From Roseateles aquatilis (lineage in GTDB: Bacteria; Pseudomonadota; Gammaproteobacteria; Burkholderiales; Burkholderiaceae_C): a stretch of DNA of 64,000 nt. The position numbers and the translations under genes were made by a program. Positions 1 through 64,000 of this stretch are shown piece after piece. The notes below the pieces were generated by a model. It searched no databases, was not told the origin of the DNA, and was given only the letters and a program-made list of their open reading frames with translations. Position 1 is the stretch's first letter. The number at the start of each line of letters is the position of its first letter. Location of the stretch: the NCBI RefSeq assembly GCF_002205645.1, contig NZ_NIOF01000003.1, positions 124,001 to 188,000 on the forward strand. The letters are read 5' to 3'.

Positions 1-489
1 CTCGCCGACGGGGAAGGCCTGGAAGCTCTCGACCAGCGAGTTGATGAGCATCAGATGCCCGTTGATCGCGACGAACAGGAACGCCACCATCGTGCCCAGG
101 AAACGCGATGTCGACGTCCCTTGCGCGCCCGACGACGGGTCGAAGAAGCCGGCGAAATTCAAGCCCATCTGCAGGCCGATCAACTCGCCGGCGAACTCCA
201 GCGACGCGAAGACCAGCCGCACCGCGAAGCCCATGGCCAGGCCGATCAGCACCTGCTGCGCGATCACGGTCAGGATCTGGGGCAAGGAATCCAGCGGGAT
301 CACCGGCATGGCCGGCAGCGAAGGCTGCGCCGCGACGGCGATGAACAGCGCCAGTCCGATCCTCACGCGCGCCGGCACGTTGCGCTGGCTGAAGACCGGC
401 ATGCCGGCGAACAGCGCCAGCGTCCGCACGAATGGCCACAGGATCGGATTGATCCAGGCCAGCAGCTGGGCTTCGCTGAAGGTGAGCAT
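1..489 (-). CDS. fliR: Flagellar export gate protein FliR (3' end outside window)
   Basis: FliR is a membrane component of the flagellar type III export gate, together with FliP and FliQ. I translated the reverse strand from the ATG at 487-489; the 163 visible codons begin MLTFSEAQLLAWINPILWPF and contain the hydrophobic segments and the GLQMGLNFAGFFDPSSG region typical of FliR. The C-terminal third or so lies beyond position 1. It follows fliQ after a 24-bp gap and is the last visible gene of the fliLMNOPQR operon. No anomaly is seen in the visible part. Confidence 0.93.
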   Translation of the reverse strand, partial: MLTFSEAQLLAWINPILWPFVRTLALFAGMPVFSQRNVPARVRIGLALFIAVAAQPSLPAMPVIPLDSLPQILTVIAQQVLIGLAMGFAVRLVFASLEFAGELIGLQMGLNFAGFFDPSSGAQGTSTSRFLGTMVAFLFVAINGHLMLINSLVESFQAFPVGE

Positions 490-513
490 CGGTCGGGCGA
501 GCGGCCAGTCCCG

Positions 514-783
514 TCAGCCCAGCGCTTGCGGAATGCTCTGCAGCGTCCGCTGGATGTATTCGACCAGCGTCGTGATCATCCACGGGCCGGCGATCGCCAG
601 TACGAGCACCGCGGCCACGATCTTGGGCACGAACGACAGCGTCGATTCGTTGATCTGCGTCGCGGCCTGGAAGACCGACACCAGCACGCCGACGGCCAGC
701 ACCGTCAGCAGCAGCGGGGCGGCCACCAGCAGCAGGACGTACAGCCCCTGCTGCCCGATGGTGAAGACCTGTTGCGCGTCCAT
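514..783 (-). CDS. fliQ: Flagellar export gate protein FliQ
   Basis: FliQ is a small two-helix inner-membrane subunit of the flagellar export gate. The protein is 89 aa, the normal family length, starts MDAQQVFTIGQQGLYVLLLV and has two long hydrophobic segments (about residues 14-38 and 53-75) separated by the polar turn FQAATQINESTLSFVPK, which is conserved in FliQ. It sits 18 bp downstream of fliP and 24 bp upstream of fliR on the same strand, so translation is probably linked within the operon. Confidence 0.95.
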   Translation of the reverse strand: MDAQQVFTIGQQGLYVLLLVAAPLLLTVLAVGVLVSVFQAATQINESTLSFVPKIVAAVLVLAIAGPWMITTLVEYIQRTLQSIPQALG

Positions 784-801
784 GCGAATGTCCTTTCCGC
801 G

Positions 802-1551
802 CTACTGCGCGAACGAGGCCGCCAGCGACCCCAGCAGCAGATTCCACCCGTCCGCCAGGACGAACAGCATCAGCTTGAACGGCAGCGATACCAGCACCGG
901 CGACAGCATCATCATGCCCAGGCTCATCAGCACGCTGGACACGATCATGTCGATGACCAGGAAGGGGATGAAGATCAGGAAGGCGATCTGGAACGCCGAC
1001 TTGAGCTCGCTTGTCACGAACGCCGGGACCAGCACGCGGAAGGGCACCTTGTCCGGGGTGACGTTCGGCTCCAGCTTCGCAAGCCGGGCGAACAGCGCGA
1101 CATCCGACTGGCGGGTCTGCTTCAGCATGAACGCGCGCATCGGCACCTCGGCCCGCTGCAACGCCGCCTCGAAACCGATCTGGCCGCTCTGGTACGGCTG
1201 CCAGGCCTCGGTGTAGACACGGTCCAGCGTGGGGCTCATCACAAAGAAGGTCAGGAACAGCGACAGGCCCACGATCACCTGGTTCGGCGGGGCCGCCTGC
1301 GTGCCCAGCGCTTGGCGCAGCAGCGACAGCACGATCACGATGCGGGTGAAGCCCGTCATCATCAGCAGCACGGCGGGCAGGAAACCCAGCGCGGTGAAGA
1401 ACAGCAGCGTCTGGATCGGGACCGAGTAGCTGTTGCCGCCGGCGCCTTGGCCGATGATCAATGGGACGCTGGCGGGGTTGCCGCCGCCTTGTTGGGCGTA
1501 GGCTGCGGCGCCGAGTCCGGCGAGGGCCAGCCCTGCCAATATGAGAGCCAC
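802..1551 (-). CDS. fliP: Flagellar export gate protein FliP
   Basis: FliP forms the core of the flagellar export gate in the inner membrane. The frame stays open to 1866, but FliP family members are about 250 aa. I therefore start at the GTG at 1549-1551, which gives 249 aa with an N-terminal signal peptide ([20 protein letters not shown]) as is usual for FliP. GGAGGT lies 14 bases upstream, a rather long spacing. Conserved stretches include [20 protein letters not shown] and [20 protein letters not shown]. The open frame upstream of the GTG runs through a nested palindromic element (1579-1760) and is not considered coding. The exact start is the uncertain part. Confidence 0.92.
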
Positions 1552-1878
1552 GCTGCGCGTGTGCGACCTCCGGCGCGTGATCAGGCCAACCGGGGCCCCT
1601 TTCCCTTCATGCCGGGGCCGGGAGGCCCCGGCCTTCGCTAGGCACAAACAGTCCTCAGGACTGTTTGTGTCCGAGCTCAGTCCCTCCTCTTCAACTGCCT
1701 GCCCGGCAGTTGAATTCACCTTCCTTGACTTACGGGAAAGGGGCCCCGGTCGTCCTGATCCGAGAGGCTGAGGCCATCGACGATCAGACGGAGCGGTTGT
1801 CGTCTCTTGCAGATGCGAAGACGACGAGGAGGTCGGGGAGGTTTGGGATTGGATCGACTCGTTCATGGTCGTTCCGGG
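1552..1878. other. fliO-fliP intergenic stretch holding a palindromic element
   Basis: No gene is supported in these 327 bases. They are unusually long for the junction of two genes in this otherwise tightly packed operon, and most of the length is a set of nested inverted repeats (1579-1760, listed separately). The remainder (1763-1878) contains nothing I can name. Confidence 0.7.
1579..1760. repeat. Nested palindromic (MITE/REP-like) element
   Basis: Outer arms at 1579-1605 and 1734-1760 are 27-bp inverted repeats with 25 matching positions (GATCAGG...CCCCTTTCCC). Inside lie three further hairpins: 1611-1632 (9-bp stem, loop GGGA), 1643-1669 (CACAAACAGTCCT with its exact complement, one-base loop) and 1691-1713 (TCAACTGCC stem, five-base loop). 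Four stacked palindromes within about 180 bp are not expected by chance. A non-autonomous mobile element or REP cluster fits best. I found no second copy in the window and no transposase. Confidence 0.6.
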
Positions 1879-2244
1879 TCAGACCGTGGGTCCGTTGTCA
1901 GGGCCATTGGCATGCCTGCCACCAAGGCTGCGCCGAAGTACTGCGGCGAACGACGGCTGCGCCGCCTGCAATGCCGCGGCGGCGTCCGTCTGCGGCGGCA
2001 TCGTGTGGAGCGTGCGGATCTGCTGTCCGGTGATGCCCAGCACCAGCCATTGCCGGTCCTCGCCCTGACCGACCTCGACGATCACGATCCGCTGACTGGG
2101 CGCGATCACCAGTTGCGCGACGGTGCGCAGTTGACCGCCTAGGGCCGCGCCACCCAGCGGCGTGCGCTTGAGCAGCCACAACACGACCGGAATCAAGGCC
2201 AGGATGGCCAGGAACCAGAGCAGGGGAACGAGGCTTGAGGTCAT
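1879..2244 (-). CDS. fliO: Flagellar biosynthesis protein FliO
   Basis: FliO is a small membrane protein that helps assemble and stabilise FliP in the export gate. The 121-aa product has one N-terminal transmembrane segment (LVPLLWFLAILALIPVVLWL) followed by a small cytoplasmic domain with IAPSQRIVIVEVG and WLVLGITGQQIRTLHTM, the typical FliO pattern. It lies between fliN and fliP, the canonical place. The tail after about residue 90 is poorly conserved. The 327-base gap to fliP carries the palindromic element. Confidence 0.9.
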   Translation of the reverse strand: MTSSLVPLLWFLAILALIPVVLWLLKRTPLGGAALGGQLRTVAQLVIAPSQRIVIVEVGQGEDRQWLVLGITGQQIRTLHTMPPQTDAAAALQAAQPSFAAVLRRSLGGRHANGPDNGPTV

Positions 2245-2422
2245 GGCGCGCGATTATGGACGCCCCGAGGCCGCATGGCCCCGTAGAGTCCGGCGAAAGG
2301 CTTCAGGACGCGAGCGGACGGTGGGCTGGCTAGGCGCGGCACGGAGCCGGACTGCCTGTCCGGCGAGTACCGCAACGACGCCAGCGCGCCGTGCGCGAAG
2401 TCGGCCTGAAGTCTTTCGGGGG

Positions 2423-2872
2423 TCAGGCTTTGCTGAGGCGGCGCATCCGTTCGGAGGGGGTCACGATGTCGGTCAGACGGATACCGAACTTGTCGTTCAC
2501 GACCACGACCTCGCCTTGCGCGATCAGGTAGCCGTTGACCAGCACGTCCATCGGCTCGCCGGCCAGGGCGTCGAGCTCCACCACCGAGCCCTGCGCCAGT
2601 TGCAGGATGTTCTTGATCGGGATGCGGGTGCGGCCGAGTTCAACCGTCAACTGGACCGGGATGTCCAGGATCATGTTGATGTCGCTGCCCGGCAGGTTGC
2701 CCGGCGTCGGCGAGAAATTCGTGAACGACGCCGGCGCGACCTGCTCCGCCACGTCCTGCACCTCGGTGGCGACATCGCCACCGCCAGAGGAGGGCGCGGC
2801 CTCGGCCAGCGCCGCCGCCCATTCGGCGGCCATTGCGTCCTGTTCGTCCATCGGGTTCGAGGTGTCAGCCAT
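2423..2872 (-). CDS. fliN: Flagellar motor switch protein FliN
   Basis: FliN builds the lower C-ring of the flagellar switch complex with FliM and FliG. I start at the internal ATG at 2870-2872 (MADTSNPMDEQ), which gives 149 aa, has GGGAG seven bases upstream and overlaps the end of fliM by 8 bp; a start 24 bases further upstream is possible. After an acidic/alanine-rich N-terminal region of about 60 residues comes the SpoA domain (INMILDIPVQLTVELGRTRI, then GSVVELDALAGEPMDVLVNG and IRLTDIVTPSERMRRL). The 178 bases to fliO hold no gene. Confidence 0.94.
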   Translation of the reverse strand: MADTSNPMDEQDAMAAEWAAALAEAAPSSGGGDVATEVQDVAEQVAPASFTNFSPTPGNLPGSDINMILDIPVQLTVELGRTRIPIKNILQLAQGSVVELDALAGEPMDVLVNGYLIAQGEVVVVNDKFGIRLTDIVTPSERMRRLSKA

Positions 2873-3866
2873 TGCGGGCTCCCAGCCAGCCGGCATCCGG
2901 GCCGGTCAGCATCTTTTCAATCTTGATCGAGTACTTGCCGTTCGACGTGCCGTAATGGCAGTCGAACACCGGCACGCCGTCCACCTTGGCCTGGACGATC
3001 TGCTCCAGGTCCAGCTCGATGAAGTCGCCCGGCTTGAAGGCCAGCAGTTGTTCCACCGTCGCGGGCGCCTTGGCCAGCTCCGCCACCAGCTCGACCTCGG
3101 CCGACTGGATCTGGTGCTTGAGCAGGTTGACCCAGCGGCGGTCGGGTTCGTTCGAGTCGCCCTGCGTGGTGCTGTACAGCACGTCGCGGATCGGCTCCAG
3201 CGTCGAGTAGGGGATGCAGAAGTACACCGTGCCGCTGGTCTCGCCGATCTCCAACGTGAACGAGGTCGAGACCACGATCTCGCTGGGCGTGGCGATGTTG
3301 GCGAACTGCGGCTGCATCTCCGACCGCTGGTACTCCAGCTCGAGCGGATAGATGCCCTTCCACGCCTTGTGGTACTCCTGCGTGATGACCTCGACCAGGC
3401 GCAGGATCACGCGCTGCTCGGTGGCCGAGAAATCCCGGCCCTCGATGCGCGTGTGGAACTTGCCGATGCCGCCGAACAGCGAGTCGATCACCGCGAACAC
3501 CAGCGTCGGGTCGCAGACGATCAACCCGTTGCCGCGCAGCGGCTTCACCGACACGATGTTGAAGTTGGTCGGCACCACGATCTCGCGCAGGAAGGCGCTG
3601 TACTTCTGCACCTTGATGCCGCCGATGGCGACTTCCGGGCTCTTGCGGATGAAGTTGAACAGCCCGATGCGGATGTTGCGCGCGAAGCGCTCGTTGATGA
3701 TCTCCATCGTGGGCATGCGCCCACGCACGATCCGCTCCTGGCTGGCCAGGTTGTACTCGCGGATGCCGCCGCTCTGAACCTCTTCGGCCTCGAGCTTCTG
3801 GCTTTCGCCGGTGATGCCCTGGAGCAGGGCATCGACTTCGTCTTGCGACAGGATTTGCTGATTCAT
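2865..3866 (-). CDS. fliM: Flagellar motor switch protein FliM
   Basis: FliM is the C-ring protein that binds phosphorylated CheY and changes rotation direction. The 333-aa protein has the N-terminal CheY-binding peptide ILSQDEVDALLQGI (about residues 5-18), the middle CheC-like domain with GxxG-type features, and a C-terminal SpoA domain ending near KIEKMLTG. Its length matches the family. The end overlaps fliN by 8 bp, and fliL lies 25 bp upstream, consistent with one operon. Confidence 0.96.
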   Translation of the reverse strand: MNQQILSQDEVDALLQGITGESQKLEAEEVQSGGIREYNLASQERIVRGRMPTMEIINERFARNIRIGLFNFIRKSPEVAIGGIKVQKYSAFLREIVVPTNFNIVSVKPLRGNGLIVCDPTLVFAVIDSLFGGIGKFHTRIEGRDFSATEQRVILRLVEVITQEYHKAWKGIYPLELEYQRSEMQPQFANIATPSEIVVSTSFTLEIGETSGTVYFCIPYSTLEPIRDVLYSTTQGDSNEPDRRWVNLLKHQIQSAEVELVAELAKAPATVEQLLAFKPGDFIELDLEQIVQAKVDGVPVFDCHYGTSNGKYSIKIEKMLTGPDAGWLGARNG

Positions 3867-3891
3867 CGCCTGGTCCCTTCGGGATGCCCGC

Positions 3892-4473
3892 TCACTGCAC
3901 GATGAAGGTGGAGAACAGCACCTGCGTCACCGGGCTCTCGACCGCGCGCTTTTTCTTCTTCTTTTTCTTGGGCGCGGCGTCCTCGTCCTCATCCTCGTCG
4001 TCGAGCTCGATGCCCATCGGGCGCACCGACTCGCGGCGGATTTCCTTGGCGAGCTTTTCCTTGCCCTCGACCGTCAGCAGTTCCGCCGAGGTCTTGTGCG
4101 ACAGCACGATCAGCACGTTGTTGCGGATCGCCGGCATGTAGGCCTTGAGCTGGTCGGCGAAGTGCGCGTCGGCCACCTCCAGCGTGATGCCGATCTGGGC
4201 GAAGCGGTCGACTTCCTTGTCGGCCAGGTTCACGGTGAACGGGTCCAGCGGGACGAAGGTCGGCGGCGTGCCGGGCTTGGCGTGGGCGGCCGCGGCGGGC
4301 TTCTCGTCGGCCGCCGCGCCGTCCTCGTCGTCCGCGTGCGACTTCTTCTTCATCATCAGCAAGGCGCCCACGCCGGCCAGCACCACCACCAGGACGATGA
4401 CGATGATGATGATCAGCTTCTTCTTGCCGCCGCCCTTGACGGCGGCGTCGTTGCCAGCGGCAGCTGTGGCCAT
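3892..4473 (-). CDS. fliL: Flagellar basal-body associated protein FliL
   Basis: FliL is a single-pass inner-membrane protein that surrounds the stator and supports torque. The 193-aa product has a lysine-rich start, one transmembrane helix (about residues 20-42, IIIIVIVLVVVLAGVGALL) and a periplasmic domain with PPTFVPLDPFTVNL. It ends VLFSTFIVQ, as FliL proteins do. Unusual is a low-complexity insert just before the last strand: a run of Asp/Glu followed by seven lysines (bases about 3950-4010). It is the first gene of the fliL-R operon; about 310 bases separate it from fliK. Confidence 0.93.
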   Translation of the reverse strand: MATAAAGNDAAVKGGGKKKLIIIIVIVLVVVLAGVGALLMMKKKSHADDEDGAAADEKPAAAAHAKPGTPPTFVPLDPFTVNLADKEVDRFAQIGITLEVADAHFADQLKAYMPAIRNNVLIVLSHKTSAELLTVEGKEKLAKEIRRESVRPMGIELDDEDEDEDAAPKKKKKKKRAVESPVTQVLFSTFIVQ

Positions 4474-4784
4474 GGGCGCTCCTAAATCAATGCTGTCGTT
4501 GCTTGAGACGAGGCGGACCCGCAGGTCCGACGTTGGCTCCCATTGTGAAGCGCCCCCCGCGTGATCAACCCGCGAAAAGGCGGCGGAATCCGGTCAGACT
4601 CGGCGCCGGGCAACCGGCACCGACCTCCCATCGCCAAAAGGCGACGCGCGATCCCGAACTGCGATGCCCGATCCCCAGCGGCGAGGCTCGATCGCCCAAT
4701 GGCGACGGCCTCCGGAATCGGGAGGCCACGCGCCCGACACGCAAGAGGTCGCGATGCCGCGGGCAGAAATGCCCGATGACGGCG
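4474..4784. other. fliK-fliL intergenic region
   Basis: No gene is seen in these 311 bases. They contain several short hairpins: ATCGCC-AAAA-GGCGA and TCGCC-CAAT-GGCGA type repeats around 4630-4705, a GGCCTCC/GGAGGCC hairpin near 4708-4730, and GGGCA-GAAA-TGCCC at 4761-4774, eleven bases past the fliK stop. The last could end or slow fliK transcription, but no T-run follows. The promoter for fliL must lie in the right-hand part of this region; I could not recognise it with confidence. Confidence 0.5.
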
Positions 4785-6197
4785 TCAGGCGTACAGGTCG
4801 ACCAGCCCGCGCGGCGCGGTGCGCCGTTCGGCCCGGCCGGAGGCCGCGATGGCGCCGTCGTCGCCCTGGCCGCGACCGCCGCGGCGGTTGCCGTTCGACG
4901 AGCCATCCGACGATCCGTCGCCCCGATTCTGGCCGCCGGAGGACTGTTGTTGGGCGAACACCCCGCCGCCGCTCAGGGTCAGGCCCTGGGCTTGCAGGGC
5001 CGCCGCGAGATCGGGCAGGCTGCGCTCCAGCACTTCCCGGGTGGCGGCTTGCTGGGCATGGAAGTTGACCTGCGCCTGCTGACCGTCCAACTGGATGTTG
5101 ATCGCCACCGGGCCCATGTCGGCCGGGTTGAGCTGCAGTTGCGCCTCGTGGATGCCGTCCTTGATCAGCAGGCTGACGCTGGCGGACAGCTCCGGCGCGA
5201 AGTCGGGGCTGTCCAGCGGCTGGCTGAGCGGCACGGCCGGCGCTTCGGCGGCGGCGGTCGCGTCGGCGCCGTTCGTGCCGGCGGTCGATCCGGCCTGCTG
5301 CGCCGCGGCGAGCAGCGATTCGAAGCTGGCCTGCGGGCCGTGCGCGGCGCTGGCACCGTCGCCCAGGGCGATCTCGTGCGCGCCGCCCTGCAGGGCCTGC
5401 AGCGCGTCCGGCTTGTCGGACTTGCCACCGTCATCGACACCGGCCGCCTTGGTCAGGTCGCGTTGCAGCTCCTGGCGCTCGCGCAGGACGTCGCCGGCAT
5501 CGCGGCGTTTGCCGTGGGCCTGCCCCTGTCCGGCCAGCGTGTCGCCGGCGGGCTGGTCGCCCTCGGGCGAGCCCTCGCCACGCGGCAAGGGTTTCGCCTC
5601 CGCGGGCGTTTCGCCGCGAAGCATCGCCAGGATCTGGTCGGCGGTGGTCGCGCCGGCCTCCTTGGCGTCCTTCGGATCCTTCGTGGTCTTCGCGTCCTTG
5701 CCGTCGACATCGCGGGCCTGGACCGTGTCCGAGCCGTCCGCGGCGCCCCGCGCCTGCGTGGCGTCGGTCGTGTCCACGGCATCGCCGGAGTCGGCGGCGC
5801 CGGCCCGCTTGGAGGCGTCGACGTTGGCCGGATGGCCCGGCGCCTTCGTGCCTTCGGACTTGTTGGCGCTGTTGCGGGCCGCGACGTTGCGCGCGGCCAG
5901 CTTGGATTCGTCCTTGGCCGCGCTGCTCGCGTTCGCCTGCGCCGGCTTCTGAGCCTGCGGGGCGGGCGCGGGAGCAGGCGCCGAGTCCTTCATGTGCGCC
6001 TGCGCCTGGGCCTGCATCTGCGCGTCGGTGGACTGGGTCTGCAGCTTCTGGCTGCTCTGGTTCAGCCACTGGGAGAAGTCGGACGTGCCGTCCTTGCGCG
6101 CCGCATTGGCGGCATTGGCGGCGGCGCTCGCGCTCGCGGACGCGCCGGCGCCGTTCAGGCCGCCGAACAGGGGATTCTGGTTCTGGATCTGGTTCAT
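4785..6197 (-). CDS. fliK: Flagellar hook-length control protein FliK
   Basis: FliK measures hook length and switches the export apparatus from hook to filament substrates. The 470-aa protein has a long, low-complexity N-terminal part rich in Ala, Lys, Asp and Gln, as is usual, and a C-terminal Flg_hook domain (about residues 340-430) with LLIKDGIHEAQLQLNPADMG, VAINIQLDG and REVLERSLPDLAAALQAQGL. The stretch after it (GGQNRGDGSSDGSSNGNRRG) is disordered. It is the last gene of the fliFGHIJK operon and lies 35 bp after fliJ. Confidence 0.92.
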   Translation of the reverse strand: MNQIQNQNPLFGGLNGAGASASASAAANAANAARKDGTSDFSQWLNQSSQKLQTQSTDAQMQAQAQAHMKDSAPAPAPAPQAQKPAQANASSAAKDESKLAARNVAARNSANKSEGTKAPGHPANVDASKRAGAADSGDAVDTTDATQARGAADGSDTVQARDVDGKDAKTTKDPKDAKEAGATTADQILAMLRGETPAEAKPLPRGEGSPEGDQPAGDTLAGQGQAHGKRRDAGDVLRERQELQRDLTKAAGVDDGGKSDKPDALQALQGGAHEIALGDGASAAHGPQASFESLLAAAQQAGSTAGTNGADATAAAEAPAVPLSQPLDSPDFAPELSASVSLLIKDGIHEAQLQLNPADMGPVAINIQLDGQQAQVNFHAQQAATREVLERSLPDLAAALQAQGLTLSGGGVFAQQQSSGGQNRGDGSSDGSSNGNRRGGRGQGDDGAIAASGRAERRTAPRGLVDLYA

Positions 6198-6232
6198 GGC
6201 CGGAGAGGTCGTGCCAAGGGACCGGTGCGCCG

Positions 6233-6703
6233 TCAGGCGACCAGGCGGGACATCGGGTTCGCGCCGCGGGAGGCGGCACGGGCCGCCTGTTCGTCCGTGA
6301 CGCGTTGCTCCTGGCGCATCTGGCTGCGCAGCGATTCGGCGCGGCGGCGCTCGATCAGCTTGCGCACCGAGGCGACGCGCAACTCGCGCTCGCGCAGCAC
6401 ATCGCGGGCGGCTGTCAGGCGTTGGTCGGCGTAATCGGCGATGCCGGACTGCTGGCCGATGGCCTGGTCCAGACGCTGGCCGAAGTTCTGATAGCAGCCC
6501 AGGATGTGGACCGTTGTGCGCTGGGTGAATTCCTGCGTCCAGCGCGTCGTGTAGTCCGTGCGGTACTGCGACAGCTGGTCATGCTGGTTGCGCGCCGCGC
6601 TGGCGCGGGCCTGCGCTTCCTGCAGGAATTGCAAGGCTTCATCGCGCTCGGCCTCCGCGCGTTCGAGGAGAACAGTCAGGGCCTGCAGGTTGGAACTACT
6701 CAT
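6233..6703 (-). CDS. fliJ: Flagellar export chaperone FliJ
   Basis: FliJ is a coiled-coil stalk-like protein that couples the FliI ATPase to the export gate and escorts chaperones. The 156-aa product is almost entirely predicted helix, with heptad-rich stretches such as LLERAEAERDEALQFLQEAQ and RVASVRKLIERRRAESLRSQ. This fits FliJ in length and position between fliI and fliK. The sequence is poorly conserved in the family, so the call rests mainly on coiled-coil character and operon order. Confidence 0.9.
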   Translation of the reverse strand: MSSSNLQALTVLLERAEAERDEALQFLQEAQARASAARNQHDQLSQYRTDYTTRWTQEFTQRTTVHILGCYQNFGQRLDQAIGQQSGIADYADQRLTAARDVLRERELRVASVRKLIERRRAESLRSQMRQEQRVTDEQAARAASRGANPMSRLVA

Positions 6704-6737
6704 GTCGATGACCTCTCTTCACGGATGTCGGCAGCTA

Positions 6738-8162
6738 TCACGCAAAGTTGAGTGTGGCGGCCAACTGATTGAGGCAATCCGTCAAAGAAGCGGGGGAATG
6801 CATGTCTTGTTGGAGCAATCGGTCCATCTCGGCATGCAGGCGCACGGCGGTGTCCAGTTCCGGGTCGTGGCCGGGCTGGTAGGCGCCGAGCTGGATCAGG
6901 TCGCGCGCCTTGTTGTATTTCGCGAGCAACTGCCGGAAGCGGCGCGCCAGCTCCACATGGCGCTTGTCGGCCACGCTGGTCATGACGCGGGAGATGGAGC
7001 GCTCCACGTCGATCGCTGGGTAGTGCCCACTCTCCGCCAACTCCCGGCTGAGCACGATGTGGCCGTCCAGGATGCCGCGCGCGGCGTCGGCGATCGGGTC
7101 CTGCTGGTCGTCGCCTTCGGACAGCACCGTGTAGAACGCGGTGATCGAGCCTTCGCCGGCCAGGCCGTTGCCGCTGCGTTCGACGAGCTGCGGAAGCTTC
7201 GCGAAGCAGGAAGGCGGATAACCCTTCGTCGCTGGCGGTTCGCCGATGGCGAGGGCGATCTCGCGCTGGGCCATCGCGTAGCGGGTCAGCGAATCCATCA
7301 GCAACAGCACATGCTGGCCGCGGTCGCGGAAGTGCTCGGCGATGGCCGTGGCGTAGGTCGCGCCCTGCATGCGCAGCAGCGGCGGTGCATCGGCCGGCGC
7401 GGCGACGACGACGCTGCGGCGCAGGCCTTCCTCGCCGAGGATGTCCTCGATGAATTCCTTCACTTCGCGGCCACGTTCGCCGATCAGGCCGACGACGATG
7501 ACATCCGCTTGCGTGTACCGGGCCATCATGCCCAGCAGCACCGACTTGCCGACGCCGGTGCCGGCGAACAGTCCCAGGCGCTGGCCACGGCCGACGGTCA
7601 GCAGCGAGTTGATCGCGCGCACGCCGGTGTCCAGCGGGCGCCGGACGGGGTCGCGATCCATCGCGTTGATGGGGCGGCGCACCATCGGCTCGTCGCGGAT
7701 GTCGGCCAGCGGGCCGCGGCGGTCGATCGGGTGGCCCTGCGGGTCGACGACGCGCCCCAGCAGGCCGTCGCCCATGGGCAGGTGCAGGCCGCGGTCCTCG
7801 TCGCGGCGCCACGGGTGGCGCTCCTCGCCGAGCACCGGTCCGTGCAGCGCGGCCGGGCGGGGTAGCACCATGGCGCCGCTGGCCAGGCCCTGGATCTCGT
7901 CGGTCGGCATCAGGTAGGCGCGGTCGCCGGAAAAGCCGACCACCTCCGCCTGCACCGGCCGCTGACCGCGGCGCGGGCTGGCGGCGGAGGAGGGCATGTG
8001 GATCTCGCACACCGATCCGACCGGCACCTTCACGCCGGTGGCCTCCAGCACCAGGCCGGCCACGCGCACCAGCTTGCCCTGCGGCTCCAGCGGCGGCGCG
8101 TTGCCGGCGAAGTTCTGCAGGTCGTCGAAGTACTGGTGCCAGCGGTCGGTGCGCGCGCTCAT
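6738..8162 (-). CDS. fliI: Flagellum-specific ATPase FliI
   Basis: FliI is the cytoplasmic ATPase that energises and organises flagellar type III export. The 474-aa protein carries a Walker A motif [11 protein letters not shown] (around residues 195-205), a Walker B stretch [20 protein letters not shown] and the [20 protein letters not shown] segment shared with F1 beta-type ATPases. Length and motifs are complete. Its ATG overlaps the fliH stop by four bases, so the two are translationally coupled. Confidence 0.97.
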
Positions 8163-8986
8163 GGTTGCGGCTCCTCGCCGTAGCGGCTGGCGATGGGCTC
8201 GGCGCGGATGTCGAGCCGGGCCGCCTCGCGGTCCTGGCCGCCGCGGCGGTCCTCCCAGACCGAGTGCTGGCCCAGCGCGCCGACGGCCGCCTGCCAGCGC
8301 GCCGGCAGGGAGGCGTCGACGCTGCAGATGTCGGCGTCGACCTTGACGCCGCCGCGGACGATGGCGGGGTCGGGAATGATTTGCGCCTCGCGGGCGCGCA
8401 GTTCCTCGCCGGCGCCATCCAGCACCAGCGGCAGATCGTCGGGATGCACGCGGACGCGGACGTGGCGGGCGTTGATCAGCAGCGCTTCGACGGCGTCGTG
8501 CGCCACTTGCGCGATCAGCTCGGGCTGCGTGGCCAGTTCGTTGCGGACGATCTGTCGGGCCAGCTCCACGGCGGTGCGGGCCAGCGCGGCGGCCATGTCC
8601 TGCTCGACCGCCTGCAGGTCGGCATCGAAGCTCGCGACCAACTGGCCCACCTGCGCGCTGATCTGCTTGGCGAAGCTTTGCTTGAAGGCGTCGAGCGCGG
8701 CCATGCCGTCGCGGTAGCCGTCCTGGTAGCCGGACTGGCGCGCGGCCTGCATCAGCTCGTCGACGGTGGGGCCGGGCGGCGGGGGCGGGGGCGGCGGCTC
8801 GACCGGCGCCGGGGCGCTCACCGGCGCGCGGCGCGGCGCGGCGCCGCCGTCCAGCGCGCCGGGATTCCAGGCGGCGAAGCCGGACAGCTCCTCGCGCGGA
8901 ATGATGCGGCTGTAGGTGTTGCCGCGCGGCTGATCGCCGTCAGCGCGGGGCGGCGGGGGGACTTGGCGGGGCGGGCGGGTGGCCAT
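8159..8986 (-). CDS. fliH: Flagellar assembly protein FliH
   Basis: FliH binds the FliI ATPase, inhibits it and links it to the C-ring. The 275-aa product has a proline-rich N-terminal region (about residues 1-95, including a polyproline run), then a helical middle part with [16 protein letters not shown], a glycine-spaced helix typical of FliH, and a C-terminal domain with [20 protein letters not shown] and [11 protein letters not shown]. It is encoded between fliG and fliI; it overlaps fliI by 4 bp and lies 39 bp after fliG. Confidence 0.93.
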
Positions 8987-9025
8987 CGTGCGGGGCGGGC
9001 TCTCGGGGGACGCTGCGGCGGGGGA

Positions 9026-10021
9026 TTACAGGAACTGGTCGTCGCCGCCACCGGCGAGCACGATCTGGCCTTCGTCCACCAGGCGGCGGACCACCTTGAG
9101 GATTTCCTTCTGCTCGGCCTCGACCTCGGACAACCGCACGGGACCGCGCGATTCCAGGTCCTCGCGCAGCGTCTCGGCGGCGCGGCTGGACATGTTGCGG
9201 AAGATCTTCTCGCGCAGCTCCGGGCCGGCGCCCTTGAGCGCGACGATGAGCGATTCGGACTGCACCTCCTTGAGCACGGCCTGGATGCCGCGGTCGTCGA
9301 TCTTGTCCAGATCGTCGAAGGTGAACATGTTGTCCATGATCTTCTGCGCCAGGTCGGAATCGGCCTCGCGGATGTAGTCGAGCACCGAGGACTCGACGCT
9401 GGAGCCCATCATGTTGATGATCTCGGCCGCGGTCTTGACGCCGCCGAGGTTGGACTTCTTCATGCGCTCGCCGCCGGCCAGGATCTGGCCCATGACCTCG
9501 TTCAGGTCCTTCAGCGCCAGCGGCTGGATGCCGTCCAGCGTGGCGATGCGGATCAGCACCTCGTTGCGCTGGCGCTCCGAGAAGACGCGCAGCACCGAGC
9601 TGCTCTGGTCGAAGTCCAGGTGCGACAGGATGGCCGCGACGATCTGCGGGTGTTCATTGCGCAGCAGCTCGGCCACGGAGCCCGGATCCATCCACTTCAG
9701 GCTCTCGATCGACGACACGTCGGAGCCCTGCAGGATGCGGTCCAGCAGCAGGTTGGCCTTGTCCTCGCCGAGCGCCTTGCGCAGCACGGCGCGCACGTAC
9801 TCGTCGGTGTCGGAGACCAGCGTGCTTTGGGTCTCGGCGACCAGGTCGAACTTGTCGAGCACGCGCTCGACGCGCTCGCGCGGCACGACCTTCATCTTCG
9901 CGATGGTTTCACCGAGCTTCTGCACCTCCTTGGGCGCGAGATGCTTGAAGACCTCGGAGGCCTCTTCCTCGCCCAGGGACATGAGCAGGATGGCCGCGTC
10001 CTCTACGCCTTTGTCGTCCAT
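9026..10021 (-). CDS. fliG: Flagellar motor switch protein FliG
   Basis: FliG is the C-ring subunit that contacts the stator and the FliF ring. The 331-aa protein is full length. It starts MDDKGVEDAAILLMSLGEEE (FliF-binding domain), has the EHPQ motif (EHPQIVAAIL) near residue 124 and the armadillo middle domain. The C-terminal torque helix carries the charged residues LKGAGPELREKIFRNMSSRA. It lies 54 bp downstream of fliF on the same strand. Confidence 0.97.
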   Translation of the reverse strand: MDDKGVEDAAILLMSLGEEEASEVFKHLAPKEVQKLGETIAKMKVVPRERVERVLDKFDLVAETQSTLVSDTDEYVRAVLRKALGEDKANLLLDRILQGSDVSSIESLKWMDPGSVAELLRNEHPQIVAAILSHLDFDQSSSVLRVFSERQRNEVLIRIATLDGIQPLALKDLNEVMGQILAGGERMKKSNLGGVKTAAEIINMMGSSVESSVLDYIREADSDLAQKIMDNMFTFDDLDKIDDRGIQAVLKEVQSESLIVALKGAGPELREKIFRNMSSRAAETLREDLESRGPVRLSEVEAEQKEILKVVRRLVDEGQIVLAGGGDDQFL

Positions 10022-10075
10022 GTTGGTGTCTCGCTGGCTTTCCTGAATGCTGGGGGCCGTCCGGTCCGGGACCGG

Positions 10076-11800
10076 TCAGCGTCGGCCGCCGGCCGGGGCG
10101 GTCTCGAGTTCTTCGCCATTGACCCAGGCGCGCATGATGTTGGCCACCGCGATCGGGTTCTCCTTGGCCAACTGGCGGGCACGCAAGAGCTTGTCGTTGG
10201 AGACCGGCGCCTCCAGGGCCGGCAGGCCGCCGGGGCCTGGGCCGCTCAGGGCGAGCGCCTCGTTCTCGACCACGTTGAGCTGATTCTGGGAGGCAGTGTC
10301 TTCCTTCTGCTCGGCCGGCGGCGGGAAGGCCGCCTTGAGAGCAGGGCGAACCATGCCGAACACGGCGATCAGGGCGACCAGCACCAGCGCGGCGGGCACC
10401 GTGGCGTCGCGGGCCAGATCGCGCAGCCAGGGCTGCTGCCACAGCGGCACGTCGTTCGGCGCGACCTTCTCGGTGACGAACGGGGCGCTGATGACCTTGA
10501 TCGAGTCGCCACGTTCCTGCGAGAAGCCCAGCGCTTCCTTGACCAGCGAGTCCAGCTTCTGGATCTCGTCCGGGGACAGCGGCTGGCTGGTGGTCTTGCC
10601 CTTGGCGTCGGTGACCGTCTTCTGGTTGACGACGACAGCGGCGTTCAGGCGACGAACCTGGCCGATCGCATTGCGGGTGACGCGGACGGTGCGATCCAGT
10701 TCGAACTGCGTGTCGTTGTTGCGGCGCATGTTCTGCGTGCCGCCGGTCTGGCCGGCCGGCTGCAGAGGCTGGGCCTGGCCATTGATCGGGGCGTTTGCCT
10801 GCGGCGGGACCTGGTTCGTCGTGGCGCCCGGCACGCCGGTGGGGACGCCGGCGGAACCGCCGGATTGTTCTTCCGAAGTCAGGCGGCGCACCGAGCTCTG
10901 CGTGTTCGGGCCCTGGTTGGGCTTGTACTCCTCGGCGGTCGATTCCACCTGGCTGAAGTCGACGTCGGCGGTGACGGTCGAGCGCAGGTTGTCGCGTCCG
11001 ACGACGGGTTCGAGCAGCTCGGCGATGCGCTTGTTCAGGTTGGCTTCGACCTGCTGCTTGTACTGCAGCTGCTGGCTGTCCAGGCCGGAGCCGTTGTTGT
11101 CGCCGTTCTGGGAGAGCAGGGCGCCGGTGCTGTCGAGCACGCTGACGGCCTTGGGGTTCAGTTCCGGCACCGAGGACGACACCAGGTGCACGATGCCGGC
11201 GATCTGGGCGCGGTCCAGGGTGCGGCCGCCGCGCAGCGTCAGCATGACGGAGGCGCTGGGCTTTTGCTGCTCGCGGAAGAAGCCGTTCTGCTGGGGCATC
11301 GCCAGGTGGACGCGGGCGTCGGCGACGTCGGCCATGGCGGTGATGGTGCGGGTGAGTTCGCCTTCCAGCGCGCGCTGGAAGTTCAGGCGTTCGTTGAACT
11401 GGGTCTGGCCGATGGACTGCTTGTCCATCAGCTCGAAGCCGACGATGCCGCCCTTGGGCAGGCCGGCCGAGGCCAGCTTCATGCGCAGGTCGTAGACCTG
11501 GCTGGCGGGGACCATGATGGTGCCGCCCGGGTCGTTGCGATAGGGGACGTTCATCTGCGCGAGTTGCGCGATGACGGCGCCGCCGTCCTTGTCGGACAGG
11601 CCGGAGAACAACGGGCGGAAGTCCGGCCGGCTGGTCATCAGGGCCATCGCCACGATCACCGCCAGCAACGCGGCCACGCCGGCGCCCAGCATCAGCTTGC
11701 TCTTGGCGGGCATGGCGGCCAGACGGGCGGGCAGGCTCGTCGGCGTGGCCTGCTTCACCTCGGGGAGTCCGGCGGCGGGGCTGCTCAGGGCGTTGTCCAT
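10076..11800 (-). CDS. fliF: Flagellar M-ring protein FliF
   Basis: FliF forms the MS ring in the inner membrane, the base on which the flagellum is built. The 574-aa product has a first transmembrane helix (about residues 35-55) and ring-building motifs with RDNLRSTVTADVDFSQVEST. A second transmembrane helix lies near residues 462-482 (VPAALVLVALIAVFGMVR), followed by a cytoplasmic FliG-binding tail with ENPIAVANIMRAWVNGEE. It heads the fliFGHIJK operon and is divergent from fliE; the 157 bases between them must hold both promoters. Confidence 0.97.
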   Translation of the reverse strand: MDNALSSPAAGLPEVKQATPTSLPARLAAMPAKSKLMLGAGVAALLAVIVAMALMTSRPDFRPLFSGLSDKDGGAVIAQLAQMNVPYRNDPGGTIMVPASQVYDLRMKLASAGLPKGGIVGFELMDKQSIGQTQFNERLNFQRALEGELTRTITAMADVADARVHLAMPQQNGFFREQQKPSASVMLTLRGGRTLDRAQIAGIVHLVSSSVPELNPKAVSVLDSTGALLSQNGDNNGSGLDSQQLQYKQQVEANLNKRIAELLEPVVGRDNLRSTVTADVDFSQVESTAEEYKPNQGPNTQSSVRRLTSEEQSGGSAGVPTGVPGATTNQVPPQANAPINGQAQPLQPAGQTGGTQNMRRNNDTQFELDRTVRVTRNAIGQVRRLNAAVVVNQKTVTDAKGKTTSQPLSPDEIQKLDSLVKEALGFSQERGDSIKVISAPFVTEKVAPNDVPLWQQPWLRDLARDATVPAALVLVALIAVFGMVRPALKAAFPPPAEQKEDTASQNQLNVVENEALALSGPGPGGLPALEAPVSNDKLLRARQLAKENPIAVANIMRAWVNGEELETAPAGGRR

Positions 11801-11957
11801 GGGGCGGTGGTCGGGTTACGGCGGGGATCGGACGAAGCGCCAAGGCGGACGCTTCGGCACAGACCAAATTATTCGGATCGGCGCCCTCAAGAATGCCCAG
11901 AACAGGCCGAAGAAGCCCCCCCAGTTCCGATCACCGTGCCGCGGCCCGGTCAGTAGG

Positions 11958-12287
11958 ATGCGTTCCGTGGACCTGAAACTCAAACCCTTCGACTTCGCCA
12001 GCGCGGTGGCCCGTGCCGGTCTGACCCCCCAGGGTCAGCCGGTCAAGCCCGCCGCGACCGGCGGCACGAACTTCGCGGATGCGATGAGTTCGGCGTTGAA
12101 GTCCGTCAGCAACCAGCAGAACGAGGCCTCGCGCCTGCAGCGGGAAGTTCAGCTGGACAACCCGACGGTCAGCCTGGAAGAAACCATGGTCGCCATGCAG
12201 AAGGCGCAGATCGGGTTCCAGGCGACGCTGCAGGTGCGTAATCGGCTGGTGTCGGCGTATTCGGAGATCATGAACATGCAGGTGTAA
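11958..12287 (+). CDS. fliE: Flagellar hook-basal body protein FliE
   Basis: FliE joins the MS ring to the rod and is an early export substrate. I start at the ATG at 11958 (MRSVDLKLKPFDFASAVARA), which gives 109 aa, the usual size; the open frame extends upstream through the fliF promoter region and is not coding. The C-terminal half has NQQNEASRLQREVQLDNPTV, then LEETMVAMQKAQIGFQATLQ and VRNRLVSAYSEIMNMQV, the conserved FliE domain. It is a single-gene unit closed by a terminator at 12325-12355. Confidence 0.95.
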   Translation: MRSVDLKLKPFDFASAVARAGLTPQGQPVKPAATGGTNFADAMSSALKSVSNQQNEASRLQREVQLDNPTVSLEETMVAMQKAQIGFQATLQVRNRLVSAYSEIMNMQV

Positions 12288-12299
12288 GCGCGGGTGGCG

Positions 12300-13133
12300 T
12301 CAGCCACGTGCGTCTTCATACCAGGGCCGCGGTTTCTCGCGGCCTTCTGTTTTTCTGAACGGCAAGGTGGCGAAATATATCGTCAGCAATAGCACGGCGC
12401 TGGCAGTGAACCAATCGTGCCATTGATCGCTCGCGAATTGGGCGACGCGTCCAGCGAACCAATATCGGATGGGACCAATCTGGGCAACGCTCACGTTCAT
12501 CACAAGATGCAGCAGAGCATTCAACCAGATGTTCTGGTGGATCCAATAAATCCAACCCAGCAGGCATCCGCCGAGAAAATAGAACAGAAAGTGGCCCGGG
12601 GTCACGAACGCGAAAATGCAATGGAACGCCGCGAAAATGGCTGCTTGCGCCAGCAGCGCCGCGATGCACCACCCGATTCTTTGATCGGCAATCTTTAGAA
12701 ATTCGCCCAGCAGTATCTTTCGATACAGGAATTCTTCGGCAAACGCAATCCATCCGACGCACCATAGCGATGCGGGGACAAGCGGCCATCGAAGATCAGC
12801 GGAGCGATCGGCGTATGGGGAAGATAGAGCAGAAGCCAGCACCAACGAGGGCACGAGCAGCCCGATCACGATCGTGAGCAGCCAATCGCCAGCATGCGAC
12901 CTCGGTGAAATGAATGCGCCCGGCATTGACCAATTCATCAACTGGTGGAGCCGCTGGATGACCCACCAAGTTGCGAAAAGTGCCATCGGCATCATTCCTG
13001 TGACGACAAGTGCTCGTTCGAATAGCGACACCGGAGGGACCGCATGCGAGAGCACGTAATTGGTCGGACCTAGTGCCAAGGCAAAGATGACTTTTGCCAG
13101 TAGAAATATAAACAGGGTATATAGGATGCGCAT
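12300..13133 (-). CDS. CPBP (Abi/CAAX-like) membrane protease, probable bacteriocin immunity protein
   Basis: This is a multi-pass membrane protein of the CPBP family of intramembrane metalloproteases. I start at ATG 13131-13133, with GGAG eight bases upstream, giving 277 aa. All family motifs are intact: EEFLYR at residues 133-138, FAAFH with His171, and HLVMN with His209. In lactic acid bacteria CPBP proteins encoded beside bacteriocins act as self-immunity proteins; here the neighbour 67 bp upstream encodes a double-glycine-leader peptide, so immunity or maturation is the likely job (inference). The gene is visibly AT-richer than the flanking flagellar genes. Its last codons run through the fliE terminator, which suggests an inserted cassette. 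Confidence 0.82.
   Translation of the reverse strand: MRILYTLFIFLLAKVIFALALGPTNYVLSHAVPPVSLFERALVVTGMMPMALFATWWVIQRLHQLMNWSMPGAFISPRSHAGDWLLTIVIGLLVPSLVLASALSSPYADRSADLRWPLVPASLWCVGWIAFAEEFLYRKILLGEFLKIADQRIGWCIAALLAQAAIFAAFHCIFAFVTPGHFLFYFLGGCLLGWIYWIHQNIWLNALLHLVMNVSVAQIGPIRYWFAGRVAQFASDQWHDWFTASAVLLLTIYFATLPFRKTEGREKPRPWYEDARG
12325..12355 (+). terminator. Rho-independent terminator after fliE
   Basis: The stem GGCCGCG (12325-12331) pairs with CGCGGCC (12338-12344) around a six-base loop and is followed by TTCTGTTTTTC. It lies 38 bases past the fliE stop. It also overlaps the 3' end of the convergent CPBP gene. Confidence 0.8.
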
Positions 13134-13147
13134 TTCGTGCTCCGAAG

Positions 13148-13174
13148 GGCAGACAAGTCGAGGACTTGTCTGCC
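13148..13174 (-). promoter_or_regulatory. Perfect 12-bp hairpin between peptide gene and CPBP gene
   Basis: GGCAGACAAGTC at 13148-13159 is exactly complementary to 13163-13174 with a three-base loop. It sits in the 67-base gap between the precursor peptide and the CPBP gene, and no T-run follows in the minus direction. It could be an attenuator or an RNA-stabilising structure that sets the ratio of peptide to immunity protein. The structure is plain in the sequence; its role is inference. Confidence 0.6.
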
Positions 13175-13200
13175 TATCTTTCACCTCCGATTCGAGAGGC

Positions 13201-13392
13201 TCAGTTGTACTTTGAGGAGCAACCGAATATCAACTCCATATCCGACATGGAGCGATCCTGTTCAGTGACACCATCCATGTAGCAATCGAACCAGGATCGT
13301 TGGCCCGTGTAGCTGTAGTTGTCACCTATCCCAGGCGCGCCCACTTCACCGCCAGATACCTGAGCGATTTCTTCCTGTGTCAATTCACGCAT
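13201..13392 (-). CDS. Double-glycine-leader bacteriocin-like precursor peptide
   Basis: The 63-aa product begins MRELTQEEIAQVSGG, which matches the double-glycine leader of class II bacteriocins and microcins (MRELTxxExxxVSGG type). Such leaders are removed after GG by a peptidase-containing ABC exporter. Cleavage would release 48 residues with two cysteines (Cys37 and Cys58 of the precursor) that could form a disulfide, and no repeat or glycine-zipper run. AGAGGTG lies just upstream of the ATG. The next gene downstream is a CPBP protease. No exporter gene is present in the window. The mature sequence matches no bacteriocin I recognise. Confidence 0.8.
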   Translation of the reverse strand: MRELTQEEIAQVSGGEVGAPGIGDNYSYTGQRSWFDCYMDGVTEQDRSMSDMELIFGCSSKYN

Positions 13393-13572
13393 TTTTCACC
13401 TCTTGCAAATGAGCCAAACCAGCTTGGCGAATAAATTCTGCGTGATATCGATTGGATAGGGGTTGGGATATCTACTTCGGTGATTTGTGTGAGGGTGTGG
13501 CTTGCTTGTGTATAAAGCGCGCGTTGAATTAGTAAGTGTGCTGGAAGATGTGCAAGAAACTGGGCGTATAAA

Positions 13573-13602
13573 GAACAAAGCCACCCGAAGGTGGCATTGT
13601 TC
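13573..13602 (-). terminator. Rho-independent terminator after the YcgR-like gene
   Basis: Reading the minus strand, GCCACC-TTCG-GGTGGC forms a stable tetraloop hairpin extended by GAACAA/TTGTTC arms and followed by T-rich sequence. It starts 13 bases past the stop of the PilZ gene. It separates the flagellar operon from the bacteriocin-like cassette. Confidence 0.8.
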
Positions 13603-13614
13603 TGCAGCGCGAAA

Positions 13615-14397
13615 TCAGACCGTCCGCCGCATCAACCGCTCTCGCTTCTGCGCCTGGTCGATGAAGATCTGAAGCGCCCGCGCGGCGGTCGGGGCCAGCG
13701 AGGCGAACGCGCAGCCGACGTGGTGTGGCGCGCCATCGTCGCCCGGGGCGACGTGCTGCACCCGCAGCAGCGTGGTGAAGCTGACCTCCCGCTCGAGCTC
13801 CAGGGTGCCGCTGAGCTCCTCGCCCTGTTGGGGCGCCGGCTCCACGTTGGCCGGCCATTGCAGCGCCACGCCACCGGAACTCACGTTCACCACCCGGATC
13901 CGCGGCAGATCATCGCCGCCGAGCTTCAGCGCGGGGTAAAGCTGACCGGGCGACATCACCCGGTAAGCCTGGCGCCGCTGGAAGCGATACAGCCGCAGCG
14001 GCGCTGGTGCGCGCAGCACCTCGGCGCCGTCGCCGCGGATGGCCACCAGGCCGGTGACGTCGAACTGCAGCTTGATCTTGTCGAGGTAGGCCGTCGCGAC
14101 CAACTCGTCGCTGGCCAGCACCGGCGGCAGCGCGTCCCGCGCCTGCGGCGCTTCCATCGTCAGCATGCCGTGCGGCGTGTCCAGCGCCCGCAGCACCGTG
14201 TGGATCGCCGCGCCGTCCGGCGTCGACAACTGAATACGCGCCTGCGATTGCAGCAGCTCGCGCAGCCAGTTCATGATTTCGCCCGGCGCGTCGAGCCGGA
14301 AATCGGCATCGGCGATGTCGGAGGCAAGGGAGGGAGTCTTCAGATCGCTCAAAGGCGCGGCTTTCTGCAGGCGTCGGTCGGGAAAATTCTCTCGCAT
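13615..14397 (-). CDS. ycgR: Flagellar brake protein YcgR (YcgR-N + PilZ domains)
   Basis: YcgR-type proteins bind cyclic di-GMP through a PilZ domain and slow the flagellar motor. The 260-aa product has an N-terminal YcgR domain (about residues 45-135). The C-terminal PilZ domain has both binding motifs: RxxxR at residues 142-146 (RQAYR) and NxSxxG at 171-176 (NVSSGG). Genes for c-di-GMP turnover lie 35-40 kb away in the same window. It is downstream of fliS-fliT on the same strand and ends at a clear terminator. The start is not certain, because no strong ribosome site precedes the first ATG. Confidence 0.9.
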   Translation of the reverse strand: MRENFPDRRLQKAAPLSDLKTPSLASDIADADFRLDAPGEIMNWLRELLQSQARIQLSTPDGAAIHTVLRALDTPHGMLTMEAPQARDALPPVLASDELVATAYLDKIKLQFDVTGLVAIRGDGAEVLRAPAPLRLYRFQRRQAYRVMSPGQLYPALKLGGDDLPRIRVVNVSSGGVALQWPANVEPAPQQGEELSGTLELEREVSFTTLLRVQHVAPGDDGAPHHVGCAFASLAPTAARALQIFIDQAQKRERLMRRTV

Positions 14398-14500
14398 CCC
14401 AAAGGCAAACGCCGCGCCAACCCATCGAAGCCGGGGGTCGGTCGCGGCGTATTGCCGGAGCCAGGGGCCATCGCGCGGCGACGGCCGGTGGCGGACGCGG

Positions 14501-14800
14501 TCAGTGGACCGTCTTGGACTTGCCCTTCATGAGCTGGTCCAGGTCGTCCAGCCAGGGCTCGGCCAGATGGCGGATCTCGGCGTCGTTCAGCAGGATGCGC
14601 TGCATGATGCGCGTCTTCAGCTGCGACTCGTCCGGGCCCAACTGCTGGCTGGCGGCGGCATGCTTCAGTTGCGAGATCAACAGGACGCAGGCGCCTTCCA
14701 GCTTCACCACTTCATCCCAATTGCCCGAGCGGGCAGCGCTCAGCATGTCGGCGCTGGCTTGCTCGATGGCCTCGTAATAGCTCAACAGTTGGGTGTTCAT
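14501..14800 (-). CDS. fliT: Flagellar export chaperone FliT
   Basis: FliT is the export chaperone of the filament cap protein FliD. From ATG 14798-14800 the protein is 99 aa, all helical (LLSYYEAIEQASADMLSAAR, then a RIMQRILLNDAEIRHLAEPW segment), typical of FliT. An in-frame ATG at 14867-14869 would add 23 residues; neither start has a strong ribosome site. It lies 113 bp downstream of fliS. FliT is weakly conserved, so the call relies on helical pattern plus its place next to fliS and fliD. Confidence 0.85.
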   Translation of the reverse strand: MNTQLLSYYEAIEQASADMLSAARSGNWDEVVKLEGACVLLISQLKHAAASQQLGPDESQLKTRIMQRILLNDAEIRHLAEPWLDDLDQLMKGKSKTVH

Positions 14801-14913
14801 GATGCGGTCCGTGGTCGTCGGGGCTGCGTGGGCGGCGGCGGTCAGGGGCTTGGCGGTGTGCTTGGACATGGAACTACTCAAGTCGAAGTGCGGGTGGCAA
14901 TCCAGGTGCCGGA

Positions 14914-15348
14914 TCAGGCGGCGGCGCGTTGTTCGGTGATGGCCGGGGCAATGCCAGCCCAAGCCTCGCGGATCGGCTGCAACAGACGTGTGCATTCCTC
15001 GACCGCGGCAGCGTCGGCATGCAGGTTGGCGTAGGTCAGCCGCATGCACATGTAGGCATACAGATCGTTCAGGTCGTTGGCCAGCGCGCCGGCTTCCAGA
15101 TCCAGGGCCGCCTTCAGGCCCTCATCCAGGATGCGGACCGCGCGGCTCAGGCTGCGATTCTTGATCTCTGTGTTGCCGGCGCGGATCGCGCCGATGCCTT
15201 GCGTCATCGCGTCGAACGCGCCGTCCAGCAGCAGGGTGACGAGGCGGTGCGGCGAGGCTTGCAGGACATCCGTCTCCACGCCAACGCGGTTGTACATGGT
15301 GCTGGCGCGCTGGCCGTGGGAGGCGAAGGGGGAAGTGTTGCCGTACAT
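14914..15348 (-). CDS. fliS: Flagellin export chaperone FliS
   Basis: FliS binds flagellin in the cytoplasm, keeps it unpolymerised and delivers it to the export gate. The 144-aa protein shows the family signature: an N-terminal YNRVGVETDVLQASPHRLVT, LLLDGAFDAMTQG and NDLYAYMCMRLTYANLHAD. Length is normal. A FliA-type promoter lies 43 bases upstream (15391-15418), so fliS-fliT and perhaps ycgR form a late operon on the minus strand. Confidence 0.96.
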   Translation of the reverse strand: MYGNTSPFASHGQRASTMYNRVGVETDVLQASPHRLVTLLLDGAFDAMTQGIGAIRAGNTEIKNRSLSRAVRILDEGLKAALDLEAGALANDLNDLYAYMCMRLTYANLHADAAAVEECTRLLQPIREAWAGIAPAITEQRAAA

Positions 15349-15390
15349 GATCTGCTTGCTGCTGCCTGATTGCTGTAGTGCTTGAATGAG

Positions 15391-15418
15391 TTTTCGGCCC
15401 CCGTCGGCTCAACTTGAG
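15391..15418 (-). promoter_or_regulatory. FliA (sigma-28) type promoter of fliS
   Basis: On the minus strand: CTCAAG (15413-15418), 14 bases, GCCGAAAA (15391-15398). This matches the sigma-28 pattern TAAAG-N14-GCCGATAA and the other late promoters of this window. The predicted start lies about 35 bases before fliS. Confidence 0.75.
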
Positions 15419-15461
15419 CCATGACTGTGTTGAATATGTCTCCAAATTCTGCGCTGTTCCA

Positions 15462-15490
15462 GAAAGGCAAAAGCCTCCGTGAGGAGGCTT
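15462..15490 (-). terminator. Rho-independent terminator after fliD
   Basis: AAGCCTCC (15471-15478), a four-base loop and GGAGGCTT (15483-15490) form a hairpin that reads on the minus strand into TTTTGCCTTTCT. It lies about 95 bases past the fliD stop. Confidence 0.8.
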
Positions 15491-15585
15491 GGCGGCGCGC
15501 TTTTCGAAGCGCCGGAGAAGGGCGGCGACCCCGGGTCTGTTCACCGCCGGATCGGGACCGGCGCGACCACGGACCGCCGCATCGG

Positions 15586-17010
15586 TCAGCCGCTGCCCAG
15601 CATGCTGGTGAGCTTGCTGACGTAGCTCGACATGTCGTTGAGCTTGGCCATCTGCGTGTCCAGCGCGGTGTACTGCGCGCGCACGCGTTTCTCGTAGGCG
15701 TCGGCGCGATCGTTGAGCTCGTCGACGCGCTTGTTGTTGGACGTCACGTTGGATTGCAGGCCGGCGGTGCGCGTCGTGATCTGGCCGTCGAAGCCGGTCA
15801 CCTGGTCGGCGAACGAGCGCCAGCGCGAGGCCAGGCCGTTGTTGTTGGGGTCGGTGGGGTCGACGCCCATGAACAGGTTCTTCAGGTCGCTCATGCTGCC
15901 GAGCGCGCTGGTCAGCTTGGCGTCGTTGACGGTGATGGTGCCCGCGGCGCCGATATCCAGCCCCAGGTCGGACAGCCGGGAAAACGCGCCCCCCAACGAG
16001 CTGCCCGACGCGGTGATGTTGCGCAACTGGCTCTGCAGGCCGACGGCGGTGCTGTCACCCTGCAGCGTGCCGGCGGTCTTGTTCGAATCGTCGTACTTCG
16101 TGTTGTCCCGCATCAACGTCATCAGGCTGTTGTACGACGTGACGAAGTCGTTGATCGCCTTCTTCACGCTGTCCTTGTCCTGACCGACCGAGACGGTCGA
16201 GGTGCCGGGCTTGAGCAGGTTGATCGTGAGGCCGTCGACGGCGCTCTCGATGTTGTTGGTCGCGGAACTGATGGCCAGGCCGTTGATGGTCAGCTGGGCG
16301 TTCGCGGCCTTGGTGTTCTGGGTCATCGACCCGATCGAGGCCGTCGGGTCGTAGGCCAGGGCGGACAGGCCGTTGGCATCGCCGTTGCTGCCGTCGTCGT
16401 CGGCGGTGGAGATGCGGAAGCCATTCGCCTCGCCGGTGTCCTTGGAGCGGATCACCAGGCGCGAGCCGTTGGCATCGGTCACGACCGAGGCCAGCACGCC
16501 GGCACCGGACGAATTGATCTTGTCGCGGACATTGGCCAGCGTGTCGGTCGCGGAGATGGTGATGCTGACCGGCGTGGCGCCGTCCTTGCTGGTGAAGGTG
16601 GAGTTGTCAGCGCTCCACTGGCCGAGCTCGATCGTCATCGATCCCGAGCCGACCGTGGCGTTGGTGGCGAAGGCCTTGCTGGACAGGCTCTGCGGCGAGG
16701 CCAGGTTGGTCACGTTGAGCGCGTACGAGCCCGCGCCGCTGCCGTTGCCGGCGGTGACGGTGGCCATCGTCGGATCGGAGGAGGTGGCCGTGAGGGCCGC
16801 CCAGGTGGTGGGGTTGCTCAGCTTGGCGGCCGCGTCGCGCAGCGTGCTGAAGGCGCTCTGGATCTTGCCGTAGGCGGAGATCTGCGTCTGGATCGTACTG
16901 GTGCGGGACTGCAGGTCCGTGATTGGCTGCTTCTCGATCGCCACCAGTTTGGTGACGATGCTCTCGACATCCAGGCCGCTGCCCAGACCGGTGGAGGTGA
17001 TGCTGGCCAT
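15586..17010 (-). CDS. fliD: Flagellar filament cap protein FliD (HAP2)
   Basis: FliD caps the filament and assists flagellin folding outside the cell. The 474-aa protein has the N-terminal domain (MASITSTGLGSGLDVESIVT and a following coiled region with LQSRTSTIQTQISAYGKIQS) and the C-terminal domain with RVRAQYTALDTQMAKLNDMS and YVSKLTSML. The middle is rich in Ser, Thr, Ala and Asn, like secreted filament proteins. It lies between fliS and the flagellin genes and has its own FliA-type promoter (17092-17119). Confidence 0.95.
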   Translation of the reverse strand: MASITSTGLGSGLDVESIVTKLVAIEKQPITDLQSRTSTIQTQISAYGKIQSAFSTLRDAAAKLSNPTTWAALTATSSDPTMATVTAGNGSGAGSYALNVTNLASPQSLSSKAFATNATVGSGSMTIELGQWSADNSTFTSKDGATPVSITISATDTLANVRDKINSSGAGVLASVVTDANGSRLVIRSKDTGEANGFRISTADDDGSNGDANGLSALAYDPTASIGSMTQNTKAANAQLTINGLAISSATNNIESAVDGLTINLLKPGTSTVSVGQDKDSVKKAINDFVTSYNSLMTLMRDNTKYDDSNKTAGTLQGDSTAVGLQSQLRNITASGSSLGGAFSRLSDLGLDIGAAGTITVNDAKLTSALGSMSDLKNLFMGVDPTDPNNNGLASRWRSFADQVTGFDGQITTRTAGLQSNVTSNNKRVDELNDRADAYEKRVRAQYTALDTQMAKLNDMSSYVSKLTSMLGSG

Positions 17011-17061
17011 CGTTCAAACTCCTGTGAGCCAACCCCGGTTCCTGTCGGAACCACCATGCAC

Positions 17062-17087
17062 GACAGGGCCTCGCGAGGGGCCCTGTC
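17062..17087 (-). promoter_or_regulatory. Hairpin at the start of the fliD leader
   Basis: GACAGGGCC pairs with GGCCCTGTC across a short CG-rich loop. It begins almost exactly where the fliD transcript should start and lies about 50 bases before the fliD ATG. It could stabilise the 5' end of the message, or be the remains of a terminator for the upstream flagellin gene; there is no T-run. Confidence 0.5.
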
Positions 17088-17091
17088 CAGA

Positions 17092-17119
17092 GTATCGGCA
17101 CGCAGCGGCCGCACTTGAG
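17092..17119 (-). promoter_or_regulatory. FliA (sigma-28) type promoter of fliD
   Basis: On the minus strand: CTCAAG (17114-17119), 14 bases, GCCGATAC (17092-17099). Only one base differs from the sigma-28 -10 consensus GCCGATAA. The leader to the fliD ATG is about 75 bases. Confidence 0.78.
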
Positions 17120-17153
17120 GACGGTCGCCGCGTTTTGCTATTGCGTTTTTCTA

Positions 17154-18023
17154 TCAGCCCTTGAGCAGCGAGAGCACTTGCTGCGGCAGCTGGTTGGCCT
17201 GCGCGACCATCGCGTTGCCGGCCTGCTGCAGGATCTGCGCGCGGCTGAGGTTGGAGGTTTCCACCGCGAAGTCCGCGTCCATGATCCGGCTGCGGGCGGC
17301 GGTCTGGTTCTCGTACGCCACTTGCAGGTTGGAGATCACGGCGTCGAAGCGGTTCTGCGTCGCGCCCAGCGTTGCGCGCTGGCTGTTGACGGTGTCCAGC
17401 GCCGCATCGATGTTGGCCACGACCGTGGCGATCGCCGCCGGGTCGGCCGTGCGGTCGATGACCGAGCGCCCGGTGCCGGCCGCGTCGCTGCCGGCCACGG
17501 CCGTCATCGTCGGATCGCTGGTCATGTTGGGGGTCGTCACCACGATCTCGTCGTTGGACGTGGTGTTCGGGCCGACCTGGAAGGTCTGCGGCGTGGCCGC
17601 GTCCGCGCCCAGGATGAACTTGCCGTTGAACGACGTGCCACCCGTGACGCGCTGGATTTCCTTGGCCAGCTCGCCGAACTCCTTGTCCAGGGAGTCCTTG
17701 TCGCTGTCCGCGTTGGTCGCGTTGCGGGCCTGGATCGCCAGTTCACGCATGCGCTGCAGCGAGTCGGCCACCTTGCCGAGCGCGCCTTCCGCCGTCTGCG
17801 ATAGCGAGATGCCGTCATTGGCGTTGCGCATCGCCACGGTCATGCCTCGAGCCTGCGCATTCATGCGCTCGGCGATGGCCAGGCCGGCGGCGTCGTCCTT
17901 GGCGGAGTTGACCCGCAAGCCGGACGACAGTCGCTGCATGGACGTGGCCAGCGACGACTGCGAAGAGTTCAAATTGCGTTGCGCGTTCAGCGAAGCAATG
18001 TTGGTATTGATGGTCTGTGGCAT
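17154..18023 (-). CDS. fliC: Flagellin (copy nearest fliD)
   Basis: Flagellin is the filament subunit, exported and polymerised outside the cell. The 289-aa protein has the full N-terminal D0/D1 region ([20 protein letters not shown], then [20 protein letters not shown]) and the C-terminal D1/D0 region ending [20 protein letters not shown] plus VLSLLKG. The central domain is short, as in compact betaproteobacterial flagellins. It is the most diverged of the three flagellins here, starting MPQT instead of MAQ. No clear promoter directly precedes it; a weak FliA-like site is at 18288-18315. Confidence 0.96.
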   Translation of the reverse strand: MPQTINTNIASLNAQRNLNSSQSSLATSMQRLSSGLRVNSAKDDAAGLAIAERMNAQARGMTVAMRNANDGISLSQTAEGALGKVADSLQRMRELAIQARNATNADSDKDSLDKEFGELAKEIQRVTGGTSFNGKFILGADAATPQTFQVGPNTTSNDEIVVTTPNMTSDPTMTAVAGSDAAGTGRSVIDRTADPAAIATVVANIDAALDTVNSQRATLGATQNRFDAVISNLQVAYENQTAARSRIMDADFAVETSNLSRAQILQQAGNAMVAQANQLPQQVLSLLKG

Positions 18024-18228
18024 TGATGCACTCCTGCGGAGATCCTGTCCTGGCTGCGAACCCGGTGAAGGTGGTCGTTCCCGACCGCCCCTGCCGGTCC
18101 TCGCTGCGCCTTCGCAGTCATTGATGGACCTGCCGGTTGGACCGGTGATCGAGCGTCACTTCATGCTCGATGGCTCCATTGTGCGAAAGGGCGATGACCC
18201 GCAAACGGCCGATTAGCGGGTCAAACAC

Positions 18229-18284
18229 GGCCCAAAAGAAAAGAAGGCTCCGCGCCGTTCCCGTGGGGAACAGAGCGGAGCCTT
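18229..18284 (-). terminator. Rho-independent terminator after flagellin copy 2
   Basis: AAGGCTCCGC (18244-18253) pairs with GCGGAGCCTT (18275-18284), with an inner GTTCCC/GGGAAC hairpin. On the minus strand it is followed by TTCTTTTCTTTT. It lies 150 bases past the stop of the second flagellin gene. Confidence 0.8.
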
Positions 18285-18287
18285 GGA

Positions 18288-18315
18288 GGCTCGGCCACGA
18301 GGACCGATGCTTGAG
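18288..18315 (-). promoter_or_regulatory. Weak FliA-like promoter candidate upstream of flagellin copy 1
   Basis: On the minus strand CTCAAG (18310-18315), 14 bases, GCCGAGCC (18288-18295). The -35 box, spacing and GCCGA agree with the other late promoters, but the end of the -10 box does not. Low confidence, because a terminator follows at once. Confidence 0.3.
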
Positions 18316-18433
18316 GAGTCAACCGGGGGACGCCAGGGGCGCGTCCTTATCTTCTTGCAGGAGAAGCGCTCGTCAGGAGTGCGGGGCGGATGAGGAGGGC
18401 GCCCGAGCGCCGTCGTCCCCGGCCCCTTCGGGA

Positions 18434-19279
18434 TCAGCCGCCGCGCAGCAGCGACAGGACTTGCTGGGGCAGTTGGTTGGCTTGCGCCACCATCGTGTTG
18501 CCGGCCTGCTGCAGGATCTGCGCGCGGCTCATGTTGGCGGTTTCCGCGGCGAAGTCGGCGTCCATGATCCGGCTGCGGGCGGCGGTCTGGTTTTCGACCG
18601 ACGTCTGCAGGTTGGAGATGATCGCGTCGAAGCGGTTCTGCGAGGCACCCAGCACGGCGCGCTGGCCCGACACCGTCTTGATGGCCGCGTCGATGTTGTC
18701 GATCACGGTCGCCAGCGTGGCCGGCGTCGAGGTGTTGTCGATGGTGCCGGCCGTCACGGCGGTGACCGTGCCGTCCTGCGTCATGTTGGAGGTGGTCACG
18801 TCGACCGAGTCGTTGGCCGTGGTGTTGGCGCCGATCTGGAAGGTCTGCGTGCCCGCGTCGCCGGCCAGGATGGCCTTGCCGTTGAACGTGGTGCCGGCCA
18901 GCACGCGCTGGATTTCAGCGCCCAGCTGCGAGTATTCCTGACCGATCGAGTCCAGGTCGGAGGTCGTGTTCGTGGCGTTGCGGGCCTGCACGGCGAGTTC
19001 CCGCATGCGCTGCAGCGAGTCACCCACCTTGGACATCGCGCCTTCCGCCGTTTGCGACAGTGAGATGCCGTCGTTGGCGTTGCGCTGGGCCACATTCATG
19101 CCACGCACTTGGGCGTTCATGCGGTCGGCGATCGCCAGGCCGGCCGCGTCGTCCTTGGCGGAGTTGACCCGCAGGCCCGACGACAGGCGTTGCATCGACA
19201 CCGACAGCGACGATTGCGACGACGCCAGATTGCGCTGGGCGTTCAGGGATTGCAGGTTGGTGTTGATGATCTGAGCCAT
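18434..19279 (-). CDS. fliC: Flagellin (middle copy)
   Basis: This is the second of three tandem filament genes. The 281-aa protein is full length, with N-terminal [20 protein letters not shown] and C-terminal [20 protein letters not shown], then [13 protein letters not shown]. It is very close to the third copy over both terminal domains and differs mainly in the short central part (about residues 150-215) and the last two residues. A FliA-type promoter is at 19393-19421, about 115 bases upstream, and a terminator follows the gene. Confidence 0.96.
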
Positions 19280-19392
19280 GATCCATTCCTTTAAATTTCA
19301 AAGACCTTCTCGGTCCGTCAGACGTTCAAATAACCGTCCGACTGAGCCGGACCACGTGGCCCTTGCAGTTGATTGCGGACCCGTTGAAGCAG

Positions 19393-19421
19393 TTATCGGG
19401 ACGCGTGGGAATGGACTTGAG
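19393..19421 (-). promoter_or_regulatory. FliA (sigma-28) type promoter of flagellin copy 2
   Basis: On the minus strand CTCAAG (19416-19421), 15 bases, CCCGATAA (19393-19400). The -10 box differs from GCCGATAA by one base. Confidence 0.75.
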
Positions 19422-19519
19422 CCCTTCTCGAAAAGAAAGCGTGTAACGGCCACTGACGGCCGTGAAGAATTTCCTCGACGCCCTCCGCCGACCGCCGCAG
19501 GCGGCCGGGGAGGGGCGGG

Positions 19520-19537
19520 GGAGGCGGTGACGCCTCC
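19520..19537 (-). terminator. GC-rich hairpin after flagellin copy 3
   Basis: GGAGGCG pairs with CGCCTCC around a GTGA loop, nine bases past the flagellin stop. It lacks a clear T-run on the minus strand, so termination is only probable. Confidence 0.45.
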
Positions 19538-19545
19538 GGCGGCTA

Positions 19546-20385
19546 TCAGCGCAGCAGGGCCAGCACTTGCTGGGGTTGCTGGTTGGCCTGCGCGATCATC
19601 GCGTTGCCGGCCTGCTGCAGGATCTGCGCGCGGCTCAGGTTGGCGGTTTCCGCGGCGAAGTCGGCGTCCATGATGCGGCTGCGAGCGGCGGTCTGGTTCT
19701 CGACCGAGATCTGCAGGTTCGAGACGATCGCGTCGAAACGGTTCTGCGAGGCGCCCAGTCCCGAGCGCTGGCTCGACACCGTCTTGATGGCCGCGTCGAT
19801 GTTGTCGATCACGGTGGCCAGGTCGCTGGTGGACGAGGCGTTGGTGATCGCGCCACCGGTCACCGCGGTCACGGTGGCGTCGGTCGTCATGTTGGTCGTC
19901 GTCACGTCCACCGAGTCGTTGGCCGTGGTGTTGGCGCCGATCTGGAAGGTTTGCGTGCCGGAGTCGCCGGCCAGGATGGCGCGGCCGTTGAAGGTCGTGC
20001 CGCCCAGGACGCGCTGGATTTCAGAGCCCAGCTGGCTGTATTCCTGGCCGATCGAGTCCAGGTCGGACGTCGTGTTCGTGGCATTGCGCGCCTGCACCGC
20101 CAGTTCACGCATGCGTTGCAGCGAGTCGCCCACCTTGGACAGCGCGCCTTCAGCCGTTTGCGACAGGGAGATGCCGTCGTTGGCGTTGCGCTGAGCGACG
20201 TTCATGCCGCGGACTTGCGCGTTCATGCGGTCGGCGATCGCCAGGCCGGCGGCGTCGTCCTTGGCCGAGTTGACACGCAGGCCCGAAGACAGGCGTTGCA
20301 TGGAGACCGCCAGCGAGCTGGAGCTGGTGGCGGTGTTGCGCTGGGCGTTGAGCGACAGCAGGTTGGTGTTGATGACTTGGGCCAT
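19546..20385 (-). CDS. fliC: Flagellin (copy nearest the TPR gene)
   Basis: This is the third filament gene. The 279-aa protein starts [20 protein letters not shown] and ends [11 protein letters not shown], with complete D0 and D1 regions ([20 protein letters not shown], then [20 protein letters not shown]). It is closely related to the middle copy, which points to tandem duplication. It has an unusually long leader: its FliA-type promoter (20702-20730) is about 310 bases upstream, and a hairpin (20464-20485) lies in between. Confidence 0.96.
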
Positions 20386-20463
20386 GATTGCTCCTAACAG
20401 CTATACATAAATACCGGCAAAAGCGCCGAACCACACATGAGCGCCTGAGGTCCTTCGATCCCT

Positions 20464-20485
20464 GGGCCGATCGGGAGATCGGCCC
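20464..20485 (-). promoter_or_regulatory. Hairpin in the long flagellin leader
   Basis: Nine base pairs, GGGCCGATC with GATCGGCCC, close a GGGA loop about 80 bases before the flagellin ATG. No T-run follows. It may stabilise or regulate the abundant flagellin message. Confidence 0.45.
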
Positions 20486-20701
20486 GCCGAGGATCTCGGA
20501 GGCTCCTGCTGAACCTGCCGGGCCATTTCCCGGTTCGGTCCCAGTCCGACGCTAGTCAACCGTTGCCGCCCCGCCTCCCCTTTCGGGGATCCCAAGAACG
20601 TCAGGCCTTCTAACCGGACCACGTGCTGCTGCCGCGTTGACTGCTTGCTCGACCTTGTCTTGCTTGCTTGTCGCTACGTTTCAGCAGACCCGTTGTTTTG
20701 G

Positions 20702-20730
20702 TTGTCGGCACCGGCTCCTTAGAACTTGAG
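20702..20730 (-). promoter_or_regulatory. FliA (sigma-28) type promoter of flagellin copy 3
   Basis: On the minus strand CTCAAG (20725-20730), 15 bases, GCCGACAA (20702-20709). It has the same layout as the promoter of flagellin copy 2. Confidence 0.7.
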
Positions 20731-20919
20731 GGCGATTTGTCAAGACATGTGATCCGTGGATAAGCAGGCCTTGCAACGTGTTGTTTGTCGTTTGACTTTG
20801 GGCCGGACTGGTGTCGGCCCGCGCCATGCGACGGACACCCTTGTGTCTACGGCCCGGAGGCGGAGAGATTGAGGGGCAATGGCCGTGCTTTTCGTGTGCT
20901 CGGTCACGGGGGTGCCGCC

Positions 20920-20947
20920 CTAAAGTGTTTCCTGACGCTGCCGATGG
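20920..20947 (+). promoter_or_regulatory. FliA (sigma-28) type promoter of the TPR gene
   Basis: CTAAAG (20920-20925), 14 bases, GCCGATGG (20940-20947). TAAAG and GCCGAT match the sigma-28 consensus at the exact spacing. It lies about 85 bases before the TPR gene. Confidence 0.75.
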
Positions 20948-21030
20948 GGGCAGGCGTCGCATCCGCCGGGATCCGGAGGGTGACCCCACCGGTCTCGATT
21001 CGACGAGCCCCAACGACCATGGAGAGGTCT

Positions 21031-21528
21031 ATGCCACTGCAAACGCAAACCGAGGCACGGTCCACCGTGTCGATGATCGACGCGTCGATCGAGGAACAAT
21101 TTCACGGACCGCGCCGTGTCCGCCAAGGGTCGAGCGAAGCTCGCCTGCTGCTGGCGCAGGCGCGCAATGCCGCCTATGCGCAAGCCGCGCAGGGGCGCAT
21201 CGGCGACGGCGTCTCGCTGCTGAGCGACGCACTGGAGATGGCGCCGGACAGCATCGATCTGTTGTCGGACGTCGGCGCGTTGCTGCTGGCCGCCGGCCAG
21301 TTGCGCGACGCCGCGCTGTACGCGCACCGCGCCGTCGAGTTGTCGCCGCAGCATGCGCCGTCGCTGTACACGCTGGGCTTCGCGCTGTCGGGGCTGGGCG
21401 AGGTCAAGGCCGCCATCGAAGTGCTGACGCGCCTGAACCAGGGCGAAGCGCTGGACAGCCTCAAGAAGGACTCCCCGGAGCTGATGACCATCGTCGAGAC
21501 CGAGCTGCTGCGCCTGCAGGCGGCCTGA
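21031..21528 (+). CDS. TPR-repeat protein of unknown function, late flagellar class
   Basis: The 165-aa cytoplasmic protein (start at ATG 21031, with GAGAGG just upstream) carries about three tetratricopeptide helix pairs between residues 45 and 135, for example GRIGDGVSLLSDALEMAPDS and DAALYAHRAVELSPQHAPSL. TPR repeats bind other proteins. It lies divergent from flagellin genes and has a near-perfect FliA-type promoter, so it belongs to the flagellar regulon. A chaperone-like or flagellin-modification role is conceivable, but nothing in the sequence decides this. No catalytic motif or signal peptide is seen. Confidence 0.85.
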   Translation: MPLQTQTEARSTVSMIDASIEEQFHGPRRVRQGSSEARLLLAQARNAAYAQAAQGRIGDGVSLLSDALEMAPDSIDLLSDVGALLLAAGQLRDAALYAHRAVELSPQHAPSLYTLGFALSGLGEVKAAIEVLTRLNQGEALDSLKKDSPELMTIVETELLRLQAA

Positions 21529-21932
21529 TCCGGGCGCCTGTTCTCGGAGACCCCGCCCGGGCCCCTCCGTGCGCGGGTCGGAAGCGTCTCCCGGCGCCGC
21601 CGAACCCACCGAATCCATCTGATTCCGCTGGGACCATCGGTTGGCAATAGCTCATTCTTGTAGGGGATACCCCCGCCGCCGCGGCCACGCGTGGGCGTCG
21701 CCCTCGGCGGGCCCTACAGGAAACCTTCCCCCGAAATCCACGCCAGGCCCCTGCCTGTCGGCCTCGCCTCGAGGTGCCGACCGGGTGGGCCTGTCAGCGT
21801 GTAGGAATCCGTCTGACAAGGCCGTCGGCGTGCTCCCTAGCTTGTATCTGGTAGCAACCTGATGTTGCTGAATGCGGCGCCTGCGCAGAATTCGTTCCAT
21901 CGCAGCAACGAACGCCGCAGGAGATTCCAGAG
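21529..21932. other. Intergenic region upstream of flhDC copy 1
   Basis: No gene is supported in 404 bases. A long imperfect hairpin occupies 21659-21718 (outer arms TGTAGGG/CCCTACA, inner arms CCCGCCG/CGGCGGG). From about 21794 to 21868 the sequence closely resembles the region before flhDC copy 2 and is the likely regulatory region of flhDC. Confidence 0.7.
21794..21868 (+). promoter_or_regulatory. Conserved control block of flhDC copy 1
   Basis: This block (CAGCGTGTAGGAATC at the left, CCTGATGTTGC at the right) aligns without gaps to the block before flhDC copy 2 (24033-24107). The surrounding sequence does not align, so conservation marks the flhDC promoter and operator. A CTGACA box is a possible -35 element; I cannot fix the -10 box. 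Confidence 0.6.
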
Positions 21933-22256
21933 ATGAACACCGACCAGATCCTCGCCGAGATTCGCGAAGCCAACCTGTCCTACCTGATGCTGGCCCAGAG
22001 CCTGATCCGCACGGACCGCGAACAGGCGCTGTATCGCCTCGGGATCTCGGAAGAGACCGCCACGTTGCTGAACACGCTGAGCCCGGCGCAGATGATGAAG
22101 ATGGCCTCGGGCAACACGCTGCTGTGCCGCTTCCGCATGGACGACGACCTGGTGTGGGGCCTGCTGACCTCGCACGGCAAGCCGGCGGCCAACGACAGCG
22201 TGTCTCGCCTGCATGCGTCCATCCTGATGGCCGGTCGCCACCAGGAAGCTGCCTGA
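21933..22256 (+). CDS. flhD: Flagellar master regulator subunit FlhD (copy 1)
   Basis: FlhD and FlhC form the FlhD4C2 activator of class II flagellar promoters. The 107-aa protein starts MNTDQILAEIREANLSYLML, includes the LRxDR-like IRTDREQALYRLGISEE and ends in a helical region, the normal FlhD form. AGGAG precedes the ATG. By eye it differs from FlhD copy 2 at only about seven positions. flhC follows after 108 bp. Confidence 0.96.
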   Translation: MNTDQILAEIREANLSYLMLAQSLIRTDREQALYRLGISEETATLLNTLSPAQMMKMASGNTLLCRFRMDDDLVWGLLTSHGKPAANDSVSRLHASILMAGRHQEAA

Positions 22257-22364
22257 CCGCCGTCGGCCGCGCCGACCCGCCATTCACCTGACCCGGCCGG
22301 AGGAGGCCGATCAGGCGACTCGATTGCCGCCCCAGAACATCGTCCAACAAGCGACGGAGCCACC

Positions 22365-22901
22365 ATGCGTACCAAGTCCATCCTGACCGAAGCCAAGCAG
22401 ATCGACCGCGCCGTGACGCTGATCAAGCTGGGCGCCCGCCTGCAGGTGCTGGAGTCGGAAACGGACCTGAGCTACGAGCGTTTGCTGCGCCTGTACAAGG
22501 AAGTCTCGGGCAAGAGCCCGAGCAAGGGCCAACTGCCGTTCTCGACCGACTGGTTCATGACCTGGCAACCCAACATCCACGCCAGCCTGTTCCTCAACAT
22601 CCACGAGTACCTGAACAAGGTCGCCGAGATGGACGAGATCGACGTCGTCATCAAGGCTTACCAGCTGTACCAGGAACAGACCGCGGCGCAGAACCTGGAG
22701 CAACTGCTGTCGGTGACGCGGGCCTGGCGCCTGGTGAAGTTCGTCGACAACGGCATGCTGACGATGACCCGCTGCAGCAAGTGCAACGGTCATTTCGTGA
22801 CCCACCCGCACGAGGTCGCCAAGCATTACGTCTGCGGCCTGTGCAACCCTCCGGCCCGCGCCGGCAAGGGCAAGGCGGCCGGCGGCATCCAGATGCATTG
22901 A
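22365..22901 (+). CDS. flhC: Flagellar master regulator subunit FlhC (copy 1)
   Basis: FlhC is the DNA-contacting partner in the FlhD4C2 complex. The 178-aa protein starts MRTKSILTEAKQIDRAVTLI and has the zinc-binding cysteines CSKC and CGLC near residues 140-165. It differs from copy 2 in about five residues (D/E, K/H, V/A, A/T and Q/P), and the two genes are nearly identical in DNA over long stretches. A glycosyltransferase gene follows after 27 bp. Confidence 0.97.
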   Translation: MRTKSILTEAKQIDRAVTLIKLGARLQVLESETDLSYERLLRLYKEVSGKSPSKGQLPFSTDWFMTWQPNIHASLFLNIHEYLNKVAEMDEIDVVIKAYQLYQEQTAAQNLEQLLSVTRAWRLVKFVDNGMLTMTRCSKCNGHFVTHPHEVAKHYVCGLCNPPARAGKGKAAGGIQMH

Positions 22902-22928
22902 GACCCCTCGGGATCTCTTGACACGCCG

Positions 22929-23996
22929 ATGCAAGCACGCTGGCGCACTTGCCTCGTCGTGATCGCCCGCGACGAAGCGGCGACCCTTCCGCGGCTGCTG
23001 TCCAGCGTCCGCCCCCACGTGGACGACATGCTGGTGCTGGACACCGGCTCCACCGACGAGACCGTCCGACTGGCGCAGCAGGCCGGCGCGCGCGTCGCGT
23101 TTTTCCCGTGGATCGACGACTTCGCGGCGGCCCGCAACGCGGCGCTCGACGCGGCGGGTGCCGACTGGCACCTGGTGCTCGATGCCGACGAGTGGTTGAT
23201 CGGGGCGGGCGGTGGGGTGGCGCTCGACGCGCTGCGCCACACCGCGCCCGACTTCGTCGGCACGATCGCCTTGGACGACCGCTTCGATGGCGGCACCGCG
23301 CGCTCGCGCCTGAGCCGTGTCCTGCCTGGGCCTGTCCGTTATGCCGGTCGCATCCATGAACAACCGGTGCATCGCCTGCCGGTCCGTCCTTTGGATATCC
23401 ACGTCGCGCATGACGGCTATTTGCCCGAACGGCTTCAGGTGAAGCAAGGGCGCAACGAGCAGTTGCTGCGCGCGGCGCTCATGGACGAGCCGGGCAACGC
23501 TTATCTCTGGTACCAGCTCGGCAAGGATCTGTCGGTGTACGAGCGCTTCGCCGAGGCGGAGGCCGCCTTCGCGAATGCCGCGGATCGATGGACCGCCGCA
23601 GCGTCGATCGCGCCGTCCGGGCCGGTGGAGGCGCCAGGCTGGTGGGGCGATCTCGTCGCGCGTCGCCTGTTCGCGTTGAAGTCGACCAAGCGCCATGCCG
23701 ATGGCTTGGTTTTTGCCGAAACGCAACTGCAAATTTGTGCGGACTCACCCGACTTCTTCTTCGCGCTGGGCGACGTGTTGCTCGACTGGGCGGCCGACGA
23801 GCCCGACAACGCCGACGCGCTGCTGCCGATGATCGAGGACGCCTGGCGCCGCTGCCTGGAACTCGGCGAGCGACCCGGGCAGGCCGGTGCCGTCTCCGGG
23901 CGCGGGAGCCATCTGGCGGCTCACAACCTCGCGCTGCTGCTGGATGCCACCGGGCGCTCGGACGAGGCCGAAAGGCTCCGTCGGCGCTTCACCTAA
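22929..23996 (+). CDS. Family 2 glycosyltransferase between the two flhDC copies
   Basis: The 355-aa soluble protein has a GT-A fold N-terminus: CLVVIARDEAATLPRLLSSV, then VLDTGSTDETVRLAQQAGAR and the metal/nucleotide-sugar motif LDADEW near residue 84. The rest (from about 180) looks helical and TPR-like (NAYLWYQLGKDLSVYERFAE). This layout is common in glycosyltransferases encoded in flagellar loci, which often modify flagellin. That target is inference here. No transmembrane segment is seen. The start ATG has only a weak ribosome site. Confidence 0.85.
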   Translation: MQARWRTCLVVIARDEAATLPRLLSSVRPHVDDMLVLDTGSTDETVRLAQQAGARVAFFPWIDDFAAARNAALDAAGADWHLVLDADEWLIGAGGGVALDALRHTAPDFVGTIALDDRFDGGTARSRLSRVLPGPVRYAGRIHEQPVHRLPVRPLDIHVAHDGYLPERLQVKQGRNEQLLRAALMDEPGNAYLWYQLGKDLSVYERFAEAEAAFANAADRWTAAASIAPSGPVEAPGWWGDLVARRLFALKSTKRHADGLVFAETQLQICADSPDFFFALGDVLLDWAADEPDNADALLPMIEDAWRRCLELGERPGQAGAVSGRGSHLAAHNLALLLDATGRSDEAERLRRRFT

Positions 23997-24032
23997 ACGT
24001 CGAAAAGCGGCGCCGGGATGGCGCTGATCCGG

Positions 24033-24107
24033 CAGCGTGTAGGAATCTGCCTGACAAACGCGTCGGCGCGCTCCCTAACCTTTACATGGAAGCCACCTGA
24101 TGTTGCG
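24033..24107 (+). promoter_or_regulatory. Conserved control block of flhDC copy 2
   Basis: This stretch matches 21794-21868 without gaps, including GTAGGAATC, CTGACAA, CGTCGGCG, GCTCCCTA and CACCTGATGTTGC-like ends. It begins about 37 bases after the glycosyltransferase stop. See the copy 1 block. Confidence 0.6.
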
Positions 24108-24218
24108 TTCTTGTCGCGGTCCCTACAGTTCGTCTCACGCTGAAACAAAACGCTGACAACGCAGCAGTCGCCGCGACCAGCAAGACAACAGCCCCCGAAC
24201 ACCCCCAGGAGCCGCTCG

Positions 24219-24542
24219 ATGAACGCAGACCAGATCCTCGCCGAAATCCGCGAAGCCAACCTGTCCTACCTGATGCTGGCCCAGAGCCTGATCCGCGCGG
24301 ACCGCGAGCAGGCGCTGTATCGCCTGGGCATCTCCGAGGACACCGCGGCGCTGCTGAACACCCTCAGCGCCGCTCAGATGCTCAAGATCGCCTCGGGCAA
24401 CACGCTGCTGTGCCGCTTCCGCATGGACGACGACCTGGTGTGGGGCCTGCTGACCTCGCACGGCAAGCCGGCCGCCAACGACAGCGTGTCCCGCCTGCAT
24501 GCCTCCATCCTGATGGCTGGACGTCATCAGGAAGCCGCCTAA
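24219..24542 (+). CDS. flhD: Flagellar master regulator subunit FlhD (copy 2)
   Basis: The second FlhD, 107 aa, starts MNADQILAEIREANLSYLML; AGGAG lies eight bases upstream. It differs from copy 1 mainly between residues 28 and 60 (IRADRE, SEDTAALLNTLSAAQMLKIA); the C-terminal half is identical. Both copies look functional. Its own upstream control block is conserved, so it is probably transcribed independently. Confidence 0.96.
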   Translation: MNADQILAEIREANLSYLMLAQSLIRADREQALYRLGISEDTAALLNTLSAAQMLKIASGNTLLCRFRMDDDLVWGLLTSHGKPAANDSVSRLHASILMAGRHQEAA

Positions 24543-24601
24543 AGTAGTTTTCGACGCCGCTCGACCGAACTGAAGCTCGACCCCTCGCCGGAGACACCGA
24601 C

Positions 24602-25138
24602 ATGCGCACCAAGTCCATCCTGACCGAAGCCAAGCAGATCGAGCGCGCCGTGACGCTGATCCACCTGGGCGCCCGCCTGCAGGTGCTGGAGTCGGAAACG
24701 GACCTGAGCTACGAGCGTTTGCTGCGCCTGTACAAGGAAGTCTCGGGCAAGAGCCCGAGCAAGGGCCAACTGCCGTTCTCGACCGACTGGTTCATGACCT
24801 GGCAGCCCAACATCCACGCCAGCCTGTTCCTCAACATCCACGAGTACCTGAACAAGGCCGCGGAGATGGATGAGATCGACGTCGTCATCAAGGCCTATCA
24901 GCTCTACCAGGAGCAGACGACCGCCCAGAACCTGGAGCCGCTGCTGTCGGTGACGCGGGCCTGGCGCCTGGTGAAGTTCGTCGACAACGGCATGCTGACG
25001 ATGACCCGCTGCAGCAAGTGCAACGGTCATTTCGTGACCCACCCGCACGAGGTCGCCAAGCATTACGTCTGCGGCCTGTGCAACCCTCCGGCCCGCGCCG
25101 GCAAGGGCAAGGCGGCCGGCGGCATCCAGATGCATTGA
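24602..25138 (+). CDS. flhC: Flagellar master regulator subunit FlhC (copy 2)
   Basis: The second FlhC, 178 aa, has the same zinc cysteines as copy 1 (TRCSKCNGHF, then VCGLCNPP). DNA identity to copy 1 is near complete from about residue 25 to the stop, which indicates recent duplication or gene conversion. It lies 59 bp after flhD copy 2 and 10 bp before a methyltransferase gene. Confidence 0.97.
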   Translation: MRTKSILTEAKQIERAVTLIHLGARLQVLESETDLSYERLLRLYKEVSGKSPSKGQLPFSTDWFMTWQPNIHASLFLNIHEYLNKAAEMDEIDVVIKAYQLYQEQTTAQNLEPLLSVTRAWRLVKFVDNGMLTMTRCSKCNGHFVTHPHEVAKHYVCGLCNPPARAGKGKAAGGIQMH

Positions 25139-25148
25139 GGCGGCCGAC

Positions 25149-25922
25149 ATGGCTGTCCGACTTCCCCGCGCCGCCGCGTCCGGCGACGCCGCGCCGCAGG
25201 CGCCCTCCGCCCTGCGCTGGCCGACGCTGGCGCTGCTCAGCTGGGCCGCGTGCTTCGCGGTCTGGCGCCTGTTCGGCCCCGACTGGCCGGCCGCGTTGGT
25301 CGCGTCGGGCCTGGGCCTGATCCTGGCCGGCCTGCACCGCCAGGTCTGGCGCCGGCTGATCGTCGCGGCGGGTTTTCCGCTCGCCTTGCTGGTCACGAGT
25401 TCGTCCTTGCCCGCCTGGGCGTGGCTGATTCCGCTCGCCGTCCTGCTGCTGGCCTACCCGCGCCGGGGCTGGACCGACGCGCCGCTGTTCCCGACCCCGC
25501 ATGACGCGCTGCGCGCGCTGCCCGGCCAGGTGGCGCTGCGCGACAGCGCCCGCGTGCTCGATGCGGGCAGCGGGCTAGGCGATGGATTGGTGGCCCTTCG
25601 CCGCGCTTATCCGGGCGTGCGTGTCACGGGCATTGAATACAGTGGTTTCCTGTGGCTGCTGGCCCGCCTGCGCTGTCCCTGGGCCGAGATCGCCCGGGGC
25701 GACCTGTGGGCCCAGTCGTGGCGGGACACGGACCTGGTCTATCTCTTCCAGCGACCCGAATCCATGCCGCGCGCGCTCGACAAGGCGCGGGCCGAGATGC
25801 GACCGGGCAGCTGGCTGGTCAGCCTGGACTTTCCGCTGCCCGGGCCACCCGTCCATGCGCGGCTGGAGACCGGGACGCGGCACCAGCTGTACGTCTACCG
25901 CGTGCGCGACCTCGGGGCCTGA
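25149..25922 (+). CDS. Membrane-anchored class I SAM methyltransferase-like protein
   Basis: The 257-aa protein has two to three hydrophobic helices in the first 105 residues (about 25-55 and 72-100) and a C-terminal Rossmann-type methyltransferase domain. The SAM-binding motif I is VLDAGSGLGDGLV (about residues 137-149), and motif II is ITGIEYSG-like (VRVTGIEYSG). A DLVYLFQRPESM strand fits motif IV. The substrate is unknown. It follows flhC copy 2 by 10 bp and could be cotranscribed; a flagellar role is possible but unproven. Confidence 0.78.
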   Translation: MAVRLPRAAASGDAAPQAPSALRWPTLALLSWAACFAVWRLFGPDWPAALVASGLGLILAGLHRQVWRRLIVAAGFPLALLVTSSSLPAWAWLIPLAVLLLAYPRRGWTDAPLFPTPHDALRALPGQVALRDSARVLDAGSGLGDGLVALRRAYPGVRVTGIEYSGFLWLLARLRCPWAEIARGDLWAQSWRDTDLVYLFQRPESMPRALDKARAEMRPGSWLVSLDFPLPGPPVHARLETGTRHQLYVYRVRDLGA

Positions 25923-26019
25923 GCCGCCGGGGCGTCTCGGGCGCGCGGGAATTACGAACGAATTCAGTCAGTGACGCCCGATCGGCGTCCGCTCCGGGGG
26001 CCGAAGGCGCGAAGCCGGG

Positions 26020-26047
26020 CTCAAGCGGATCGCAAGCCGGTCGATAA
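26020..26047 (+). promoter_or_regulatory. FliA (sigma-28) type promoter of motA
   Basis: CTCAAG (26020-26025), 14 bases, GTCGATAA (26040-26047). One base differs from the sigma-28 -10 consensus. The leader to the motA ATG is about 55 bases. Confidence 0.78.
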
Positions 26048-26109
26048 GGGATGAGATTGGCCGTGCCGCGAGGGGACGCGGCGGCATTACCAAAGACGGA
26101 TCAATTTCC

Positions 26110-26967
26110 ATGTTTGTCATCATCGGTTGGCTGCTGGCCCTGGCTTGCATCTTCGGCGTGTTCATCGCGCACGGAGGCAACATCACCGTCGTGCTGCACG
26201 CGCTGCCGTTCGAGATGACCACCATCTTCGGCGCGGCGATCGGCGGCATGCTGGCCACGAATCCGCCCAAGGTGATGAAGGCCACCATGAAGGGCCTGGG
26301 CGACTGCTTCAAGGGCAGCAAGTACACCAAGGCCCGCTACATGGAGCTGCTGGCGCTGCTCTACGACATCCTGCAGAAGGCGCGCAAGGAAGGCCTGATG
26401 TCCATCGAAAAGGACGTCGAGGACCCGCACAGCTCGCCGCTGTTCCAGAAGTACCCGACGGTGGGCAACGACCACCACGTCGCCGAGTTCATCACCGACT
26501 ACCTGCGCATGATGGTCTCGGGCAACCTCAACGCCCACGAGATCGAATCGCTGATGGACGCGGAGATCGATACCCATCACCACGAGGCGTTCCTGGCCGT
26601 GATCGCGCTGCAGCGCCTGGCCGGCGGCCTGCCGGCGTTCGGTATCGTGGCCGCGGTGCTGGGCGTGGTGAACACCATGGGCTCGGTGGGCCAACCGCCG
26701 GCGGTGCTGGGCGGGATGATCGGCTCGGCGCTGGTCGGTACCTTCCTGGGCATTCTGCTGGCGTATGCATTCGCCGAGCCGCTGGCCGGTGCGCTGGAAT
26801 CCAAGGTCGACGAGGCCGGCAAGGAACTGCAATGCATCAAGACCACGCTGCTGGCCTCGATGCAGGGGTATGCGCCGCAAGTCGCGATCGAATTCGGCCG
26901 CAAGGTGCTGTATTCCACCGAGCGCCCGACCTTCGCCGAGCTGGAAGGGCATGTGAAGAAGAAGTAA
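26110..26967 (+). CDS. motA: Flagellar stator protein MotA
   Basis: MotA forms the proton channel of the stator with MotB and pushes on FliG. The 285-aa protein has four transmembrane segments: MFVIIGWLLALACIFGVFIA at the start, then one near 30-50, and the pair around 170-225 with GLPAFGIVAAVLGVVNTMGS and LVGTFLGILLAYAFAEPLAG. The cytoplasmic loop holds the charged residues that meet FliG. The length is standard. A FliA-type promoter precedes it, and motB follows after 73 bp. Confidence 0.97.
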   Translation: MFVIIGWLLALACIFGVFIAHGGNITVVLHALPFEMTTIFGAAIGGMLATNPPKVMKATMKGLGDCFKGSKYTKARYMELLALLYDILQKARKEGLMSIEKDVEDPHSSPLFQKYPTVGNDHHVAEFITDYLRMMVSGNLNAHEIESLMDAEIDTHHHEAFLAVIALQRLAGGLPAFGIVAAVLGVVNTMGSVGQPPAVLGGMIGSALVGTFLGILLAYAFAEPLAGALESKVDEAGKELQCIKTTLLASMQGYAPQVAIEFGRKVLYSTERPTFAELEGHVKKK

Positions 26968-27040
26968 ATCCGCGCCACGCGCATGGATAACCTCTTTCCA
27001 CATTCCCCCGACCGACCGAATCTTTCTGGAGTGAATAGCC

Positions 27041-27988
27041 ATGGCCGGTGACGCCAAGAAACTCCAGCCCATCATCATCAAGCGCGTCAAGAAGGGCGGT
27101 CATGCCGCCCATGGCGGGGCATGGAAGATCGCGTACGCCGACTTCGTGACAGCGATGATGGCGTTCTTCCTGCTGATGTGGCTGCTGGGCTCGACCACCG
27201 AGGGCGACAAGAAGGGCATCGCCGATTACTTCGCTTCGCCTCTGAAGGTGGCGATGTTCGGCGGCTCGGGCTCGGGCGACGCGTCGCACATCATCAAGGG
27301 TGGCGGCCAGGACCTGACGCGCCAGACCGGCCAGGTCAAGGCCGGCGACGTGGAATCTCCGCGCAAGACCGTCAATCTGAAGGCGCTCAAGGAAGAGCAG
27401 CGCCGCGCGGAGCGCGTGCGCCTGCAGCAACTCAAGGACAAGGTCGAGAAAATCATCGCCGACAATCCCAAGATTGCGGCATTAGGTGGGCAAATCCGGC
27501 TCGACATGACCCGCGAGGGCTTGCGCATTCAAATCGTGGACGAGAATAATCGTCCGATGTTTGACAGTGGCAGCGCGGTAGTGAAACCGTATATGCGCGA
27601 ACTGCTGCAGGAACTCGGCAACGTGTTGTCCGAGGTGCCCAACCGGCTGACGCTGGAAGGTCATACGGATGCTCAGCCGTTTTCTGCCGGGGAGCGCGGC
27701 TACAGCAACTGGGAACTGTCGGCGGACCGTGCCAACGCCTCGCGACGCGAGCTGGTGGCGGGCGGATTGCCGGACACCCGGGTGCTGCGCGTGCAGGGTC
27801 TGGCGTCGAGCAAGTTGCTCGACACGAAAGACCCGAATGCCCAGATCAATCGCCGCATCAGCATCATCGTGATGAATCGCGATGCCGAGGATGCGGTGCT
27901 GAAGAATCTGCCCGACGAGGACGACGAACCCGGGGATGCTGCGGCCAGCGCGCCGTTGGCCTCAAGTTCCGCGCCCGCGAGCCGATAA
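27041..27988 (+). CDS. motB: Flagellar stator protein MotB
   Basis: MotB anchors the stator to peptidoglycan. The 315-aa protein has one transmembrane helix with the proton-carrying aspartate at residue 34 (IAYADFVTAMMAFFLLMWLL), a plug and linker region, and a C-terminal OmpA-like domain (about 160-285) with LTLEGHTDAQPFS and the NWELSADRANASRRELV stretch. The gene contains an AT-richer patch around 27470-27600 but no break. GGAG lies ten bases before the ATG. Confidence 0.97.
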   Translation: MAGDAKKLQPIIIKRVKKGGHAAHGGAWKIAYADFVTAMMAFFLLMWLLGSTTEGDKKGIADYFASPLKVAMFGGSGSGDASHIIKGGGQDLTRQTGQVKAGDVESPRKTVNLKALKEEQRRAERVRLQQLKDKVEKIIADNPKIAALGGQIRLDMTREGLRIQIVDENNRPMFDSGSAVVKPYMRELLQELGNVLSEVPNRLTLEGHTDAQPFSAGERGYSNWELSADRANASRRELVAGGLPDTRVLRVQGLASSKLLDTKDPNAQINRRISIIVMNRDAEDAVLKNLPDEDDEPGDAAASAPLASSSAPASR

Positions 27989-28080
27989 CGCTCCGGAACC
28001 CTGTCCCGCCGTTGGTGGATACACCGCAAAAAGAATCGCTTGAGTCGTCTTAAGCCCTCCAGTCCCCTCAGAGGAACGCC

Positions 28081-28473
28081 ATGAGCACTGACATGAAATT
28101 CTTGATCGTCGACGACTTCTCGACCATGCGCCGCATCGTGCGCGGTCTGCTGAAGGAGATCGGCTACAACAACGCCGAAGAGGCGGAAGACGGCGTCGAG
28201 GCGTTGAGCATGCTGAAACAGGCGAAATACGATTTCGTCGTCAGCGACATCAACATGCCCAACATGAACGGCTTCGAGCTGCTCAAGGCCATCAAGGAAG
28301 ACGCCACGCTGAAGCACCTGCCGGTGCTGATGGTGACCGCCGAGGCGCGCAAGGAGGACATCGTCCTGGCCGCGCAAAGCGGCGCGGCCGGCTACATCGT
28401 GAAGCCATTCACGAAGGCGACGCTGGAAGAAAAAGTCCTGAAGATCATGCAGAAGCTGGCCGCTGCGGCCTGA
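28081..28473 (+). CDS. cheY: Chemotaxis response regulator CheY
   Basis: CheY, once phosphorylated by CheA, binds FliM and switches motor direction. The 130-aa single receiver domain has the acid pair Asp11-Asp12, the phospho-acceptor Asp56 ([13 protein letters not shown]), Thr in LMVTAEA and Lys in YIVKPF. All key residues are present. cheZ follows by 15 bp. The usual partners cheA, cheW, cheR and cheB are missing upstream, where motB is the direct neighbour. Confidence 0.97.
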
Positions 28474-28488
28474 TGCTGGGAGCACACC

Positions 28489-29127
28489 ATGCAGATGGAA
28501 GAGTTGGCCAAACTGACCGCGCAGAGCAATGAGCCGCTGACGGTTTCCCCCGAAGTTTTCCAGCAGATCGGGACCATCACCCGGGTGCTGCACGACACGA
28601 TGCAGCAACTGGGCGTGATGCCCAAGCTGCAGGTCGCCACCGACGGGCTGCCCGACGCGCGCAGCCGCCTCACCTACATCGCCAACAAGACCGCCGACGC
28701 CGCCAACAAGGTGCTGAACTCGGTCGACCAGGCCAAGGGCGAGCACGCCAAGATCACCGCCGCGGCGCTGGCGATGGCGCAGTCCATCACCGCCGATCCG
28801 GTGCGGGCCGTGGCCTCCGGCGCGGTGCTGAACTTCGTCAAGGAGGTCGAGGATTCCACCGCCAAGATCGACACCCATCTGACGGACATCATGCTGTCCC
28901 AGGACTTCCATGACCTGACCGGTCAGGTCGTCGCCAAGGTGGTGACGCTGGCCAACGACCTGGAAGACTCGCTGGTCAAGCTGCTGGTCTCGGTGGTCCC
29001 CCCGGACCAGCGCGAGAAGGTCGATCCGAGCATCCTGCAAGGTCCCGTCGTCAGCCCCGAAGGTCGCACCGACGTGGTCGCGAACCAGTCCGAAGTGGAC
29101 GATCTGCTCGCCTCGCTGGGCTTCTGA
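28489..29127 (+). CDS. cheZ: Chemotaxis phosphatase CheZ
   Basis: CheZ removes the phosphate from CheY. The 212-aa protein is mostly long helix and contains the catalytic stretch MLSQDFHDLTGQVVAKVV (about residues 134-151), with the acid and glutamine that act on CheY. The C-terminal end (VDDLLASLGF) is the CheY-binding peptide. A strong terminator follows. Confidence 0.95.
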   Translation: MQMEELAKLTAQSNEPLTVSPEVFQQIGTITRVLHDTMQQLGVMPKLQVATDGLPDARSRLTYIANKTADAANKVLNSVDQAKGEHAKITAAALAMAQSITADPVRAVASGAVLNFVKEVEDSTAKIDTHLTDIMLSQDFHDLTGQVVAKVVTLANDLEDSLVKLLVSVVPPDQREKVDPSILQGPVVSPEGRTDVVANQSEVDDLLASLGF

Positions 29128-29143
29128 TCGCCAGCACCTTGAA

Positions 29144-29177
29144 GAAGCCCGCGCCAAGCGCGGGCTTCTGTCTTTTT
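29144..29177 (+). terminator. Rho-independent terminator after cheZ
   Basis: GAAGCCCGCGC (29144-29154), a CAA loop and GCGCGGGCTTC (29158-29168) form an 11-bp perfect stem, followed by TGTCTTTTTGG. It closes the motAB-cheYZ unit. Confidence 0.88.
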
Positions 29178-29219
29178 GGGCCGCTGAACCGGGTGAGAAC
29201 ACCGGCGCTTTCCACCCCC

Positions 29220-29262
29220 TTATCCGGCCAAGGCCGGGGCCGCTTCCGCCGAACAATGGCGG
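29220..29262 (+). promoter_or_regulatory. Shared leader/promoter motif before flhB
   Basis: This 43-base block aligns without gaps to 30563-30605 before flhA, with 37 identical positions, including TTATC, AAGGCCGG and the 19-base TTCCGCCGAACAATGGCGG. The end can fold (CCGCC/GGCGG). It lies 28 bases before flhB. A class II (FlhDC-dependent) promoter or operator is the likely meaning. Confidence 0.6.
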
Positions 29263-29290
29263 AGCCGCGGCATGAGGTCGCGGCCTCCTC

Positions 29291-30487
29291 ATGGCCGATC
29301 AAGACGCACAAGACCGCAACTTACCCGCCTCGCAGAAAAAGATCGAAAGGTCTCGCAAGGAAGGGCAACTGCCGCGCTCCCGGGACCTGCCGCACTTCGC
29401 GGTGATGGCCACCGGCGGCGCCTTGTTCGCCACGTCCATGCCCTATGCGGTCGCGACCCTGCAGCGCATGCTGGAGGGCGCGCTGCGCTTCGACGCCGAG
29501 CAACTGCGCACCGCCGGCATGATGACCGAGCGGCTGTCGACGCTGACCTGGCAGGGCTTCATGCTGGGCCTGCCGGCGCTGATCATCCTGGCGATGGCCG
29601 CGATCGCCGCGCACATCGCCTCCGGCGGCTGGAACTTCACGATGAAGCCGCTGACGCCGAAGTTCTCGCACCTCAATCCGCTCACCGGCTTCGGCCGCCT
29701 GTTCCAGTGGCAGAACCTGACCACCGCGCTCAAGGCGGTCGGCCTGTCGCTGGTGCTGGGCATCGTCGGCGCGATGGCGCTGAAAGACCGCATCGCCGGT
29801 TTCATCGGGATCATGTCGGTGCCGCTGCCCGCCGCGCTGGCCTTCGCCGGCAAGCAGCTGATGGGCGGCATGATGCTGCTGGGCCTGGCCTTGGCGCTGT
29901 TCGCCGTGATCGACGTGCCGCTGCAGCGCCATCTCTACCTGAAGCGCCTCAAGATGTCCCGCGAGGAAGCCAAGAACGAGATGAAGGAGGCCGAGGGCAA
30001 CCTCGAGATGAAGCACAAGATGCGCGCCAAGGCGCGCGAGATCGTCAAGCGCCGCATGATGGCCGCCGTGCCCAAGGCCGACCTGGTCGTGATGAACCCG
30101 ACCCACTACGCCGTCGCCATCCAGTACGACGAGACCAGGATGGGCGCGCCGCGCGTGGTCGCCAAGGGCCTGGATCTGCTGGCGTTCAAGATCCGCGACC
30201 TGGCCAGGGAGAACAAGGTGCCGGTGCTGCAGGCGCCGGCCCTGGCCCGTGCCCTGTACGCCCACGCGGAGCTCGATCACGAGATTCCCGGCGCGCTGTT
30301 CGGCGCCGTCGCGCAGGTGCTGGCCTATGTCTACCAGCTCAAGGCCGCGATGGCCGGCCGCGGCATGGCCCCGCCGGCCGTGCCCAACCCGCCGGTGCCG
30401 GACGAGCTCGATCCGCACAAGAAGCCCGGCTGGACGCCGCCTGCGGACGAACTGGACGATGTCTTCCCCGAAGGCTCGCCCGCCTGA
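29291..30487 (+). CDS. flhB: Flagellar export protein FlhB
   Basis: FlhB is the export-gate protein that switches substrate specificity by autocleavage. The 398-aa protein has a lysine-rich N-terminus (SQKKIERSRKEGQLPRSRDL), four transmembrane helices up to about residue 215, the linker with MSREEAKNEMKEAEGN, and the self-cleaving NPTH site near residue 268 (VVMNPTHYAVAI). The C-terminal 40 residues are Pro-rich. It is preceded by the shared 43-base motif. Confidence 0.97.
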   Translation: MADQDAQDRNLPASQKKIERSRKEGQLPRSRDLPHFAVMATGGALFATSMPYAVATLQRMLEGALRFDAEQLRTAGMMTERLSTLTWQGFMLGLPALIILAMAAIAAHIASGGWNFTMKPLTPKFSHLNPLTGFGRLFQWQNLTTALKAVGLSLVLGIVGAMALKDRIAGFIGIMSVPLPAALAFAGKQLMGGMMLLGLALALFAVIDVPLQRHLYLKRLKMSREEAKNEMKEAEGNLEMKHKMRAKAREIVKRRMMAAVPKADLVVMNPTHYAVAIQYDETRMGAPRVVAKGLDLLAFKIRDLARENKVPVLQAPALARALYAHAELDHEIPGALFGAVAQVLAYVYQLKAAMAGRGMAPPAVPNPPVPDELDPHKKPGWTPPADELDDVFPEGSPA

Positions 30488-30509
30488 GCCTTCGCCCGTC
30501 GCGCTGGAC

Positions 30510-30529
30510 GGAGCGCCGGGAAGCGCTCC
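30510..30529 (+). terminator. Hairpin after flhB
   Basis: GGAGCGC (30510-30516) pairs with GCGCTCC (30523-30529) 22 bases past the flhB stop. There is no T-run, so it may be only a weak or Rho-assisted stop. Confidence 0.4.
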
Positions 30530-30562
30530 GGGTAGGGGCGGTTTCAGGGGGAATTACCCCGC

Positions 30563-30605
30563 TTATCGGGCTAAGGCCGGCACGCCTTCCGCCGAACAAT
30601 GGCGG
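30563..30605 (+). promoter_or_regulatory. Shared leader/promoter motif before flhA
   Basis: This is the second copy of the 43-base block seen before flhB (29220-29262). The distance to the first in-frame ATG (30636) is 30 bases, almost the same as for flhB. It probably drives the flhA-flhF operon separately from flhB. Confidence 0.6.
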
Positions 30606-30650
30606 CACCCGACGGCGGTGTCGGGCACCTGATCCATGAAGGCAGCACCC

Positions 30651-32750
30651 ATGAACGAGCTGATGGCCCGTTTGCAGAATCTCCTCGGACCCCGCGCCGC
30701 GATCGTGAGCGCGCTCGGGGCGCCGATCGCCATCATGATGGTGCTGGCGATGATGGTGCTGCCGTTGCCGCCGTTCGCGCTGGACCTGTTCTTCACCTTC
30801 AACATCGCCATGTCCATCATGGTGATGATGGTGGCGTCGCAGATGCTGCGTCCGCTGGACTTCGCCGCCTTCCCGACCGTGCTGCTGATCACGACGTTGC
30901 TGCGCCTGTCGCTCAACGTCGCCTCCACCCGCGTGGTGCTGATGGAGGGCCACACCGGCCCGGGCGCCGCCGGCCAGGTGATCGAGTCCTTCGGCCACTT
31001 CCTGATCGGCGGCAACTTCGCCGTCGGCCTGATCGTGTTCGCGATCCTGGTGGTCATCAACTTCATCGTGGTGACCAAGGGCGCGGAGCGCATCGCCGAG
31101 GTCGGCGCCCGCTTCACCCTGGACGCGATGCCCGGCAAGCAGATGGCGATCGACGCCGACCTGTCCGCCGGCCTGATCGACGAGAAGGAAGCCAAGCGCC
31201 GCCGCATCGAGCTGGGCGACGAAGCGGACTTCTTCGGCTCCATGGACGGTGCCTCCAAGTTCGTCCGCGGCGATGCCGTCGCGGGCATGCTGATCCTGTT
31301 CATCAACATCGTCGGCGGCTTCATCATCGGCGTGGCCCAGCACGGCCTGACCGCCAGCCAGGCGGCCGACAGCTACATCCTGCTGGCCGTCGGCGACGCG
31401 CTGGTGGCGCAGATCCCGGCGCTGCTGATCTCGGTGTCGTCCGCGCTGGTGGTGTCGCGCGTGGGCAAGGACAAGGACGTCGGTCAGATGATCGGCACGC
31501 AGATGTTCGGCTCGACCAAGGCGGTGGCCATCACCGCCGGCGTGGTCTTCGCGCTCGGCCTGATCCCGGGCATGCCGCATCTGGTGTTCATGATCATCGC
31601 CGGCGGCCTGGGCTACCTGGCCTACTGGATGCGCACGAAGCAGCAGGCCGCCGCGGCCGCCGCCGCGAAGAAGCCCGCCGCCCCCGTGGCCGGCGCGCCC
31701 AATCCCGACGCCGAGGCCACCTGGGACGACCTGGTCCCCGTCGACACCCTGGGCCTGGAAGTTGGCTATCGCCTGATCACCCTGGTCGACAAGTCCCGCG
31801 AGGGCGACCTGCTCAGCCGCATCAAGGGCGTGCGCCGCAAGTTCGCCCAGGACATCGGCTTCCTGCCGCCGTCGGTCCACATCCGGGACAACCTCGAACT
31901 GCGTCCCAGCCAGTACCGCGTGACGCTGCGCGGCGCGGTGATCGGGGAGGCGGAGGCCTATCCCGGCATGTGGCTGGCGATCAACCCGGGGCACGCGACG
32001 CAGAAGCTGATCGGGACGCAGACGACAGATCCGGCCTTCGGGCTGCCCTCGGTCTGGATCGAGGAGCGCCAACGGGAAATGGCGCAAATGGCGGGCTTTA
32101 CCGTCGTTGATTGCGCGACCGTGGTGGCCACGCATCTTTCACACTTGCTGCAAGTCCACGCGGCCCGTTTGTTGGGCCGGGTGGAAACCCAGCAGCTGGT
32201 GGATCACCTCACCAAGCAAGCGCCTCAGCTCATCGAAGACGTGATACCCAAGATGGTCAATGTCGCCACACTGCAACGAGTCCTCCAGTTCCTGCTGGAA
32301 GAGGGCGTGCACATCCGCGACATGCGCTCCATCGTGGAAAGCCTGGCCGAGAACGCCACGCAGACCACCGATCCGGCCGAGCTGGCCCGTCGCATCCGCA
32401 TCCACATCGCCCCGGCGATCGTGCAGCAGATCTACGGTCCGGCCAAGGAACTGGACGTCATCGCCCTCGATCCCGAGCTGGAACGTCTGGTCAGCCAGGC
32501 CCTGCACTCGCCTCACGGCGCGGCGCTGGATCCGGGCGTCGCGGACACGCTCGCCCGGAGTGCCGCCCAGACCGCGCAGTCCCAGGAGGACCGCGGCCTG
32601 CCCGCCTGCCTGCTGGTGCCCGACCTGATCCGCGCGCCCCTGGCCCGACTGCTCAAGCGCGCCGCGCCGCGGCTGAAGGTCCTCGGACACAGCGAGATCC
32701 CTGAAACGCACACGATCCGCATCGGCTCCATCATCGGAGGCACGGCATGA
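30651..32750 (+). CDS. flhA: Flagellar export protein FlhA
   Basis: FlhA forms the nonameric ring of the export gate and docks chaperone-substrate complexes. From the ATG at 30651 (MNELMARLQNLLG) it is 699 aa; an in-frame ATG at 30636 would add five residues. The first about 320 residues hold eight transmembrane segments and the conserved loop with GDAVAGMLILFINIVGG and PALLISVSSALVV. The rest is the cytoplasmic domain, for example QDIGFLPPSVHIRDNLELRP. It overlaps flhF by four bases. Confidence 0.97.
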   Translation: MNELMARLQNLLGPRAAIVSALGAPIAIMMVLAMMVLPLPPFALDLFFTFNIAMSIMVMMVASQMLRPLDFAAFPTVLLITTLLRLSLNVASTRVVLMEGHTGPGAAGQVIESFGHFLIGGNFAVGLIVFAILVVINFIVVTKGAERIAEVGARFTLDAMPGKQMAIDADLSAGLIDEKEAKRRRIELGDEADFFGSMDGASKFVRGDAVAGMLILFINIVGGFIIGVAQHGLTASQAADSYILLAVGDALVAQIPALLISVSSALVVSRVGKDKDVGQMIGTQMFGSTKAVAITAGVVFALGLIPGMPHLVFMIIAGGLGYLAYWMRTKQQAAAAAAAKKPAAPVAGAPNPDAEATWDDLVPVDTLGLEVGYRLITLVDKSREGDLLSRIKGVRRKFAQDIGFLPPSVHIRDNLELRPSQYRVTLRGAVIGEAEAYPGMWLAINPGHATQKLIGTQTTDPAFGLPSVWIEERQREMAQMAGFTVVDCATVVATHLSHLLQVHAARLLGRVETQQLVDHLTKQAPQLIEDVIPKMVNVATLQRVLQFLLEEGVHIRDMRSIVESLAENATQTTDPAELARRIRIHIAPAIVQQIYGPAKELDVIALDPELERLVSQALHSPHGAALDPGVADTLARSAAQTAQSQEDRGLPACLLVPDLIRAPLARLLKRAAPRLKVLGHSEIPETHTIRIGSIIGGTA

Positions 32751-34435
32751 ACGTCAAACGCTTTACCGCCCGCAACACCCGTGACGCCATGAACCTGGTC
32801 CGCCAGGCTTTCGGCGACGAAGCGGTCGTGCTCTCGAACAAGCCGTGCCCCGAGGGCGTCGAAGTCCTGGCCATGGCGCCCGAAGGCATGTCGCAGATCG
32901 AGCGCGTGGCGGCTTCGGCCCCGCGTGTCGCCGCGCCGCGCCAGCAGGCCGCCGCGCAGCCGCAGCGCCAGGACCCGCAGCCGCGTCAGGCGCTCAAGCA
33001 GCGCCTGTCCGGCGCGCCGGCCCCGCGCGAGGCCGCGCCGCGCCAGGAGCCCGGTTTCGACCGCGGCCAGCAAGCCTCGGTGAACGACGACGTCAGCGCC
33101 ATGGCGATGAGCACGCTGTCCTTCCAGGACTACGTGCGCGAGCGCATGCTCAAGCGTCGCTCGGCCGAGATCAACGGCCTGCCCGATCCGATGATGGACA
33201 GCCCGGCGCCCGCGCCGCTGGCCGAGTCGGTGGCCTCCATGGCGGCGCAGCGCGACCAGCGTGCCCGCGCCGCGATGCAGACGCTGGGCGCGCGCCGCGT
33301 CGATGAGCGCCACTCGCATGACCACGCCCCGATGCCGGCGCCCGCGCCGCGCATCGTCCCGCCGGTGCTGCGCGACGAGATCCGCGTGCAGCAGCAGATG
33401 CACGACCTGGGCGGCGTCGGCGCCGGCTACGGCGGCGCGCATCCGCTGAACGACATGCCCGCGTCGTCGCGTCGCGAGCAGGAAATGATGACCGAGCTGC
33501 GCGCCATGAAGGGCATGATCGAGGAGCGCTTCGGCGCCCTGGCCTTCATGGAGAAGCTGCAGCGCCAGCCGGCGCAGGCGCGCCTGACGCAGAAGCTGCT
33601 GGACGCCGGCTTCTCGCCCGCCCTGGTGCGCAAGCTGGTGGAAGGCCTGCCGGCGCAGGTCACCGAGGAATCGGAATCGCACACCTGGGCCGCCAACGTG
33701 CTCACCCGCAACGTCGCCACCGCCGAGCAGATGCCGGCGCTGGAAGACCAGGGCGGCGTGTTCGCGATGATCGGCTCGACCGGCGTCGGCAAGACCACGA
33801 CGACGGCCAAGATCGCCGCCGCGTTCGCGACCAAGTACGGTGCAAGCCAGCTCGGCCTGATCACGCTGGACGCCTACCGGATCGGCGCCCACGAGCAACT
33901 GCGCGCCTATGGCCGCATCCTCGGCGTGCCGGTGCACACCGCCCACGACCGCGCCTCGCTGGAGGACCTGCTGGAGCTGCTGGCCGGCAAGAAGATGGTG
34001 CTGATCGACACGGCCGGCACCGCCCAGCGCGACAGCCGCACCGCCGAGTTGCTGGACATGCTGGCGCACAAGAGCATCAAGCGCATCCTGGTGGTGAACG
34101 CCGCGCAGCAGGGCGAGACCATCGAGGACGTCGTGACCGCCTGGCGGGGCTCCGAGGCGCAAGGCGTCATCCTGTCCAAGCTGGACGAAGCCGTGAAGCT
34201 GGCCCCGGCGCTGGACACGGTGATCCGCCACAAGCTCCGCGTGCTGGGCGTGGCCAACGGCCAGCGCGTGCCGGAAGACTGGCACCGCCTGTCGTCGCAG
34301 GCGCTGGTGCAGCGGGCGCTGCGTAACCATGGCCAATCGGCCTGGCGCGTGGATGCTTCCGACGTCAACCTGATCTTCACCGCCGGCTCCGTCGGCGCGC
34401 CGGCGGGCGTGGCGTCGGCGATGGGCCTGAACTGA
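32747..34435 (+). CDS. flhF: Flagellar SRP-like GTPase FlhF
   Basis: FlhF is an SRP-family GTPase that fixes flagellar position and number in polar flagellates. The 562-aa protein has an N-terminal FlhF domain (MNVKRFTARNTRDAMNLVRQ), a long Ala/Pro/Arg-rich basic linker (about 60-230) and a C-terminal NG domain. The G1 motif is GSTGVGKTTT near 343, with LDAYRIGAHEQL, VLIDTAGTAQRD and LSKLDEAVKL. The GTPase motifs are intact. Translation is coupled to flhA, and a terminator lies 73 bases past the stop. Confidence 0.95.
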   Translation: MNVKRFTARNTRDAMNLVRQAFGDEAVVLSNKPCPEGVEVLAMAPEGMSQIERVAASAPRVAAPRQQAAAQPQRQDPQPRQALKQRLSGAPAPREAAPRQEPGFDRGQQASVNDDVSAMAMSTLSFQDYVRERMLKRRSAEINGLPDPMMDSPAPAPLAESVASMAAQRDQRARAAMQTLGARRVDERHSHDHAPMPAPAPRIVPPVLRDEIRVQQQMHDLGGVGAGYGGAHPLNDMPASSRREQEMMTELRAMKGMIEERFGALAFMEKLQRQPAQARLTQKLLDAGFSPALVRKLVEGLPAQVTEESESHTWAANVLTRNVATAEQMPALEDQGGVFAMIGSTGVGKTTTTAKIAAAFATKYGASQLGLITLDAYRIGAHEQLRAYGRILGVPVHTAHDRASLEDLLELLAGKKMVLIDTAGTAQRDSRTAELLDMLAHKSIKRILVVNAAQQGETIEDVVTAWRGSEAQGVILSKLDEAVKLAPALDTVIRHKLRVLGVANGQRVPEDWHRLSSQALVQRALRNHGQSAWRVDASDVNLIFTAGSVGAPAGVASAMGLN

Positions 34436-34507
34436 CCCGAGGCGCCGACCGGCTGTCCGGCCGATCGGCGGGCCCGGGGCGCTGACGGCGTCGCCGTCGA
34501 ATACAGG

Positions 34508-34530
34508 GGAAGGGCGTGAGCCCTTCCTTT
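34508..34530 (+). terminator. Rho-independent terminator after flhF
   Basis: GGAAGGGC (34508-34515), GTGA loop and GCCCTTCC (34520-34527) are followed by TTTGTCGTTT. This separates flhF from the following flhG-fliA genes, which need their own promoter. Confidence 0.75.
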
Positions 34531-34704
34531 GTCGTTTCCGCGAATCGGGAGTAGGGTAGCCGGACGGGAAGAGAAAAGCGGGGTGTTTCCCCCTTTCAAT
34601 TCCGCGTCAGAGGGGGGCCCCCAGGGCGAAACTTCCGGTAACGGCTCCAGAGGTGCAGGACTCCTGCGACTGGAGCGGATAACGAAAGACGACAAGAGCA
34701 GCCC

Positions 34705-35526
34705 ATGCGCGACTTCAGCAATGCTCCCAAGGACCAGGCCGACGGCCTGCGACGCCTGTTCGCCTCGGCGCGGGTGCGCGTGGTGCCGGTGGTGAGCAAT
34801 CCGCATGTGGTGGGCAGCGGGGCGCTGCTCGAAGGCCTGTGCTCGGCGTTCGGCGAGCTCGGTCTGCACACCCTGGTGGTGGATGCCGGCGAGCAGGCCG
34901 CCGCCGCGTCCGACCTGGCGGCGGTGGACCTGGCGGCCTGCGTCGAATCGTTGTCGGCCAAGGTCAGTTTTCTCGCCGCGCGCGGACTGCCGCTGCGCTA
35001 TATCAACGCGCACGGCTCGGCGGCCCAGTTCCTGGAAGCCGTGACCGACGCAGCCCCGTTCGCGGACGTGGTCCTGTTGCATGCCAGCGCGGCCGAGTTG
35101 AGCCGCGTGCTGGTATCGCGCGAGGTGCGGCCGGTCCTGCTGGCCGATACCGACGTGCAGAGCGTCACCCATGCCTACGCGGGCATGAAGTGGCTGACGC
35201 AGCGCGCCGGCCTGATGGTTTACAGCCTGCTGCTGGCATGCTCGCCGCAGCTGCGCCTGGCGGAGCGGATCGCGCAGCAGCTGTCGAGCTGCGGCGACGG
35301 TTTCCTGGGCGCGGTGCTGCGCGAGTGGGCCTGCCTGGATCCGCGCCAGCCGGTGAGCGCGCCGCTGACGCACGAGATGCGCCACATGGCGCGCGAGCTG
35401 CTGCTGGCCTCCGTGCCCGGCGCCGCGCTGGACAGCCCCGCCGACGCCATGCCGCTGCGGCCCCGTCCGATGTGGCAGCCCAAGTCCGGCCGCGCCCCGC
35501 AAGGCGTGACCCTGACCGCGCATTGA
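34705..35526 (+). CDS. flhG: FlhG/FleN-like protein with degenerate nucleotide-binding site
   Basis: FlhG is a MinD/ParA-type ATPase that limits flagellar number and works with FlhF. This 273-aa protein lies in the canonical place between flhF and fliA and keeps the general fold: VVPVVSNPHVVGSGALLEGL followed by LGLHTLVVDAG aligns to the MinD Walker A strand-loop-helix. However, both Walker A lysines are replaced (SNPHVVGSG instead of SGKGGVGKT), and the DAD box reads DAG. ATP hydrolysis is therefore unlikely. It could act as a nucleotide-independent FliA/FlhF partner. fliA follows by 24 bp. Confidence 0.8.
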   Translation: MRDFSNAPKDQADGLRRLFASARVRVVPVVSNPHVVGSGALLEGLCSAFGELGLHTLVVDAGEQAAAASDLAAVDLAACVESLSAKVSFLAARGLPLRYINAHGSAAQFLEAVTDAAPFADVVLLHASAAELSRVLVSREVRPVLLADTDVQSVTHAYAGMKWLTQRAGLMVYSLLLACSPQLRLAERIAQQLSSCGDGFLGAVLREWACLDPRQPVSAPLTHEMRHMARELLLASVPGAALDSPADAMPLRPRPMWQPKSGRAPQGVTLTAH

Positions 35527-35550
35527 CGCCCTGGGATTGGAGACGAGACG

Positions 35551-36264
35551 ATGTACACCGCCAAGGGTCAACTCGACAACAACTCGCTGATTCGCCAGTA
35601 CAGCCCGCTGGTGCGGCGGCTGGCGCATCAGATGATCGCCAAGCTGCCGGCCAACGTCGAACTCGACGATCTGATCCAGGTGGGTCTGATCGGCCTGACG
35701 GATGCCCTGTCGCGTTTCGACACGGCGCAGGGCGTGCAGTTCGAGACCTTCGCGACGCAGCGCATCCGCGGCGCGATGCTCGACGAGCTGCGCGGCAGCG
35801 ACTGGATGAGCCGCGGCAATCGCCGCCAGCAGCGGTCGATCGAGAGCGCGGTGCACAAGCTGGAGCAGAAGCTTGGCCGCGCGCCGCAGGAATCGGAGAT
35901 CGCCGCGGAGATGGGCATCTCGCTGGTCGAGTACCAGGAGATGCTGGGCAAGGTGCGCGGCACGCAGCTGGTCTATCTGGAGGACATCTCCGGCGACGAC
36001 GACAGCGACGACTACCTGGACCGCCACGTCGGTGACGAGTCGGCCGATCCCATGAGCATGCTGCGCGATCACCGCATGCGCACCGCGCTGGTGGAAGCGA
36101 TCAAGAACCTGCCCGAGCGCGAGGGCTTCGTCATGTCCATGTACTACGAACATGACATGAACCTGAAAGAGATCGCCGCGGTGTTGAAGGTCACCGAATC
36201 GCGGGTGTGCCAACTGCACAGCCAAGCGATTGCCCGGTTGCGCGTCAAGCTGCGCGACTGGTAA
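35551..36264 (+). CDS. fliA: Flagellar sigma factor FliA (sigma-28)
   Basis: FliA directs RNA polymerase to late flagellar promoters such as those listed for fliS, fliD, the flagellins, motA and the TPR gene. The 237-aa protein has sigma region 2 (LDDLIQVGLIGLTDALSRFD, RIRGAMLDELRGSDW), region 3 and region 4 with the helix-turn-helix NLKEIAAVLKVTESRVCQLH. It is full length, with GGAG before the ATG. The anti-sigma factor gene flgM is not in the window. Confidence 0.97.
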   Translation: MYTAKGQLDNNSLIRQYSPLVRRLAHQMIAKLPANVELDDLIQVGLIGLTDALSRFDTAQGVQFETFATQRIRGAMLDELRGSDWMSRGNRRQQRSIESAVHKLEQKLGRAPQESEIAAEMGISLVEYQEMLGKVRGTQLVYLEDISGDDDSDDYLDRHVGDESADPMSMLRDHRMRTALVEAIKNLPEREGFVMSMYYEHDMNLKEIAAVLKVTESRVCQLHSQAIARLRVKLRDW

Positions 36265-36318
36265 AACGGCCCGAAGCGGCCGCGTCCATGTGGTCGAAAG
36301 ACCAACAGGGAGCGGGCG

Positions 36319-37704
36319 ATGTGGGAGACATGGCGCAGGCGCACCGGGAAGGCCGCGTCTGAGGCGGTCGGAGACGGGGCGACGGCGAACGCGGTCGGCT
36401 TCGTGGATGCGACGTCGCACGGCAGGACCGCCACGGTCGTTCGGGAACTCTCCAGCGGCGTATCCAGATTGGGTCGTGACGCGGCTGAAGTCCGCGGCTT
36501 GCTGGAAGACACCCAGAAGGTCGTGTTGTCCCAGGCCCAGGCCATGCAGGCGCTGGGCGGCGAGCTCGAACAAGTCCGGCACGCGCAGGACGGCATCAAC
36601 ACCTCCACCGAAAAGACCCGCGAGGCCGTGGGCCGCGCGCGCTCGGCGCTGGCCGGCGTCGGCAACGAGGTCGGCGGCATCGTGTCCACGTTGCGGCAGG
36701 TCTCCGATGCGGCGTCCGAGATCACCAAGATCGCACTGCAAACCCGGCTGGTCGCCTTCAACGCTTCGGTCGAGGCCAAGCGCGCCGGCGAGGCGGGCCG
36801 CGGTTTCGGCGTGGTCGCGGACGCGGTCAAGGATCTGGCCGCGCAGGTCGAGGCCTCGTCCAAGGCCATCATGGGCACGGTCGGCACGCTGGACAGCCGC
36901 ATCGAGACCTTCAGCCGCGAGCTCAGCGCCGACGGCGTCGCGGGCGCGGCGCAATCCTCCATCCATCAGGCCTTCTCCGACGTCGAGACCGACGTGGACC
37001 TGATCGCCCGTTCGGCGCAGGAAAGCCAGACCACGACGCAGCAACTCGCGGAGCGCTCGGGCGAGCTTGGCGTCGAGATCCAGCAGGCGATGCGCAAGCT
37101 GGAATCGGCCTTCGCCTGCAGCGACCGATTCCTGCGCCTGTCCGAGCAGATGATCGAGCAGATCGCCTCCAGCGGCGTCGAGGTCGAGGACTCGCCCTAC
37201 ATCCAGGCCGTGCAGGGCGCCGCCGCGGAGATCGCCGCGCTGCTGGAGCGCGCCGTGGCGGAGCAACGCATCGATCTCGCGTCGCTCTTCGACGAGCAGT
37301 ATCAGCCGATCAAGGGCACCGATCCTCAGCAGTACACGACGCGCTTCACGTCGCTGGCGGACCAGCTATTCCCGGAAGTGCAGGAGCGCGTGCTGTCGTT
37401 CTCCAGCAAGGTGGTGTTCTGCATTGCCGTCGATCGCAACGGGTTCGTGGCGACGCACAACCGGCGGTACTGCCAGCCGCAGCGCGCCGGCGACGTCGCC
37501 TGGAACACGGCGAACAGCCGGTATCGGCGGATCTTCAACGATCGCACCGGGCTGGCCTCGGCTCGCAATCAGCGGCCATTCCTGCTGCAGACCTATCGCC
37601 GAGACATGGGCGGCGGGAATTTCGTGCTGCTCAAGGAGGCGTCGGCGCCTGTCACCGTGGCCGGGAGGCATTGGGGCGGGGTGAGGTTGGCATTCGGGTT
37701 TTGA
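36319..37704 (+). CDS. Soluble methyl-accepting chemotaxis protein-like receptor
   Basis: The 461-aa protein has a methyl-accepting signalling domain in its first 320 residues; the hairpin tip reads EITKIALQTRLVAFNASVEA and continues RAGEAGRGFGVVADAVKDLA. There is no transmembrane helix or signal peptide, so it is cytoplasmic. The C-terminal 140 residues (with VVFCIAVDRNGFVATHNRRY, then WGGVRLAF) look like a PAS/Cache-type sensor placed after, not before, the signalling domain. GGGAG precedes the ATG. It follows fliA by 54 bp and may share its transcript. Confidence 0.88.
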   Translation: MWETWRRRTGKAASEAVGDGATANAVGFVDATSHGRTATVVRELSSGVSRLGRDAAEVRGLLEDTQKVVLSQAQAMQALGGELEQVRHAQDGINTSTEKTREAVGRARSALAGVGNEVGGIVSTLRQVSDAASEITKIALQTRLVAFNASVEAKRAGEAGRGFGVVADAVKDLAAQVEASSKAIMGTVGTLDSRIETFSRELSADGVAGAAQSSIHQAFSDVETDVDLIARSAQESQTTTQQLAERSGELGVEIQQAMRKLESAFACSDRFLRLSEQMIEQIASSGVEVEDSPYIQAVQGAAAEIAALLERAVAEQRIDLASLFDEQYQPIKGTDPQQYTTRFTSLADQLFPEVQERVLSFSSKVVFCIAVDRNGFVATHNRRYCQPQRAGDVAWNTANSRYRRIFNDRTGLASARNQRPFLLQTYRRDMGGGNFVLLKEASAPVTVAGRHWGGVRLAFGF

Positions 37705-38008
37705 AGCGGGCGGAGTCGTCGCGCCGCCATCCGGGCGGCACGATGGGAGTCGCGATGTCGTGACCGCGTTGTCGATTGCCACTCGCTGATCTCGGTGGTT
37801 CGGCCTATGAGTTCCTGTCTGCGACAGGGCAAGGTCGGCAGGTTCCAGGAGTGGGCCGCATGAAGCGGGGCCCGGAAGATGCGTCCAGGGGGCTCGCGAC
37901 CTTGCACCGTGAGAAGACCTCTCGACCCTCGACCTCTTGCCCGCCTTCATCGCGCATGGTTGATGCGCCTTCCGGCGGGGATCGATCGACCCACCTTGGA
38001 ACGCACGC
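37705..38008. other. Intergenic region after the chemoreceptor gene
   Basis: I see no gene, promoter or terminator that I can support in these 304 bases. Open frames on both strands here lack the codon pattern of the neighbours. Confidence 0.4.
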
Positions 38009-38539
38009 ATGTCCCGGCCTCTTACCCCCGACCAATCCGCCCGCGCCAGCGGCCTTCTTTCGCAGCAAATGGCCATGCCGGCCGGCGGCGGCGATGGTGG
38101 CGAGCCGCCGGGCCCGCCGCCAACCTGCGCGGCCGATGCGGCAGATGATGACCTCGTCCGCCGCCGCATCCCGCTGCTTCACAGGCAGCCGCTGCACGGC
38201 GAATCCGAGGCCTTCCTCGACTTCCTCGCCGACATCAACGAGGTCCCCGGCCGGCGGGAGCCCCGCCATGCGCGGCATGGCGGGTGGCCCCGTTTCGTGC
38301 CGAGCCGCGCCATGACCACGGGGGGCGCGCTTCACAGCCTGCGTGACCGCGTCGTCCAGGCGGCCTTGATCCTCAAGCAGTCCCGGCAACCGATGGAGCC
38401 GGCCAGCATCGAGCAGGACGATGTCCGTGACGCCGCGGTGGATCTGCTGCACGAAGCGGCCTGCCTGCTCGGCGTTGTCGAGATGGCCGTCTTCGAGGAG
38501 CACGACTTCCAGGTCAAGTGGGAGCGCAGTCTCTATTGA
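38009..38539 (+). CDS. Hypothetical protein
   Basis: This 176-aa frame has strong GC preference at third codon positions, like the real genes around it; the opposite-strand frame looks like its shadow. The C-terminal half (AMTTGGALHSLRDRVVQAAL, then ASIEQDDVRDAAVDLLHEAA) is predicted helical and soluble; the first 60 residues are Pro/Gly-rich and disordered. I do not recognise a family. A GGA about eight bases before the ATG is the only ribosome-site hint. A strong terminator follows at 38608-38644. The position after the chemoreceptor gives no clear functional hint. Confidence 0.5.
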   Translation: MSRPLTPDQSARASGLLSQQMAMPAGGGDGGEPPGPPPTCAADAADDDLVRRRIPLLHRQPLHGESEAFLDFLADINEVPGRREPRHARHGGWPRFVPSRAMTTGGALHSLRDRVVQAALILKQSRQPMEPASIEQDDVRDAAVDLLHEAACLLGVVEMAVFEEHDFQVKWERSLY

Positions 38540-39028
38540 TGCCCGCTGAGATTCACGCCGATTCGAGGGCGGGGTATCAGCGGTAGTCAGGTAGATTCCA
38601 CCAAGGGAAAACGAGTGCGCACGCGGAAGCGGGGCACTCGTTTTGTTTTGGAGACTGCGAGGTCATGTCATCGATGGAATTCCGCAGATTCAAGCGGAGA
38701 GGCCCACAAGGCCGAGTCGGGCGTTCCTCCGTATGCGAGTGGGTCTAGGTCAACTTTCGCCTTGACCCGCGTCAAGACTCAGAGACGGGTTGCAAATGAA
38801 CCTACCGGAATGGCACAAAACTGCGCCTTGTTGAGTCGTTGATGAATCGGGCCGAAAGGCCTACGCTCTTGGATATTCGACGCGCCGAATTTTGCGGTTA
38901 CCACCTGCTGCTGATGCTCTAGAGATTTGAGCGTCTGGCTGAGGAGTGACGGCCAGGCTCCAGAAGGAGTCACGACAAGCCTGCCAAACATCTGGCATGC
39001 CATAGGGACAACCTTGCCTGGAGCCAGC
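38540..39028. other. Intergenic boundary region
   Basis: These 489 bases hold a strong terminator (38608-38650) and then about 370 bases of clearly lower GC with no convincing gene. This is where composition changes from flagellar to accessory DNA and may mark one edge of an inserted segment. I found no tRNA, integrase or obvious direct repeats. Confidence 0.5.
38608..38650 (+). terminator. Rho-independent terminator
   Basis: AAAACGAGTGC (38608-38618) pairs perfectly with GCACTCGTTTT (38634-38644) and runs into GTTTTGG. It ends the plus-strand transcript of the hypothetical gene and possibly the fliA unit. The A-run on the left means it may act in both directions. Confidence 0.85.
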
Positions 39029-39697
39029 ATGGATCTGGAGAAAACTGATTTCGCGCTGCTTTCTCAGCTTCTGCCGGGCGTGGTGGCCATTCTCGCGTTC
39101 TATTGGAATCTCAAACATCCAGTGCCGAATGTCGCCTCCAGAGGTGTCATCGCCTTGATCGCGACCGAATTGGTCGTCATGGCTTGGGCGGCCCTGAAAG
39201 CCTTCGCCCTGGAGCCTGGCGAGCAAGTGCGGTGGGCGAGTCACCTTGATGTTCTTGGGCCGGTAATCTTCGCGATTCTTGGTGGCCTGGTCGCCTCACG
39301 ATTCATGAAGTGGAGGGACGGCGAACGGAAGAAGACGCGACGAACCTCGCCATGTTCTCATTCCGGGCCGTTGGATTGGCAGCAAGTCCTTCGTACAGAG
39401 AAATCTCACGTGATGCTGAATTTGAAGGACGGGCAGCAAGTTTTGGGCTGGCCAGAGGGTTGGCCGGGCGACCCGACGCGAGGGTATTTCTTCCTGACAC
39501 GCCCATTGCGGTTAGGCGGGGCGTCGTCCCATGCATCGGCGCCAAAAGCGTTCGCTGCGCTGATTCCGGCGAGCGATGTCGTCGGGTTGGATTTTCTGGA
39601 AGAGGCGGATTTCGAAGCGGCGCGTAGGTCGGTGGAAATCGCGGTGACGATTCCGTTGGGGAGATCTGAAGGAGTAGAAGATGTCTGCTACGAATGA
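39029..39697 (+). CDS. DUF6338-like membrane protein
   Basis: From ATG 39029 (GGAG eight bases upstream) the protein is 222 aa. It has an N-terminal region with helices around residues 10-26, 40-60 and 75-92 (LDVLGPVIFAILGGLVASRF), then a cytoplasmic domain with VMLNLKDGQQVLGWPEGWPG and YFFLTRPLRL. This order resembles the DUF6338 family, whose role is unknown; such genes often sit in accessory or defence-like islands. The DNA is AT-richer than the flagellar genes. It overlaps the next gene by 17 bp. Confidence 0.65.
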   Translation: MDLEKTDFALLSQLLPGVVAILAFYWNLKHPVPNVASRGVIALIATELVVMAWAALKAFALEPGEQVRWASHLDVLGPVIFAILGGLVASRFMKWRDGERKKTRRTSPCSHSGPLDWQQVLRTEKSHVMLNLKDGQQVLGWPEGWPGDPTRGYFFLTRPLRLGGASSHASAPKAFAALIPASDVVGLDFLEEADFEAARRSVEIAVTIPLGRSEGVEDVCYE

Positions 39698-40034
39698 ATA
39701 TTTGCGAGAACTTGCATTGTATGCCGCTCCTGGTATTGTTTCCGTCCTTTCATACTGGTTCGTTTGGCGGGTGAAGCGTCGTGTAAAGGACTATATTGGA
39801 ACGTTTCTTATATTCATTTTCATGATTCGTGCGCTAGGAAGGGTTGTGAGATGGGGATTCATCGTGATTTTTGGCGACCCCATGATGTTCGGGACCGAGC
39901 TCGGCCCAGTGGTGCCTGCGGTCTCGTTGGCGTTGTCTGGCGTCGGGCTGGCGGTGTTCATGGGGCGCTGGCTTAGGGATCATGGGGACGACGAGGGGAC
40001 GCGCTATCCGTGGTACCCGATCCCCGTGAAATAG
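39681..40034 (+). CDS. Small hypothetical membrane protein
   Basis: The 117-aa protein has three probable transmembrane segments (about residues 10-28, 38-62 and 75-95; for example DYIGTFLIFIFMIRALGRVV). I recognise no family. It overlaps the end of the DUF6338-like gene by 17 bp, so the two are probably expressed together. Base composition is lower in GC than most of the window, a sign of transfer. Confidence 0.55.
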   Translation: MSATNEYLRELALYAAPGIVSVLSYWFVWRVKRRVKDYIGTFLIFIFMIRALGRVVRWGFIVIFGDPMMFGTELGPVVPAVSLALSGVGLAVFMGRWLRDHGDDEGTRYPWYPIPVK

Positions 40035-40102
40035 CACAAGCGTGCAGAGCGTTGGATGTCTATACTTCCGTCACTTTCGACGGAAATCGACAACAAGACG
40101 CC

Positions 40103-41245
40103 ATGCTTCTCGAATACGGCCTTCGTAACTTCCTCTCCTTCCAGGAAGGCGCCAGCGTGTCGTTTCGGCTGGATGCCAACGTGCCGCAGCGTGTTTCGCT
40201 GGGGCTTTCCGTTGCCACCGTCATGTGCGTCAAGGGCGCCAACGGCAGCGGCAAGACCCACCTGCTGAAGGGGCTGGCGTTCCTGGCCAGCTTCGTGTCG
40301 GCGTCCTTCTCGACTGATCCGGACGCCGAGATCCCCGTGGCGGCGTTCTTCTCCAATCCGGAGCCGTGCTCGTTCTACGTCGAGTTCCTGATCGAGGACG
40401 CAACCTACCGCTATGAGTTGGACGTGACCCCCACCGGGGTGACACGCGAGGCGCTGTTCAAGGCCAGCAAGCGCAAGACGCTGGTGTTCGAACGGACGCA
40501 GGACCGCGTCCGGGCCGTCGCGCGGTTGAAGGTGCTGGAAGGTGTGAAGGTGCGGCGCAATGCGTCGGTGATCTCCGCCGCGTACCACCATCAGATCGAC
40601 GAGCTCGCCGCCGTCCATGCGTTCTTCAAGAACATCCATTTCAACGTCGGGAGCAGTGGCACGCGCGAGTCGCTGTTCATGGACATCCACAAGGTGGCGC
40701 AGGTGCTGCACGAGCACGACGACGTCCGCGAGTACGTCCAGCAGTTCCTCATGGATTGCGACATCGGCATTACCCGGCTGCAGGTCGCGAGCGAGGAGGG
40801 CTCCGATGGCAAGCGACGGTTCTTCCCCGTGTTCATGCATGACGTCGACGGGCAGGAGTGCGCCGTCCTGCCGGCCACTGAATCGGCCGGAACGAAGCAG
40901 ATCTTCCGGTTGATGCTGCCCATTGCCGCGGTGGTCGCCTCCGGATCGGTGCTGATCCTCGACGAGCTCGACCTCTACCTTCATCCGCACCTGCTGCCCA
41001 AGCTGCTGGGCCTGTTCCTCACCGGGAAGTCGCCGGGCGACCGCGCCGCCCAGTTGTTGTTCAGCACGCATCAAGGCGACATCATGGATCTGTGCGGTCG
41101 CTACCGGACCACCTTCGTCAACAAGGAGCACAACCGCAGCTATGCGTATCGGCTCGACGAGATCCCCGGCGACTTGCTCCGCAATGACCGCACGCTCGTG
41201 ACCCCGTACAACGACCGCAAGATCGGCGGTGTACCGCGGCTATGA
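40103..41245 (+). CDS. AAA/SMC-like ATPase (OLD/RloA-type), probable defence or toxin-antitoxin component
   Basis: I start at ATG 40103 (MLLEYGLRNFLSFQEGASVS), giving 380 aa. The protein has an ABC/SMC-like ATPase core: Walker A GANGSGKT at residues 45-52, a signature-like TESAGTKQIF near 258, Walker B VLILDELD near 282-289 and an H-loop FSTHQGD near 323. This pattern fits the AAA_15/AAA_21 group used in phage-abortive and OLD-type systems. The next gene overlaps by four bases, so they are coupled. The function of the pair is inferred from architecture only. Confidence 0.8.
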   Translation: MLLEYGLRNFLSFQEGASVSFRLDANVPQRVSLGLSVATVMCVKGANGSGKTHLLKGLAFLASFVSASFSTDPDAEIPVAAFFSNPEPCSFYVEFLIEDATYRYELDVTPTGVTREALFKASKRKTLVFERTQDRVRAVARLKVLEGVKVRRNASVISAAYHHQIDELAAVHAFFKNIHFNVGSSGTRESLFMDIHKVAQVLHEHDDVREYVQQFLMDCDIGITRLQVASEEGSDGKRRFFPVFMHDVDGQECAVLPATESAGTKQIFRLMLPIAAVVASGSVLILDELDLYLHPHLLPKLLGLFLTGKSPGDRAAQLLFSTHQGDIMDLCGRYRTTFVNKEHNRSYAYRLDEIPGDLLRNDRTLVTPYNDRKIGGVPRL

Positions 41246-41730
41246 CGCGCTTCGGGAATTCGGGCAAGCAGCGCTTCCTGGCGGGCTTTCCGGTGGCCAG
41301 CCTGGAGGCGCCCGGCAGCGACCACGCGGCGCGCTGCAAGTTCAACTTCTCGTATTTCTGCCACGACCCTGCGGGCCAGCGTTTCTCCGATTGGTCGCAC
41401 GACAAGCTGGCCGGCCTGCTCGACAAGCTCGCGCACTTCGGCAAGCAGACGCTCGATCACTGGAAGCAGCAATCGATCGGCAAGAGCGGACGGGTGCTTT
41501 CCATCTATGGCGGGTTTCCGCCCCATTCCGATTTCATCCCACCGAAGCACGTGCCCCATCAGGCGCAGTGGGGACGCTTTCGGCTCGATTGGGCCGGGCG
41601 CCTGTGCGGCTTCGTCGTGCCGCGGGACCTCGACGGCGTCGAGCATCCGCAGGGGGGACGCTTCTGCGCGAACACGTTCTATGTCGTGTTCCTGGACGAG
41701 CACCATCGTTTCTACAAGGGCCGCGACTGA
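41242..41730 (+). CDS. Unknown partner of the AAA ATPase
   Basis: The 162-aa soluble protein overlaps the ATPase stop by four bases (ATGA). Its C-terminal half alternates strands and conserved-looking residues: WGRFRLDWAGRLCGFVVP and NTFYVVFLDEHHRFYKG, a FYVVFLDxxHxFY pattern as in small effector or nuclease-like proteins beside AAA ATPases. Histidines and acids at the end could be catalytic. I recognise no named family. The tight coupling suggests a two-component system in which this is the effector or toxin. Confidence 0.65.
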   Translation: MTRFGNSGKQRFLAGFPVASLEAPGSDHAARCKFNFSYFCHDPAGQRFSDWSHDKLAGLLDKLAHFGKQTLDHWKQQSIGKSGRVLSIYGGFPPHSDFIPPKHVPHQAQWGRFRLDWAGRLCGFVVPRDLDGVEHPQGGRFCANTFYVVFLDEHHRFYKGRD

Positions 41731-41822
41731 GCCCGTTCCACGTCGCGCGGTGATAAAACCGGCACCTGTCGCACCGCTCCGCGGGTTCCGCCCCAGGCAC
41801 CGAACCTGCCCGCCCGCCGCCG

Positions 41823-43124
41823 ATGCCCGTGCTCAAGAACGCCGACCCCCTCGATCCCCGCGCCGCCGATCTCCGCCGCATGAAGCTGGTGGCGCTGGCC
41901 TGCCTGCTGCTGTCGCTGGCGGGGCTGGCGCTGAGCCTCGCGATGGGCGCACGAGGGCCGTGGGCTTGGCTCAAGGCGTTCTGCGAGGCGGCCGCCATCG
42001 GTGGCCTGGCCGACTGGTTCGCCGTGGTCGCGCTGTTCCGTCACCCGCTCGGCATCCCGATCCCGCACACGGCCCTCATCCCGCAGGGCAAGCGCCGCAT
42101 CGCCGACAGCCTGGCCGGATTCGTCCGCGACAACTTCCTCCACCCCGACGTCCTGCTCCTGAAGTTGCAGGTTCTCAACCCCGCGGAGCGCCTGGGCCGA
42201 TGGCTGCGCGAGCCGCGCAACCTCGCGCAGATCACCGGCTCGGTGCGCGCCATGGCGGTCGAGGCGCTGTCGCTGCTCAACGAGCAGGTCGTGCGCCGGG
42301 CCCTGGGCGAGTTCCTCATCGCCCGCGCGTTGTCCTGGAACGCCACCACCACCGCCGCTTCCGTGCTGGATGTGCTGACCAAGGCGGGTCGGCATCAGGA
42401 TGTGCTGGACGGCGCCTTGTCCAAGCTGCGCGACTACCTCGCCACGCCGGAGGTGCGCACGCTCGTCGCCGCGCGGCTGGTGAAGTTCGCGCGTGCCCAG
42501 TGGCCCAAGGCCACGTCGCTGGTCGACACCATCGCCAACGTCGACAAGATGGCGGATAGCCTGTCCGACAAGCTTGCGTTGCAGTTGGTCGAGGAGGTCC
42601 AGACCGCGCTCTCGCAGCCCGATCATTCGGTGCGGCGCCAGTTCGACACCTGGATCGAGGAGTTCGTCGGGCGCCTGCGCGAGGACCCCGACTTCGCCCG
42701 CGACGTCAACGCGATGAAGGACCGCATCGTCCAGAGCGATGACGTCCGCGCCTACCTGAACGGTGTCTGGACCGAGGTCCGCGCGACCCTGGAGACCGAC
42801 CTGCATCGCGACGATTCGGTGCTGATGCGGCACCTGGACCAGTCGCTGGGCGCATTGGGCGACCGGCTCAGCCGCGATCCCGGTCTCGTGCAGGCGATCA
42901 ACGAGCACGTCATGTCCGCCGCCACCCGCATGGTCGACGGCATGCGCGAGGGTGTCACGCAGCACATCGCGTCGACGGTCAAGTCCTGGGACGATCCCAG
43001 CCTCGTACGGCAGATCGAGCTCAGCGTCGGGCGCGACCTGCAGTTCATCCGGTTGAACGGCACGCTCGTGGGCGGAGTGATCGGCGTGGGGCTCTATGCG
43101 ATCACGGTGGTGATGCAGGGTTGA
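41823..43124 (+). CDS. DUF445 family membrane protein
   Basis: The 433-aa protein belongs to the DUF445 (YjiN-like) family. It has a hydrophobic helix near residues 22-42 (LVALACLLLSLAGLALSLAM), the conserved GGLADWFAVVALFRHPLGIP motif (about 60-79), which is the family hallmark, a long helical periplasmic or cytoplasmic middle, and a C-terminal transmembrane helix (VGGVIGVGLYAITVVMQ). The biochemical role is unknown. Base composition returns to that of the core genes. Confidence 0.88.
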   Translation: MPVLKNADPLDPRAADLRRMKLVALACLLLSLAGLALSLAMGARGPWAWLKAFCEAAAIGGLADWFAVVALFRHPLGIPIPHTALIPQGKRRIADSLAGFVRDNFLHPDVLLLKLQVLNPAERLGRWLREPRNLAQITGSVRAMAVEALSLLNEQVVRRALGEFLIARALSWNATTTAASVLDVLTKAGRHQDVLDGALSKLRDYLATPEVRTLVAARLVKFARAQWPKATSLVDTIANVDKMADSLSDKLALQLVEEVQTALSQPDHSVRRQFDTWIEEFVGRLREDPDFARDVNAMKDRIVQSDDVRAYLNGVWTEVRATLETDLHRDDSVLMRHLDQSLGALGDRLSRDPGLVQAINEHVMSAATRMVDGMREGVTQHIASTVKSWDDPSLVRQIELSVGRDLQFIRLNGTLVGGVIGVGLYAITVVMQG

Positions 43125-43361
43125 TGGATCGCGTCGGACGTTGCCGAACAGGCGGCGCCTGAGGCGCATTCCGAAGCACGTGTTGCCGAACGGACAACGG
43201 GCCCGCGTTTGTGACGGGCATCATCTTCCAATCCTTTCGCCCATCCCGTGACCCCTTCGGGTGAAAGATGCCTGTCGACTCGGCACGCATGGGCTATCGA
43301 AGACCCAGAGCCTGCGGGCGAGACTGACTCATTCATTCCAGCGATTCAAGAAGGGTTCGTC

Positions 43362-46127
43362 ATGTCCAAGCATCACAGCCGGTCGTCCGCACCGGTGCCG
43401 GGTCGTGTCCTCGACACGCCGTCGGCCCGTCGTCCGGGGCGCGGTGTCCCCGGATCACCTAGCGAGCCCGGCGTGGGGGTGGACGATTTCGATGGTGAGG
43501 CGGTCCAGGGAGACGTCGCCGTCGAATCAGACGCCGACGTCTCGTCCCCAGCGGAGCCTGCCGATGGCGATGCGCTGCCGATCTCGCCGGCTATCCCGGC
43601 AGAGTCCTTGCCCGCACTGGAGGCGAGCGGCGGTGCGAAGAATGGCGTCGCGGCCGGTTCGGCCACCCCCAGCACATGGACCTACGTCGGTGGTGCCGCG
43701 CTGATGGCGCTGGGCGTCGCCGGTGCCGCGTCGGGTGGCGGTGGGTCGGGCGCTGCCGCACAAGCGAAACCGGAAGAGAAGCCCCCGTCGGAGAAGCCCG
43801 AGGAGAAGCCTCCCGCCGACAAGCCCGACGAGCAACCGCCGGTGGGCAAGCCCGACGAAAAGCCACCGGTCGAGAAGCCCCCGGTCGGCAAGCCCGAAGA
43901 GAAGCCTCCCGTCGACAAGCCTGACGAGCAACCGCCGGTGGGTAAGCCCGACGAAAAGCCACCGCTCGAGAAGCCCCCGGCCGACAAGCCCGAGGAGAAG
44001 CCTCCCGTCGACAAGCCCGACGAGCAACCGCCGGTGGGCAAGCCCGACGAAAAGCCGCCGGTGGAGATGCCCGGCGACAAGCCGCATGACCCCGCGCCCG
44101 TTCGCCCGCCGCCGCCGAAGATCATCGTCCACCGCGATGGTGCCGTGGAGATCGGCGATCTCGTTGTTGGCGCCGTCTGGCAGTACCGGCTCGGCGGCGA
44201 TTCGGCCTGGCGCGGCGGCGCTGCCGACGGCGTGATCCCCGCGTCGGCGCTCGGGCCGGACGGCCCCAAGGTGATCGAGGCGCGGCAGACCCTGACCGGC
44301 TTGGCCAGCCCATCGGCCATCGCCACCTTCATCCTCGACACCACGCCGCCCGAGGCACCGGTGGTGACCTTGATGCACGACTCGGGCATCAGCGGCTCCG
44401 ACGGCGTGACGTACGACGCATCCGTGCGGGTGTCGGGCATCGAGCGCGGGGCCAACTGGCGCTATTCACTCGACGGCGGCGCCCATTGGTCCGCGGGCGT
44501 GGGCGACATGATTCCCGCCGGCCTGTTCGCCGCGGACGGACGATGGGCGGTGTCGGTGGTGCAGACCGATGCCGCCGGACACGACAGCCCCGTCGCTCGA
44601 CTCGAGTTCACGCGAGACACGATCGCCGCGCCATTGACCGTGGCATTGCTCGACGACACCGGAGCGCCGGAGGCGGTGGACCCGGACGGGCGGTCGCTCA
44701 CGGACCGTATCACCCGGATGGCCACGGTCATCGTCACGGGCATTGAGTCCGGCGCGACCTGGCAATACAGCCTGGACGGCGCACACTGGGTCGAAGGACA
44801 TGGCGAAACGATCGATGCCAAGGTCTTCGGCGAGAACGACGGCGCGAAGGTCGTGCACGTCCGCCAGACCGACGTCGCCGGCAACATCGGCGAGACGCAG
44901 ACGCTGAATTTCGTCCTGGCGAAGCAGGCCGGCGATGCGCCCCGCATCTCGCTCGTCGGGGACCACGGCGAGAGCTCGTCCGACAAGCTGACCAACTTCG
45001 CCCAGCTTCAGGTGGACGTCGAGAAGGGGGCGTACTGGACCTACGAGTTCGATTCCGGACATGCAGGCATCGGCGTCGGCACGATGACCGACGCGCAGAT
45101 CCGCCCGCCCGACGGCGAGCGGACCGTGGTCGTGCGGCAGTACGACGGCGCCGGCAACATGACGACGTCGAGCTTCAACTTCACGATGGACGGAACGCGG
45201 CCCGCCAGGCTCGGCATCGAGCTCGTGAACGACACGGGGGCCAGCGCGCACGACGGCATCACCCAGGACGGGACGATGCGGGTCAGCGGGGTCGAGGCGA
45301 ACGCGCGCTGGTGGTACAGCATCGACGAAGGCCAATGGTTCGATGGCGACAGCACGATGCGCATCGCTTCTTCCGCGCTGGGCCAGGACGGGCGCAAGCG
45401 CATCGACGTGATGCAGCGGGACCTCGCCGGGAACTTCAGCGAGAAGCAGTCCCTGTGGGTGGACCTGGACCGCGAGGCGGATGCGCCGCGTCTGCGACTC
45501 AAGCACGACACCGGTGGCAGTGCGATAGACAACGTCACCGCCGATTCGACGATTCTGGTGACGGGCATCGAGCATGGCGCCACCTGGAGCGGGTATGGAA
45601 ATGTCGATATGGCGAGCTTCGAGGCCACGGGCACTGACTTGCAGTTCGAAACCAAGGCGCCTGGGGCGGGGCGGATGGACTTCCGTGTGCGGCAGACCGA
45701 TCTGGCCGGCAACCTCAGTGACTGGGGCATGCTCCGCTGGCTGGGGACATCCGATGCGGTCGCCGACGCGCAACGCCCAACACTCGTCAGTCAGACGGAT
45801 GTCCAGAACTTTCTGATGAGCGGGACGACCGGCGCCGATCATTTTGTCTTTCCTGCGAAAACCATCAGCGGGACCGCGAGAGGCGCCGTCACCAACTACT
45901 CGGGGGCCGAAGGCGACATCCTGGACCTGCGCGAGATCCTGACCGTGGCCCCGGGCAAAACGATCTCCGACTACGTGACCAAGTTTGAGTATCCGCCCAC
46001 GGAGGGGCTGGCGCTGTTCCTGCATGAGGCCGGGGATCGCGCGCTGACCTACCGGATCGAGCTATGGAACGTGCACGCGGCCGACCTCATTCGGGTCCAG
46101 ACGGCGGAGGGCATCTTCACGCTCTGA
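43362..46127 (+). CDS. Large repetitive adhesin-like protein, probable type I secretion substrate
   Basis: From ATG 43362 the protein is 921 aa. It has an N-terminal polar part, an Ala/Gly hydrophobic stretch near 107-133, and a Pro/Lys/Glu stalk (about 136-250) made of 32-residue repeats. At least six Ig-like repeats follow (about 255-800), each with V-GIE-GA-W-YSLDG and QTD-AGN signatures. The C-terminus ([24 protein letters not shown]) resembles the type I secretion target domain of RTX-like adhesins. It lacks GGxGxD calcium repeats and a classical signal peptide. A transporter is not present in the window. A surface adhesion role is inferred. Confidence 0.78.
43806..44081. repeat. 96-bp tandem repeats inside the adhesin gene
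   Basis: Units begin at 43806, 43902 and 43998; each encodes about 32 residues of the type [20 protein letters not shown]. The third is incomplete. Such in-frame repeats can change number by recombination and lengthen or shorten the stalk. Confidence 0.85.
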
Positions 46128-46244
46128 GCATGGCGGCCCCGCGGGCACTTGCGCGTATCCGAGGGTGGCGCCCAAGGTATCGTCGTCCTGCCCGGGCCCT
46201 GGTCAGCCCTGGTCCGGTCGAGTGGACGATCGAAAAGGAGCGGC

Positions 46245-48533
46245 ATGACGGAGGCGGCGCGGGGATGTTGGGGGCATGCTCATGGCGCGGGCATCACGCA
46301 CCATGTGATGGCCGGGTTGGTCGTGGCGCTGGCTGTCTTCGCGCTGCTCGTGCCTGCGGCGTCACGCGCCGATGACGAACTGGTCCCGCCACCGCGGCTG
46401 CCCGACGGGCGCCGCCCGAAGATCGGCCTGGTGCTGTCCGGAGGCGGTGCCAAGGGGGGCGCCCACCTGGGCGTGCTGAAGGTGCTGCGGGACCTGCGCG
46501 TGCCGGTGGACTTCATCGTCGGCACCAGCGCCGGCTCGATCGCCGGCGCGGCGTACGCGAGCGGCATGTCGCTGGAAGAGCTCGAAGAGCAGCTGCGCCC
46601 GCTGACCACGGCGCTGCTGCTGCGCGACGTCGACCGGCAAGATTTGCCCATGCGCCGCAAGGGCGACGACGCCATCAATTACATCGGTCCCGAGATCGGC
46701 ATCAACGACCGCGGCCGGCTCGCGCTGCCCAAGGGCGCGGTGGCGGGGGTGTCGCTGGAAGCCGTGCTGCGGCGCTTCACCGTGCGGCAGCGTTCGCGTT
46801 CATTCGACGAGTTGCCGATCCCGTTCCGCGCGGTGGCCACCGACCTGACCACCGCCGAAATGGTCGTGCTCGACCACGGCGACCTCGGGCTGGCGATCCG
46901 CGCCAGCATGGCGCTGCCCGCGCTGGTGAATCCCGTCGAGATCGACGGCCGGCTGCTGGTCGACGGCGGCGTGAGCCGCAACCTGCCGGTGGACGTTGTG
47001 CGCGCGATGGGCGCGGACGTGGTCATTGCCGTCAACATCGGCACGCCGCTGCAGACGCGCGAAGGGCTGACGTCGCTGCTGTCGGTGTCGGAGCAGATGG
47101 TGCGCATCCTCACCGCGAAGAATGTCGCGCAGTCGCTGACGGAACTGCGCGAGTCCGACGTGCTGATCACGCCCGAGGTGAGCGGTATCGCGCTGACCGA
47201 CTTCGACCATCTGCTGGACGCGTCGGTGGCCGGCGAGGCGGCGACCCGACGTCTGGCGCCGCGTCTGCGCGGCTTGTCCGTCGATGAGGGCACTTACGCC
47301 GCGCTCGAACAGCGGCGCCTCACCGATCGCGTCGCGGCGGGGCGCATCGACGCGATCGAGATCGACGGGCTGAACCGCGTCAACGAGGCGACGGTGCGCG
47401 CCGGCATGGACAGCAGGGTCGGAACCGACTTCGACGCCACCACGGCCGACGCGGACATCAAACGCCTGTTCGCGCGCGGCGATTTCGAGCGCGTCGGTTA
47501 CGCCTACAGCGACATGCCGGATGGCCGGCGGGTACTGTCGGTGTCGCTCAACGAGAAGAGCTGGGGGCCGCAGTACCTGCGTTTCGGCCTGGGGCTATCG
47601 ACGGACCTGGCGGGCAGTTCCTACTTCGACCTGCGCGTGGGGCACCGGGCGACCTGGCTCAACTCGCTCGGCGCGGAGTGGCGCAACGACTTGCAACTGG
47701 GCCACACCGACCGGCTGAGCACCGAGTGGTACCAGCCGTTGGTGCCGAGCCAGACGCTGTTTGCCTCCGCCAGCGCGCAGGTATCGCGGGAGCCCTTCGA
47801 TCTCTATGACGACAGACTGCGCATCGCCCGCTACCGCAAGGAGAGCGAAGAGTTGCGCCTGGACGCCGGTGTCGCGCTGCGCAACACCGGCGAGTTCCGC
47901 ATCGGCCTTCGCCGCGGCACCCTCCGGCTGGGCACCGATACCGGCCTGATCCCCGGCCGCGACCTGGTGCCGACGACCGACATCGGCGGCGTCGAGACAC
48001 GCCTGCAACTGGACACGCTGGACAGTCTGCGGTTCCCGCGGCAGGGCTACGCGGTGGACCTGCGGCTGTATCGATCGCACACCGCGCTGGGCGCGGCGGA
48101 CACGTACAGCAAGCTGGACCTGGCGTTGCGCGGTGCGATGTCGTGGGGCCCGCACTCGCTGCGCGCCGCGTACTTCGGCAGTCACGGGCTGGGCAGCGGC
48201 ACCTTGCCGGACTACGAGCTGGAACAGCTCGGCGGCTTCCTGCGCCTGTCGGGCTACCGGACGGGGCAGTTCGTGGGCACCGGCATGCGCATGGGACGGT
48301 TGGTCTACAGCTACCGCGTGACCTCGCCGGGGCTGCTCGACGGCATCCACGTTGGCGCCTCGATCGAGGTCGGCCGCATCCTCGACCCGGCGGCGCTCAC
48401 GCCGCGGACCGGCACGCTGCGCAGCAACGCGATGTACTTCGCCGTGGACACGCCGATCGGGCCGCTCTACATCGGCTACGGCCGGGCGAGCGCGAAGGAC
48501 AGCGCGGTGTATGTGTTCCTGGGCGCGCCTTGA
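46245..48533 (+). CDS. Patatin-like phospholipase with C-terminal beta-barrel (PlpD-like, type Vd)
   Basis: From ATG 46245 (AAGGAG just upstream) the protein is 762 aa. It has a signal peptide ending near AASRA (about residue 42) and a patatin domain with the oxyanion motif GGGAKGGAHLG, the nucleophile GTSAGS and the aspartate in VDGGVSRN. A POTRA-like domain follows (with IDAIEIDGLNRVNEATVRAG), then a 16-strand-type outer-membrane barrel to the end. This is the layout of the type Vd autotransporter PlpD, a secreted phospholipase A. It follows the adhesin gene by 117 bp. Confidence 0.88.
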   Translation: MTEAARGCWGHAHGAGITHHVMAGLVVALAVFALLVPAASRADDELVPPPRLPDGRRPKIGLVLSGGGAKGGAHLGVLKVLRDLRVPVDFIVGTSAGSIAGAAYASGMSLEELEEQLRPLTTALLLRDVDRQDLPMRRKGDDAINYIGPEIGINDRGRLALPKGAVAGVSLEAVLRRFTVRQRSRSFDELPIPFRAVATDLTTAEMVVLDHGDLGLAIRASMALPALVNPVEIDGRLLVDGGVSRNLPVDVVRAMGADVVIAVNIGTPLQTREGLTSLLSVSEQMVRILTAKNVAQSLTELRESDVLITPEVSGIALTDFDHLLDASVAGEAATRRLAPRLRGLSVDEGTYAALEQRRLTDRVAAGRIDAIEIDGLNRVNEATVRAGMDSRVGTDFDATTADADIKRLFARGDFERVGYAYSDMPDGRRVLSVSLNEKSWGPQYLRFGLGLSTDLAGSSYFDLRVGHRATWLNSLGAEWRNDLQLGHTDRLSTEWYQPLVPSQTLFASASAQVSREPFDLYDDRLRIARYRKESEELRLDAGVALRNTGEFRIGLRRGTLRLGTDTGLIPGRDLVPTTDIGGVETRLQLDTLDSLRFPRQGYAVDLRLYRSHTALGAADTYSKLDLALRGAMSWGPHSLRAAYFGSHGLGSGTLPDYELEQLGGFLRLSGYRTGQFVGTGMRMGRLVYSYRVTSPGLLDGIHVGASIEVGRILDPAALTPRTGTLRSNAMYFAVDTPIGPLYIGYGRASAKDSAVYVFLGAP

Positions 48534-48606
48534 TGACGCCAAGTCCGGGCCGGAAGTTTCCTGCAGAATCGCCGCCATCCCATTGCCGGCCACGGGCCCC
48601 GTCGAC

Positions 48607-49131
48607 ATGACCAGCACACACCGCTACGTTGCCTTCCTGCGCGGCGTCAGCCCGATGAACGCCAAGATGCCGGACCTGATCCGTGCCTTCGAGGCAGCCG
48701 GCTTCACGAAGGTGAAGACGGTGATCTCCAGCGGCAATGTGGTCTTCGACCACCCCGGCGCGCCGGTCGACGAGCTGGAGCGCCTGGCCGAGCAGGCGAT
48801 GACCGACACGCTCGGCAAGAGCTTCGGCACCACCGTGCGCCCGGTCGAGCACCTGCGGGCGATCGTCGACGCCGAGCCGTTCGAGGTGTTTTCGCCGCCT
48901 GACAACGCGAAGCGGCTCATCACCTTCCTGAAGCGTCCGCACGAGCAGCCGGTGACCCTGCCCATCGAGGGCGATGGCGCCGCGATCGTCAAGCTCGACG
49001 GCGTGGAGGTGCTCAGCTACTACGTGCCCAACGACAGCGGCCCGCTGTTCATGGCGAAGCTGGAGAAGACCTTCGGCAAGGCCATCACCACGCGCACCGT
49101 CGACACGGTGCGCAAGTGCATCAAGGCCTGA
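48607..49131 (+). CDS. DUF1697 family protein
   Basis: The 174-aa soluble protein starts MTSTHRYVAFLRGVSPMNAK and contains the family features AFLRGVxxxNAKMPDLIRAF, VISSGNVVF and TTRTVDTVRKC near the end. DUF1697 proteins have no firmly known role. The length is normal. It lies about 73 bp after the patatin gene. A heptamer repeat follows the stop. Confidence 0.88.
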   Translation: MTSTHRYVAFLRGVSPMNAKMPDLIRAFEAAGFTKVKTVISSGNVVFDHPGAPVDELERLAEQAMTDTLGKSFGTTVRPVEHLRAIVDAEPFEVFSPPDNAKRLITFLKRPHEQPVTLPIEGDGAAIVKLDGVEVLSYYVPNDSGPLFMAKLEKTFGKAITTRTVDTVRKCIKA

Positions 49132-49156
49132 ACCTGAGCCTGACGCTGCGGGCCAA

Positions 49157-49191
49157 GACCTGAGACCTGAGACCTGAGACCTGAGACCTGA
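49157..49191. repeat. Five perfect GACCTGA heptamer repeats
   Basis: Five exact copies of GACCTGA stand head to tail between the DUF1697 gene and the end of the convergent GGDEF gene. The unit is not a multiple of three but lies outside coding sequence. Copy number could vary by slippage. Confidence 0.9.
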
Positions 49192-49281
49192 CGTGAGGGG
49201 CGCGGCCGGGCGAGGCGGACCCGCCGGCGATGCCGATGGTGAAGGGGTGAGGGCGGTCCGGACGTCCGGGGCCTGTTGACC

Positions 49282-51204
49282 TCAGGCCACGCACGCCCGG
49301 TTCTTGCCGGTCCGCTTGGCCTCGTAAAGTGCCTCGTCGGCGCGGTCCAGCGCCTGCTCCATCGTTTCGCCAAGGCGGAACAGCGTCACCCCCGCCGAGA
49401 ACGTGACGAACACGTCGCGCCCCTCGTGCATGAACAGGCTGGCCGAGAGCGAGCGCTGCAGGCGCAGCAGCACCGCCTGCGCCTCTTCCAGCGGAGCTTC
49501 CGGCAGGATCAGCACGAACTCCTCGCCACCCCAGCGGCCGACCTTGTCGCCCGGCCGCAGCAGCCCCGAGACACGCGCGGCGAGCGACTTCAATGCCTCG
49601 TCGCCGGCCGCATGGCCGAGGTTGTCGTTCAGCTTCTTGAAGTTGTCGATGTCGAGCAGCGCCAGCGCCAGCGGCTTGGGGTCGCGCTCCAGCTTGGCGC
49701 GCTCGGTCTCGAAGGTCGAGATCAGGCCGCGCCGGTTGGCGATCTGCGTCAGCTGATCGGTCTGCACCTCGCTGGACAGCTTGCGCAACTCGCCCTCCAA
49801 CTGCTCGACGCGTTCAGCCAACTGGCTGGCGCGGTCGTGCTCGTCGCGCAGGCGGCCCTGCGTGCGCTGAACCAGCGACTGCACGCTGCGGCTTTCCTCG
49901 ACCATCTCGCGCACGACACCGGCCAGGCTCTCCAGCGTGTCGGCCTGCTCGATGACCTCGGCGTACTTGCCGACGCTGTCGCTGAAGCGGTCGGTGTGCT
50001 GGCCGAGCTCGCCCAGCTCCTGCAACATCCGATTGATCAGGCCCTTGAGCGCGTCGCGGGCACGGCCGCGTTCCGCGCGCAAGCTGTGCTGGCGCTCGCG
50101 GGTGCTGTGCAGCAACTCGCTGACCGAGCGCACGCTGCGCGCCGTCAGGCCCTGCGCCAGCGTCTGGCCCATCGCCTCGCACTGGCCCTGCGCCCAGGAG
50201 TCGTCCTCGGCCAGATCGGCCAGGCTGCCGGTCAGCTCGGCGCAGAGCTTGCCCAGCTCGGTGAACGCGTGGCCGCGGTGGTCCAGCCAGCGGCGCGCGC
50301 GGATGCACAGCGCGTCCATCTGGGCGGCGCGCTCGGGCGTAGCACCGTCTCGGACGATCTCGGCGTGCGCCTGCGCCAGCTCCGTGATCAGCTCCTGCGC
50401 GCGGACATCGTCGGAGGCCAGCGCATGGCGCACCGTGCCGTTGAGGTGGGTGGCGACCTCGGGCCAGGACTGCGCGCCTGGTCCGTTCGAGCCGATCAGC
50501 GTGTCCAGCCCGCCGTAGCGCGCGCCCGATGCCGCGCCGGCGATGCTGGCGGCGACTTCGGCCGGCGCCTGGGCCGCTTCCTCGTCGTTGAAGAACTGGC
50601 TGGGCGTTCCGGCGCGGTCGTCCTCGTCGTCGTCCTGATCGGCGGCGTCGCGCGCGGCATCCCCCGGGCCGTTCCCCAGACCGTCGTCGAGCGGCGCCGG
50701 TTGCGTCTCTACGCGCACATCGCTGGTGTCGCCGTCCCAACTGCCCACCAGTTGCCTCAGGCGCAGCGTCAGGCGCTGCGGGTCGCTGCGGTTGCTGGAC
50801 AGCACGCGTAGCACGCCGTCTTTCTTGCGCGCCAGCGTCCACTGCCGGCCGCCGCGTTCCAGGCCGCGCATCAGGCGTTCGATCAACTGCGCCAGTTGCT
50901 CCGCCTGGGCGCCGGGCCCGTGCGTCTGCTGCAGCGCTTCCAGCGCGCGCTGCAACTCGTCCCAGCGGCCGTCGCGCATCTGCGTCGCCAGGCCCTGGCG
51001 CTGCTGCGCGTCCGGCACCGCCAGGCCGAGCAGGCGCGCCATCGAGGCCTGCGCGCGCTCCGGCATCGCGCCGTTGTCGCGCGCGGGCTCGCCGGCTTCC
51101 TGCGCGTAGGCGCGGGCGTAGTTCTCGGGGGTTGGTTCCAGCTTGTCCAGCGCCAGTCGGCGCAAGGCCGCCTTGGCCAGGAGAGCGGGGGGCTGCTGCG
51201 GCAT
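49282..51204 (-). CDS. GGDEF diguanylate cyclase
   Basis: The 640-aa protein makes cyclic di-GMP. A long helical N-terminal part (about 1-480), with no membrane segment and no recognised sensor domain, begins MPQQPPALLAKAALRRLALD. The C-terminal GGDEF domain has the active site RWGGEEF near residue 557 and NFKKLNDNLGHAAGDEALKS before it; the second GGDEF aspartate is glutamate, which is an allowed variant. It is the last gene of an Hpt-RR/GGDEF/EAL-GGDEF minus-strand group, 64 bp after its neighbour. Confidence 0.93.
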   Translation of the reverse strand: MPQQPPALLAKAALRRLALDKLEPTPENYARAYAQEAGEPARDNGAMPERAQASMARLLGLAVPDAQQRQGLATQMRDGRWDELQRALEALQQTHGPGAQAEQLAQLIERLMRGLERGGRQWTLARKKDGVLRVLSSNRSDPQRLTLRLRQLVGSWDGDTSDVRVETQPAPLDDGLGNGPGDAARDAADQDDDEDDRAGTPSQFFNDEEAAQAPAEVAASIAGAASGARYGGLDTLIGSNGPGAQSWPEVATHLNGTVRHALASDDVRAQELITELAQAHAEIVRDGATPERAAQMDALCIRARRWLDHRGHAFTELGKLCAELTGSLADLAEDDSWAQGQCEAMGQTLAQGLTARSVRSVSELLHSTRERQHSLRAERGRARDALKGLINRMLQELGELGQHTDRFSDSVGKYAEVIEQADTLESLAGVVREMVEESRSVQSLVQRTQGRLRDEHDRASQLAERVEQLEGELRKLSSEVQTDQLTQIANRRGLISTFETERAKLERDPKPLALALLDIDNFKKLNDNLGHAAGDEALKSLAARVSGLLRPGDKVGRWGGEEFVLILPEAPLEEAQAVLLRLQRSLSASLFMHEGRDVFVTFSAGVTLFRLGETMEQALDRADEALYEAKRTGKNRACVA

Positions 51205-51268
51205 CGGTCGGGCTCGGTAAGACGTGAAGGGAGGGGAATTCGGTGGCGGGCCTGGACCGTCGCGCGGC

Positions 51269-53476
51269 TCAGCGCGGCGGGATGTCCTCGCCGACCTCGG
51301 AGGCGGGCAGGATCCAGGGCGCCTTGCGCGGCAGCACCGTCTGCGCGAGCCAGCGCTCCAGGTCGTCCGGCGGCAGCGGCTTGCTGAACAGGAAACCCTG
51401 CATCAGGCTGCAATCGAGCCGGCGCAGCACTTCCATTTGCCGCAGCGTCTCGACGCCCTCGGCGATCACCTGCAGCCCCAGCGACCGGGCCAGCGCGATG
51501 ATGGCGGTGACCACGGCGGAGCTCTGCGGCGTGATGCCCAGGTCGCGCACGAAGCTGCGGTCGATCTTCACCTCGGAGATCGGCAGCGTCGTCAGATAGG
51601 CCAGCGACGAGTACCCAGTGCCGAAGTCGTCGATCGAGATCTCGACGCCGACCTCGTTGAGGCGGTGCAGCGACGGAATCACGCTCTGCAGGTCCTTCAT
51701 CAGGCCGGTCTCGGTGATCTCCAGCTGGATCGCGCGGTGCGGCACGCCCCATTGGCTGACGAACTGGTGGATGTGCTCGACCAGGTCGGAGCGCTCGAAC
51801 AGCCGGTTGGGCAGGTTGACCGCGATCGACTCGGAGAACCCGAAGTTCAGTTGCCAGACCTTGGCCTGACGCGCGGCCTCGCGCAGCGCCCATTCCGACA
51901 GCGGCACGATCAGGCCGGTTTCCTCGGCCAGTGGGATGAAGTCGCCGGGCGGCACCAGCGTGTTGCCGCGGCGCCAGCGCATCAGCGCCTCGGCGCCGAC
52001 CATGCGGGCGGTGCGCACGTCGATCTTGGGCTGGTAATGCAGCACCAGCTCGTCGCGCTCGATCGCCTTATGCAGCGCGGATTCGAGCTCCAGTTTCTCG
52101 CGGCCCCGGCCAGCCAGCATCGGCGTGTACAGCGCGGACGCGTTGCGGCCCTGGTTCTTGACCGCGTACATCGCCACGTCGGCGTTGCGCAGCAGGTCGG
52201 CCATGGTGAGGCCGTCGCGCGGATAGAGCGAGATGCCGACCGAGGCCGTCACGAAGCATTCCTGGCCGGCGATGAAGATCGGCTCGCGCAGCGCCTCCAG
52301 CACGCGCTCGGCGACGCGTTCGGCATCGCCCTCGTCGCCGACCTCGGGCAGCAGCGCGACGAACTCGTCGCCGCCCAGGCGGCCCACCGCCTCCAGCGTG
52401 CGGTGCGAGCGCGTGCCGACGGACTCCAGCATGCCTTCCATCACCTGATCGGAGTGGCGCACGCAGGAGCGCAGGCGGCGGCCCACTTCCATCAGCAGGT
52501 CGTCGCCGGCGGCATGGCCGAGCGTGTCGTTGATGACCTTGAAGCGGTCCAGGTCGATCAGCAGCAGGCCGACCTCGTGGCCCATCCGGCGGCCGGCCTC
52601 GATGGCGCGCTCGGCGCGCCAAATCAACTGGCGGCGATTGGGCAGGCCGGTCAGGGCGTCGAAGTTGGCGAGCTCGCGGATGCGGTCCTCGGCCATGCGG
52701 CGGTCGGTCACGTCCTGGATGACACCGGTGTAGCCGCAGGCGTTGCCGTGCTCGTTGAATTCGGGTTCCGCCTCGATGTGGATGACGCGCTTGCGGCCGT
52801 CCAGCAGCGTGAAGGGCAGGTCCGTCACCAGCACCGAGTTGTGGGCGACGACGTCGCGCAGCAGGCGCATGAAGAGCAGCCGTTCCTCGCGCGGCACCAT
52901 GCGCATCACGCCGATGAAGTCCAGCGGATCGAGCGGGCCGCGGCCGAAGACGCGCAGCGCCTCGTTGGCCAGCTTGAAGCCGTGGCCGGTCTGCCACTCG
53001 AAACTGCCCATGCGGGCCAGGTCTTGCGCGCGGGCCAGCTTGGCCTTGCTGCGCTCCAGCTCCTGGCGGGTGCGCGCGCTGCGCAGCAGGTAACGCAGGC
53101 GCCCGGCCAGCAGCCGCCATTGCGTCGACTTGACGAAGAAATCGGTGGCGCCGGCCTGGTAGGCGCGGTTGATGGAGGCCTCGTCGTCCAGGCCGGTCAG
53201 CATCAGCAGCGGCGCGTTCTCGAAGCCGGGCATCGCGCGCAGCCGCTCGCAGGTCGCGAAGCCGTCGAGCCCGGGCATCAGCGCGTCCAGCACGATCAGG
53301 TCGGGTGTCCACTGCGCGACCAGTTGCAGCGCTTCTTCGCCGCCGGTCAGGGCGGTGACGTCGAAGCCGTGCTCCTGCAGCGCGGCCTCGATCAGCATCA
53401 GGTTGACCGGGTCATCGTCCACCAGCAGGACGCGCGGCCGTTCGATCAGTTCGCCTTCCTTCACATCGCGGCTCAT
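51269..53476 (-). CDS. Response regulator with PAS, GGDEF and EAL domains
   Basis: The 735-aa protein couples a phospho-signal to cyclic di-GMP turnover. The receiver domain (about 14-130) has Asp20-Asp21 and the phospho-acceptor Asp64 (IVLDALMPG). A PAS domain (about 155-265) is followed by GGDEF (about 275-435) with an intact RLGGDEF site and EAL (about 455-705) with the GAEALMRW motif. Both catalytic domains look intact, so it may be bifunctional. Its start overlaps the Hpt gene by four bases, which ties it to phosphorelay input. Confidence 0.94.
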   Translation of the reverse strand: MSRDVKEGELIERPRVLLVDDDPVNLMLIEAALQEHGFDVTALTGGEEALQLVAQWTPDLIVLDALMPGLDGFATCERLRAMPGFENAPLLMLTGLDDEASINRAYQAGATDFFVKSTQWRLLAGRLRYLLRSARTRQELERSKAKLARAQDLARMGSFEWQTGHGFKLANEALRVFGRGPLDPLDFIGVMRMVPREERLLFMRLLRDVVAHNSVLVTDLPFTLLDGRKRVIHIEAEPEFNEHGNACGYTGVIQDVTDRRMAEDRIRELANFDALTGLPNRRQLIWRAERAIEAGRRMGHEVGLLLIDLDRFKVINDTLGHAAGDDLLMEVGRRLRSCVRHSDQVMEGMLESVGTRSHRTLEAVGRLGGDEFVALLPEVGDEGDAERVAERVLEALREPIFIAGQECFVTASVGISLYPRDGLTMADLLRNADVAMYAVKNQGRNASALYTPMLAGRGREKLELESALHKAIERDELVLHYQPKIDVRTARMVGAEALMRWRRGNTLVPPGDFIPLAEETGLIVPLSEWALREAARQAKVWQLNFGFSESIAVNLPNRLFERSDLVEHIHQFVSQWGVPHRAIQLEITETGLMKDLQSVIPSLHRLNEVGVEISIDDFGTGYSSLAYLTTLPISEVKIDRSFVRDLGITPQSSAVVTAIIALARSLGLQVIAEGVETLRQMEVLRRLDCSLMQGFLFSKPLPPDDLERWLAQTVLPRKAPWILPASEVGEDIPPR

Positions 53477-53856
53477 CGTGACGGACTGACCAGTTGCAGC
53501 ATCGCCAGCCGGGCGGCGGCGATGTCGTCCAGGGCGCCTTCCAGCAGCGCCTTCAGGCCGTCCTCGCGGCCGGAGCGGGCCAGCGCCTCGATCTCGGCGC
53601 AGCGCTGCGACAGGGCGGTCGCCCCCAGGCTGGCCGCGGCCGACTTCAGCGTGTGAGCGACATGGCGCAGGGCGTTGAGATCGCGCGGCGCGTCCACGCC
53701 CTGGGACAGCACCAGCTCCTGCTGGTCGAGCGACTTCAGGAAGGCCGCCACGACACGTTCCAGCAGATGGTTCACGCCGTCCGGATCCAGCTCGCGCAGA
53801 CGGGCGAGCGCTTGCTCGTCCAGCGCGGCGGGTTCGGGCTGCGGGCGGGATGGCAT
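53473..53856 (-). CDS. Hpt phosphotransfer protein
   Basis: The 127-aa protein is a histidine phosphotransfer domain. The active helix reads LRHVAHTLKSAAASLGATAL, with the phosphorylated histidine in AHTLKS. It would pass phosphate to the receiver of the next gene, with which it overlaps by four bases. I start at ATG 53854-53856; an in-frame ATG at 53878-53880 is an equal alternative, because neither has a good ribosome site. The divergent neighbour is a histidine kinase. Confidence 0.88.
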   Translation of the reverse strand: MPSRPQPEPAALDEQALARLRELDPDGVNHLLERVVAAFLKSLDQQELVLSQGVDAPRDLNALRHVAHTLKSAAASLGATALSQRCAEIEALARSGREDGLKALLEGALDDIAAARLAMLQLVSPSR

Positions 53857-54130
53857 GGTCGTGACGTGGTCTGGTGACATCTTCTGATCATGGCGCCGCG
53901 CGAACGCTTTCACGCGGAGTTGCGGACCATTGTCGTTCACCGCAAGGATGGGATCGTGGGAAAAAGCAGTCAATTCTGGTGTTCTTGGAGAGGTGCCTCG
54001 GGGTAAGTCCCGGGGCGGTTGTGGCGTCCGCGCCCCGTCGGGGAGCCGCCGCGGCGGCCCGGGGGGATGAGGTGTCCCGGCAACGGGGGGCGGAACGGCG
54101 AGGGCCGTTGCGTCGAACAGCCTACATACA

Positions 54131-55840
54131 ATGGCCCGCATGAACAGGTCGGGGGAAGCCGCCGCACGTCGGCGGCCATGGAAGGGACTCGCGCTGGCCT
54201 TGGGCCTGGCGGTGCTCGTCCTGTTGCTCCTGCTGGCGCTCAACCTGGACCCCACCGGCCCCGGGCTGGTGCTGACCTCGGTGCTCGCGGGCGCGGCGCT
54301 GATGCTCTTCGTCGCGGCGCTGACCTGGCACCTGGCCGTGCGGTTGGCGCGGGCGCAATTCGGTGAGCTGCTGCGCGAGACCCGTCAGCAGACCCAGGCG
54401 CTGACGCAGCTGGTGCCGGACTGTCTCTGGCAGACCGACGCCCATCACCACCTGATCCGCTGGCAGGCGTCGCAGGGCGCGCCCGCGTCCAACTGGGCCG
54501 GCACATCGATCAACGGCGCGGTGACGCAGATGCTGTGGGAACGCTTCGAGCCGCTCGAAGCCGGCGCGGACCTGAAACGTCGCGTGGCGTTGAGCCAATC
54601 CTTCGACGGCGTGCGGGTGCGCGATGCGCAGGGACGGCGCTGGGAACTGCGCGCGCAGGCGGTGACCGACGCGGCTGGCCGTTTCTCCGGCTATCTTGGG
54701 GCGGCGCGCGTGCTCGAGGAGGTCGAGGCCGGCATCCCGTCATCGTCCGACTCGGCGGTTTCCGCCGCGGCACCCGCCTCGACGCCGGCCGTCGCCTTGA
54801 TCGCGACGTCGACGGAGCAGGAGCCGGCCTCCACCGAATGGCTGCAGGCCCTGCCCGGTCCGGCCTGGCTGATCAGCGATGTCCAGCCGGGCGCGCAGAC
54901 CCGGTTGATCGATTTCAACGACGCGGCCGCCCAGATGATGGGCGGCTCCGAAGCCCGCGGGCAGCTGTGGCGTGCCTGCGAGGAGCGCCTGCCCGAGGAG
55001 CTCCGCGAGGCGCTGGCGCAACCCGACCTGCAATCCGGCAGCGCCTGTGGCGCGTGGTGGCTGTGCCTGACGGCGCTGCCGCATGGCGGGCAGACCTTGC
55101 TCAGCCTGTGGCCGCAGGGCGCGGCGGACACCGTGCCGGCCGCGCTGGCGATGCAGGCGGCGGAGCAGGCCCGGGCCGACCAGGCGTCCTTCAGCTACAC
55201 GGTGTCGCACGACCTGCGGGCGCCGCTGCGCGTGGTGGAGGGCTTCACCCGCATCCTCAAGGAAGATTACGGCCGACTGCTGGATCGCGCCGGCAACGAT
55301 CACCTGGACCGGGTGCTGGGCGCGTCGGCGCGGATGCACAGCATGATCGACTCGCTGCTGGCGCTGTCGCACCTGTCGTCGCAGACGCTGCGGCACGAGA
55401 CGGTGGACCTGTCGCTGCTGGCGTCGCAGGTGATGGACGAGTTGCGCCGCGCGTCGCCGCAGCGCCAGATCGACGCGCAGGTGCAGCCCGGGCTGCGCGT
55501 GCAGGGCGATCCGACCTTGCTGCGCATGGTGCTGGAGAACCTGCTGGGCAACGCATGGAAGTACAGCGGCAAGCGCGACCAGGCGGTGATCCGCTTCGAG
55601 TCGCGGCAGCAGCAGGGCGAGCGGGTGTTCGTCGTGGCCGACAACGGCGCCGGTTTCGACATGCGTTTCGCCGACCGTCTCTTCGGCGTGTTCCAGCGGC
55701 TGCACAGCGCCAGCGACTTCCAGGGCACGGGCGTCGGCCTGGCCTCGGCGCGGCGCATCGTGCGCCGGCATGGCGGCGACATCTGGGCCGAATCGGAAGT
55801 CGGGCAGGGCGCCCGATTCTTCTTCACGCTGCCGGGCTGA
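54131..55840 (+). CDS. Membrane sensor histidine kinase with PAS domains
   Basis: The 569-aa kinase has two transmembrane helices (about 18-38 and 45-70) and a PAS-like region (about 85-200, with DCLWQTDAHHHLIRWQAS). A second PAS-like part follows, then HisKA (FSYTVSHDLRAPLRVVEGFT, phospho-His in SHD, near residue 359) and a HATPase domain with NLLGNAWKYSG, FVVADNGAGFD and GTGVGLASARRIV. It is divergent from the Hpt/GGDEF-EAL group, which could receive its signal, and convergent with a receiver-ANTAR gene 12 bp away. Confidence 0.92.
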   Translation: MARMNRSGEAAARRRPWKGLALALGLAVLVLLLLLALNLDPTGPGLVLTSVLAGAALMLFVAALTWHLAVRLARAQFGELLRETRQQTQALTQLVPDCLWQTDAHHHLIRWQASQGAPASNWAGTSINGAVTQMLWERFEPLEAGADLKRRVALSQSFDGVRVRDAQGRRWELRAQAVTDAAGRFSGYLGAARVLEEVEAGIPSSSDSAVSAAAPASTPAVALIATSTEQEPASTEWLQALPGPAWLISDVQPGAQTRLIDFNDAAAQMMGGSEARGQLWRACEERLPEELREALAQPDLQSGSACGAWWLCLTALPHGGQTLLSLWPQGAADTVPAALAMQAAEQARADQASFSYTVSHDLRAPLRVVEGFTRILKEDYGRLLDRAGNDHLDRVLGASARMHSMIDSLLALSHLSSQTLRHETVDLSLLASQVMDELRRASPQRQIDAQVQPGLRVQGDPTLLRMVLENLLGNAWKYSGKRDQAVIRFESRQQQGERVFVVADNGAGFDMRFADRLFGVFQRLHSASDFQGTGVGLASARRIVRRHGGDIWAESEVGQGARFFFTLPG

Positions 55841-55852
55841 GCCCGGGCCGGC

Positions 55853-56476
55853 TCAACTGCCGAGCGCCAACTGCTCGACCGCCTCGACCAGGCGGCGCGC
55901 CTGTTCCCCGAGGTCGATCTTCTGCTCGGCGGCCATCCGCTCCAGCCGCGACAGCGCCTGCGCGCGCGTCAGCGAATAGCGGTGCATCAGCACGCCGAGC
56001 GCCATCGCCTCGACGACCTGCAGGGACGAGGCCGGCTCGACCGTCACAGGCGCGGCCGGCGTCGCGGCGCCGGCACGCGCGGGGCGATTGGCGAAGGCGG
56101 CCTCGACGGCGGGGACGATCTGGTGGATGTCGAGCGGCTTGACCAGGTAGGCCAGCGCGCCGAGTTCCTTGACCTTGGCGACGGTCGCCTCGTCGGCGAA
56201 CGCGGAGAGGAACATGAAGGGCAGCTGCAGATAGTCGCGCAGGTAGCCGGCGACATCGAAGCCGCTCATGCCTTCCATGCGGATGTCGAGCAGCGCGAGA
56301 TCGGGGCGGTGCTGGCGGGCGATGAGGATGGCGTCGTCGCCGTTGTCGGCGTCCAGCACCTCGTAGCCGGCCTGCGCGAGCCCGTGCGTGAGCGTGGCCA
56401 GCACCAGCCGGTCGTCGTCCACGACCAGGATGCGGCCCTTGCCGCTTCCGCCAACATCTCTGCTCACGCTGTCCAC
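55853..56476 (-). CDS. Response regulator with ANTAR RNA-binding domain
   Basis: The 207-aa protein (GTG start) has a receiver domain (about 15-130) with Asp20-Asp21, phospho-acceptor Asp64 (LALLDIRMEGM) and the lysine in YLVKPLD. After an Ala/Pro linker comes a C-terminal ANTAR-type domain (about 150-205, with VVEAMALGVLMHRYSLTRAQ and ALSRLERMAAEQ). ANTAR proteins bind hairpins in RNA and prevent termination, usually in response to a kinase. The closest kinase candidates are at 54131 and at 58262. Confidence 0.85.
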   Translation of the reverse strand: MDSVSRDVGGSGKGRILVVDDDRLVLATLTHGLAQAGYEVLDADNGDDAILIARQHRPDLALLDIRMEGMSGFDVAGYLRDYLQLPFMFLSAFADEATVAKVKELGALAYLVKPLDIHQIVPAVEAAFANRPARAGAATPAAPVTVEPASSLQVVEAMALGVLMHRYSLTRAQALSRLERMAAEQKIDLGEQARRLVEAVEQLALGS

Positions 56477-56562
56477 GCTGCTCCCGATGCCATGAATCCC
56501 TCAGGGGTGATCGGGCATTGTCACCGAATTGCCTCCGGGGGGATTCCCGGGGTTGCGGGTGG

Positions 56563-57852
56563 TCACAAGTGGGGCGGACGACCGGTGCGCTCGTCGCGAT
56601 GGGATTCCGGGATGCGCTGAACACAAGGGGCGAGCGCGCTTGTCGTCATCGCGTCCAGTCCCCGATCACGACAGCACGCGGTCCAATGATCGAGGGCAGC
56701 CTCCTCAACGTCGCGGATGATCTCGATCGCGGAGGTCGCGTCCAGATCGAAGCTGTCGATCGAGGACAGCATGTTCTCTCGTGTCGCCCAAGCGCCGACA
56801 TCGCCGACGCCGAGCGCGAGCTGGCGGACCTTCGGCGGGCGCGGCGCCGGGACGATGTCGTAAGCCGGGGAGAGGCGGAAGGTGTCGGGTCTTGCCTCGT
56901 CGGCGAGCACCCCGTGATTGCGGTCGTGATCGTCGCCGTTGCCCACGACGGCGTTGAACACCATGCGGCGGAAGAGCGCGCGGCGGTCGGTCGTGCCGCG
57001 GGTGGACAGCCGGCCCAGTTCCCGGGCCAGGCGGGGGTACGAGCCGAAGAAGCTGTATTGCGGGGCACCGCCCTCGTGGCCGTTGGCGAGCAGCGTGCGC
57101 GCACTCAGGAAGGCATCTCGGGTCCACCCGCCGGCACGGGGAGACCGATCGAAGCGCCGGACCAGCAGCACGTCGGTGTCGCCGACCGAGACGACCTCGT
57201 GCCCGGCGACGTCGATGCCGCAGTGGCCGGCGAGATCAAGTGCCGCCGCCTCGACCCGCGCCATCGGAAGATCGGGTGCATCGCGACGGGAGGGGAACTT
57301 CACTAGCCATTGCCGATCTCCATCGACGATGGTGATCTTCGGGCGAGCGCCACCCAGTCCCGTGTTGGGCAGCAGCTGCCGAGCCAACTCGGGTGGCAGC
57401 GGGCGATGCAACTCCAGCGCCGCGATGGCGCGGCATGCGTCAGGCAGCCACGATCGATCCCAGGGGTCGAGCCACTCGGGGCGCTGGTCCGCGGCGCCGC
57501 TGAATGCCAGATGGCCGACATGGTCCTGCTGCGACTTGAGCAAATAGTCGACCGGGGAATCCTGTCGACCGTAGGCACGGTCGATCACGTAGCGGCCCCA
57601 ATCGTCCGGCGATGCATCCGCGATTGCGCCGAAGAAGCCTTGCAGCCCGGTGGTGACCTGCGCCGAGCCGCTCAGCGGCAGTGCGATCGGGTCGATCGGC
57701 AGCGCATCATCGCGCTCAAGATAACGACGTCCGTAGACGAACGTGCCTTGCGCCTGTCCGTTTGCCGTGAGCTCATGCGTGAAGCGGCCGCACAGCGTGG
57801 GCTCGATGTCGCCAGGCAGAAAACACCAGACGAAGGCAGTCCTAGAAATCAT
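56563..57852 (-). CDS. hipA: HipA-family serine/threonine kinase toxin
   Basis: HipA-type toxins phosphorylate translation targets (glutamyl-tRNA synthetase in E. coli) and induce dormancy. The 429-aa protein has the N-terminal HipA domain (about 1-110), a P-loop-like GGARPK, the nucleotide lysine in QWLVKFPS, a catalytic loop NAVVGNGDDHDRNHG and the metal site LSPAYDIV. All kinase parts seem intact. The HipB-like antitoxin gene lies just upstream and overlaps by 11 bp, the usual order. Base composition is slightly lower in GC than its neighbours. Confidence 0.9.
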   Translation of the reverse strand: MISRTAFVWCFLPGDIEPTLCGRFTHELTANGQAQGTFVYGRRYLERDDALPIDPIALPLSGSAQVTTGLQGFFGAIADASPDDWGRYVIDRAYGRQDSPVDYLLKSQQDHVGHLAFSGAADQRPEWLDPWDRSWLPDACRAIAALELHRPLPPELARQLLPNTGLGGARPKITIVDGDRQWLVKFPSRRDAPDLPMARVEAAALDLAGHCGIDVAGHEVVSVGDTDVLLVRRFDRSPRAGGWTRDAFLSARTLLANGHEGGAPQYSFFGSYPRLARELGRLSTRGTTDRRALFRRMVFNAVVGNGDDHDRNHGVLADEARPDTFRLSPAYDIVPAPRPPKVRQLALGVGDVGAWATRENMLSSIDSFDLDATSAIEIIRDVEEAALDHWTACCRDRGLDAMTTSALAPCVQRIPESHRDERTGRPPHL

Positions 57853-58174
57853 TGTCGACAGCCTTCCTTACCCGCACGCGACGACCGTGCGCGCCAAGTT
57901 CGAGCGTCAACCCGGTCTGATCCAAACCTGCATCCGCCACCACGTCCATCTCTTGATTCAGTCCCATGGCCCACAACGCGCGCAGGTAGGCGCCGAGGCT
58001 GGTGCCCAGATCGCCGCGCTCGATGGCCATGATGGTCTTGACCGAAAGGTCGGCGCGCGCCGCGAGATCCTCCAGCCGCCAGTTCCGGCGGGTCCGAGCC
58101 GCGCGCACGCGCGCGCCCAGCGCCGCCGACTGCGCGATGAGCTGGTCCGGGTAGGGCTTGACAGCGGTTCTCAC
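57842..58174 (-). CDS. hipB: HipB-like XRE-family antitoxin
   Basis: The 110-aa protein (GTG start) has an N-terminal helix-turn-helix of the XRE/Cro type (about 10-70, with NWRLEDLAARADLSVKTIMA) and a C-terminal tail. It should neutralise the HipA toxin and repress the operon. It overlaps hipA by 11 bp. An inverted repeat at 58217-58250, just upstream, is a candidate operator. Confidence 0.88.
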   Translation of the reverse strand: MRTAVKPYPDQLIAQSAALGARVRAARTRRNWRLEDLAARADLSVKTIMAIERGDLGTSLGAYLRALWAMGLNQEMDVVADAGLDQTGLTLELGAHGRRVRVRKAVDNDF

Positions 58175-58216
58175 AGGGATGTCCTCGAAAGAAGGACATG
58201 TTAAGTTGTTGGCTTA

Positions 58217-58250
58217 ATTAAGGATCTTACTTCCAGTAAAAATCCTTAAT
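58217..58250. promoter_or_regulatory. AT-rich inverted repeat upstream of hipBA
   Basis: ATTAAGGAT (58217-58225) is repeated as its exact complement ATCCTTAAT (58242-58250), with 16 bases between, about 43 bases before the hipB start. It suits a HipB operator, or alternatively a hairpin stop for the upstream kinase gene, which ends at 58262. Confidence 0.5.
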
Positions 58251-58261
58251 AAAGGAGTTTT

Positions 58262-60847
58262 TCACAACGCCTCCAGCAGCTGCACCCCCGGCGGCCACAG
58301 GCTCAACGCGCAGACGACGCGGTCGCCGTCCTGCGTGAGGTCCAGCAGCGCGCTGCGGCGCGGCAGCAGCGCGCGCACCAGGCCCAGGCCGGAGACGCCG
58401 CCGCGCACCTGCGCCAGGTCGAAGCCGGGCGGCAAATGCCCCTGGTTGACGATGCGCAGCTGCACCTGCTCCGGCTCGAACAGCAGCTCGCAGTGCACCG
58501 ACGCGTCGCCGCCGTGCTTCAGGGCGTTGGTGAACAGCTCGTTGAGCGTCAACGCGATGGGGATGGCCTCGGCCTCCGGCAGGCCCCAGCGGTGCGACTG
58601 CTCCGCCATGCCGCCGCCGATGTCGACCAGGATCTCCCGCCCGAACATCCGCTGCACCGAACCCATCACCGCCTCGACCACCTTGCGCAGCCGCAGCGGC
58701 CCGGACATGCCCACCTGCAGCCCGTAGACCTGAGCGATCGCCTGCACCTGGCCGACCGCCTCGTTGATGACGGTGCGCACCTCCGGCCGCCGCGCCGCGA
58801 TCTGCTGCAAGAGCCCGGCCACGCCTTGCAGGTTGTTCTTGATGCGGTGGTGGACCTCTCGCACCAGCAGCTCGCGCTGCGCGATCGCGGCTTCCAGGCG
58901 CGCGGCCTCCTGCGCGCGCTGCTGCGTCACGTCGCTGGCGACCAGCAGCAGTTGCTCCGCCTCCAGGTCGCCGCTCGCGTCGTTGACGCCGGACAGGTGC
59001 AGCAGCCGCGCGTCCCAGATCCGGGCTTGGCCGCGCACGTTCAACCGGTACTCGCGCTGCAGCACCTCGCTGCTCTGGAGCGCGAACTCCATGTCGGCCC
59101 GGATCGTCTCCGCCTGCTCGGTGCCGAAGAGCGCCTCGGGGCTCGCGCCCAGCAGTTCCTCCTCCGGCCGACCGGCCAGCGCCGCCGCGGCCTGGTTGAT
59201 CTGCTGGACCTGCAGCGTCTTCGCGTCATGCAGGCTGATGGCGATCGGCGCGGCTTCGATGATGCGGCTCAGCGAGGCCTGCGCCTGCTGGCTCTGCGCC
59301 TCGGCCTGCCGGCGGCGCTCGATGTCGAGCAGCGCATAGGTCAGTTGCCGCGACCCGCCCGCGCCATCACCCGCCCCGCTGCCGGTCACCACCGCATTGC
59401 CGACGACCCAGAACTCGCGCCCGTCGCGCGCGACCACGCGGCATTCGAAGGTCTCGGCCTGGCCCTCGGGCAGCTCGTCCAGGTACTGCGTCTGGCGGAA
59501 CGGGTGGTCCGGCGCCTCGGTCGCGACGCTGCTGATCGGTTGGCCGGCGAATTCCGCCAGGTCGCCGCCGAACATCCGTCGCGCCGACCGGTTCATCCAC
59601 TCGATGCCGTGCCGGCCCACCGTCACGATGCCCACCAGCACGGAGTCCAACACCGCGCGCTCGCGTTCGGTTTGCAATTGCAGTGACTGTTGCAGCAGCT
59701 CGTTGCGCGCCTGCGCCTGCTGGTGGTCGGTGATGTCGACCGTCAGCACCGACGTCGTGCGTTGGCCGGAGGCGAGCTGGCCGATCTCGACCCGCGTCAT
59801 CAGCCAGCGCAGCCCGTGTTCAGGATGGCGGACCGCGTAGCGCGCGACCGTGGGCGTGGCCTGCTTCAGCGCCTGCTGGAGCTTCTCGTACTCGGCGCGC
59901 GATTCGGGCTCGACCATGTCGCGGTTGACGCCCTGCAGCGCCGGGGCCGGTTTCGGGCCGTTGTCGTTGCCGGCATCGGACGAGGGCGCGGACGACGGCG
60001 CGCCGGTGCCGGGGCGCGACCAGCCGGCCTCCTGCTGGAAGGTGGCCAGGCCCACGCCGGCGGTGTCCATCAGCGTCTGCAACTGCTGCTGGGCGAGTTC
60101 CAGGTCCTGTTCGGCGCTGCGGTCTTCCAGCATCACCAGCGTGCGCGGCCGCGACCACGGCCCGCTGAGCCGGCGCGCGCGCACCCGCATCCAGCGGCGG
60201 CCGCCGCCTGCCTGCGCGACGAGCGCCTCACGCTGCGATTCCTCGCCCGGGCCCGGCGGCGGCACGGCGATCAGCGTGCGCCACTCCGGCGGCAACTCGT
60301 GCAGGCTGATCGGCATCTGCGGGCTCAGCCGCCGGCACAAGGTAGCGAACGCGCCGTTGAAACGCAACAGCAGCCCCTGGTCGTCATGCATCAGCGCCGG
60401 CAGCGGGCACAGGTCCAGCCACTGGTCGATCTCCGATTGCATCCGGTCGGCGCGCTCGCGGGCGGCCAGTTCGGTGCTGTGATCCTGCAGCAGCGCCAGG
60501 CCCAGGTCGCCGCCGTCCAGCGGATGCACCCAGGCTTGCAGGAGGTGTTCGCGGCCTTGGTCGTCGACCAGTCGCAGCTCCTGGGCCTTGCCGCTGGGCA
60601 ACAGCCGCCGGCCTTTCAGGGAGACCTCGCCCATCAGGTCCTGCAGCCGTGCGTTGATCAGCAAGACCTGACCCCGCGCGTCCAGCACGAAGGCGGGCCA
60701 GGGGCCGTCCCACAGACCGGCGAGCAACTCGGGCAGATCCAGCGCGCGCGCCTTCAGCAGGGCGCGCAGCGCGTCGAGGTCGGGAGAGGCGAGGGGCAGT
60801 TGGGACGACACCTCGCGAGTGTAGGGAAAAGCGCCGGTGCCGGGCAT
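58262..60847 (-). CDS. Multi-PAS sensor histidine kinase (HisKA_2 type)
   Basis: This cytoplasmic kinase is about 861 aa from ATG 60845-60847; the open frame runs to 60946, and a GTG at 60811 is another possibility. It has several PAS modules (for example LWDGPWPAFVLDARGQVLLI, LDSVLVGIVTVGRHGIEWMN and IEAAPIAISLHDAKTLQVQQ). The C-terminal kinase core is HisKA_2-like: LLVREVHHRIKNNLQGVAGL (phospho-His in EVHHRIKNN), ELFTNALKHGG, and GVSGLGLVRAL. There is no transmembrane helix. Such kinases often pair with ANTAR or receiver proteins, such as the one at 55853. Confidence 0.88.
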   Translation of the reverse strand: MPGTGAFPYTREVSSQLPLASPDLDALRALLKARALDLPELLAGLWDGPWPAFVLDARGQVLLINARLQDLMGEVSLKGRRLLPSGKAQELRLVDDQGREHLLQAWVHPLDGGDLGLALLQDHSTELAARERADRMQSEIDQWLDLCPLPALMHDDQGLLLRFNGAFATLCRRLSPQMPISLHELPPEWRTLIAVPPPGPGEESQREALVAQAGGGRRWMRVRARRLSGPWSRPRTLVMLEDRSAEQDLELAQQQLQTLMDTAGVGLATFQQEAGWSRPGTGAPSSAPSSDAGNDNGPKPAPALQGVNRDMVEPESRAEYEKLQQALKQATPTVARYAVRHPEHGLRWLMTRVEIGQLASGQRTTSVLTVDITDHQQAQARNELLQQSLQLQTERERAVLDSVLVGIVTVGRHGIEWMNRSARRMFGGDLAEFAGQPISSVATEAPDHPFRQTQYLDELPEGQAETFECRVVARDGREFWVVGNAVVTGSGAGDGAGGSRQLTYALLDIERRRQAEAQSQQAQASLSRIIEAAPIAISLHDAKTLQVQQINQAAAALAGRPEEELLGASPEALFGTEQAETIRADMEFALQSSEVLQREYRLNVRGQARIWDARLLHLSGVNDASGDLEAEQLLLVASDVTQQRAQEAARLEAAIAQRELLVREVHHRIKNNLQGVAGLLQQIAARRPEVRTVINEAVGQVQAIAQVYGLQVGMSGPLRLRKVVEAVMGSVQRMFGREILVDIGGGMAEQSHRWGLPEAEAIPIALTLNELFTNALKHGGDASVHCELLFEPEQVQLRIVNQGHLPPGFDLAQVRGGVSGLGLVRALLPRRSALLDLTQDGDRVVCALSLWPPGVQLLEAL

Positions 60848-60945
60848 CGGGCATGGCGCATCGAACGACGGGCGCTCGGCGTCCGTCGGGCGGTGATCGG
60901 ATCGGCCGCGCATCGTCGCGCATGAGCGCGGTGGGGCCCATGACA

Positions 60946-60979
60946 ACGGCCCCCGCGAGTCGGACTCGGCGGGGGCCGT
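60946..60979 (-). terminator. Hairpin terminator after the HDOD gene
   Basis: ACGGCCCCCGC (60946-60956) pairs perfectly with GCGGGGGCCGT (60969-60979). It lies 40 bases past the HDOD gene stop, at the end of the flgKL unit. The T-run on the minus strand is short. Confidence 0.6.
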
Positions 60980-61018
60980 GGCGGGCGGGATCCGCGGGGT
61001 GCGGGACCCTGTGCCTGT

Positions 61019-62164
61019 TTACTCCAGTTGCGCGGCCTTGTGCAGCGCGCGCAACACGGCGTGGTTGACCTCGTCCGCGCCCAGCATCAGCGTGTCCAGC
61101 GCGGCGCGGACGTCGAAGACGGATTCGTCCTCGATCGCCTGCACCAGCTGCAGCGCGCCGTGGTACGGGCCGGTCTTGTCCACCAGCGCCTGGCGCACGC
61201 GCTCCGGCACCGGAATGGACTGCAGCAGTTTCTCGAACGGCTGCTTCAGCATGTGATCCAGCAGGGAGAACAGGCCGCAGATGAACATCTCGTCGCGGAC
61301 CTCGGAATCGCCCATGCCCTTGGACAGCTCCTCCATGACCAGGCCGCGACGCAGCGCGCCGAACATGACCGGGCGCATCGCATGGTCCTTGCTCGCCGTC
61401 GCCAGCAGCAGCGCCAGCCAGCGGCGCAGTCGCGCGTAGCCCAGCAGCATGATCGCGTGACGGAACGACGACACCTCGACCGACAGGCCGAAGGCGGCGG
61501 AATTCATGTAGCGCAGCAGCTTGAACGCCAGGCTGGGATCGCGCTTGAGCGTCTGCTCCAGGCGCTCCACGTCCTCGCCCTGGTCGACGCGCGACATCAA
61601 CTCGACGATCACCTGCAGGTCCGCCTGCGCGTCGTTGCGGGCGGCCGAGGCCGGCGGGGCCTCGAAGTCGCCATGCACCGTCCAGCCCAGCACGCCGGCG
61701 GCGCCGCCGTCGAAGGCCTGCTTGAAGTCCGCGGCGCTGCGCGCTCCGGCGACCAGCACCGACTTGCCCGCCGGCAGCGGACCATTGGCCAGGTCCGGCA
61801 GGTCCAGCACCAGTTGCTTGAAACCGGCCGCGTCGGAGCGCCCCTTCAGCAGCGCGCCGCGCGCTTGCGCCTGGGCGGCGAGCTCGGCGTCCGACAGCAG
61901 GAAGGCTGGCACTTCGATGCGCACGTTGGCCGGCAGCGGGGCCGCCAGCAGACCCTTCAGCAAGCCCTCGTGCGCGACGTTCAGCTGCACCGCCTTGGTC
62001 GGGAAGGCCTCGCTCAGCGCGGCGAGCAGCTCGCCCGCGTCGGGCGACCCCTCCGGGCGAAGCGCGAACACCGTGACGCGCGTGGCCTCGATGTCGAGGG
62101 ACTTGGAAACCAGGGGCGCGTACCCCAGGGCCAATTGGCCCAACACGGCGTGGGTCGAGTTCAT
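61019..62164 (-). CDS. HDOD domain protein (degenerate EAL + HDOD)
   Basis: The 381-aa soluble protein has an N-terminal part that resembles a worn EAL fold (about 5-175, no EAL or DD motifs visible). It also has a C-terminal HDOD domain (about 190-370, with DPSLAFKLLRYMNSAAFGLS and SFRHAIMLLGYARLRRWLAL). HDOD proteins act as non-enzymatic signalling hubs in motility and stress. It is 13 bp downstream of flgL on the same strand, so it is likely cotranscribed with the hook-filament junction genes. Confidence 0.88.
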   Translation of the reverse strand: MNSTHAVLGQLALGYAPLVSKSLDIEATRVTVFALRPEGSPDAGELLAALSEAFPTKAVQLNVAHEGLLKGLLAAPLPANVRIEVPAFLLSDAELAAQAQARGALLKGRSDAAGFKQLVLDLPDLANGPLPAGKSVLVAGARSAADFKQAFDGGAAGVLGWTVHGDFEAPPASAARNDAQADLQVIVELMSRVDQGEDVERLEQTLKRDPSLAFKLLRYMNSAAFGLSVEVSSFRHAIMLLGYARLRRWLALLLATASKDHAMRPVMFGALRRGLVMEELSKGMGDSEVRDEMFICGLFSLLDHMLKQPFEKLLQSIPVPERVRQALVDKTGPYHGALQLVQAIEDESVFDVRAALDTLMLGADEVNHAVLRALHKAAQLE

Positions 62165-62177
62165 GCGGATCGGCGCT

Positions 62178-63425
62178 TCAGTTGTTGATGTACTGGAACA
62201 GCGACATGCGCTGCACCATCGAGTAGGTCTTCAGCGCCGCATCGTAGCCCGTCTGCTGGTTCTGGAAGTCGGAAATGCCCTGCGTCATGTCCAGGTCCTC
62301 TGCGGCAGATTGCTCAGCCTGGTTGTAAACCTTCAGCGTCTGCAGGCGGGACTCCGATCCGTCCAGGTTGTTCATCTGCTCGCCGACCTGGCTGCGCACG
62401 TTGGTCAGGTTGCCGGCCACCGCGTCCAGGTCGCGCAGGTTCAGCAGATTGGCCTGCGTGACCTCGGTGCCGGTGCGACCCGTGGTCTTGAGCGATTCGA
62501 TGGTGCGGTCCAGCACGTCGAAGAGCTTCAGGTCGTTGGTCGACGGCTTGGCGGTGAAGGTGTCGCCGTCCGACGGCGCGCCGGAGATGGTCATCGCCAT
62601 GCCGTCGAACTTCACCGTGTTGCCGGTGCTGAAGTTGTCGCTCGCGACGGGCACATGACCCTGCGTTTCGTTGAACACCGTGTAGGTCTGCGACGGCGCG
62701 GTGCCGCTGATGACGATGCTGTAGCTGTCGCCGGTGATCGCGGTGGGGTCGGTGACGCGGCCGGCGTCGACCCAGCCGGTCGCGGACTTGTTGGTGAGCG
62801 CGTTGGGTGCCACGCCGGTCTCGAAGGTGCCGTTGCCGCTGCGCGCCTGCTCCCAGGCCATGCGGCCGTCGACGCTGAGCGGGTAGTTCTCCAGGTTGCC
62901 GGTGCTGACGTTGCCCGACACGCCCTCGAAGCCCACGCCCCCGCCGATGCGGTTGCCCGCGGCGTCCCGTTGCACCGGGTTGTCGAGGAACGGCGTGCCG
63001 TTGGTGCCCTGGCCGGAGAACAGGAAACCGCCGGCGCCGTCGCTGCGATTGGCGATCGACAGCAACTGATCGCGCAGGCCCTGGATCTTGGTGGCCAGGC
63101 TCTTGCGTTCCGGGTCGCTGTAGCTGGCGTTGCCGGCGGCGAGCATGGTCTCGCGGATCTGCTGCATCAGCTCGTTGGCGTCGCCCAGCGCGCTTTCCGC
63201 CAGCGTCATGCTGTTGCGGCTGGCGTCCAGCGCGCGCTGGCTGGCGTCGACCTGGCCGATGGAGGTGCGCGCGCGTTCCGCGCGGGCGGCGCCGGTGGGG
63301 TCGTCGCTGGCGCGCTCGACGCGCTTGCCGGAGGTCAGGCGCTGCTGCGCGTCCTGCATTTCCTGTTGACGGCGCTGCAGCGTGGCGATGCTGGCGTCGA
63401 ACATGTTGGCGGTGGAGAGTCGCAT
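62178..63425 (-). CDS. flgL: Flagellar hook-filament junction protein FlgL (HAP3)
   Basis: FlgL joins hook and filament. The 415-aa protein starts MRLSTANMFDASIATLQRRQ and has flagellin-like terminal domains: N-terminal LTSGKRVERASDDPTGAARA and C-terminal QGISDFQNQQTGYDAALKTY, with the tail YSMVQRMSLFQYIN. The middle domain is Ser/Thr/Gly-rich. It lies 35 bp after flgK and is followed by the HDOD gene. Confidence 0.96.
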   Translation of the reverse strand: MRLSTANMFDASIATLQRRQQEMQDAQQRLTSGKRVERASDDPTGAARAERARTSIGQVDASQRALDASRNSMTLAESALGDANELMQQIRETMLAAGNASYSDPERKSLATKIQGLRDQLLSIANRSDGAGGFLFSGQGTNGTPFLDNPVQRDAAGNRIGGGVGFEGVSGNVSTGNLENYPLSVDGRMAWEQARSGNGTFETGVAPNALTNKSATGWVDAGRVTDPTAITGDSYSIVISGTAPSQTYTVFNETQGHVPVASDNFSTGNTVKFDGMAMTISGAPSDGDTFTAKPSTNDLKLFDVLDRTIESLKTTGRTGTEVTQANLLNLRDLDAVAGNLTNVRSQVGEQMNNLDGSESRLQTLKVYNQAEQSAAEDLDMTQGISDFQNQQTGYDAALKTYSMVQRMSLFQYINN

Positions 63426-63460
63426 GGGTCGGTCCCTCTAGATCGATGACGTCGCGCCGC

Positions 63461-64000
63461 TCAGCGGCCGACGACGCTCAGCAATTGGTCGAACAGGCTT
63501 TGCGCGGCCTGCAGCATCTTGGCCGCGGCCTGGTAGCCCTGCTGGAACTGCATCAGCTTGGCGGCTTCCTCGTCGAGGTTGACGCCGGCCTGGCTGGAGC
63601 GGGTGGCCTCGGCGTCGCTGGCGACCGAGGTCGACACCTGCGCCAGGTAGTCCGCGCCCTGCACGCGCGAGCCGATGTCGGCCATCGCCGCGGCATAGGC
63701 CTCGGTGACGGTCTGGCCGCGCGAGGTCGTGCCGTCGGCCTGCAGCTGCTTGCCGACGAAAGGCGTGGTCTGCAGCGCCAGGAAGGCCTTGGCGTTGCCG
63801 TTGTTGGTGGAGACCACCTTGTCGGACACGTCCAGCGCGATCTTGTCGCCCTCGCGCGGCACGCCGTTCATGCGCAGCTCGAAGCCGAGGTCGACGCCGT
63901 TGGCGGGATCGTTGCCGATCGCGCCGCCGGCCTTCCAGGTGCCGCTGACGCTGGTGTTGTCCGACAGCGTGATCGTGTAGTTGATGCTGTTGTCGGCGTT
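63461..64000 (-). CDS. flgK: Flagellar hook-associated protein FlgK (5' part outside window)
   Basis: FlgK is HAP1, the first hook-filament junction protein. The 179 visible codons run to the window edge without a stop; the open frame continues past position 64000. They contain LRMNGVPREGDKIALDV and the C-terminal signature GVNLDEEAAKLMQFQQGYQA, then AAKMLQAAQSLFDQLLSVVG, shared by FlgK proteins. The N-terminal part is not in the window. It lies just upstream of flgL. Confidence 0.96.
   Translation of the reverse strand, partial: NADNSINYTITLSDNTSVSGTWKAGGAIGNDPANGVDLGFELRMNGVPREGDKIALDVSDKVVSTNNGNAKAFLALQTTPFVGKQLQADGTTSRGQTVTEAYAAAMADIGSRVQGADYLAQVSTSVASDAEATRSSQAGVNLDEEAAKLMQFQQGYQAAAKMLQAAQSLFDQLLSVVGR

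Follow-up and report, generated by a model that had tools for sequence, protein, structure and literature searches.

Bacteria commonly encode CPBP proteases, yet a task is known for few of them. Published CPBPs include ones that serve immunity and ones that serve maturation (PMC9298176, PMC10482373). Both papers cite parallels for CPBP immunity, MroQ matures a peptide (PMC10482373), and SilX illustrates that a CPBP encoded beside a bacteriocin can serve maturation (PMC9298176). Among Gram-negative bacteria, a pair from Moraxella catarrhalis has been shown to be a bacteriocin and its immunity factor (PMC2761928), antimicrobial activity was not detectable for the double-glycine (GG) peptides of Neisseria (PMC11798529), and the leader of Gram-negative GG peptides has been quoted as M[R/K]ELX3E[I/L]X2[I/V]XG[G/A] (PMC9200625). 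In titles and abstracts of the papers that our searches of open-licence PubMed Central brought up, we found no description of a proteobacterial GG-peptide–CPBP pair, nor of the signature EVGATGMGDNYHYTG that marks the peptides described below.

The peptide–CPBP cassette between fliE and ycgR

The window, that is, the whole 64-kb stretch of DNA analysed, contains a peptide gene of 63 codons for amino acids (13201..13392, minus strand) encoding a GG leader and a two-cysteine core. The leader, MRELTQEEIAQVSGG (13348..13392, minus strand), would be cut after the GG to leave an acidic core (net -5) of 48 residues, its two cysteines standing at positions 22 and 43 of the core. The predicted mature peptide opens with 15 residues, EVGAPGIGDNYSYTG (13303..13347, minus strand), that carry the family signature. 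A Shine-Dalgarno-like AAGAGGTG, read from the sequence (13397..13404, minus strand), ends 4 bases 5' of the ATG. A short precursor with a GG leader is a trait of class II bacteriocins and class II microcins, and by eye the leader fits the motif of PMC9200625.

That so short an ORF is no gene is scarcely credible, and is already contradicted because the ORF is conserved; its short length, and nothing else, speaks for that reading. On a 15-column leader matrix built without it, the window leader scored 42.1, well over the maxima of 10.1–18.4 obtained when the 64 kb were shuffled 20 times at constant base composition. Among stop-to-stop frames of the window, the runner-up and sole other frame above 15 (44615, minus strand, score 21.1) was rejected as a chance match lying within a 531-aa frame. 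Homologues exist, the closest being that at locus L019 of Mitsuaria chitosanitabida with 71% identity over 63 residues, and the two genes differ at 16, 9 and 33 sites by codon position, a bias to third positions (33 of 58, binomial p 2e-4). ORF, leader score and relatives thus agree with the first-pass annotation, which had described a peptide of 63 aa, with a GG leader and a core of 48 residues including two cysteines, upstream of a CPBP gene. The peptide had no match over the cut-off in Pfam, NCBIfam, PHROGs or PADLOC; the one described bacteriocin family to give a score was TIGR03949, at 12.7 bits against a cut-off of 21.5 and over the leader, and a sequence search of solved structures with the peptide profile returned two chance matches only (E 0.23 and 0.35).

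The gene for a CPBP (Rce1-like) intramembrane protease of 277 aa, our proposed immunity protein, lies downstream on the same strand (12300..13133, minus strand), with 67 bp from the peptide stop to its ATG. Its longest ORF spans 12300..13184 (minus strand), with a probable start at ATG 13133 and the stop at 12300. The product matches PF02517 with E 2.6e-13 and 50.5 bits, over the curated cut-off of 22.4, and has EEFLYR at 133, FAAFH ending in H171 and HLVMN from H209, so that the motifs that define membership (EExxxR, FxxxH and a second His) are all present. Residues E133, E134, R138, H171 and H209 were invariant in an 11-row CPBP alignment. The annotation's "all catalytic residues" is a reading of motifs and not of activity; the window CPBP is a predicted protease with intact motifs. 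It scored 36.2 bits against the NCBIfam MroQ equivalog, below the cut-off of 270, and did not reach the Myxosortase / MrtJ models NF033192 (32.3 bits, cut-off 75) and NF040914 (22.3 bits, cut-off 100). A sequence search of solved structures with the CPBP profile gave none at E 0.01.

Between the two genes lies a perfect 12-bp inverted repeat (13148..13174), a possible element of expression control, and the intergenic fold has a z of -4.8 against base shuffles. As a family trait the intergenic hairpin was rejected: elsewhere it is weaker or missing, and the eight further pairs whose gap is long enough for folding gave z values between -2.7 and +2.0. Terminator-like hairpins were found between ycgR and the peptide gene (13580..13595, scored on both strands) and 3' of fliE within the CPBP 3' end (12323..12346, plus strand). 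A sigma-70 promoter scan found none.

Outside the cassette, the left neighbour is fliE (11964..12287, plus strand, start provisional; PF02049 E 1.2e-27) and the right neighbour is ycgR, with PilZN and PilZ domains (13615..14397, minus strand; PF07317 and PF07238). Pfam thus confirms both genes between which the annotation had placed AT-richer DNA, and the GC content bears it out, at 0.50–0.56 in the cassette against 0.62–0.71 in adjoining windows. FliE was detected in 15 of the 16 genus genomes. Measured stop to stop, the fliE–ycgR gap is 11–174 bp in 11 cassette-free genus genomes and, filled by a cassette, 1327 bp in the window genome and 1343 bp in a second genome, G003; genomes G001 and G014 fall outside this count, as the 1.5 kb fetched from each did not include ycgR. 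Between the window genome and G003, dS was 1.36 for the CPBP gene against 0.43 for fliE, 0.49 for ycgR and 0.32 for fliF (it is not computable for the short peptide gene), so the cassettes at fliE–ycgR have a history separate from that of their flanks, whether by separate acquisition, by exchange or by much faster change. The cassette is real and conserved, and probably mobile. As a separate observation, other DNA occupies the gap 3' of fliE in G001 (L140) and G014 (L142), and at L140 it includes a minus-strand ORF of 288 aa whose product looks secreted. Insertions may favour this gap.

A family of peptides with two kinds of partner

The peptide query matched in 6 of the 16 genus genomes (E up to 0.1). 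Wider searches with the peptide profile covered 399 family genomes and 399 of the order, scoring at most 15 candidates per genome, which makes their absences soft: at least 6 family genomes matched (the window genome, G003, G168, G249 and, weakly, G260 and G342, the last two rejected on reading), as did at least 1 in the order sample, the window genome. A plasmid search gave zero matches for the peptide, the CPBP or the partner encoded at C43 (see below), and 91 stretches of viral contigs fitted the peptide pattern, none of them a relative. Weak peptide hits at L028, L029, L038, L041 and L057 were rejected on reading the loci, and those at L004, L042, L043 and L044 from the hit tables (long frames, E 0.3 or worse).

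Nine peptides make up type A: the window peptide, a second one in the same genome (C43), and one each in G001, G002, G003 (by its coordinates the same record as L019), G013, G014, G168 and G249. Seven belong to the genus and two (G168, G249) to another genus of the family. Over their 36 pairs, mean identity is 83% in the first 15 mature residues, 22% in the leader and 31% in the rest, and the mature N-terminus EVGATGMGDNYHYTG is common to all nine, with few changes after the GG. The core is acidic in every one of them, with a net charge between -2 and -7. A CPBP gene comes next downstream on the same strand, at 4–208 bp, for eight of them; the ninth, at C43, is followed by a partner with a signal-like N-terminus and no CPBP. 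Type B, with the signature GGDAAxTRxxGxNSWGE, was reached through weak peptide hits and then searched for in the genus only. It has three members: in G006 and in G007 the peptide gene has a CPBP gene directly 3' of it, and in the window genome (C44) it has a partner 33% identical to that at C43. Exactly two core cysteines occur in all 10 CPBP-paired peptides of types A and B.

The first-pass annotation was to fall if relatives lacked the leader ORF beside their CPBP genes; in fact 10 of 12 type A and B peptides (8/9 and 2/3) are paired with a CPBP, and the pair, which it had thought unusual, is less so, being a recurring module in the genus. Cassettes of this kind turn up here and there across this group of soil bacteria. 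Since each type also has a member beside an unrelated partner that looks secreted, the CPBP is no fixed requirement of the peptide. For the secreted partners (C43, C44) there were zero family matches over the cut-off, and a search of solved structures with their profile gave none at E 1; their relatives number four genes in 3 of 399 family genomes. An assignment as ClpP-like (COG3904) was dropped, with no library support, and we describe these proteins as secreted-looking only.

Type C, with the signature GGD[SR]WAGT[PS][ED]GRAP, has four members: one in the window genome (C12), one in G005 and two in G007. In both G005 and G007 a type C peptide gene stands beside a double-domain CPBP gene in divergent orientation, and the second G007 peptide lies directly 3' of a C39 transporter gene. 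Double-domain CPBPs occur in G002, G005, G007 and G011, and all four have a C39 match some 4–10 kb away. They are frames of 548–557 aa with two CPBP domains, at L109 (G011, 552 aa), L111 (G005, 550 aa), L113 (G007) and L114 (G002). At C12 (L125, 6234–7917), the type C peptide DSWAGTPEGRAP is followed by a 391-aa protein of unnamed kind, with no CPBP; this protein is perhaps a third kind of partner.

PF02517 gave 74 domain matches in 15 of the 16 genus genomes. We built a CPBP tree of 66 rows (68 recovered frames minus two), 64 from the genus plus those of G168 and G249; it leaves out six matched genus genes (L106, L107, L108, L110, L112 and L117), around which a GG scan found no convincing GG peptide. 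A branch divides ten CPBPs paired with type A or B peptides, together with three unpaired ones, from the other rows; its support, 95/79, is under the starred level of the tree tool, and some long branches make placements unsure. A GG peptide adjoins 10 of the 13 CPBPs in this lineage versus 2 of the 53 other rows (Fisher p 8e-8, which is optimistic because the rows are related); the two exceptions, seen in scanned flanks, are the type C double-domain CPBPs of G005 and G007. The scan was strict, missing the G014 peptide, and flank sizes varied by locus. Partners of types A and B form separate subgroups (99/98 and 100/98), and end branches in the lineage run from 0.12 to 2.04, with 12 of 13 above the tree median of 0.15. 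On this tree, the peptide-paired CPBPs form their own group.

Export, immunity and maturation

No C39 transporter lies within the cassette. The annotation's phrase "without a local exporter" is thus right for the cassette, and the search elsewhere in the genome that it proposed returned seven C39-family matches, of which three keep the motif ECGLAC and four lack it. Each of these three motif-intact transporters has a GG-leader ORF near it, and the nearest is 254 kb off on the same contig as the cassette. The clearest locus (L048, 3565–7836, in C23 of the window genome) has four co-directional genes, for an HlyD-like protein (assigned by eye), a 130-aa GG peptide MRDLTFDEIACVSGG, a 101-aa protein and a C39 ABC transporter. 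Two of the genome's three exporter-linked leaders end in VSGG, as the window leader does, and the third in VGGG. In G003, leaders at exporter locus L200 end in DQVHGG, to be compared with DRVHGG in the cassette leader of that genome; a second exporter locus there, L199, has other endings. The likeness of leader endings fits export in trans only loosely. Small ORFs also stand beside C39-family matches at L199 (G003), L201 (G001), L208 (G009), L209 (G014) and L212 (G007), with leaders of the form xELTxEExLxVAGG and then a very short PQVxNDG-like part. They form tandem runs in 4 of the 5 loci, and at L199 a single ORF has several GG-PQVxND units, polyprotein-like for tiny peptides.

Directly observed are the pairing of the two genes and its repeated occurrence, the inserted cassette, CPBPs that keep their motifs and form a group of their own, and partner genes that stand without peptides. 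We think it rather likely that the cassette encodes an exported microcin-like peptide with the CPBP as its immunity protein, in preference to a maturation protease. It would be a small toxin–immunity module of the class II bacteriocin or microcin sort without its own exporter. The peptide would be synthesised with its GG leader, and a resident ABC transporter with a C39 peptidase would then cut it and export it in trans. Its mature form would consist of the conserved 15-residue N-terminus and a variable C-terminal part, whose two cysteines would probably form one disulfide, and is presumed toxic. The CPBP would protect the producer from within the inner membrane, most likely by cutting or holding the cognate peptide on its arrival there, a form of proteolytic immunity.

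We consider it fairly unlikely that the CPBP is instead a maturation protease cutting the precursor at the membrane, as MroQ does AgrD and perhaps SilX does SilCR, with the cut perhaps lying beside the conserved N-terminal stretch and freeing a signal peptide or an active C-terminal part. Such precedents are published (PMC9298176, PMC10482373), the motifs are intact in 11/11 aligned rows, types A and B pair with distinct CPBP subgroups, and the conserved stretch right after the GG could serve as a recognition site; against this, C39 proteins, the usual GG peptidases, were matched in 16/16 genus genomes, and reading the ORF lists around the window cassette brought no sensor gene to notice.

Three CPBPs of the lineage have no peptide of their own: one in the window genome (C23), which sits at the DedA-gene site, as do the pairs of G001, G002 and G014, and has no GG peptide in the preceding 246 bp; one in G005 (C29), upstream of which lies the decayed end of a type B peptide (…LCLDFALKYGNDF); and the second CPBP of G006, in tandem with a complete pair. 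Two of the four secreted-partner genes also lack a peptide, and one of these two, in G003 (C26), keeps a leader remnant. Partner genes without a peptide thus number 5 of 17 and peptides without a partner 0 of 12 (one-sided Fisher p 0.052), a borderline asymmetry in which one orphan, that of G006, stands in tandem with a complete pair and divergent peptides may have been missed by the searches. Immunity leads because a protease needed for maturation only should not outlive its peptide, as these CPBPs do, and because a peptide that required a CPBP would not be expected beside a different partner, as happens in both type A and type B. The bacteriocin–immunity reading of the first-pass annotation is therefore favoured, through the peptide-less partners and the two partner kinds per peptide type; the acidic core, the published maturing CPBPs and the Neisseria GG peptides, for which antimicrobial activity was not detectable, weigh on the other side. 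Many bacteriocins are cationic, and the acidic core is unlike these.

In a further account the peptide acts on its own population, through autolysis or as a developmental signal, in the manner of the Neisseria Nap peptides, and the CPBP limits the effect. A betaproteobacterial GG peptide with a proposed immunity protein is a precedent (PMC11798529), but Naps are cationic with a local C39 peptidase, whereas the cores here are acidic with none local, and competition would explain the patchy presence and the distinct CPBP lineage no less well; we regard this account as improbable. Quite improbable, too, is that the CPBP is a receptor, a regulator or an unrelated membrane protease, adjacent through shared transfer only. 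Some CPBPs are indeed receptors or non-proteolytic (PMC9298176, PMC10482373), but the adjacency recurs at unlinked sites, including fliE–ycgR and the DedA-gene site.

We tentatively propose, at somewhat less than even confidence, that Mitsuaria and relatives possess modular, exporter-less secreted peptides with a shared leader, a few fixed mature N-termini, variable two-cysteine C-termini, resident C39 exporters and an exchangeable cognate partner. This partner would be either a member of a dedicated, fast-evolving CPBP lineage, conferring proteolytic immunity, or a small secreted protein. If true, this would mean CPBP-based immunity in Gram-negative bacteria in a layout like that of polymorphic toxins. 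With the natural peptide–CPBP pairs and the peptide-less CPBPs, whether the CPBP serves immunity or maturation can be tested directly in environmental bacteria. The family also points to short, presumably exported peptides that the family libraries used do not name and that would depend on exporters encoded elsewhere.

Comparison with described systems

Several described systems share part of this arrangement. The CPBP (Abi) self-immunity systems of class II bacteriocins in lactic acid bacteria, such as SkkI, likewise place a GG peptide beside a motif-intact CPBP (PMC10482373, PMC9298176). The cassette differs from these in its Gram-negative host, its acidic core and the lack of a local exporter or regulator, and its family differs in the fixed 15-residue mature N-terminus and the second, unrelated kind of partner. 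McbC–McbI of Moraxella catarrhalis and other Gram-negative GG bacteriocins have, like the cassette, a GG peptide gene followed by a partner gene; the McbC–McbI operon also includes HlyD-like and C39 ABC genes, of which the cassette has none, and McbI is a 74-aa immunity factor that is not a CPBP, unlike the partner here (PMC2761928). In MroQ–AgrD and SilX–SilCR a CPBP is again tied to a short exported peptide (PMC10482373, PMC9298176), but there it matures a signal, and the window CPBP falls below the MroQ equivalog score. The Nap peptides of Neisseria are, like the cassette peptide, GG peptides of betaproteobacteria, and were horizontally acquired, as the cassette probably was; they differ in being cationic, in having a local C39 peptidase and export channel and in self-directed lysis, and the main text names no CPBP (PMC11798529). 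The cassette is probably a variation on the pairing of bacteriocin and CPBP, in a host group where it was not expected, with a conserved mature N-terminus and exchangeable partners.
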